From Gammaproteobacteria bacterium (GTDB taxonomy: Bacteria; Pseudomonadota; Gammaproteobacteria; Arenicellales; Arenicellaceae), in the NCBI GenBank assembly GCA_022447525.1, contig JAKVBA010000008.1, forward strand, positions 19,578 to 52,504: a DNA stretch of 32,927 bases, written 5' to 3'. The translations under genes and the position numbers were made by a program. How positions within the stretch are numbered: position 1 is the first letter of the stretch; each line of letters begins with the position of its first letter. The notes under the pieces are model-generated. The model saw nothing but the letters and a program-made list of their open reading frames with translations, did not search any database and was not told the origin of the DNA. Below are positions 1-32,927 of this stretch, in pieces.

Positions 1-22
1 GCTTGCTTGAGAGCCCTTGATT

Positions 23-1339
23 TCACGAAATTCTCGGGATTTCGGCTATGTGTCGTAGTATATCACCAACTACGAAGAAGGAGCCGAAAACTAATAAGCA
101 ATCATGCGCCGTGAGATCATTTATCGCCTCTTTATAAGCCGTCACTGCGTCATCATATTGAAGCAAACTAATGGGGTCATTTTCTGCGGATACAATTACA
201 CTTTGGGCCATGTCTTTACTAGTCGATCCTCGTGCACCATCAATGCTACACATACGCCAAGAATCAACAATCGGAGAAATAATCTTAAGATTAGCTTTAA
301 CCTCCTTGTCTCGCAGCATTCCACAAACTGCAATAAGCTTGCCAGTGTATTCCAAACCGGAGACAAACTCGGTGAGACGCAGGACCGATGCCTCGTTATG
401 TGCAACATCAAACACAATATACGGGGCTCTGTTGATTAGCTGACAACGCCCTTTGATAGCCGCGCTTTTCAAACCATTCTTGATATCATCTTCTGAGGCC
501 TCTACCAAGTCTTGACTTAACTCGACGACTCTAACCGCTAGAGCTGCATTAGTTAACTGTACTCCGGACTGTGAAAATGGTAAAGGTAGAGAGTGCAATG
601 TGAGGCCGTCTGAATGATATGACCAACAATCACCGGCGCTAGATTCTCTAGCACTAAACCGTGTATCAAGCTGCTCAATAATCACTTCCTTACGATCTAA
701 ATAGTCTTTTAATACATCGTACGGCCTTTTCAATCCAAGCAAACATGGCTTATCTTTGCGTGCAATCCCCGCTTTTTCCAATGCTATTTGCTCAACTGTG
801 TCTCCCAACCAAGCTGTATGATCTAATGAGATACTGGTGATAACAGCTATCTCCGCATCTAGTATATTTACAGCATCCAATCGTCCGCCTAGGCCCACTT
901 CCATCACAGCTACTTCTACACCTTGAGCTCGAAATACTACTATCGCTAGGAGAAGGCAATATTCAAAATAAGTTAACGGCGTAACGCCCCTAGCTCTCTC
1001 TACCGTCTCAAACGCATTGATTAGGTGTTCATCCTCAACGTCTCTTCCAGACAATGAGAACCGCTCATTAAATTTAACTAAATGCGGTGATGAAAACTTA
1101 CCAGTTTTGAGTCCTGCTTCGCGGAAAATACTTGAAATCAATTCTGCGGTAGACCCTTTTCCATTAGTTCCGGCGATCGAAATAATCTTAAAGTCGACAC
1201 CATTTGGACAAAGAACCTCGTAAACTTTGCGTACCCTCTCAAGAGACATGTCAATCTCTCTAAAATGAAGGCCCTGAATATAGTCTAGCCAATCCGCAAC
1301 CGTCTTATTGTTTGTTCTCGCGATCAAATTAGAAGTCAT
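23..1339 (-). CDS. folC: Bifunctional folylpolyglutamate synthase / dihydrofolate synthase
   Basis: Cytosolic ATP-dependent ligase that adds glutamate to dihydropteroate to make dihydrofolate, and further glutamates to reduced folates. Visible motifs, numbered from the upstream GTG: the P-loop GTNGKGS at about 62-68, SPHL at 89-92, the segment EVGLGGRLDAVN at about 152-163, and FDVAHN in the C-terminal domain. Length is normal for the family. Two starts are possible. A GTG at 1354 directly abuts the trpF stop codon (443 aa). An ATG at 1339 (438 aa) has a good ribosome binding site, AGGTGA, overlapping the trpF stop, so I prefer the ATG. Translational coupling with trpF is likely either way. 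The stop codon lies 22 bases from the window edge, so what follows in the operon (often dedD or cvpA) is not visible. Confidence 0.95.
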   Translation of the reverse strand: MTSNLIARTNNKTVADWLDYIQGLHFREIDMSLERVRKVYEVLCPNGVDFKIISIAGTNGKGSTAELISSIFREAGLKTGKFSSPHLVKFNERFSLSGRDVEDEHLINAFETVERARGVTPLTYFEYCLLLAIVVFRAQGVEVAVMEVGLGGRLDAVNILDAEIAVITSISLDHTAWLGDTVEQIALEKAGIARKDKPCLLGLKRPYDVLKDYLDRKEVIIEQLDTRFSARESSAGDCWSYHSDGLTLHSLPLPFSQSGVQLTNAALAVRVVELSQDLVEASEDDIKNGLKSAAIKGRCQLINRAPYIVFDVAHNEASVLRLTEFVSGLEYTGKLIAVCGMLRDKEVKANLKIISPIVDSWRMCSIDGARGSTSKDMAQSVIVSAENDPISLLQYDDAVTAYKEAINDLTAHDCLLVFGSFFVVGDILRHIAEIPRIS

Positions 1340-1354
1340 GTTATTGAGGCTCAC

Positions 1355-2014
1355 CTAAGCCAGAGTAGATACTACATGATTATTTAGGCTTTGATCAAAG
1401 TCACGAACAGCGGCTAAGCAAGCGTTTAACTTATGATGATCTTTTATACCCGGATCCAGTTCTACCCCACTATTGATGTCAACTGCAAAGGGTCTTAAAC
1501 GGTCGAGACGGCCCTTTATGTTATTAGCGCTTAGGCCACCCGCCAGAATCAAGGGTATCTCTAAGTCTTTGTCGGGCCATACATCTTCAGACAAAAGCTG
1601 CCCAGTCCCTCCGTGTTGCCCTTTCACAAAAGGATCTAAGAGTATGGCCCGCGCTGAGGAATACTGCTCACACGTGCTAATTACCTGCTCTTTACTTTTG
1701 GCTCTAACGGCCTTGATATAGGGCACCCCGAGGGACTCAGCAAAGGTTGGCGATTCTTCACCATGCAATTGAACTAAATCTAGTCCTATTTTTTCCCTAC
1801 AGCTTAAAATGAAATCATGTGATGCATTCACAAAAACGCCCACGACGTTTACCAGAGCTGGTACTTGTCGACTTATTCGCGCTGCCATATCAATGTTTAT
1901 GAGGCGTGGGCTATCAGCATGCAAAATAAAGCCAAGTGCATCCACTCCACAGGCCACCGCATATTGAACGTCTTCCGACCGTGTCATGCCACACACTTTT
2001 ACTCTGGTTCTCAT
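1355..2014 (-). CDS. trpF: Phosphoribosylanthranilate isomerase
   Basis: Third step of tryptophan synthesis: an Amadori rearrangement of N-(5-phosphoribosyl)anthranilate. The protein is a 219 aa single-domain TIM barrel. Cys8 in KVCGMT matches the catalytic base, and Asp127 in AILLDPF matches the catalytic acid of the family. The phosphate-binding ends GGTG, LAGGLSANN and INSGVE are present. It lies between truA (88-base gap) and folC (adjacent). trpB and trpA are not here, so trpF is detached from the rest of the trp pathway, as in Pseudomonas. Only a weak purine stretch (AAAGA) precedes the ATG. Confidence 0.95.
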   Translation of the reverse strand: MRTRVKVCGMTRSEDVQYAVACGVDALGFILHADSPRLINIDMAARISRQVPALVNVVGVFVNASHDFILSCREKIGLDLVQLHGEESPTFAESLGVPYIKAVRAKSKEQVISTCEQYSSARAILLDPFVKGQHGGTGQLLSEDVWPDKDLEIPLILAGGLSANNIKGRLDRLRPFAVDINSGVELDPGIKDHHKLNACLAAVRDFDQSLNNHVVSTLA

Positions 2015-2102
2015 TGATCTTTATTTATTGTTTAGATTAAAGCGATTATCACTACTAAAACTAAGGCTAGTACAGTCGGAAACTGCTGTGATTTCAATTG
2101 TC

Positions 2103-2888
2103 TCAGCCCCAAAAGCTAATTAGCTTTGTGTTAGTGGGAATCTGAAATTCTTTAGGGTATTCGACACCGGTTAAATAAAGGCCATGAGGGGGTGCTGTAA
2201 TACCTGCAAGTGTTCGATCTTTTTGCTGTAAGATCTCCTGGATCCAACCAATATCTCGTTTACCACATCCAACCTCTATTAGACTACCGGCGACATTACG
2301 CACCATATGCTGCAAAAAGGCGTTTGCCTTTATATCAAACCAAACCCAATCACCTGTTGAATCAAGTTGAAACTCAGTCACAGTACGAACTGGTGAATGC
2401 GCCTGACAACCTGCTGCCCGAAAGGAGGTAAAGTCGTGCTGCCCTAACAAACTCTTGCCAGCCTCGACCATCTTTTTAGTGTCTAAAGGTCGATATTCAT
2501 GAGATGTCGCGGTGCGAAAAATCGCAGATTGAATTGGATTATTGTAAATAATGAACCGATATGATCTGGATAATGCAGAGAATCTTGCATGAAAGTCAGA
2601 GGAAACTGGTCGCACCCATAGAACTCTTACATCTTTATCCATAAAACGATTTACCCCTCTACACCAAGCAAAGGTATCGCGCTCAGCATCACTATCAAAA
2701 TGTATTATTTGATGGGTTGCATGTACACCAGTGTCGGTGCGACCCGCAGTGATAATTTCAACGTCGTGATTAGCAACCTTACTCAACGCTTTTTCCACTT
2801 GTTGTTGAACGGTACGCACATTGTGTTTTTGTGTCTGCCAACCACTAAAGTTAGCACCGTCATACTCTACACAGGCCGCATATCTCAT
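2103..2888 (-). CDS. truA: tRNA pseudouridine(38-40) synthase
   Basis: Converts uridines 38-40 in the tRNA anticodon arm to pseudouridine. The catalytic aspartate is in AGRTDTGVHA (Asp52 from the chosen start), and the family N-terminus (VEYDG..FSGWQ) is intact. The open frame extends to a TTG at 2915. The ATG at 2888 has a good Shine-Dalgarno (GGTGA, 5 bases upstream) and gives 261 aa beginning at MRYAACVEYDG, the usual N-terminus, so I chose it. It sits between fimV and trpF in the order conserved in pseudomonads and relatives. A strong terminator after fimV (about 3107-3142) suggests truA has its own promoter within 2889-3110. Confidence 0.94.
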   Translation of the reverse strand: MRYAACVEYDGANFSGWQTQKHNVRTVQQQVEKALSKVANHDVEIITAGRTDTGVHATHQIIHFDSDAERDTFAWCRGVNRFMDKDVRVLWVRPVSSDFHARFSALSRSYRFIIYNNPIQSAIFRTATSHEYRPLDTKKMVEAGKSLLGQHDFTSFRAAGCQAHSPVRTVTEFQLDSTGDWVWFDIKANAFLQHMVRNVAGSLIEVGCGKRDIGWIQEILQQKDRTLAGITAPPHGLYLTGVEYPKEFQIPTNTKLISFWG

Positions 2889-3007
2889 GCATTTCACCGC
2901 AATTTCTGGTCTCAAATTGAGAATCGCTCAAACAAACTACACTATCGCATATAAACTATTGGTTTAGCTAAATGCCTAAAAAGCTCATAAAACCGGCCTA
3001 TGACTTG

Positions 3008-3047
3008 ACGTTGGCCAACTAAGACTCTCAGAAGCGGAGTCTAACGT
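3008..3047. other. Imperfect inverted repeat upstream of truA
   Basis: AGACTC (3022-3027) pairs with GAGTCT (3037-3042) around a 9-base loop. Outer arms ACGTT (3008-3012) and AACGT (3043-3047) can also pair, leaving a 9-base bulge on one side. It lies between the fimV terminator and truA, so it could be in the truA leader transcript. No match to a known riboswitch is evident, and its significance is unproven. Confidence 0.25.
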
Positions 3048-3106
3048 AAACTGACAAAAGGGTTAAGTCGAATTCTCTTCTGTAAAAGCAAATACGATAT
3101 GTACAA

Positions 3107-3142
3107 TATAAAACGCCCACTATTCATGACAAATAGTGGGCG
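3107..3142 (-). terminator. Rho-independent terminator of fimV
   Basis: Perfect 11-bp stem (3114-3124 with 3132-3142, arms CGCCCACTATT / AATAGTGGGCG) and a 7-base loop. On the minus strand it is followed by TTTTATATT. It lies 33 bases beyond the fimV stop codon and separates fimV from truA transcription. Confidence 0.85.
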
Positions 3143-3175
3143 ACTCTAGTTCATTGACGTAGTTTTGTTTAAAAA

Positions 3176-6100
3176 TTAACCCATTGAATCGAGTAATTCT
3201 TTCGACTTTTGCCGTAATTCCTCTGTGTTGCCATCGTTGGCCACTAGCTCGTCAAGGATTTTTCTCGCGCCGTCTTCGTCTCCCAAGTCCACAAAAACCT
3301 TAGCGAGCTCATACTGAGTCTGAGCTTCGTCGTAATCCGGGTCGATCACGAGATCACTTACTTCAGGTACGTCACTTAAGTTTTTTTGATCATCGACACT
3401 AGCTGCCTCGTTTAAATCTACATCATCAAAAACCAGATCGTTTTGACTAATCTCAGCAGTTAGATCGAGATCCGAATCCAAATCAAGTTCGATACCGTCA
3501 TCAGATTCAACAGCCGCATCATCTGACAAATCAAATTCCAATACTCCATCGTCTGATTCTTGAACCGCTAAAGCATCGATCTCGACTTCGTCTAGCTGGC
3601 TTATTTCTGAGCGTCCCTCGTCAAAATTGATCAATTGAATAGACTCATCGACATCTAGCGAATCGGCTAATAATTCCGACATCTCGCTTGCAGCTTCATT
3701 GACTGTATCCTTAGCTTCTTCAGCCAGAGCTAATGCTGCTCCTTCACTGGTCTCATCAACCGTGTCAAAAACGAGCATTTCGGATTCGTCATCTAAAGAG
3801 GAGGGAATATCAGTTTTTTCGTCAACGGCAAGTAGATCAGATCTAACCCCATCAGTGCCGCGCCCATCATCAAGTTGTGGTGTTTCGACAGCTTCAATCT
3901 CGGAGGCCGTCATTGAAAAAAGAGGGTTATCAGGCAATAGTTCTTTACCCATATCACTAATTTCTTGCCATTGATCTCCACCAATCTTATCTTTTTGCGC
4001 AAACAGCTCCTCAGCGATTCGCTCGAAACCCTCAGTGTTCTTATTCTTAAAGTACAAACCTAAGAGCTTTTGCTTCACATCTAACCGATCGGGGTTAGTA
4101 GATATACCATCCAGCAACACTTCCTCTGCTTGTTCATCACGTCCATAAGCAATATAAACATCGGCTTCGGCGATTGGATCAACCTCATCCGCTTGTACCA
4201 CAGCATCGCTGTCGCTGTATACGGTCAGGAACGACGTTTCTTTATCTGCATTAACCCCGTCGCTAGCGGTCAAGTCTGACGAGACAGCACTCGACGCAGA
4301 CATAGATGCCGAGGCCCCAGTGTCTGTATCCACATCAAGACTTTGAGAATTACTCTCGATAGACAACATGCTAATCTCGAACTCCTCATCCGCAGCACGT
4401 CTTCTCCTGACAAAAAACACAGCAATGCCAGCCAGTAGAATCGCACCTAAGCCACTGGCAATTGGAACAACCCCGCCAATTTTGTCTAGCATGGATTCTG
4501 TATTAGCGGAACTCGTATTATCGACTACCGGAGTCGTGGTTGTTATGGGCGCAGATGCGCTTTCCCCAGTTTTTTCAGTTTGATTAATATTATCAGCTAT
4601 TTCGACTACTGGCTCTGAACCCGCCAGCTCATCAGTAGAATCTTCAACTCCATCGCTTGGGGCCTCTGGGTCTACCGCACTAGGGTCGTCAAGAAACTCA
4701 CTGAGCAAGTCATCGGTGGTAAGGGTATTAGAGGCCGATTCAGCGGTATCAATCTCACCCTCAACTATGTCATCAGCCAATTCCGACGAATCAATGCTCT
4801 CAAATTCGTTCGCTAGTGAATTATCAGAGTTATTCTCAGCCAGATTGGCCTCAAGGTTTGCCAACTCAGCGTCTTCCAGACTAAGAGCAGCCAATCGATT
4901 CATGTCAGCTAACTGCCCCTCAAGCAATGACACTCGCTCTGCTAATTCCTGGTTCTCAGCCTCGCTCGAAGCCAAAGACGTTTTGAGTTGGGTAATTTCT
5001 TGCCTAAGGGCTAGAACTTCACCTTCACTGCCTGAGCCCTGCGCAGCAGACAAAAAACGGCTGCTATCATCAGAGGCGCCAACTTGAAAACTTTCGAACT
5101 CAGAGACTACACTGCTCGAATCATCAGATGTTCCACCAAACAACTCCGAATCACTGGTGTATGAGTCTTGAGACACGCCCAGACCCGAGTCGCTTGCGAC
5201 CAATACCGAGGGATCCCAGGCAGCTACCTGAGCACTAAAGAATCGTCTGGCTTCGGCACTGTCAGTTGCGCGGATTTGATTTATATCCCTAACGGTGAGG
5301 ACAGCACCTTTTATCAACCCGTTGATGTTGCCGTTTATAAAGGCATCAGGGTTGTCCTCATGCAGCACCTTCATAATCGAGTAAATACTTAGATCAGGCA
5401 CCTGACGCTGCAATTCTTGAGCGATCACACTTAAGGACTCGCCAGCCGCTACGGGACCGTACTTTGCGTCATTTCCAGCTCCATCAACGCCTGCATCGTT
5501 TGTCACTGCAGGGGTGCTTTCATACACATCATTTTCCTCGGAGTAAGAATCTACCTCCTCAACAACGGTTTCCACATCAAGCGCTGGGCTTTCTTCATAA
5601 GAGTTGGAATCGTCTGCAACGTCGTATGATTGATCGGTTCCAACAGCCTTGGGGCGCGCAAAAGACTTTGGAGATTCAGCAGCGTATACAGGCGGATCTA
5701 CCAGCGCCGTGTATTCACGTACGAAGTTTCCGCCTGACCAATTTACTTTTACCAGAAAATGAATGAATGGCTCTTTGATCACTACGGTGCCACTTGAGAC
5801 TTTGATAATCGCCCCTGCTCCGCTGCGCTCTACAGACAGTTTGATGTCTTTTAGATAATCTGGATAGTCAATTCCTAGCGCTTCAAACTCTTCTCGGCTG
5901 GCTACGATTGCCTCCACCGTCGACACGTCATCACCAGGAGCAACATTGACCGTTATCGTACCGTTTAGTGGCTGGTCCAAATTCGAGTTTAGGTCCAAAA
6001 CCCCCAAACCCAATGAGTAAGCTGGGGAACTCACCAACATAGCGGCGGCTGTTACTGCTGCTATCTTGCCAGACATTGTGCTACTGGATTTTTGCGCGGC

Positions 6101-6247
6101 ACGAAGGCGCTTCGCAATTTTAGAAAAACTTGGATAGGATTCAATCTTGGGCATATTTTCGTCCGACTCGCTACTATCAGTCAACTGCGGGTTCCGACTA
6201 CGGGAAGGAAGAAATTTTTGCATGGTTAATGTACTGCGCTTCGCCAT
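3176..6247 (-). CDS. fimV: FimV/HubP-family LysM polar protein
   Basis: Large peptidoglycan-binding inner-membrane protein. In relatives it organises cell poles and supports type IV pili and twitching. Layout of the 1023 aa: an N-terminal extension (1-57); a signal-like hydrophobic segment (about 61-78, ending PAYS before LGLG); the conserved FimV N-terminal region; LysM (about 263-320); a coiled coil (about 408-470); one membrane span (about 591-613) followed by RRRR; a very acidic, Asp/Glu/Ser-rich cytoplasmic region with TPR-like helices; and the conserved C-terminal FimV domain (last ~50 residues). The ATG at 6247 has a strong GGAGAG site, so the long extension before the signal appears genuine. 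If it is not, Met58 would give a standard signal peptide. It lies downstream of asd as in Pseudomonas and ends at a terminator. Confidence 0.9.
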   Translation of the reverse strand: MAKRSTLTMQKFLPSRSRNPQLTDSSESDENMPKIESYPSFSKIAKRLRAAQKSSSTMSGKIAAVTAAAMLVSSPAYSLGLGVLDLNSNLDQPLNGTITVNVAPGDDVSTVEAIVASREEFEALGIDYPDYLKDIKLSVERSGAGAIIKVSSGTVVIKEPFIHFLVKVNWSGGNFVREYTALVDPPVYAAESPKSFARPKAVGTDQSYDVADDSNSYEESPALDVETVVEEVDSYSEENDVYESTPAVTNDAGVDGAGNDAKYGPVAAGESLSVIAQELQRQVPDLSIYSIMKVLHEDNPDAFINGNINGLIKGAVLTVRDINQIRATDSAEARRFFSAQVAAWDPSVLVASDSGLGVSQDSYTSDSELFGGTSDDSSSVVSEFESFQVGASDDSSRFLSAAQGSGSEGEVLALRQEITQLKTSLASSEAENQELAERVSLLEGQLADMNRLAALSLEDAELANLEANLAENNSDNSLANEFESIDSSELADDIVEGEIDTAESASNTLTTDDLLSEFLDDPSAVDPEAPSDGVEDSTDELAGSEPVVEIADNINQTEKTGESASAPITTTTPVVDNTSSANTESMLDKIGGVVPIASGLGAILLAGIAVFFVRRRRAADEEFEISMLSIESNSQSLDVDTDTGASASMSASSAVSSDLTASDGVNADKETSFLTVYSDSDAVVQADEVDPIAEADVYIAYGRDEQAEEVLLDGISTNPDRLDVKQKLLGLYFKNKNTEGFERIAEELFAQKDKIGGDQWQEISDMGKELLPDNPLFSMTASEIEAVETPQLDDGRGTDGVRSDLLAVDEKTDIPSSLDDESEMLVFDTVDETSEGAALALAEEAKDTVNEAASEMSELLADSLDVDESIQLINFDEGRSEISQLDEVEIDALAVQESDDGVLEFDLSDDAAVESDDGIELDLDSDLDLTAEISQNDLVFDDVDLNEAASVDDQKNLSDVPEVSDLVIDPDYDEAQTQYELAKVFVDLGDEDGARKILDELVANDGNTEELRQKSKELLDSMG

Positions 6248-6618
6248 ATTAGCTCTCCGACCCTGTAGTGCGTGTTCTGCAAGCCTTTGAATAAGTTAGG
6301 TAAAAAGGTATTTATTTGTATGGTCATTCTATATAAAAAATTAACCACCAATGGCTTACCCTACTCGATCAACCCACCAGAAGAAGCTTATTTTTTATTT
6401 TAGTTTTAGTAAGTTAGCAACTTATTGTGATAATTTACATCAGTTTTATACAACTTGTACAGAGGCAATGTGTAAGTCTCATCGAAATCTGCCCCGCTTT
6501 TTCAGTCGTATCGCTTGTTTTAATCTGGGTTTGATTAAGAGAATCTAGGTTTATTTAACTGGCAACCAGATTTGGTAATCGCATCGCCAGCTGTTTAGAG
6601 CCACCCAATGGACAATCT
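6248..6618. other. Intergenic region asd-fimV, no gene seen
   Basis: 371 bases, AT-rich, expected to hold the fimV promoter on the minus strand; I could not fix a convincing -35/-10 pair. A small fold lies at 6559-6590: outer CTGGC/GCCAG and inner ACCA-GATT-TGGT. It could mark the end of asd transcription but lacks a clear T-tract. The short plus-strand frame at 6351-6548 has no ribosome binding site and looks spurious. Confidence 0.4.
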
Positions 6619-7656
6619 TTACAGATATTTTTCGATTAAACATTCGGCGATTTGAACGCTGTTGGTGGCGGCACCCTTTCTAACGTTATCGGCAACAATC
6701 CATAAGTTGATACCTTTGTCATACGATACATCTTCACGGATTCTACCTACGTACACAGGATCTGTACCGACCGCCTCGGTAACCGCAGTCGGGTAGCCGC
6801 CATTTTCACGCTTATCAAGCACGACGATTCCGGGTGAATCGGATAAAAGTTTAGTAACTTCTGCTGCCGAAATTTTCTTTTTGGTCTCAATATGGCAGGC
6901 TTCCGAATGCCCATAGAAAACAGGAATTCTAACTGCGGTTGGGTTAACCTGAATAGACTCATCGCCCATGATCTTTTTAGTCTCCCAGACCATTTTCATT
7001 TCCTCCTTGGTGTACCCATTATCCATAAAGACATCGATATGAGGCAAAGCATTAAAGGCTATTTGTTTTGGGTAAACCGTGGTTTCTACTGATTTAGCAT
7101 TGAGCAAGTTAGCGGTCTGCCCGGCTAACTCCTCCATTGCATCTTTGCCTGTGCCAGAAACCGCTTGATAGGTACATACATTGATCCGCTCTATTCCCAC
7201 AGCATCATGAATCGGTTTCAAAGCCACCAGCATTTGAATGGTTGAACAGTTTGGATTAGCGATTATGTTGGCTTCTCTATAGTTGGCAATATCAGCCTCG
7301 TTTACTTCTGGCACCACCAACGGTACGTCATCGTCATAACGAAAGTGAGAAGTATTGTCGATAACCACACAACCAGCCGCCGCCGCTTTTGGTGCATATT
7401 CAGCAGAAATTGATCCTCCAGCGGAAAAAAGTCCAATTTCAACTTGAGAAAAATCGAAATCAGCTAAATTGGTCACTCTGACGGTTTTACCCTTGAAAGT
7501 TTTGGTCGAACCAGCAGAGCGCTCACTTGCCAGCAAAAACAAATTACCTACCGGGAAATTTCGCTCTTCTAATACTTCCAGTAGAGTTTCTCCAACCGCG
7601 CCTGTCGCACCTACTATTGCAACGTTAAAAAGGCGTTGATCGCTATGTTCACTCAT
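6619..7656 (-). CDS. asd: Aspartate-semialdehyde dehydrogenase
   Basis: NADPH-dependent reduction of aspartyl phosphate to aspartate semialdehyde, the branch point to lysine/diaminopimelate, threonine and methionine. The nucleotide-binding motif GATGAVG is at 16-22. The catalytic cysteine is Cys137 in NPNCSTIQ, and the probable catalytic histidine is His250 in PVFYGHS. The 345 aa length is typical of the Pseudomonas-type enzyme. The ATG at 7656 has an AGAGA purine stretch about 8 bases upstream. Next gene downstream is fimV after 371 bases, matching the asd-fimV linkage of other gammaproteobacteria. Confidence 0.96.
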   Translation of the reverse strand: MSEHSDQRLFNVAIVGATGAVGETLLEVLEERNFPVGNLFLLASERSAGSTKTFKGKTVRVTNLADFDFSQVEIGLFSAGGSISAEYAPKAAAAGCVVIDNTSHFRYDDDVPLVVPEVNEADIANYREANIIANPNCSTIQMLVALKPIHDAVGIERINVCTYQAVSGTGKDAMEELAGQTANLLNAKSVETTVYPKQIAFNALPHIDVFMDNGYTKEEMKMVWETKKIMGDESIQVNPTAVRIPVFYGHSEACHIETKKKISAAEVTKLLSDSPGIVVLDKRENGGYPTAVTEAVGTDPVYVGRIREDVSYDKGINLWIVADNVRKGAATNSVQIAECLIEKYL

Positions 7657-7867
7657 TTCATTATCTCTTACATTAAAATCTAGAATTCAAAGGCTGACCG
7701 TTTTTAATAATTTGACAGCCATAAAGGCTCGCGCTAACGTTGTAACAAGTACGATGAACTTGAAGAGACACTAGGGCATAGCCGGGCGATATTACCACGC
7801 TGGGCAGCCACTAGAAAGTTAGACCTTGCATCAAAACAATCGGTTATAAGAGGTATAAATCCACTGA

Positions 7868-8347
7868 ATGGCAAATAAAGAACCATACCAAAAAGACACG
7901 AGTTTTGACCCACTAACCTTCCTAGGGTTTTGGATAGTCATGTCCGAGGGAATCGGCAATAACCGACTCGAATTAAACCCGAAAGCAAAGGCAATTGATG
8001 AGATGTTTTTGTCCGACAACCTTTATCAAGAACATATCAAATTGCTCATACAGAACACATTAAATGACAAAAGCAAATCGCTGAAACAACCGATCGATAT
8101 CAACCAAGTTTTGGATGCGCTGGGTGAAACTGCCTATAGTCTCAGGCAGAATCAAGCCGATGATCTGTATGAAATAGAGCTTTTGGAAGAGATTGCTTGG
8201 CATATCAACGAGAAGTACGGCCATTTGGTAAAACCTTGCTCTGAATACACAAAGCTAGAATCTGATTGGAATAATAAAACTCAAGAGGTCGCTGTGATAA
8301 GTAATTTTAGAAGAAAAACCGACAAAAGAAATTTCCAACTGGATTAA
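7868..8347 (+). CDS. Hypothetical protein
   Basis: I do not recognise this 159 aa protein. It is predicted soluble, rich in Asn, Lys, Leu and Glu, and mostly alpha-helical. There is no signal peptide; one hydrophobic stretch (LTFLGFWIVM, about residues 17-26) is too short for a confident membrane span. The C-terminus is basic. It is a lone plus-strand gene between two minus-strand blocks (asd and ligA). An AAGAGG purine run lies about 14 bases before the ATG, too far for an ideal ribosome binding site. Its length, undisturbed frame and ordinary codon use favour a real gene. It ends 27 bases from the convergent ligA stop. Confidence 0.6.
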   Translation: MANKEPYQKDTSFDPLTFLGFWIVMSEGIGNNRLELNPKAKAIDEMFLSDNLYQEHIKLLIQNTLNDKSKSLKQPIDINQVLDALGETAYSLRQNQADDLYEIELLEEIAWHINEKYGHLVKPCSEYTKLESDWNNKTQEVAVISNFRRKTDKRNFQLD

Positions 8348-8374
8348 GTAATAATTACCTGAATGCGCAATGAA

Positions 8375-10435
<2,061 letters not shown>

Positions 10436-10479
10436 CTACTTACGGCTCTGCGATGTGCTTGCCTGAATGATCTTGAATG

Positions 10480-11733
10480 CTAAAAGAGTTTTTTGGTAAC
10501 CTGATCACCGGGTATCAAGCCATCTTGACCCATACTGTACGCAATGTCCGATATTTGCTGCATCAATGCGGAGTAAGTACGCTGTGTCATGACCTTGCCA
10601 GATCGATCCACCACCTTTCCATCCAACCAGATGGCTAAATTATTCGCATCACTTACCATTTGCTGAAACACAGATTCAGGGTTTGGGGTGGCTGGAACTT
10701 TGAGATACATTACCAGATCATGTACGGGCGTTGTCACGCCTTGCCCGACCGTGTGAACCCCAAAATGGCCGTCGCCATCAGTACATGCGAGTCTATACAA
10801 AACGGTGATATTACTTTTTTGTCCTTCCGTTTTGAGGAAAATCCCACTTTTATCTGTCGACATCATTAGATCTCGCGCGCAGCTTTGTATGTCCGCCATT
10901 CGAAAACCTGATTTCGATTTAGGCACGACATTCAACACGGCCATAGAGTCATAACGTCTTGCTATACGATCCAAAGTTTGGGCTTGCGCCAGCGCTGAAT
11001 CCAAGTCCATCGAGAATTCAAAAGGAGCATCGAACTTCTCACAAAACTGATACACCATTTGCTGAAAATCGTGGGACTCTCTTTGACCCATAGCTCCATC
11101 TTGATCACATAATTGAATCGAAATCCCTAGTTCTAAAAAGCGCGCCGAGGATAATTCAAACTCAATATCTCTCCATAAGTCAGTTAGCTCGTTTAAACCA
11201 TAGATATGAACAGACCGTTGAAACTTAAAATCATGCTCGCGAAACAAAGCCAACAAGTTATTTTGCTCAACCGGATCGGGGTTCAAGACCTTAGCAACCA
11301 ACTCTGTAGTAATTACATCGCCAGATTTAATAAGCTGGTGACTCTGATCTACGCTGCTAGACTCATTATTTCCGACGGCCTTTGAGTGAGCAACTTCTGC
11401 AACTTGGTCTGTATTACTATCACTTGATTTTTTGGCTGCCGCTCGTTTTTGTTCTTTACCCAAATTCTTGAGTTTGTTAGCCAAACCATCTCGTTCAGGT
11501 TCCTGCACAGCAGTGGTACTCGACATACTATCGGTAACCACCGGTGAGACTCTAACTTGTTGATCATCGCCTTCAGCGCTTTTTGCTCGATCATGGTTAG
11601 ACTTTTGCCTCACTTCGGGGGGGCGTTTTTGGCTACTAGTACGGCTTCTTCTTTGCTGCAGATACGAAAAAAACACGACCAATACAAACAACAAAGCCCC
11701 AACAGCCAAAAACATTATGTGTAAGTCACTCAT
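10480..11733 (-). CDS. zipA: Cell division protein ZipA
   Basis: Inner-membrane anchor that binds the FtsZ C-terminal tail and stabilises the Z ring. Layout: N-out membrane span near residues 5-24 (IMFLAVGALLFVLVVFF), a basic segment (QQRRSRTSSQKR), a low-complexity charged linker, and a C-terminal ZipA domain in about the last 140 residues. The frame extends to a TTG at 11748. The ATG at 11733 has a GGA site 7 bases upstream and places the membrane span directly at the N-terminus, so I chose it (417 aa). It lies 32 bases after the smc stop and is probably co-transcribed with smc and ligA. Confidence 0.9.
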   Translation of the reverse strand: MSDLHIMFLAVGALLFVLVVFFSYLQQRRSRTSSQKRPPEVRQKSNHDRAKSAEGDDQQVRVSPVVTDSMSSTTAVQEPERDGLANKLKNLGKEQKRAAAKKSSDSNTDQVAEVAHSKAVGNNESSSVDQSHQLIKSGDVITTELVAKVLNPDPVEQNNLLALFREHDFKFQRSVHIYGLNELTDLWRDIEFELSSARFLELGISIQLCDQDGAMGQRESHDFQQMVYQFCEKFDAPFEFSMDLDSALAQAQTLDRIARRYDSMAVLNVVPKSKSGFRMADIQSCARDLMMSTDKSGIFLKTEGQKSNITVLYRLACTDGDGHFGVHTVGQGVTTPVHDLVMYLKVPATPNPESVFQQMVSDANNLAIWLDGKVVDRSGKVMTQRTYSALMQQISDIAYSMGQDGLIPGDQVTKKLF

Positions 11734-11765
11734 TTCGTATTCCGTCAAAAAGCATATTACGAGGC

Positions 11766-14700
11766 CTAACTTGCAACCATAGCGGCTGCTTCTGCTACGT
11801 CGACAGCAACAAGACGCGACACACCCGGCTCAGCCATGGTTACCCCAACAAGTATGTCAGCAACCTCCATAGTAATCTTATTATGAGTGATAAAAAGTAG
11901 TTGAGTCTTCTCTCCTAACTGCTTAAGCACTCCAGCATAGCGTTCTACGTTGGCATCATCCATCGGTGCATCGACCTCATCTAAGACGCAGAAAGGAGCT
12001 GGATTCAACTCGAAAAACGCGAATAAAAGTGAGACGGCGGTCAATGCTTTTTCGCCGCCCGAAAGAAGATGAATTGTGCTGTTTCTCTTGCCAGGCGGTC
12101 GAGCCATCACGCCCACACCAGTGTCCAGCAGATCAGTACCAGTTAACTCTAAGTAAGCACTGCCACCACCGAACAATTTAGGGAAGAACTCCTTAAATCC
12201 CTCATTAAGTAAATCGAATGTCTCTTTAAATCGAGTTCGAGTCTCCTTATCGATCTTACTTATTGCCGACTCAAGCGTCGCCATCGCTTCGGTCAAATCG
12301 GCATGCTGCTTATCCAGATAGACCTTACGCTCAAGACACTCTTCGTACTCATCAATCGCCACCAAATTGACCGCACCGATTCGTTCTAATTTGCGAGAAA
12401 CGTCTTGTAAGTTACTCTCTATCGACATCAACTCGAAGTCTTCAGGCAGAGATTGTTGCAGAATCTGCATCTCCTCTTCTGATTTATGTAGGCTTTCTGC
12501 TATTGTATCTCTTCTCACTACCAGCTCTTGGCGTGACATTCTTATTTTTTCGAGGTTATCTCTCACGGTTTGAGACTGTCTATCAAAGCCGATTCGCGCT
12601 TGATCTGCCGACTTCATCTGATTTTCAAACTCAGCCAAGTCATTACGTGCTTTACTTAGCTCACCTTCCACTCCTAGACGACGCTCCAGCAAAGCTTGTA
12701 ACTGCTCTCGAAGTTCTGAGGTCGGGTCCTCTTCGTTTTCTAGTAAAGAAGTCAGCTCAACACGACGGGTCATCTGACCCTCTAACTGTTGACTCAACCT
12801 CTCTATACTCTCCATCAGACTTATTTTGCTGGATTGGGCGCGCTCGAGCTCTATCTGTTTAGTTTGTAATTGGTCTCTAGCCGACCTTTCTTGACCTCTG
12901 GAAATCTCGAGGTCAGAGCTCAGGGTCGCTTTTTGACTAGTCAATGTCTCTCTACGAGCCTCAAAATTCATTGCCAGCTCCTTGGCGTCTTCCATCAACT
13001 TTTGCGCAGTGCTTACCGCGTCCTTGGCTGCAGCAAGCTGATCAGCTAGTGTCTGTTGTTCTAGCAATAAATTATCTCGCTGCGTTAATAGTTCGGCACT
13101 TCGAGCCTCAATGCCACTTAACTTGTTGTGCAAGTCACTTCTTTGGTGAGACTTACTTCTAAAATCATTGCGACTCTGCTCTCGTCCTCCCTCAAGCTCC
13201 TTTATTTTTGCTTGAGCGTTGTCAACATGAGCTTGAATATTTTGAAGGTCGTGACTGGCTATATCAACGTCGGCGATTAATTTTTCAATTTTTGCCTCTC
13301 GCTGCAAAAGCCCGCCCTCGGCATTATCAACACCAAAAGAGGCCCAGTTGGTTCCTATCCAACAACCTTCACGGGTGACTATTGATTCATGTGCGGCCAG
13401 TACGTGACGTTGTTTGATTGCGTCGGCAACCGACTCAGCGGCATAAACACCGTAAAACCAGCCCTCAACTTGAATGCCCTTGCCGACGACTTTGTCCGCT
13501 AAAAGTGCCAACTTTTTATCAACTTGATTGACTGGTGCAGAGCTTTCATCAACAAGCCAGACGCGTCCATCTTGAAAACTATCAAAATCATTAGATAGCT
13601 CTTCAAGTTTTTGCACTGATACCGCGTTCAATTGACGACTCAGTACGGTATCCACTGCAAGTTCCCAGCCGTTGCTAACCTCGAGCTTAGAAGCGAGTCG
13701 CTGGTTGTCCTTGATACCCCGCAACTGCATCCATTGATTTATTTCCTTGTTATCCTCACCCAATGCCGCGGCTTGCAGAGCTTTCAGTGAGTTGAGTTGT
13801 GCGGAATCGTCTTGTAATTTATGCCTTACCAGATTGTATCGCTCTCGACTTTCATCTAGCTCAGCCCGTAGGTCAACGACCTGGTTATCCTGTGTTTTTA
13901 ATGATTCCTCCAGTTCAGCGCACTCTATGTCAATTACTTCAACAGCCTCTTTAAGCTGCTGAATTTCTTCCATATTCAGCTTCTCTTCAATATCACTCAA
14001 AGTGGTATTTACTTGTTCGCTTCTTTGCGTGAAGTGATGAATCTGCCTCTGTTGCTCCTCTATACGGGTAGACTGAACTTCGCGCTCGCGTTCAGGGTCA
14101 GCGGCATCACGATTAAGTTGTTGCCACTCTTCTTGCCAAACCTGATATGCCTCGTCGCTTTGTTGAAACTTAGTCAGTGCTACTTCATAGGCTTCTGCCA
14201 GCTCCTCAACCATCGGTTCCAACTCAAGCTGAGTTGTTTCTGCTTCATCAAGCCGAGTCCGATCTAATTCAAGGTGATGTTGAGCTTCTCTTTGAGTTTC
14301 AGCTAGGCGATCGAACTCATCCTGTTGTTGTTGACGCGTGACGCGCGCGTGCTCAATCGATTGTTCCAACGCCGCGATTTCACCACCAACACCGTAGTAT
14401 TCTGCCTGCACTACATTCAGCACTTCTGTTAGTTCAGCTTGTTGCTGTCTCATCGCCTCAATCTGGGACTCTACATCGCGTTGCTCGGAAACCTGAGCTT
14501 CAAACTCAGTTTGCAATCGCTCTAATTCAACGTCCTTGGCTTTCACTTGCTCTTGCAAGCTCGACCATCGAAGAGTTTTTAAAGTCGAATCTAACTCTCT
14601 CTGCTCTTCTTTGAGTTTTTTATAACGTTCGGCTTCATTAGCTTGTCGCTTTAGACGGCGTAATTGTGTTTCCAGTTCGCCAATAATATCTTCGACGCGA

Positions 14701-15275
14701 CTTAAATTGTCACGTGTATGTCGAATACGGTTCTCTGTTTCTCGACGGCGCTCCTTATACTTCGAAATACCCGCGGCTTCTTCGATCAATACTCGTAGGT
14801 CTTCAGGTTTAGACTCGACAATGCGCCCAACCATGCCCTGCTCAATAATTGAATAGGATCGTGGTCCTAAGCCTGTACCGAGGAAAATATCTTGAATGTC
14901 TTTACGCCGACATCGGCCCTTGTTGATGAAATATTTAGACCCTCCATCTCGAACCAACTCACGACGAATCGCTATTTCAGCAAACTTCGCCCAATTACCC
15001 GGAGCACTGCCATCTGAATTATCAAAGACTAATTCAACATAAGCGCGATTAACGGGTTTGCGAGCAGCAGATCCATTAAAAATAACGTCCTCCATGCTGT
15101 CCCCGCGCAGTGTTTTTGCAGAGGACTCTCCCATGACCCATCGGATTGCGTCGATCACATTTGATTTACCGCAGCCATTAGGTCCAACGATGCCGATTAA
15201 ATTGTTTGGTACGGACACCTTTGTGGTGTCAACAAACGACTTAAAACCAGAAAGTTTGATATGTTTTAAACGCAT
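11766..15275 (-). CDS. smc: Chromosome partition protein SMC
   Basis: ATPase of the SMC complex that compacts and segregates chromosomes, working with ScpA/ScpB kleisin partners (not in this window). The 1169 aa show Walker A GPNGCGKSN (32-40), a long coiled coil, a central hinge (about 500-650), a second coiled coil, the ABC signature LSGGEK, and Walker B FCVLDEVDAPMDD near the C-terminus. First gene of smc-zipA-ligA. Having SMC rather than MukB places the organism outside the enterobacteria/Vibrio group. The start at 15275 gives the canonical MRLKHIKLSGFKSFVD N-terminus. Confidence 0.97.
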   Translation of the reverse strand: MRLKHIKLSGFKSFVDTTKVSVPNNLIGIVGPNGCGKSNVIDAIRWVMGESSAKTLRGDSMEDVIFNGSAARKPVNRAYVELVFDNSDGSAPGNWAKFAEIAIRRELVRDGGSKYFINKGRCRRKDIQDIFLGTGLGPRSYSIIEQGMVGRIVESKPEDLRVLIEEAAGISKYKERRRETENRIRHTRDNLSRVEDIIGELETQLRRLKRQANEAERYKKLKEEQRELDSTLKTLRWSSLQEQVKAKDVELERLQTEFEAQVSEQRDVESQIEAMRQQQAELTEVLNVVQAEYYGVGGEIAALEQSIEHARVTRQQQQDEFDRLAETQREAQHHLELDRTRLDEAETTQLELEPMVEELAEAYEVALTKFQQSDEAYQVWQEEWQQLNRDAADPEREREVQSTRIEEQQRQIHHFTQRSEQVNTTLSDIEEKLNMEEIQQLKEAVEVIDIECAELEESLKTQDNQVVDLRAELDESRERYNLVRHKLQDDSAQLNSLKALQAAALGEDNKEINQWMQLRGIKDNQRLASKLEVSNGWELAVDTVLSRQLNAVSVQKLEELSNDFDSFQDGRVWLVDESSAPVNQVDKKLALLADKVVGKGIQVEGWFYGVYAAESVADAIKQRHVLAAHESIVTREGCWIGTNWASFGVDNAEGGLLQREAKIEKLIADVDIASHDLQNIQAHVDNAQAKIKELEGGREQSRNDFRSKSHQRSDLHNKLSGIEARSAELLTQRDNLLLEQQTLADQLAAAKDAVSTAQKLMEDAKELAMNFEARRETLTSQKATLSSDLEISRGQERSARDQLQTKQIELERAQSSKISLMESIERLSQQLEGQMTRRVELTSLLENEEDPTSELREQLQALLERRLGVEGELSKARNDLAEFENQMKSADQARIGFDRQSQTVRDNLEKIRMSRQELVVRRDTIAESLHKSEEEMQILQQSLPEDFELMSIESNLQDVSRKLERIGAVNLVAIDEYEECLERKVYLDKQHADLTEAMATLESAISKIDKETRTRFKETFDLLNEGFKEFFPKLFGGGSAYLELTGTDLLDTGVGVMARPPGKRNSTIHLLSGGEKALTAVSLLFAFFELNPAPFCVLDEVDAPMDDANVERYAGVLKQLGEKTQLLFITHNKITMEVADILVGVTMAEPGVSRLVAVDVAEAAAMVAS

Positions 15276-15651
15276 TGAAATTCCTTAGCCAACTTTTTCA
15301 AAACACTTATTCCGACTTAATCGTTAAATCAGCCTACTTCAGTTTTTGCTGGTCTGTTGATGACCAGTATGTAACTGAGGAAAAGACATAGATCGAAAAG
15401 CGTGTTATCAAAAGACTATTGCTCGCTAACGCATTATTAAAGCAACAACCACTCGAAAGAAAAAATCGACGTAAAAACCGTGATTTTTGTGCACCGACAC
15501 AGAGAATTGTCTCGGCTTTTTTAATGTTTAGGTTAATCCCTAAGAGTAAGGTAAAATGCGGCCAGTTAAAACCATTGATTGCAGTTTGAGCAAGGTTTTT
15601 ACATTTGACAGCAGGTAGCTAAACCACTCACCACAGTGAGTCTCAATAAAT
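15276..15651. other. Divergent intergenic region smc / PhyH gene
   Basis: 376 bases between divergent genes, so it should hold both promoters. Features seen: an inverted repeat CTGGTC/GACCAG at about 15350-15368, and a weak stem followed by CTTTTTT near 15493-15522 that resembles a poor plus-strand terminator although no plus-strand gene precedes it. A 6-bp hairpin abuts the PhyH start codon (listed separately). No open frame here is convincing. Confidence 0.35.
15626..15641 (+). promoter_or_regulatory. Hairpin in the ribosome-binding region of the PhyH gene
   Basis: ACTCAC-CACA-GTGAGT, a perfect 6-bp stem with a 4-base loop, ends 10 bases before the ATG at 15652. No other Shine-Dalgarno-like sequence is visible, and the only purine-rich candidate (GTGAG) is in the 3' arm. 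It could hold the start region closed. Function is inferred only from position. Confidence 0.3.
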
Positions 15652-16410
15652 ATGCTTTCACACGCCCAAATCCAGCAGTTCAAAATTGACGGGTATCTAG
15701 TAATTCCAGAAGTCTTTGCCCATTCAGAAATAAAAGCCCTAAGAGAGACAACTACGGCTCATCTTGGGGATAGAATCGAGCCATTCGAGCTCGAATCAGC
15801 TGTTCAATATCCGGGAGCGCCGCAAAGCACAACCGCGGCTGGTGGAGATACTATACGACGCTTAAAATTGGCTTTTCAACGGCATAGCGTATTCAAAAAA
15901 GTCGCTGAAACACCGGAAATCGTGGATTCAATCGCACAGATACTCGGCGGCAAGCAACTCTACCTGAACCCTAATCATCATAACTGTATAATGACTAAGT
16001 TACCTGAATTTAGCTCGGAGACTCACTGGCACAGAGATACTCGCTATTGGAATTTTGACAATAAGTATCTAGTCAATGCTTGGGTTGCTCTCGGCGATGA
16101 ACGACAAGACAACGGCTGTATGAAGATATTGCCTGGCTCTCATCGATGGGAAGTAAGGCGCGAAGCTTTAGATGAAGCCCAGTTTTTACTCCCGGACCAC
16201 CCTGATAACGCCGGACGATTGGATACTCAGCGATTGGTGGAATTAAATGCGGGAGATCTTCTTTTATTTAGCGCTCACTGTTTTCATGCGGCTGGTAAAA
16301 ACCGAACGAGCCTTCCAAAGTTTTCCTTAGTCTATACGTTTCATAACGAAGAAACCCATCCAATCAAAGGCTCAAATTCAAGTCATAAAGCAGAAGTCAG
16401 AATACGTTAA
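15652..16410 (+). CDS. Phytanoyl-CoA dioxygenase (PhyH) family protein
   Basis: Fe(II)/2-oxoglutarate-dependent oxygenase fold; substrate unknown. The metal-binding facial triad is visible as His127-x-Asp129 in THWHRDT and His212 in HCFHAAGKNRT, with Arg218 positioned to bind 2-oxoglutarate. PGSH (161-164) and GDLLLFSAHCFH are typical PhyH signatures. No signal peptide, so cytoplasmic. Length (252 aa) is normal. Divergent from smc and convergent with the beta-propeller gene, whose stop codon lies 14 bases away. No good ribosome binding site is seen. Members hydroxylate lipids, halogenate or modify natural products, so no substrate can be assigned. Confidence 0.88.
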   Translation: MLSHAQIQQFKIDGYLVIPEVFAHSEIKALRETTTAHLGDRIEPFELESAVQYPGAPQSTTAAGGDTIRRLKLAFQRHSVFKKVAETPEIVDSIAQILGGKQLYLNPNHHNCIMTKLPEFSSETHWHRDTRYWNFDNKYLVNAWVALGDERQDNGCMKILPGSHRWEVRREALDEAQFLLPDHPDNAGRLDTQRLVELNAGDLLLFSAHCFHAAGKNRTSLPKFSLVYTFHNEETHPIKGSNSSHKAEVRIR

Positions 16411-16424
16411 AAGACTCTGATCAA

Positions 16425-17552
16425 TTATTTGCTTTCTGCACCCTTACTTTTCAAACTAGGGTCTTTTAGATCAGCTTTAGATAGCCTGGCCAAAAACGGT
16501 GCAGTAAGACTAGTTATAAACAGACTCTCATCGGTTTCGGCAACCCCCGTGGTGGTAAATAATTCACCATTTGGAGATTGTAAATTACTCAACACAGCTC
16601 CGTCTTCACCTATCTCGATCACCATTCCATAGTGTTTGGCTTCAGGCTGCATAAAACTCGGTAACCGCATCATGACTTTGCGCAAAAAGGGCTTGCCCGC
16701 CAAATCATCCATAGCCTTTGATCGTGGCGACACGATACCCAGCCAAAAGTTACGATTGAGGCCACGGGCTATATTGTCTGGAAAACCCGGTAAAGCATCT
16801 AAAATAACTTCACTCTCGCCTTTTCGCTCACCCTCGATCCATATTTTCCAGACCCTATATTCTCCGGTTTCATTTACCAATATATAATCATCCGAAAGCG
16901 ACGCAGCCACACCATTAGCAAATGATAAATCGGCTTTGATTATCTTTGCTTGTCTAGATTTGGGATCAAACTCTATTATTCTGCCGGTGGTATCGTGTTC
17001 GACGATGTCTAAAATGCTGGCCGGATAAGTCCCACCCCACTCCTGCGCCGGAAAACGCATGGTGGCATCGCTGAGGTACAACTTACCATTGGCTGCCCAA
17101 GCAACATCATCAGCGTACTTTATTGCCGTGCCCTCCACTTCATCCAAGACTAACGATACATTACCCGACATATCTACTTTTTGTAATCCTAGATAAGCAT
17201 TCGCAACCCATATGTTTCCGTCCGCACCGACATCTAACCCGAGAGGTCTGCCACCTAATTCCACCCACGGAACAGCCTGGCCAAGACCCTTATTGTATTT
17301 GACTAGCCACCCTTCATGTGAGGTTGCAATTACATCTCCAGAGGGTAAGACTATAGCTGCCTCAGGCCCAGAGAAATTCCCCATAGACAGCTTGGTGGAG
17401 CGATTTAACAGACTGTTGCGGGAATAATCAGCCACATAACCTTTGTTGATAGAGGGTTTCCAAACCACAGGCTCTACCGGCACAGGCCAGAGTAATAAGT
17501 ACGTCGTCGATACAATGACGACGATAGCGGTAATTTTTAATATCTTAATCAA
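16425..17552 (-). CDS. Membrane-anchored SMP-30/strictosidine-synthase-like beta-propeller
   Basis: 375 aa with an N-terminal hydrophobic helix (about 5-23) before WPVPVEP: an uncleaved anchor or signal sequence, so the rest is periplasmic. The body has the repeats of a six-bladed propeller of the SMP-30/gluconolaconase/LRE or strictosidine synthase group (GPEAAIVLPSGDVIATSHEG, VGADGNIWVAN, FDPKSRQAKII, SDDYILVNETG, GFPDNIARGLN). Members act as lactonases/esterases on small molecules; the substrate cannot be predicted. It ends 14 bases from the convergent PhyH gene and starts 6 bases after the SDR stop, so it is probably co-transcribed with the SDR and DUF1993 genes. Confidence 0.82.
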   Translation of the reverse strand: MIKILKITAIVVIVSTTYLLLWPVPVEPVVWKPSINKGYVADYSRNSLLNRSTKLSMGNFSGPEAAIVLPSGDVIATSHEGWLVKYNKGLGQAVPWVELGGRPLGLDVGADGNIWVANAYLGLQKVDMSGNVSLVLDEVEGTAIKYADDVAWAANGKLYLSDATMRFPAQEWGGTYPASILDIVEHDTTGRIIEFDPKSRQAKIIKADLSFANGVAASLSDDYILVNETGEYRVWKIWIEGERKGESEVILDALPGFPDNIARGLNRNFWLGIVSPRSKAMDDLAGKPFLRKVMMRLPSFMQPEAKHYGMVIEIGEDGAVLSNLQSPNGELFTTTGVAETDESLFITSLTAPFLARLSKADLKDPSLKSKGAESK

Positions 17553-17558
17553 CTGTGT

Positions 17559-18323
17559 TTATATCGTGAAACCGCCGTCGACTACAATCGACTCTCCGGT
17601 TGTATAACTACTCGCATCAGATGCCAAATATAAAACCGTACCAGCCATTTCTTCTGGTTCGGCATGTCTTGCCATTGGAATCGTGGCCATCGCTAGTTTA
17701 TGCATTTTTTCATTTTCAAACAACGCACCAGCAAATTTGGTTTTAGTAAGCCCTGGCAGTAATGCATTTACCCTGATATTAAACTGCGCACACTCCTTGG
17801 CGAAAGACTTCGTCATATTAATCACGGCTGCCTTGGTGATCGAGTATATACCCTGATTCACACCGGGTTGTATGCCGTTAATAGATGCCGTGTTTATGAT
17901 ACTTCCACCATCATTTTCACGCATTAACTTAGCCCCCTCGATTGACATAAAGAAGTATCCACGGATGTTTACGTCGACCGTTTTGTTATACGCTCCAAGA
18001 TCGGTATCAAGAATATGACCAAAATACGGATTAGCTGCTGCATTATTGACCAAGATGTCCAAGCGACCGTGTTTACGTTTAATCTCTGCAAAAGTTGCGG
18101 AAATATTGTCCATATCCCCAATATGGCAGGCCATGGTTTCGGCAGAGCCGCCAGCTTCGCTTATTACACGAACAACATCATCACAGGATTCCGCTCGTCT
18201 ACTTGAGACTATGACGTGGGCACCATGATGCGCAAACAGCTTTGCAATTGCCTCACCAATGCCTCTGCTGGCTCCGGTGACTAAAGCCACCTTGCCACTC
18301 AAATCGAATAAATCTTTTGACAT
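17559..18323 (-). CDS. SDR-family NAD(P)-dependent oxidoreductase
   Basis: Classical short-chain dehydrogenase of 254 aa. Cofactor motif TGASRGIG at 16-23, NNAA at 93-96, catalytic Ser147, Tyr160 and Lys164 (YSITK). The C-terminus ends TTGESIVVDGGFTI, usual for the FabG-like and gluconate/3-hydroxyacyl group. Exact substrate unknown. Middle gene of a compact minus-strand trio: DUF1993, then SDR after 23 bases, then the beta-propeller 6 bases on. This suggests a shared small-molecule pathway, but the sequence does not name it. Confidence 0.92.
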   Translation of the reverse strand: MSKDLFDLSGKVALVTGASRGIGEAIAKLFAHHGAHVIVSSRRAESCDDVVRVISEAGGSAETMACHIGDMDNISATFAEIKRKHGRLDILVNNAAANPYFGHILDTDLGAYNKTVDVNIRGYFFMSIEGAKLMRENDGGSIINTASINGIQPGVNQGIYSITKAAVINMTKSFAKECAQFNIRVNALLPGLTKTKFAGALFENEKMHKLAMATIPMARHAEPEEMAGTVLYLASDASSYTTGESIVVDGGFTI

Positions 18324-18346
18324 AATTTTAACTTTTATCCTATGGT

Positions 18347-18877
18347 TTAAACGCCAATTCGCATCTTGCCTAGATAGTCTGCTTTCTCCAGCGGTACGCC
18401 TTGAGCTCTGAGTAGATCATAAGCAGTCGTCGCATGAAAATTGAGATTTGGCAGCGAAAACGACATAACGAAATTTTCCGCTGTAAACGGCAGTTCAAGA
18501 GAATCCATTTTAAAAACCATACTCTTACCGGCGAGGCCATTAATTTCCTCAGGAGTGTACGCTTTCAAAGCCTCTTCAGTTGCAACAACGATATCCATTA
18601 AACCTTGATAGTCGGTTGGGTCAATCGATTTTGGTGGCGTAAAAACCCCCTCCTTTATTCCCTCAATAGCCTTGGTTGAGTGCATCGGTATGCAAACCAC
18701 TTGGAACAACATCGGCAACATCGAATCGTGGATTTTTAGCCCTACAAATGAGTTGGGGTCGATGTCATTTTTAGCAGCAAACTCTGCGCCCTTATTTAAA
18801 ACTCGCTTCATTCCCGAGACAGTTTGTAGAAATGATCCGACACTCAAGTCGTAAAAAGAAGTACTCACTATGCTCAC
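18347..18877 (-). CDS. DUF1993 family protein
   Basis: 176 aa cytoplasmic protein resembling the DUF1993 family, which belongs to the DinB/YfiT-like four-helix superfamily. Supporting features are the N-terminal helix (FYDLSVGSFLQTVSGMKRVLNKG), ...MLPMLFQVVCIPMHSTKAIEG in the second helix, and FSLPNLNFHATTAYDLLRAQGVPL near the end, including the conserved NLNFH...TAYDLLR stretch. Members have no well-defined activity. First gene of the DUF1993-SDR-propeller trio. Confidence 0.8.
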   Translation of the reverse strand: MSIVSTSFYDLSVGSFLQTVSGMKRVLNKGAEFAAKNDIDPNSFVGLKIHDSMLPMLFQVVCIPMHSTKAIEGIKEGVFTPPKSIDPTDYQGLMDIVVATEEALKAYTPEEINGLAGKSMVFKMDSLELPFTAENFVMSFSLPNLNFHATTAYDLLRAQGVPLEKADYLGKMRIGV

Positions 18878-19067
18878 CTCAATACCTTGGTTTTGTTTAC
18901 TATTTTTGGTTGCCTCGTAGTCAGCATGTCAAATTTCTACTCACGCAAGAGGACCAGGTTCCTCAATAAATGATAACTGACAACAGATGCTGTTCGTAGT
19001 GAAGCTTGGTATGCACAAGGAATGAATAATATGCATCGGCAACATCCCTACTCGGCGAACCAGGACA

Positions 19068-19112
19068 GACCCTAGTTTTTGAATAGACTATATCTAGTAC
19101 TAAACTGGGGTC
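19068..19112 (-). other. Long hairpin just after acs
   Basis: Arms at 19068-19078 and 19102-19112 (GACCCTAGTTT / AAACTGGGGTC) form an 11-bp stem with one G-U pair around a 23-base loop. It starts 12 bases beyond the acs stop codon. No T-tract follows on the minus strand, so it is not a classical terminator; it may protect the 3' end of the mRNA. Confidence 0.4.
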
Positions 19113-19124
19113 AAATACGATCAA

Positions 19125-21053
19125 CTACCGTGAGGCTATCAAATCATTTACAACGCTTGGATCAGCCAAAGTGCTGGTATCACCAAGGTTATCAATTTCA
19201 TTTTCAGCTATCTTCCTGAGGATTCGACGCATGATTTTTCCCGACCTTGTTTTAGGCAACCCAGGTGCCCAATGAATAATGTCTGGCGTTGCGACCGGGC
19301 CAATTTCGGTTCGGACGTGTTTTACCAATTCTGATTTGAGTTCATTCGTGTATTCCTCACCTGCCATTAATGTAACGTAAGCATAAATACCTTGGCCTTT
19401 GATCTCATGCGGATAACCAACTACTGCAGCCTCGGCTACCGCTTCGTGTAAAACAAGCGCGCTCTCAACCTCAGCCGTACCCATGCGATGGCCAGAAACA
19501 TTAATCACATCGTCAACGCGGCCAGTGATCCAATAATAACCATCTTCGTCACGACGACATCCATCGCCAGTAAAGTAGTATCCTGAATACATCGAGAAGT
19601 AAGCCTCATGGAATCGTTTAGGATTATTATAGACCCCCCGCATTTGCCCAGGCCATGATCTTGATAAGGCTAAGTTACCCGATGCGGCTCCCTCAAGTTC
19701 GTTTCCATTGTCATCCAATAACACAGGCTCAACGCCAAAAAATGGCAAGGTGGCCGAGCCTGGTTTTGTAGCCGTGGCACCCGGCAGTGGCACTATCATA
19801 ATGCCTCCAGTTTCGGTTTGCCACCAGGTGTCAACTATCGGGCACTCGGCTTTGCCAACTTGGTGGAAATACCATTCCCATGCTTCCGGATTAATTGGTT
19901 CTCCAACGGTACCCAAAATTCTGAGACTGTCTCTATTCGTATCTGCAAGAAACTCATCGCCAGCGCCCATTAATGCACGCAAAGCCGTAGGAGCGGTATA
20001 AAATATATTGACTTGATGCTTATCGACAATTTTCCAGAATCGACTTGCATCTGGATAAGTTGGCACCCCTTCGAATACCAAGGTTGTTGCACCGTTGGCA
20101 AGCGGACCATAGGTCAAATAAGAATGTCCAGTAATCCAACCAACGTCAGCTGTGCACCAATACACGTCGCCATCCTTGTAATCGAAAACATATTTAAATG
20201 TCATCATCGCATACAGCAAATAGCCTCCGGTCGTATGCATAACGCCTTTTGGGGTGCCAGTGGATCCCGAGGTATACAAGATAAAAAGAGGGTCTTCTGC
20301 GTCCATAATTTCTGGCTCACAAGTATTCGGTTGATCAGCCATGAGTTCGTGATACCAATCATCTCTATCTTCTGTCCACCCGATGCGCCCACCGGTTACT
20401 TTACACACAAGCACAGATTCAACTGAAGGTGTTTTTTCGCAAGCTTGATCAACGTTCGCTTTTAATGGAATGGGCTTCCCTCCTCGCACTCCTTCGTCAG
20501 CAGTGATCACCATCTTACATTCAGAATCGTTAATTCTTCCTCGCAAGGCTTCGGGTGAAAAGCCACCAAAAACCACCGAATGAATAGCCCCTATGCGAGT
20601 ACAGGCCAGCATGGCATACACTGCTTCGGGAACCATCGGCATGTATAAACATACTCTATCGCCTTTACTGATACCTTTTGCTCGCATGGCATTGGCTAAT
20701 TTACATACCTGATCATGCAGTTCTTGATAGGTAATTAATTGGCTTTGCTCTGGGTTATCACCTTCCCAGATTATGGCTGTTTGTCCTGCCCTTTGTGGTA
20801 AATGCCGGTCTATACAATTGACCGAGACATTGATCTTGCCACCCTTAAACCAAGCAATTTCGGCGGTGTTGAAATCATATTGACTCACTTGATCCCATGT
20901 TTCGTACCAATCGAGATTCTGCTTGGCCTGTTTGGCCCAAAATACATCTGGATCAGACAGTGACTCACGATACATTTCCATATACTGCTCTTTAGTAAGA
21001 TGGGTTTCACTTTCAATGTTGGCGAACACTGGGTATACGGGATTTTCGGACAT
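19125..21053 (-). CDS. acs: Acetyl-CoA synthetase
   Basis: Activates acetate to acetyl-CoA through acetyl-AMP. The 642 aa length is standard. Seen: the AMP-binding P-loop [11 protein letters not shown], the WWQTETGG motif, [29 protein letters not shown], and the C-terminal [11 protein letters not shown]. Its Lys606 is the residue whose acetylation switches the enzyme off in relatives. Last gene of an operon that starts with the symporter pair, so uptake and activation of acetate are co-expressed. The ATG lies 63 bases after the upstream 167-aa gene. Confidence 0.97.
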
Positions 21054-21116
21054 GGTAACTACCTATCTAACAAGTTTTCTAATTGCACTTTTGTATCACA
21101 ATGACGCTGCATCTGA

Positions 21117-21620
21117 TTAGTTTATATTTGGACGTAAGTCTTTATTAAAGCTTGCCGCATATTCGATAAAGTGCAGTCGAGTCTCAGCGTAGTAAAAAGC
21201 ATCAAGGGCACGCACTACGAGTCTAGCGTTATAGTTCACTTTGACATCCCCAGGCATAATCACCACCCAAGACTTTTTATCCGCGGTCAAGTTTTGCATA
21301 GGAACTGGCGCATTCTCTGCGTTAGAAGTCTTGGAAACACCAAGAACCGCTTGTTGCAAAGGGTGTGACGCTCGTAAGGTAAATTGTTTGTTGGCATTAT
21401 CATAAACCAGTGTGACGGTGAACTCTCCATTCCCGAGTTCACACTTTCCACTGCTATACCGACAATTTGATTTGGCTACTAATCGATAAGTTTGTCCGGC
21501 CACAGCTGGCTGCGGCCTTTCTCGGACTGCGAGATCGACTCCATAATATGAGACTAACGCCAACACAGGACTGACGAGCAATGCAGCAACAAGGTGTTTA
21601 TTCTTCCAAAAAGACGACAA
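21117..21620 (-). CDS. Uncharacterised membrane-anchored protein in the acetate operon
   Basis: 167 aa of unknown function. One N-terminal hydrophobic helix (about 9-28, LVAALLVSPVLALVSYYGVDLAV) after a short basic start would place the rest in the periplasm. The body looks beta-rich (TYRLVAKSNCRYSSGKCEL, GEFTVTLVYDN, QFTLRASHPL), with Cys residues in NCRYSSGKC that could form a disulfide. It sits between the symporter (20-base gap) and acs (63-base gap) on the same strand. That suggests an accessory role in acetate uptake, but no domain supports this directly. Confidence 0.75.
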   Translation of the reverse strand: MSSFWKNKHLVAALLVSPVLALVSYYGVDLAVRERPQPAVAGQTYRLVAKSNCRYSSGKCELGNGEFTVTLVYDNANKQFTLRASHPLQQAVLGVSKTSNAENAPVPMQNLTADKKSWVVIMPGDVKVNYNARLVVRALDAFYYAETRLHFIEYAASFNKDLRPNIN

Positions 21621-21640
21621 AACTGATTCTGTTTTCGATG

Positions 21641-23374
21641 CTAGTGAGAGAGTGGAGCAGTGATGCCATGTGGAGACCGAATATCATCGACAAGCTTTTG
21701 TATATTATCAGGTGGTTCAGGTGTTAACTTTGCTACACTGATTGCGACGGTAAAGTTTACTAGCGCTCCCACAGCACCGAACGCGTTTGGCTCTATGCCA
21801 AAAAACCAATTGTGATCCATGCCCCCTAGAAATGAGGTACCTTGGATAAACATTATCCCTTTATGTTGAAAAACATAAAAAAGAGTAACTCCCAAACCAG
21901 ACATCATGCCAGCAATGGCACCTTGAGAGTTCATACGCTTATAAAATATGCCCAGCATCAAGACCGGAAAAATTGAAGAGGCAGCTAAACCAAACGCCAA
22001 CGCTACAGTACCGGCAGCAAAGTCTGGCGGATTAAAACCAAGATAGCCCGCCAACAGTACCGTAAAAGCCATAGCTATGCGCGACGCTCTCAACTCACCC
22101 CTTTCAGAGATATTCGGATTAAACACTCCTTTCAAAAGATCATGAGAAATGGCCGACGAAATAGCCAAAAGTAGACCTGCGGCTGTGGACAATGCCGCAG
22201 CTAAACCGCCAGCCGCCACCAGGGCTATTACCCAATTAGGCAATGCAGCAATTTCAGGGTTAGCCAGAACAAGAATATCATTATCTATTTTGACCATCTC
22301 GTTTACGGCTGGATCGGCGCTGTATTGTATGAGCCCATCGTTATTTTTATCTTCGTACTTCAATAGGCCAGTTTTCTCCCAGTTTTTAAACCACTGAGGA
22401 CGCTCATCGTATTGCAGATAATTACCTGGACTAGGCTCAACAGTGTCCATCAAGTTCAACCGTGCCATTGCTGCTACGGCTGGTGCCGTGGTATACAGCA
22501 CCGAAATAAAAACTAATGCCCAGCCCGCTGATCTCCTCGCATCCTTTACCGTAGGCACAGTAAAAAAACGTATGATCACGTGAGGCAGCCCAGCTGTCCC
22601 TAGCATCAAGCTTAAAGTGTAAACGAACATGTTCAACCTGCTTCCTCTTACCGAGGTCGTATACTCGTTAAAACCCAATTCCGTTACCGTTTGGTCCAAC
22701 TTGTCCAGAACATAAGTACCATCGGCCAGCGTGCCTCCCAATCCAAGCTGAGGGATAGGGTTGCCGGTTAGATTGAGGGAGATAAAAATAGCTGGAATAG
22801 TGTAAGCAAATATAAGAACAACGTATTGTGCTATCTGTGTATAGGTAATCCCTTTCATTCCACCAAGCACGGCGTATATAAAAACAATTAACATACCTGC
22901 AGTTAGGCCAGTCTCATAAGACGTCTCAAGAAACCGACTGAATGCGACCCCAATGCCTTTCATCTGCCCAATAACATAAGTAACTGAGGCAATAATCAAA
23001 CAGACAACAGCGACAATACGAGCAGCGTTTGAATAAAAACGATCGCCAACAAACTCGGGAACAGTAAATTTACCAAACTTCCTAAGGTAGGGTGCTAGAC
23101 ACATTGCCAGTAAAACGTAACCGCCGGTCCAACCAAGTAGAAACACAGAACCACCGTAGCCCTCGTAAATGAAACCGATCAATCCAGCCATGGAAATAAA
23201 AGACGCAGCAGACATCCAGTCTGCCGCAGTAGCCATCCCGTTAGAAATAGGATGTATGCCACCACCGGCAACATAAAATTCTTTTGTTGAGCCCGCACGA
23301 GCCCAAATAGCGATGCCAATATAGAGAGTAAAAGTAAACCCAACAACCAAGTAGGTGAGCAATTGCAAACTCAT
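21641..23374 (-). CDS. Sodium:solute symporter, probable acetate transporter (VC_2705 subfamily)
   Basis: Polytopic inner-membrane carrier of the SSS family, about 13 hydrophobic helices, 577 aa. Typical features are FYVAGGGIHPISNGMATAADWMSAASFI near the N-terminus and GGLAAALSTAAGLLLAISSAISHDL. It carries a hydrophilic insertion with DKNNDGLIQYSADPAVNE, common in the subfamily that pairs with a DUF4212 small subunit. The frame opens at a more upstream start (23401), but the ATG at 23374 has an AGGGGA site 6 bases upstream and lies one base after the DUF4212 stop codon, so I chose it. Placement beside acs makes acetate or another short carboxylate the likely substrate; this is inferred. Confidence 0.92.
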   Translation of the reverse strand: MSLQLLTYLVVGFTFTLYIGIAIWARAGSTKEFYVAGGGIHPISNGMATAADWMSAASFISMAGLIGFIYEGYGGSVFLLGWTGGYVLLAMCLAPYLRKFGKFTVPEFVGDRFYSNAARIVAVVCLIIASVTYVIGQMKGIGVAFSRFLETSYETGLTAGMLIVFIYAVLGGMKGITYTQIAQYVVLIFAYTIPAIFISLNLTGNPIPQLGLGGTLADGTYVLDKLDQTVTELGFNEYTTSVRGSRLNMFVYTLSLMLGTAGLPHVIIRFFTVPTVKDARRSAGWALVFISVLYTTAPAVAAMARLNLMDTVEPSPGNYLQYDERPQWFKNWEKTGLLKYEDKNNDGLIQYSADPAVNEMVKIDNDILVLANPEIAALPNWVIALVAAGGLAAALSTAAGLLLAISSAISHDLLKGVFNPNISERGELRASRIAMAFTVLLAGYLGFNPPDFAAGTVALAFGLAASSIFPVLMLGIFYKRMNSQGAIAGMMSGLGVTLFYVFQHKGIMFIQGTSFLGGMDHNWFFGIEPNAFGAVGALVNFTVAISVAKLTPEPPDNIQKLVDDIRSPHGITAPLSH

Positions 23375-23375
23375 A

Positions 23376-23627
23376 TTAGTCCCCTGCACCAAATTGATCA
23401 TCCAAATCAGACATCTTCTTGGCGTAATAGAAAATTAGTGCCACAAATAAATAAATAGCTCCTTGCTGCGCCAACCAAAATCCCAGAGGATAACCACCCA
23501 GACTGAAATGATTGAGTCTATCGACAAAAACTATGCCGCCTAGGAACGGGACTGTGAACCAAATCACTAGCAATTTAAGTATTAAGCGTACGTTAGCCTT
23601 CCAATATTCTTGTGCTCTGTTTGCCAA
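23376..23627 (-). CDS. DUF4212 sodium/substrate symporter small subunit
   Basis: 83 aa with two membrane helices (about 13-33 and 50-70). The motif YWKANVRLILKLLVIWF near the N-terminus and GGYPLGFWLAQQGAIYLFVALIFYY match the small subunit that precedes VC_2705-type symporters. Its stop lies one base before the symporter ATG, indicating translational coupling. First gene of the acetate operon, whose promoter should lie in 23628-23831. Confidence 0.92.
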   Translation of the reverse strand: MANRAQEYWKANVRLILKLLVIWFTVPFLGGIVFVDRLNHFSLGGYPLGFWLAQQGAIYLFVALIFYYAKKMSDLDDQFGAGD

Positions 23628-23831
23628 AACTGTGTTTACCTTTATTTCTATTTTGCTTGTTGGTTAGATCTGTTTTCTTTATTGGAGCAAAGCGTAACAC
23701 TAAAACTAGTACGAAAAATGACGTAGAGAGGTCAGTGACATCACCGAAAAGTACCTTTAATCGCCATAAGTTTTACGCCCGATCAGGAAATCGACGAGAG
23801 CCACGCTCAAAAACAGAAAATCCCGTTAGCT

Positions 23832-24833
23832 TCAACTATTACGTATCACCATCGTCTCAGAGATTTTGTCCTGAATAGTCTGTCGATTGCCGTCCCAATA
23901 AATTTGCAAGAAACCCAAAAAACCCGTCGCGATACCGGCGCTGTAGCCTCCGTAACGGCCGACACTCTCCCAGAGATCTATATTTTTACCGTCTATTCTA
24001 ACAACCCTGATGCCGAATAGTTTTTTACCGATGGTTTGACCACTTAACCAAGCCGTTAAGGCGCTAAAATAAACCGCCGCCCAACCAAAACTTCGGCCCA
24101 GTTCGGAGACCGCGTCTTTTATCCAATCAAGCACACCGGTACCCAAAGAAACATCGTTGGATTGACTGCTATCAAACAAATAGTCGAACGCAATATCATT
24201 TGCTTCGATGTCTTCTAAATCATCAGCCAACATCTCATTTTTTTGAAGAAATACACGCAACTCCGAAAAGCTGTCGATGATTTCTCCATTTGACAAATCA
24301 TCGCTAGCCATATCACGCAGCACCGCAATAAGAAAACTCTTGTCACATTTGAGATCATCGCCACATGACGCATTGTTGCGCAAATCGGGATCTGCAATAT
24401 CGATGCTGTAGTAGTACCCTTCAAATTCAGTTATTTTGTTGGTTTGTTTCAACTCAGACGAATTATCAGAATCAACAACTGGCTCTGTTAACACCAAGTG
24501 ATCATTTAAGACGAATTGAAACAACAGCATCACGATGGCAAAGCCCGAAGCAACAAATAAACTTACCTTAGCCCACTTTTTATTTGGCTCATGGTGAATA
24601 TGTAGATACGCATTAATGCATACCAATAAAACGATTATCGACAGCCAGACATTACTCAACGTCGTTAACAAAGCAACAATCAGCAGATCGATCGAGATCG
24701 CTGCCAATCTTCGTACCGGGCTAGCAAGGCGCTTGCCCAGCAGACTGTCATGTACCTTAAAAGCAAAGGGTGTGACGTACTTTTTAGTCCGTGAGTCCGC
24801 TGTGAAATCTGAGTTGGGAGCTGATTGTGACAT
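23832..24833 (-). CDS. RDD-family membrane protein with large acidic insert
   Basis: 333 aa inner-membrane protein. The RDD signature residues are visible: Arg near 41-42 and Asp49 in SPVRRLAAISIDLLI, and Asp322 in QDKIS. GQTIGKKLFGIRVVRIDGK is the classical RDD loop. Predicted spans lie at about 45-60, 62-78, 90-109, 246-263 and 294-312. Residues 110-245 form an acidic insertion with Cys157 and Cys163, roughly doubling the usual RDD length. Members are linked to ion or substrate transport, but function here is unknown. It is divergent from the tmRNA gene and separated from the acetate operon by 204 bases. Confidence 0.82.
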   Translation of the reverse strand: MSQSAPNSDFTADSRTKKYVTPFAFKVHDSLLGKRLASPVRRLAAISIDLLIVALLTTLSNVWLSIIVLLVCINAYLHIHHEPNKKWAKVSLFVASGFAIVMLLFQFVLNDHLVLTEPVVDSDNSSELKQTNKITEFEGYYYSIDIADPDLRNNASCGDDLKCDKSFLIAVLRDMASDDLSNGEIIDSFSELRVFLQKNEMLADDLEDIEANDIAFDYLFDSSQSNDVSLGTGVLDWIKDAVSELGRSFGWAAVYFSALTAWLSGQTIGKKLFGIRVVRIDGKNIDLWESVGRYGGYSAGIATGFLGFLQIYWDGNRQTIQDKISETMVIRNS

Positions 24834-24912
24834 CCTATTTTTGAATAATTATTAACTCGGTCGACCGGTATTATGCCGAATTAATTTGAAAAATGTTTGA
24901 TTAGACCAATTC

Positions 24913-24940
24913 GCCCCCATATACTCCGCATGAGTGGGGC
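24913..24940. other. Bulged inverted repeat between the RDD gene and tmRNA
   Basis: GCCCC (24913-24917) pairs with GGGGC (24936-24940). Inside it, ACTC and GAGT pair around the loop CGCAT, leaving a CATAT bulge. It sits in the divergent promoter region and could be an operator or part of a leader. Nothing beyond the symmetry supports this. Confidence 0.3.
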
Positions 24941-25008
24941 AGTTGCTTGCTTTGCTGTTCAAATAGAGTGGCGTGCTAGTTAATTTATCAGCGCGGCTCT
25001 GACTGATT

Positions 25009-25049
25009 GGGGCGACTTTAATCTTGCCGCCCCTCAAAATACGGGGGCG
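25009..25049 (+). promoter_or_regulatory. Competing stems in the pre-tmRNA leader
   Basis: CGCCCC at 25028-25033 can pair with GGGGCG at 25009-25014 or with GGGGCG at 25044-25049, the latter being the 5' arm of the mature tmRNA acceptor stem. The two pairings exclude each other. If the transcript starts upstream of 25009, the leader could affect folding or 5' processing by RNase P. I see the pairing; the role is inferred. Confidence 0.35.
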
Positions 25050-25401
25050 ACATGGCTTCGACATGGGTCGCGAAACCTTCGGTGCATGTAGAGCATTACA
25101 GACTATCTCTTAAAACTAGCTGTAAAAGTTATAGTTGCAAACGACGATAACTACGCACTAGCAGCTTAAGCCTGCTAGGGTCTCGCCCGAGTTGTTCATG
25201 GCTTAGGACTTTGAGATCTCATCTCACATGAAATCGCGAGCTGTTTGTGTCGATTAAACCGCCGCTAAAACGCAATTCGACCCGCCCCGCACCGAGTGCG
25301 TTTGTCCAGTTGGAAGGGGTTAAATTAAAGGCAAACTAAACATGTAGAACCGTTGAGCGGAGGGCTTGTGGACGCGGGTTCGATCCCCGCCGCCTCCACC
25401 A
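25043..25401 (+). ncRNA. ssrA: Transfer-messenger RNA (one-piece tmRNA)
   Basis: Rescues stalled ribosomes and tags the incomplete protein for proteolysis. The 5' end GGGGGCGACATGGCTTCGAC pairs with the 3' end CGCCTCC-ACCA to form the acceptor stem (7 bp with one G-U), and the T arm GGGTTCGATCCCC is present. The 3' CCA is encoded. The tag frame runs 25137-25169 and reads ANDDNYALAA followed by TAA; ALAA is the degradation signal. Length 359 nt is usual for a one-piece tmRNA. Terminator and tRNA-Met follow. No convincing promoter could be fixed upstream. Confidence 0.97.
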
Positions 25402-25410
25402 AATTTTAAG

Positions 25411-25445
25411 GGGTTGTCAATTTTAGTTGGCAACCCTTTTTGTTT
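25411..25445 (+). terminator. Rho-independent terminator of ssrA
   Basis: Stem GGGTTGTCAA (25411-25420) with TTGGCAACCC (25427-25436), 10 bp with one G-U pair and a 6-base loop. It is followed by TTTTTGTTT and starts 10 bases after the tmRNA 3' end. Confidence 0.9.
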
Positions 25446-25551
25446 GAATTTTTAACGAAAAATTAGACGCCTCTATCTTGACTAGGTCCATCCACAGGTG
25501 TATCTTCACGCCTCTTCAAAAAACAGCCGTTTTTCGAAGCTCAGATGGGAT

Positions 25552-25628
25552 GGCTATGTAGCTCAGTTGGTTAGAGCACAGCATTCATAATGCTGGGGTC
25601 ACTGGTTCAAGTCCAGTCATAGCTACCA
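25552..25628 (+). tRNA. tRNA-Met (CAT), elongator type
   Basis: 77 nt cloverleaf. The acceptor arm GGCTATG pairs with CATAGCT, the D arm is GCTC/GAGC, the anticodon loop TTCATAA carries CAT, and the T arm is ACTGG-TTCAAGT-CCAGT. The 3' CCA is encoded. The paired G1-U72 start and overall similarity to the elongator tRNA-Met point to elongator rather than initiator; a lysidine-modified tRNA-Ile2 is less likely. No terminator is evident downstream. Confidence 0.95.
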
Positions 25629-25811
25629 TCTTCTCTCATACAAGCAAAGGCATAAGGATAGTCTCGGCGTTTCAATTGCAATCACACCCAAAGACAATTA
25701 CAAACTGATTGAGATCAGAATAAGTTTATTCGTAAACAAAACTCAAAAATGAGCCAATAAACAAAAATGTAACTGAATTGATCATCTCTTTTGGTCCTTA
25801 TATGTCAAAAC

Positions 25812-25848
25812 ATAGATCGAATAATTTAAATAACGGTCAACGATCTAT
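25812..25848. repeat. 8-bp inverted repeat, possible operator
   Basis: ATAGATCG (25812-25819) and CGATCTAT (25841-25848) are perfect reverse complements separated by 21 AT-rich bases containing TTTAAA. The arms lie about two helical turns apart centre to centre, as in some operators. No adjacent gene explains it. Confidence 0.35.
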
Positions 25849-25968
25849 AAACGAATTGCGCCCTATCAAAGCGGTTGTTTAGTCGGTAAAAAACAACTAT
25901 AACGTTGAAAGATAAAGCGGCTGTAGGTCGCTGTCCGGAGATATGTGATTAACTTGATACCATCTCAA

Positions 25969-25999
25969 CTTGATTAATTGCGAGCGTCAATGAATCAAG
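25969..25999. repeat. 12-bp imperfect hairpin without T-tract
   Basis: CTTGATTAATTG (25969-25980) and CAATGAATCAAG (25988-25999) form a 12-bp stem with one mismatch and a 7-base loop CGAGCGT. It lies about 175 bases beyond the amidohydrolase stop on the minus strand. No T-run follows on either strand, so it is not a standard terminator. Confidence 0.45.
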
Positions 26000-26173
26000 A
26001 CATCCGAGAAGAAGGCATAAAACGTTTCCTTGGAGGGACTCAAAGCGTTCGAACATAGACACATTTCTATCTGCGTTTTTCGAACCATTGATGTGCTGCC
26101 CTATTACGGAACTCGTTATAGCGATGCTGTGTAAATGCAATACAAAAACGACAAATCTGGCCGCATGAGTCAA

Positions 26174-27961
26174 TCAATTTTTAGCTGCTAAGTCACCGCT
26201 GTTGTTTTCCGGAATCGAATTGTTGTGCTGTATCTTTCCTTTATAAACAAGAGCTTTGACCTTTAGATCCTTTATATTCATTGGATCAATCTCGAATGGA
26301 TTCGCTTCTAGGATAGTGAAATTAGCAACCTTGCCCTTTGCTAGAGACCCTATCTGATTCTCGAGGTTAAGGGCACGTGCTGCATCTATGGTAATCGCTT
26401 TAAAAGCCTCATGAACGCTAATTCTCTGTTCTTGAGACATTTGACTGCCTTGCGATGTTACGCGATTTACAGCAGTCCAAGCTAAGGTTAAAGGCTCTGC
26501 TGGAGCCATAGAAAAATCCGAATGGAAGGACAAGGGGATGTCACGATCAACCAATAATTTGAGTGCAACCAAATTTTCAGCACGATCAGGCCCTAACCCG
26601 TTGTCAGAATATTTATCAGCTAATGCCCATAAATAATAGGGGTTCACTGACGCTTCCATACCTAGATTGGACATTTTATCAGCCATGTCCGCAGTAAAGT
26701 ACCCCATATGATGTAGAGTAAAACGATGATCTTGGCGCGGGTAGTCGGCTTGCAATCGAGCAACGTTAAAAATTACCATCAGCTGACCTAAATCACCATT
26801 GGCGTGAACATGTATTCTGTATCCATTTTCCCAATACATTTTTGCCTGCTCTTCGAACAACGGTAATGGAGTCATCCACTCTCCCTCGTGACCATCGGTA
26901 TAGCCGTCTTTCATCTGCATCAGCTGAGAGTAAATCGCGCCGTCAGCAAATAATTTCACTTGCTTGGGTAAAAAATGCAGATTGGTGGTATTGAAGTCAT
27001 CTGTGCTTGCCAGGGTTTCAATGAAAGCCAGGGCTTCTTTGTTTCCGCCTTTCATACTGTAGAGTTGGGTGCCACTCGGTATGAGGTAAACATCGTAAGG
27101 CGGGTTCTTTGCCATCTCATCTTTAAGCAGTGCCAGTTCGCCTTCAAAATCAGAGCTCGGGAAACCTGGTTCAGCGATAGTGGTAATGCCATTCTGCCGA
27201 AGAAGTTGAGTCATTACTGCTAACCCCTGACGATATTTTTCGGGTTTTAGTAAAACGGGTGCCATTGCTGGTACAAGAGCAAGCCAACCGCCCTCATAGA
27301 AATGACCCTTGGACCAGTCGACTTGAGGATTATTGACGTAGTCTTGCTCAGAAATTCCCAACGCCTCAATGGCAGCATCATTTAAATAAACTTCATGAAA
27401 AGAACGATGAATTACCGCAACGGGTTGATCCCCGGCTATCTTGTTCAATAACTCTCGTGATAGGGTTCCATGCCAAAGCTGATGAAAACCCCAAATAAAG
27501 TAAATCTCATCGGGTTTAGCATTTGCTTTAATTGATTCGGTGATCCTTGCTCGGTAATTGTCCTGACCAGAAACGCCACGCTTCACTCCTGAGGGGAGTT
27601 TCCAATCGTATGGCGCTATTATTTCATTTTGTAGCATGATAGCTGCCAAAGAAGGATGCAGATGAGGTTCAATAAAACCTGGCAACATGGTTGAGCCTTG
27701 CAAATCAACCTCTTTGACGCCATCGTCGACCAGGGTTTTTGCCTGAGCCAAGTCACCGACAAATACGATCTTACCATCTTCTTCTACTAGGGCTTCCTCA
27801 GTGATCAAATCATCACCAGCCATGGTGATGATGGGGCCATTGTGATAAAGGGTGGAGTTGGCGCTCTCACTCTGTATTTTTTGCGATGTCGCTGCTGGTT
27901 GCGTCTGACCGCATGCAGTCAAACAAAGGGCCAAAAAAATTATTACAAAGTACAGACGCAT
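26174..27961 (-). CDS. Lipoprotein amidohydrolase (YtcJ-like)
   Basis: 595 aa metal-dependent hydrolase of the amidohydrolase superfamily. A lipoprotein signal is clear: hydrophobic helix 4-14, then lipobox LTAC with the lipidated Cys17, so it acts at the membrane on the periplasmic side. The HxH metal motif is in IEPHLHPS, and the further ligand regions HVHANGD, HHMGY and HSDFSMAP are present. LPLFEEQAKMYWENGYRIH and the C-terminal SLAKGKVANFTILEANPFEIDP are typical of the YtcJ group. Substrate unknown; relatives hydrolyse formamides and cyclic amides. The ATG has a strong GGAAGGGGA site. The leader carries two hairpins (28000-28056). Confidence 0.9.
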   Translation of the reverse strand: MRLYFVIIFLALCLTACGQTQPAATSQKIQSESANSTLYHNGPIITMAGDDLITEEALVEEDGKIVFVGDLAQAKTLVDDGVKEVDLQGSTMLPGFIEPHLHPSLAAIMLQNEIIAPYDWKLPSGVKRGVSGQDNYRARITESIKANAKPDEIYFIWGFHQLWHGTLSRELLNKIAGDQPVAVIHRSFHEVYLNDAAIEALGISEQDYVNNPQVDWSKGHFYEGGWLALVPAMAPVLLKPEKYRQGLAVMTQLLRQNGITTIAEPGFPSSDFEGELALLKDEMAKNPPYDVYLIPSGTQLYSMKGGNKEALAFIETLASTDDFNTTNLHFLPKQVKLFADGAIYSQLMQMKDGYTDGHEGEWMTPLPLFEEQAKMYWENGYRIHVHANGDLGQLMVIFNVARLQADYPRQDHRFTLHHMGYFTADMADKMSNLGMEASVNPYYLWALADKYSDNGLGPDRAENLVALKLLVDRDIPLSFHSDFSMAPAEPLTLAWTAVNRVTSQGSQMSQEQRISVHEAFKAITIDAARALNLENQIGSLAKGKVANFTILEANPFEIDPMNIKDLKVKALVYKGKIQHNNSIPENNSGDLAAKN

Positions 27962-28436
27962 GGGATTCCCCTTCCTTCTAGGATTTATGTGTTCAAGTGA
28001 AAGCTATCATCGTAGCGGTCGAGCTAGGGTGAATAGCTTTAGCCTGTCTAAGGCTAGGTTTAAACTCTTCACTACAGAGTAATTTTTGTGCGGCGAAGCG
28101 ACCCTGTTACAACACTAGATTTTGTGCGTATATACAGTAAGATCCAAAATGTTGCTGTGTGCGATATGCGATAGGTTGAGAAGGGCTAAATCAGCTACCA
28201 CACGACATACAGTACCACCCCAGAATAAGCGATGTCTATAGTTTGACATGAACACTATGACCCGGCATAAAAGCCAAAAGTAAAGTTGATTATCATCCAC
28301 ACTTACTTGCCTCAAAGATCCCAATGCCGCAGAAATAAAGGATTCAAGCATTTTGCCAATTTGCAATTTAACTCGACATGTCCATCCAAGGAAGTACAGG
28401 GCGCCAGGAAATACTAGATAGAAGGCTTTGTTGACT
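27962..28436. other. Stretch between amidohydrolase and B2 gene
   Basis: 475 bases. The right part (28115-28436) lies in an open minus-strand frame that runs to 28573 and overlaps the B2 gene in another frame. Its translation is Leu/Phe/Trp-rich and unrecognised, and no ribosome binding site precedes any internal ATG, so I do not call it a gene. The left part is the amidohydrolase leader with two hairpins. Confidence 0.4.
28000..28056 (-). promoter_or_regulatory. Tandem hairpins in the amidohydrolase leader
   Basis: AAAGCTAT (28000-28007) pairs with ATAGCTTT (28033-28040). The stem continues through TCA/TGA with a bulge to an inner TAGC/GCTA pair. Next to it, TAGCCT (28040-28045) pairs with AGGCTA (28051-28056) around a 5-base loop. 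Both lie 39-95 bases upstream of the amidohydrolase ATG. They could be leader regulation or transcript ends from the B2 side; no T-tract favours termination. Confidence 0.35.
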
Positions 28437-28913
28437 TTATTCGTAATCGGATAAATCAGTGGAGGTAAACGTCGCGATCGGTGAATAACGATTTGCATGA
28501 TGACCGAGCACGACACTGGGGCCAACACAGATCCAAGCATGTGCTTGCATACCGCCTTCAGCATCCTTTTCAAACGCGGCTCCTAAATAAGTAATAGATG
28601 GTATCTTCCGCCGCTTGAATAACCAGTTTACGCAAATTGCCTGAGCCAGACATTCACATCTCCAAGGAACAGAGCCGGCCACCAATTCCATTAATGCCGC
28701 AATTTGACGTGCCTCGGAAAATTGACTTTCTGTCGTTATTAAGCATAACTGCTTATTTTTAAAGGGGTGCCCTAAAAATAGATGCGCACACCTAGATGGA
28801 AGTATATTCACAATGGGCCAAACAACCATTGAACTCAAAAAACAATTCAACAGCCATATTTTGTGTTGGCTCGGCAACCACCATATAAATGCAATTTTTT
28901 CTTTAAGCTTCAC
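28437..28913 (-). CDS. Lasso peptide biosynthesis B2-like protein (transglutaminase-type protease)
   Basis: 158 aa resembling the B2 proteins (PF13471 type) that remove the leader of lasso-peptide precursors. The core region VPWRCECLAQAICVNWL gives the expected catalytic Cys88, and GMQAHAW gives His125. The acidic residue that usually follows (HAWVEVD pattern) is Gly131 here (HAWICVG), so activity is uncertain. The hydrophobic N-terminus (about 18-40) is common in B2 proteins. The start is GTG at 28913, preceded in frame by TAG; it overlaps by 11 bases the stop of a 31-codon frame (28903-28998). The PqqD-like B1 gene lies upstream on the same strand. No cyclase is in the window. Confidence 0.82.
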   Translation of the reverse strand: MKLKEKIAFIWWLPSQHKIWLLNCFLSSMVVWPIVNILPSRCAHLFLGHPFKNKQLCLITTESQFSEARQIAALMELVAGSVPWRCECLAQAICVNWLFKRRKIPSITYLGAAFEKDAEGGMQAHAWICVGPSVVLGHHANRYSPIATFTSTDLSDYE

Positions 28914-28998
28914 GCACTAGTTCGATAGCTTGGTTGTAATTCAGAGAAAGATCGGCCTGATTACCAGCAAATCTAACAAATATATCGGAGGGTTTCAT
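28903..28998 (-). CDS. Possible 31-aa peptide overlapping the B2 start
   Basis: ATG at 28998, TAA at 28903-28905; begins MKPSDIFVRF and ends ELVREA. Its stop overlaps the GTG start of the B2 gene by 11 bases, the usual arrangement for translational coupling, and the B2 GTG lacks a ribosome binding site of its own. No strong Shine-Dalgarno precedes this ATG either. It does not fit a lasso precursor: no Thr-x-Gly at a leader/core junction. A TATTATACAT segment about 50 bases upstream could be a -10 element. Probably a leader peptide or a gene remnant if real. Confidence 0.3.
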   Translation of the reverse strand: MKPSDIFVRFAGNQADLSLNYNQAIELVREA

Positions 28999-29154
28999 TA
29001 TTGTCTTTTTTCATAGGGGTCATCACCGTATTTGGGCCTATGTATAATAACTAGCCTCGACCTAATATCTAGACAAAAGCAGCCTAAAAGCCACCATCAT
29101 TTATTGAGCGATAACCGATTTAAATAGGAGCACCAGAACAGGTTTGAAGCGCCT

Positions 29155-29433
29155 TCACTTGACCGAAAGAATCATGTTATTAGCGATCAGTTCATCAAAC
29201 AGACAGTGGAGATCGATCATGCACTTGTGCATTGAAACGTCATAACGCTCTATTAAATTGTCCGCAATTTGTTCGATCGAGTGAGGCGTTTGTAAAAGAT
29301 TCCAAATCTCAGCGCCTACTGCGTGCAATCCAAAATAAGACTCAAAGTTTTCATCGATCATTACAATTTCGTTGTCAATGGTACTGTAGAGAATATCGGG
29401 GTTACGCTGAAAAAGCTGAGTGTTAGATGTCAT
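29155..29433 (-). CDS. PqqD-family RiPP recognition protein (lasso B1-like)
   Basis: 92 aa from the chosen ATG. The sequence NPDILYSTIDNEIVMIDENFESYFGLHAVGAEIWNLLQTPHSIEQIADNL follows the PqqD/RRE pattern: beta strands, then LN/GxxIWxLL, then helices. Such proteins bind the leader of a ribosomal peptide and present it to the maturation enzymes. Starts further up (ATG 29451, TTG 29487) are possible; none has a clear ribosome binding site, and I chose the one giving the usual length and N-terminus. Followed by the B2-like gene on the same strand after about 240 bases. A PqqD-like protein working on a non-lasso product cannot be excluded. Confidence 0.75.
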   Translation of the reverse strand: MTSNTQLFQRNPDILYSTIDNEIVMIDENFESYFGLHAVGAEIWNLLQTPHSIEQIADNLIERYDVSMHKCMIDLHCLFDELIANNMILSVK

Positions 29434-29521
29434 ATTATGGCTGCTTAACATGATAGTTGCTTTAAAATAACTTAATTGAGACGACAAACTATCTCAACAA
29501 ATGAATTTGGATGCATTAGAT

Positions 29522-29722
29522 TCAATGACATTTATATCCATGACCAATTGGCAAAATCATTACTACATTATCATTATCTGATAGCCATCGCTGACCTGAT
29601 TTCCGATAGGCTGGAATTATATAAAAAGGGGTTAAAATATGATATCCAAGGAACATGACCAGAATTCTTTTATTAGCCCTCAACTTTAAAAACTCAAGCA
29701 TTCCGTTGAACCAAAAATTCAT
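29522..29722 (-). CDS. Possible small ORF upstream of B1, candidate RiPP precursor
   Basis: 66 codons; ATG at 29722 with a GGA about 7 bases upstream (TGGAATCAAATG), or internal ATG giving 44 codons. It ends 88 bases before the B1 gene on the same strand, the position expected of a precursor. The segment YIIPAYRKSG matches the lasso leader pattern YxxPxLxxxG except Tyr for Leu. The expected Thr near the cleavage site is missing. The tail GQRWLSDNDN... has Gly followed by Asp at positions 7 and 9, the spacing used in lasso rings, but this may be chance. No known family. Confidence 0.25.
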   Translation of the reverse strand: MNFWFNGMLEFLKLRANKRILVMFLGYHILTPFYIIPAYRKSGQRWLSDNDNVVMILPIGHGYKCH

Positions 29723-29864
29723 TTGATTCCAGTTTTAAATTTGACTATCACGCCGCGATTTATTCCGTTAGTTTGATTAAGGGAGTTGGAGGCATTTCTT
29801 TATTTGTCCAAACTTGACGCACGAACTTGGCAGATACGACCAGAGGAAAAGGACCATTAACGTC

Positions 29865-29888
29865 ATTGAGTGTTTGATCTCACTCAAT
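29865..29888 (-). other. Hairpin after the epimerase gene
   Basis: ATTGAGTG (29865-29872) and CACTCAAT (29881-29888) form a perfect 8-bp stem with an 8-base loop. It begins 10 bases beyond the epimerase stop. There is no T-run, so termination here is uncertain. Confidence 0.4.
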
Positions 29889-29897
29889 CGTAAAGTA

Positions 29898-30920
29898 TCA
29901 TTCAAACAATTGAGAATGATCTTTCACCCAGCTAATTAATTTAATCACCCCATCCTCTACGCTGATTTTAGGTTCCCAACCTATGGTTCTTTTTGCTTTT
30001 TCTAGGTCACACACGAAGACCGGTTGATCACCTGGTCGCCAATCGTCCCATAGCGGAGTTATTTTCTTTTCTAACGTGCTCTCAAGATAACCTAGGAGTT
30101 CCAATAGCGAGAGCGTATTTTCTGGCCCGCCCCCGATATTCAGTGACTCACCAGAAATGACATCACTTTTCTCGATGACACTAAAATAGGCCTCGATTAG
30201 GTCTTCAACATGGAGTACATCTCGAATTTGTTTACCATTGCCATAGACGGTGATTTCCTTATTCAACATCGCGGCGATGGTAAACCAAGCCACCCAACCT
30301 TGGTCCTCTATCCCAAACTGTCTTGGGCCGTAAATACATGATTGCCTGAGCGTCACCGTCCTTAAACCATAGACTCTCGCGTAGTCAATCGTATATTGAT
30401 CAGCCACTCCTTTAGAGCAGCCGTACGGCGAATGAAAGTCTAAGCTGCGATGCTCAGGAACACCGCAAGTAAGCTTATCGTATTCATATCGTCCATTTCG
30501 CTCAACAACTCCAAGATCCTCCATCTTTCCATAAACTTTATTGGTCGACGCATTAATGAAGAAAGTATCGGGACATTGTAGACGAACAGCCTCTAAAACA
30601 TTCAGAGTCCCAAGGGCATTAATTTCAAAGTCTTCTCTTGGATTAATTACAGAGGTTGTAACGGCAACTTGGGCTGCTAGGTGCAATACGACTTCGGGCT
30701 TGTACTGTTTAAACAAAGCATTTATAGCTTCTACATCACGAATATCGACCTTCTCGAAATCAATATCATGTTGATTTTGCAACCAAGCCAAATTCAGATC
30801 GGTGCCTCGCCTTGACAGGTTATCGACAACAACAACATGCCAGCCTTTATTTGCAAAAGCAGTCGCAGAGTTAACGCCGATAAAACCTGCGCCACCGGTA
30901 ATGAGTATAGTTTTATTCAT
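29898..30920 (-). CDS. NAD-dependent epimerase, CDP-paratose 2-epimerase-like
   Basis: 340 aa extended-SDR sugar nucleotide enzyme. The NAD motif TGGAGFIG is at 8-15, Ser125/Thr126 precede NKVYG, and the catalytic Tyr166-xxx-Lys170 is in SPYGCSK. The sequence closely resembles Salmonella-type CDP-tyvelose/paratose 2-epimerase (RfbE/Tyv): DNLSRRGTDLNLAWL, TTSVINPREDFEIN, SLDFHSPYGCSKG..DQY, QGWVAWF, GNGKQIRDVLH. It would convert a CDP- or GDP/UDP-sugar for surface polysaccharide or O-antigen. No other CDP-dideoxysugar genes are visible here. Starts 43 bases after the glycosyltransferase stop and is probably co-transcribed with it. Confidence 0.88.
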   Translation of the reverse strand: MNKTILITGGAGFIGVNSATAFANKGWHVVVVDNLSRRGTDLNLAWLQNQHDIDFEKVDIRDVEAINALFKQYKPEVVLHLAAQVAVTTSVINPREDFEINALGTLNVLEAVRLQCPDTFFINASTNKVYGKMEDLGVVERNGRYEYDKLTCGVPEHRSLDFHSPYGCSKGVADQYTIDYARVYGLRTVTLRQSCIYGPRQFGIEDQGWVAWFTIAAMLNKEITVYGNGKQIRDVLHVEDLIEAYFSVIEKSDVISGESLNIGGGPENTLSLLELLGYLESTLEKKITPLWDDWRPGDQPVFVCDLEKAKRTIGWEPKISVEDGVIKLISWVKDHSQLFE

Positions 30921-30963
30921 CTACTTAAATAACAGATTCAAAGGATTGCACTGAAAGAAATGA

Positions 30964-32175
30964 TTATTTTCTTTGAAAGAGCTTAACAGCGCTAGCCATG
31001 CGATCAAAACTCGCCAGAAACTGCTCCTGCTTCGCTTCTTTCGAGAACGATAGTTTAACAGTCTCCCTGGCATTTTGACCGCAGAACTCTCGTTCAACAC
31101 GTTTTTGCAACAAATCGGTTATTGCGGCGCTGAGTTCTTCTTTGTTGTGATCAATCAGCCACCCATTTATTCCATGCTGTATATAAGTTTCAGGGCCGCC
31201 ACATTTAGTGGAAATAACGGGCACAGCACAAGCCATGGCCTCTAACGCAGCTATACACAATCCCTCCTGATGTGATGGGATCACAAACGCATCCCAGTCT
31301 GAGAATATATTAGGGAGCTCCTCTCTGGCAACGTAGGATATGACTTCAACCATTTCTGCTACACCGAGTTTGGCTATCAAAGCCATATTTTCGCTTGATA
31401 GGCTATCACCAACCAGCACCAGCTTGACTGATACCCCTTTTGCTACACAAGCTCCGACGCTATTGAGTAAAAGACTTATGTGCTTTCGGGGATCTTCGAA
31501 ACGACCCACGAAGCCAATCTTAATACTATCTTTTTCAGTTTTCTGCGCCAGAGGCTTAAAAACTTGAGTGTCGATTGGCATCTGCATCACATCGCTAACA
31601 GCTTCGTAACCAGCTATTTTATTAAGTTCACTTCGAGTATGTTCACTTAGTGCAATAGTCGATTCAGTCTCAATAATCTTTTTTTCAAGACCTTTAGTGA
31701 AGGCTTTGACTAACGTTTTATCGATTAAGCGGCGAAACCATCCAAATTGCTCAACTCGGTGAGTTCGATCCCCCTCCCAATCAGTCGCTACCCAGGCGAG
31801 AAAAGGTGTCTTAGTTTGCAAAAAAGGTAACGCAGCCAAGGATGAGCCGCTGACACAGATATGAAGATCATTGCTCTCGATCAACTCACACCACCGCTCG
31901 GTCGCCCAATAGTTAGTGAATTCCAGCTCTGGCAACCAACACCCCAAACCAACACATTCATGTCCCATGAAGTTGGTTCCAATTTTGTTCGATGGAGACT
32001 TTAACAACGGCAATTTGTAAAGAGGTACGGAGCACTCTGAGGAAACACTGTAAGGCTCGTAGTAAGCAATGGTGACTTCGCACGACCTTTGACTAAGACA
32101 TTCTAAAACAAACCTCAACATAGTTGGAACACCGCCGGAAACAGGCTGTATCGTAGAAATTAGAACTTTGCGCAT
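30964..32175 (-). CDS. Glycosyltransferase family 4
   Basis: 403 aa GT-B fold retaining glycosyltransferase. N-terminal GGVPTMLRFVLECL gives the acceptor-domain loop. The C-terminal domain has IGFVGRFEDPRKHISLLLNSV and the conserved donor-binding EGLCIAALEAMACAVPVISTKCGG, with the E(x7)E catalytic pair. It acts at the cytoplasmic face, transferring a sugar from a nucleotide donor in glycan or lipopolysaccharide assembly; donor and acceptor are unknown. Upstream of and in line with the epimerase gene. Divergent from the outer-membrane protein gene. Confidence 0.92.
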   Translation of the reverse strand: MRKVLISTIQPVSGGVPTMLRFVLECLSQRSCEVTIAYYEPYSVSSECSVPLYKLPLLKSPSNKIGTNFMGHECVGLGCWLPELEFTNYWATERWCELIESNDLHICVSGSSLAALPFLQTKTPFLAWVATDWEGDRTHRVEQFGWFRRLIDKTLVKAFTKGLEKKIIETESTIALSEHTRSELNKIAGYEAVSDVMQMPIDTQVFKPLAQKTEKDSIKIGFVGRFEDPRKHISLLLNSVGACVAKGVSVKLVLVGDSLSSENMALIAKLGVAEMVEVISYVAREELPNIFSDWDAFVIPSHQEGLCIAALEAMACAVPVISTKCGGPETYIQHGINGWLIDHNKEELSAAITDLLQKRVEREFCGQNARETVKLSFSKEAKQEQFLASFDRMASAVKLFQRK

Positions 32176-32450
32176 GAAGTTAGAATATGGCCTTGGATTT
32201 GCAGGTCAAACTATACTTTATTCCCGAATCAAAATACCGATTTGTTTTGGATTATCACAGAAAGTAACACTCATCTGTTTTCTATAGCAGCAGACGTTAG
32301 TGGCTATCTCGAGATTAAAACAAGTTACTATGTTCAGAGCAAATACTTTGACTAACTGGCTACTGAGTAAACCCACCTCACCTTTTTTAAGCACTTTAAG
32401 CTATGATGTAGATCAACTAGCTAAGAACTGGGTTGAGAGAACAAACGTTG

Positions 32451-32927
32451 ATGATTTTGATCAAACAAATAAATCATATAACTCTTTTTAGCCTCCTAGT
32501 GCTGTTTTCGCAGATCTCACGTGCAAGCGGTTCTGCGTCAATTAGCTATATCAATAATGTTGGCTTTGCCGCTGAAGATCGAGAAGAGATAAATGATTTA
32601 GCTTTATCTTTAAGCCTAAGTGAGGAGTTCACCAAACAAATAGGGATGCTGGACAAATTAACACTGTTCGGCAGCTTAGACATAAAGGCTTATGATAACT
32701 ATATTTTCAATCAAGCAGCATTCTCGGCTGGAGTGAGATATGAGAGTAAACTCGGCATCGGATTTCTTCAACCAAGGCTAATACTTGACTGGACCGCAAG
32801 TCGGCAGGTCTATGAGTACTCTGAGGATGACGGCTTGACATCCAATCTGTCTTTGAGCTGGTCGAGGCCAATATCTGAGCGAATTGATGCCATGATTCAA
32901 GTTTCGAATCGTTGGGTGATTCCGGAT
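32451..32927 (+). CDS. Probable outer-membrane beta-barrel protein (partial)
   Basis: Open to the window edge for 159 codons. The start MILIKQINHITLFSLLVLF is a signal peptide ending near RASG. The rest alternates hydrophobic and polar residues with frequent Tyr/Trp (SISYINN, LTLFGSLDIKAYDNYIF, AFSAGVRYES, FLQPRLILDW, LTSNLSLSWSRP), as in porin-like or capsule/polysaccharide-export barrels. A weak purine run (GAGAG) precedes the ATG by 11 bases. The C-terminus lies beyond this window, so the family is not certain. Its place beside glycosyltransferase and epimerase suggests cell-surface polysaccharide work, but this is inferred. Confidence 0.6.
   Translation, partial: MILIKQINHITLFSLLVLFSQISRASGSASISYINNVGFAAEDREEINDLALSLSLSEEFTKQIGMLDKLTLFGSLDIKAYDNYIFNQAAFSAGVRYESKLGIGFLQPRLILDWTASRQVYEYSEDDGLTSNLSLSWSRPISERIDAMIQVSNRWVIPD

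Follow-up and report, generated by a model that had tools for sequence, protein, structure and literature searches.

A PqqD and B2 gene pair in an Arenicella genome and a dispersed candidate lasso peptide pathway

The bsf lasso peptide genes of Bradymonas sediminis (A, B1, B2, C, D, K and N) lie in one 7.2-kb cluster with an ABC transporter, and BsfK phosphorylates the serine at core position 3 with the help of B1, as described in the accessible part of PMC10368454. Paeninodin is likewise made with separate B1 and B2 proteins, with B1 binding the leader and passing it on to B2 (PMC5067487, accessible part). Here we analyze a pair of B1-like and B2-like genes in a 32,927-nucleotide stretch of DNA, hereafter the window, which lies on contig C201 of a genome of the genus Arenicella (G000; GTDB classification; 222 contigs, 96.5% complete).

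The gene pair and its surroundings

Both genes are on the minus strand. The first encodes a predicted B1-like PqqD-family leader-recognition protein (29155–29433; PF05402) of 92 amino acids from an ATG at 29433, although an upstream TTG start would extend the ORF to 29487. The second, at 28437–28913, encodes a predicted B2-like leader protease of the transglutaminase-like fold family (PF13471, NF033537) with 158 amino acids and a GTG start. The 241-bp spacer between them (28914–29154, minus strand) contains no detectable remnant of a lasso gene. The original prediction of a PqqD-like protein and a transglutaminase-like B2 protein side by side on this strand was confirmed by profile-HMM search, in which both Pfam cut-offs were exceeded: the PqqD protein scored 49.4 bits against PF05402 (cut-off 23.4) and the B2 protein 55.8 bits against PF13471, Transglut_core3 (cut-off 26).

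The best NCBIfam model for the window PqqD was NF033536 (lasso_PqqD_Bac), at 56.4 bits and under its 80-bit cut-off, and its identity to its best relative is 32%. Its matches among solved structures (E up to 0.1) were three: TbiB1 (5v1u/5v1v), a lasso B1 protein that is its best solved relative, entry 9x90, titled 'Lasso peptide biosynthesis PqqD family chaperone', and, weakly, TfuB1 (6jx3; E 0.027). By these matches the window PqqD has the predicted fold of a lasso B1, a RiPP recognition element, and is predicted to bind a leader. The B2 protein additionally scored 53.9 bits against NF033537, lasso_biosyn_B2 (cut-off 33), and is thus assigned by profile to the Transglut_core3 / lasso_biosyn_B2 family.

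The catalytic triad of B2 leader proteases is Cys-His-Asp. Cys88 and His125 are invariant in all 18 aligned B2 proteins, while the alignment revealed no conserved acidic residue at the usual place of the third triad member in the window B2 or its clade. The predicted model of the window B2 (mean pLDDT 83) retrieved no significant solved fold in a structure search (best E 0.38), and a profile search of PDB sequences with this protein likewise gave no significant match. Both window ORFs are intact. Constraint was examined with a crude simulation of unconstrained change from the relative L040 to the observed nucleotide divergence, in 2000 runs. For B2, five runs were stop-free and the best reached 38% amino-acid identity versus 53% observed; the result for PqqD was much weaker (41 of 2000 stop-free; best 31% versus 32% observed). 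By this simulated measure the window B2 shows past constraint between lineages, which says nothing on its present activity.

Profile matches place an amidohydrolase, an NAD-dependent sugar epimerase/dehydratase and a GT4 glycosyltransferase at the flanks of the pair, in agreement with the amidohydrolase and sugar genes originally described there. The window was also said to lack an asparagine-synthetase-like cyclase, and contig C201 indeed holds no Asn_synthase match. Because C201 has no cyclase and no precursor lies beside the pair, the window itself is not a lasso cluster. Comparison of the spacer with all ORFs of the compared lasso loci (tblastn, blastx) returned the window's own ORFs only, and no remnants of other lasso genes were found beside the pair. 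Some short ORFs at 23–32.5 kb carry a motif loosely like YxxPx[LIVMF], but their sequences do not fit a lasso leader, and a stricter leader motif was absent from every ORF of the window.

Several other features of the window were considered. An overlapping ORF at 28115–28573 matched no Pfam family and was rejected as spurious, and a 31-aa ORF at 28903–28998 showed no resemblance to the end of a lost nucleotidyltransferase. Homologues of the window amidohydrolase (E up to 1e-60) are found in 9 of the 17 other genus genomes; no lasso-labelled gene was present in the two neighbourhoods inspected (L147, L148), and the amidohydrolase was not retained as a pathway gene. A scan of the window for promoters and terminators was uninformative. 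A tmRNA (25043–25401, plus strand; tag ANDDNYALAA) and a tRNA-Met (25552–25628, plus strand) occupy much of the stretch at 24.8–26.2 kb that has no long ORFs.

Cyclase, precursor and the three loci of the genus

One option raised in the original prediction, that the missing parts lie elsewhere, is supported for the cyclase and precursor, which are on other contigs of G000 without B1 or B2 genes alongside. The genome-wide search for a lasso cyclase that had been called for located a lasso-type cyclase on C141/C200. Eight Asn_synthase matches were obtained in total. Four were weak (21 to 27 bits) and appeared by eye to be other PP-loop enzymes; the strong ones were on C210, C36 (two matches) and C200. 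As candidate lasso cyclases we rejected the C210 homologue, an exopolysaccharide-type amidotransferase, and both C36 homologues, which are AsnB-like. The best model for the C200 protein was NF033535 (lasso cyclase), with 180.7 bits, below the 525-bit exception cut-off. A 64-aa precursor is encoded 53 bp after this cyclase; it passes lasso_leader_L3 (26.6 bits; cut-off 19), is the one match to a lasso precursor model in G000, and has the predicted core GGSLGIGESGSTPSDPRRNP.

The cyclase gene is broken over C141 and C200, with the first 58 model positions at the end of C141. There, a TonB-dependent receptor and an amidohydrolase precede the cyclase N-terminus in the same order as in G002 (L082). 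The two contigs share no overlap, and we infer that they are linked. No B2 match was obtained on C141 or C200, and the single PqqD-like tblastn match on C141 (E 0.002) is weak and short of the 1e-4 threshold. The window copy is the one B2 gene found in G000, and three PqqD proteins were found, on C182, C201 (the window) and C143.

We surveyed 18 Arenicella genomes, examining stretches of about 3.7 to 20 kb per locus; many of the genomes compared are metagenome bins. Locus I, consisting of the precursor and cyclase adjoining a 6-phosphofructokinase-like gene, is present in 16 of the 18. G001 and G012, the remaining genomes, yielded no cyclase, strong precursor match or such a phosphofructokinase, although G012 (98% complete) has an intact gspC-linked B2. 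Locus II, a PqqD gene beside rpsF-rpsR-rplI, is present in all 18, together with an NTP_transf_5 nucleotidyltransferase in 17 and a kinase-like gene in 16. Locus III is a lone B2 gene by gspC, mostly with mgtE as well, and is intact in 13 of the 17 genomes in which gspC was detected. At E up to 1e-4, neither B2 nor PqqD was detected in any of 17 locus-I stretches from 16 genomes; likewise, none of the 18 locus-II stretches held a B2 or cyclase and none of the 17 locus-III stretches a PqqD or cyclase. The locus-I contigs of G003 and G016 stop within the cyclase or shortly after it, which leaves the far side outside view. In G015 a single contig carries both cyclase and B2, separated by about 555 kb. 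The split arrangement is not peculiar to this genome, with loci I to III standing apart across the genus in the stretches examined.

All 16 locus-I precursors share Y-17, P-14, L-12, T-2, G1, T/S3 and E8, with core position 3 being threonine in 15 and serine in one (G000). Because every precursor has these recognition and core residues, we propose that the product is a Gly1-Glu8 lasso peptide, possibly phosphorylated. A YxxPxL leader, Thr(-2), Gly1, Asp/Glu at positions 7–9 and an adjacent lasso-type cyclase were all found, as predicted for a lasso pathway at the level of the genome. The kinase-like protein at locus II of G000 has no Pfam or NCBIfam match, and a profile of 14 locus-II kinase-like proteins matches other HprK-like proteins at 99.9% probability and contains an AESGAGKS loop. 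We saw no ABC exporter next to locus I. In 8 of the 16 genomes the cyclase has a TonB receptor as a neighbour (by ORF clustering; Pfam-tested in three), and uptake of the product through it is speculation.

Related features recur outside the three loci. A second triple of PqqD, NTP_transf_5 and HprK-like genes occurs repeatedly, in many Arenicella genomes, at L104, L109, L115-L117, L121, L124-L126, L130 and L034, the last on C143 of G000, where the kinase matches HprK_rel_A below the cut-off. Weaker precursor-model matches away from locus I are present in G015 (C1:40346-40495) and G006 (C297:6116-6220). A related precursor in G032 (L094 10182-10364) has isoleucine, not threonine, at leader position -2; isoleucine at this position is reported for Bradymonadales in the accessible part of PMC10368454.

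Several arrangements in other families of the order are more compact. G031 (L061) has cyclase, precursor, B2 and kinase close together, and about 7 kb of G044 (L066) hold cyclase, kinase, PqqD, B2, gspC and nucleotidyltransferase, with similar rows in G053 and G060. In G039 (L064), rpsF, B2, PqqD, gspC and nucleotidyltransferase are together, uniting what are loci II and III in Arenicella. These rows suggest that the Arenicella lineage broke up a lasso cluster present in its ancestors. In several families of the order, B2 has a lone gspC-like (T2SSC) gene nearby (L064, L066 and Arenicella locus III), either as a chance neighbour or as a partner.

Second clusters and the locus-III protease

The window B2 belongs to a clade (clade 1) of six tree rows with support 99/100, in a tree of short B2 proteins that carries long-branch warnings. 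Four of the five other B2 proteins in this clade are in or near second lasso clusters. The clade-1 B2 of G002 and that of G005 each share a stretch with a second cyclase, an HprK-like kinase, a sulfotransferase, a nucleotidyltransferase and PqqD; G007 has parts of this kind on one contig, scattered across about 35 kb. G018, from a sister genus, has PqqD, B2, an ABC exporter, cyclase and nucleotidyltransferase together. From this set G000 has only PqqD and B2, beside two sugar genes. No second-type cyclase was found in G000 with the Asn_synthase model, which scores 86 and 102 bits on those of G002 and G007. The window pair seems to descend from a second lasso cluster, although it may also have been gained alone, without the rest of such a cluster.

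Clade-1 B2 genes are distributed unevenly with respect to locus III. As to DISPLACEMENT of B2, locus III of G000 consists of mgtE and gspC with a 251-bp gap and no B2, and tblastn revealed no trace of one in that gap (best E 0.037). Locus III of G003 is also empty of B2. The gspC of G002 adjoins lnt, and the 3.7 kb examined there hold no B2. Between gspC and mgtE, G007 retains a B2 pseudogene with stops and frameshifts (L151 2280-2825, contig C3), which aligns with the G010 B2 over its full length at 54%. A clade-1 B2 is present in all four of these genomes without an intact locus-III B2 (G000, G002, G003, G007) and in one of the 13 with one (G005), a difference with a Fisher P of 0.002 when shared ancestry is ignored. 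G016 (81% complete), in which neither B2 nor gspC was found, was left out of this comparison.

Because G002 has a third B2 (L041), its clade-1 B2 need not be a stand-in. That B2 is part of a further PqqD and B2 pair at a contig end (L041 8637-9343, contig C53), with no cyclase in 9.9 kb and a nucleotidyltransferase at a distance of about 4 kb. The searches of G003 gave, besides its locus-I cyclase, a single B2 (clade 1) and a single PqqD (rpsF-linked), which would make this genome the clearest example of action in trans. A further cyclase may nonetheless be present: the locus-I cyclase cannot be called the only one in G003 because the same genus cyclase search missed the second cyclase of G007.

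The original prediction had suggested that the cluster could be a remnant. As a history of the locus this is plausible, with most clade-1 B2 genes in or near second clusters; as a description of the genes it fits poorly, with both intact and no other remnants beside them. A rather unlikely reading is that the pair is idle, left over from a second cluster that lost its cyclase, kinase and precursor, and that the C200 precursor either stays unprocessed or depends on some unrecognised protease. It would account for the closest B2 proteins sitting in second clusters and for the lack of a detected second-type cyclase in G000, but not readily for intact ORFs, retained Cys and His, visible constraint on B2, or the fact that this is the only B2 found in a genome with an intact precursor and cyclase.

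A link to polysaccharide genes was likewise raised at the outset and stands in part. The G007 and G018 clusters each hold a homologue of the Bac_transf sugar transferases, with 51% identity between the two (the G018 protein was checked against Pfam), as well as family-2 glycosyltransferases, and the window has its glycosyltransferase and sugar dehydratase. By profile or label, however, no polysaccharide-type genes lie beside the related B2 genes of G002, G003 and G005. Such clusters, the 32% identity of the window PqqD to its best relative, and a small candidate precursor within the second cluster of G002 would suit a further option of the original prediction, in which the pair acts on a different peptide, here a non-lasso or polysaccharide-associated one encoded elsewhere. 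We regard this as improbable, since no candidate precursor lies near the pair in the window and the genome's one lasso-precursor-model match, on C200, has no other B2 to serve it. Finally, an assembly artefact, in which B1 and B2 genes for the cyclase escaped assembly and the split is only apparent, is suggested by the broken cyclase gene and 96.5% completeness, but is very improbable and mostly ruled out by the relatives: both sides of the break follow the G002 gene order, the break falls inside the cyclase gene, 17 locus-I stretches of 16 genomes lack B2 and PqqD, and the cyclase and B2 of G015 are far apart.

Proposed pathway and comparison with known systems

We consider it probable that the window pair is a lasso-type B1 and B2 acting in trans, most likely on the C200 precursor. 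In the proposed pathway, the window B1, the rpsF-linked B1 or both would bind the YxxPxL leader of this precursor, and core residue 3 (Ser/Thr) may be phosphorylated by the HprK-like kinase whose gene neighbours that of the rpsF-linked B1. The window B2 would then cut the leader after T(-2)-L(-1), and the cyclase would close the Gly1-Glu8 ring. This co-function, as well as phosphorylation, ring formation and threading, is inferred from sequence comparisons. In most of the genus the protease would be the lone B2 beside gspC; in G000 the window B2, from a clade mostly in or near second lasso clusters, would replace the lost gspC-linked B2. The pair, probably left from a second, polysaccharide-associated lasso cluster, would supply a leader protease and a second recognition protein.

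For the genus as a whole, we lean towards the view that the Arenicella lasso peptide is a core, vertically kept trait, with a pathway scattered over phosphofructokinase, rpsF and gspC-mgtE neighbourhoods that would work wholly in trans and tolerate replacement of the leader protease from a second, partly polysaccharide-associated lasso pathway. Such a core but dispersed pathway, if true, would point to a standing physiological role, not to an accessory antibiotic, and to interchangeable B2 proteases. The lasso peptide has the look of a core trait in this marine genus, and its physiological role would become testable. If the leader protease was indeed replaced in trans, these genomes offer a natural test of the specificity of B1 and B2 for precursors. 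Additionally, genome mining by clustering of A, B and C genes would miss the Arenicella pathway or call it incomplete.

In a literature search of partial coverage, we found no paper combining Arenicella and lasso peptides and no precedent for unlinked lasso B1 and B2, the searches for unlinked lasso genes returning the citrulassin PAD instead; the accessible part of a 2026 review (PMC13352647) gave no match to the wordings sought. 

Compared with the bsf system as presented in the accessible part of PMC10368454, Arenicella has the same kinds of components (precursor, B1, B2, cyclase, kinase and nucleotidyltransferase) and the same precursor features, namely YxxPxL at -17 to -12, Gly1, an acidic residue at position 8 and, in G000, serine at core position 3. 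The two differ in having Ile(-2) and Asp8 in bsf and Thr(-2) and Glu8 in Arenicella, and bsf is one cluster with an ABC transporter, whereas the Arenicella loci are unlinked and no ABC gene was seen by locus I (PMC10368454). The paeninodin genes are clustered with precursor and cyclase, again unlike Arenicella (PMC5067487, accessible part). Unlinked RiPP maturation enzymes are known from citrulassin, where the gene for the PAD tailoring enzyme lies at a distance from that for the precursor (PMC12971885, accessible part), and from unclustered lanthipeptide proteases, which belong to another RiPP class (PMC8960859, accessible part). Arenicella differs from the citrulassin and lanthipeptide cases in that the lasso B1 and B2 are both unlinked from precursor and cyclase, and this across the genus.
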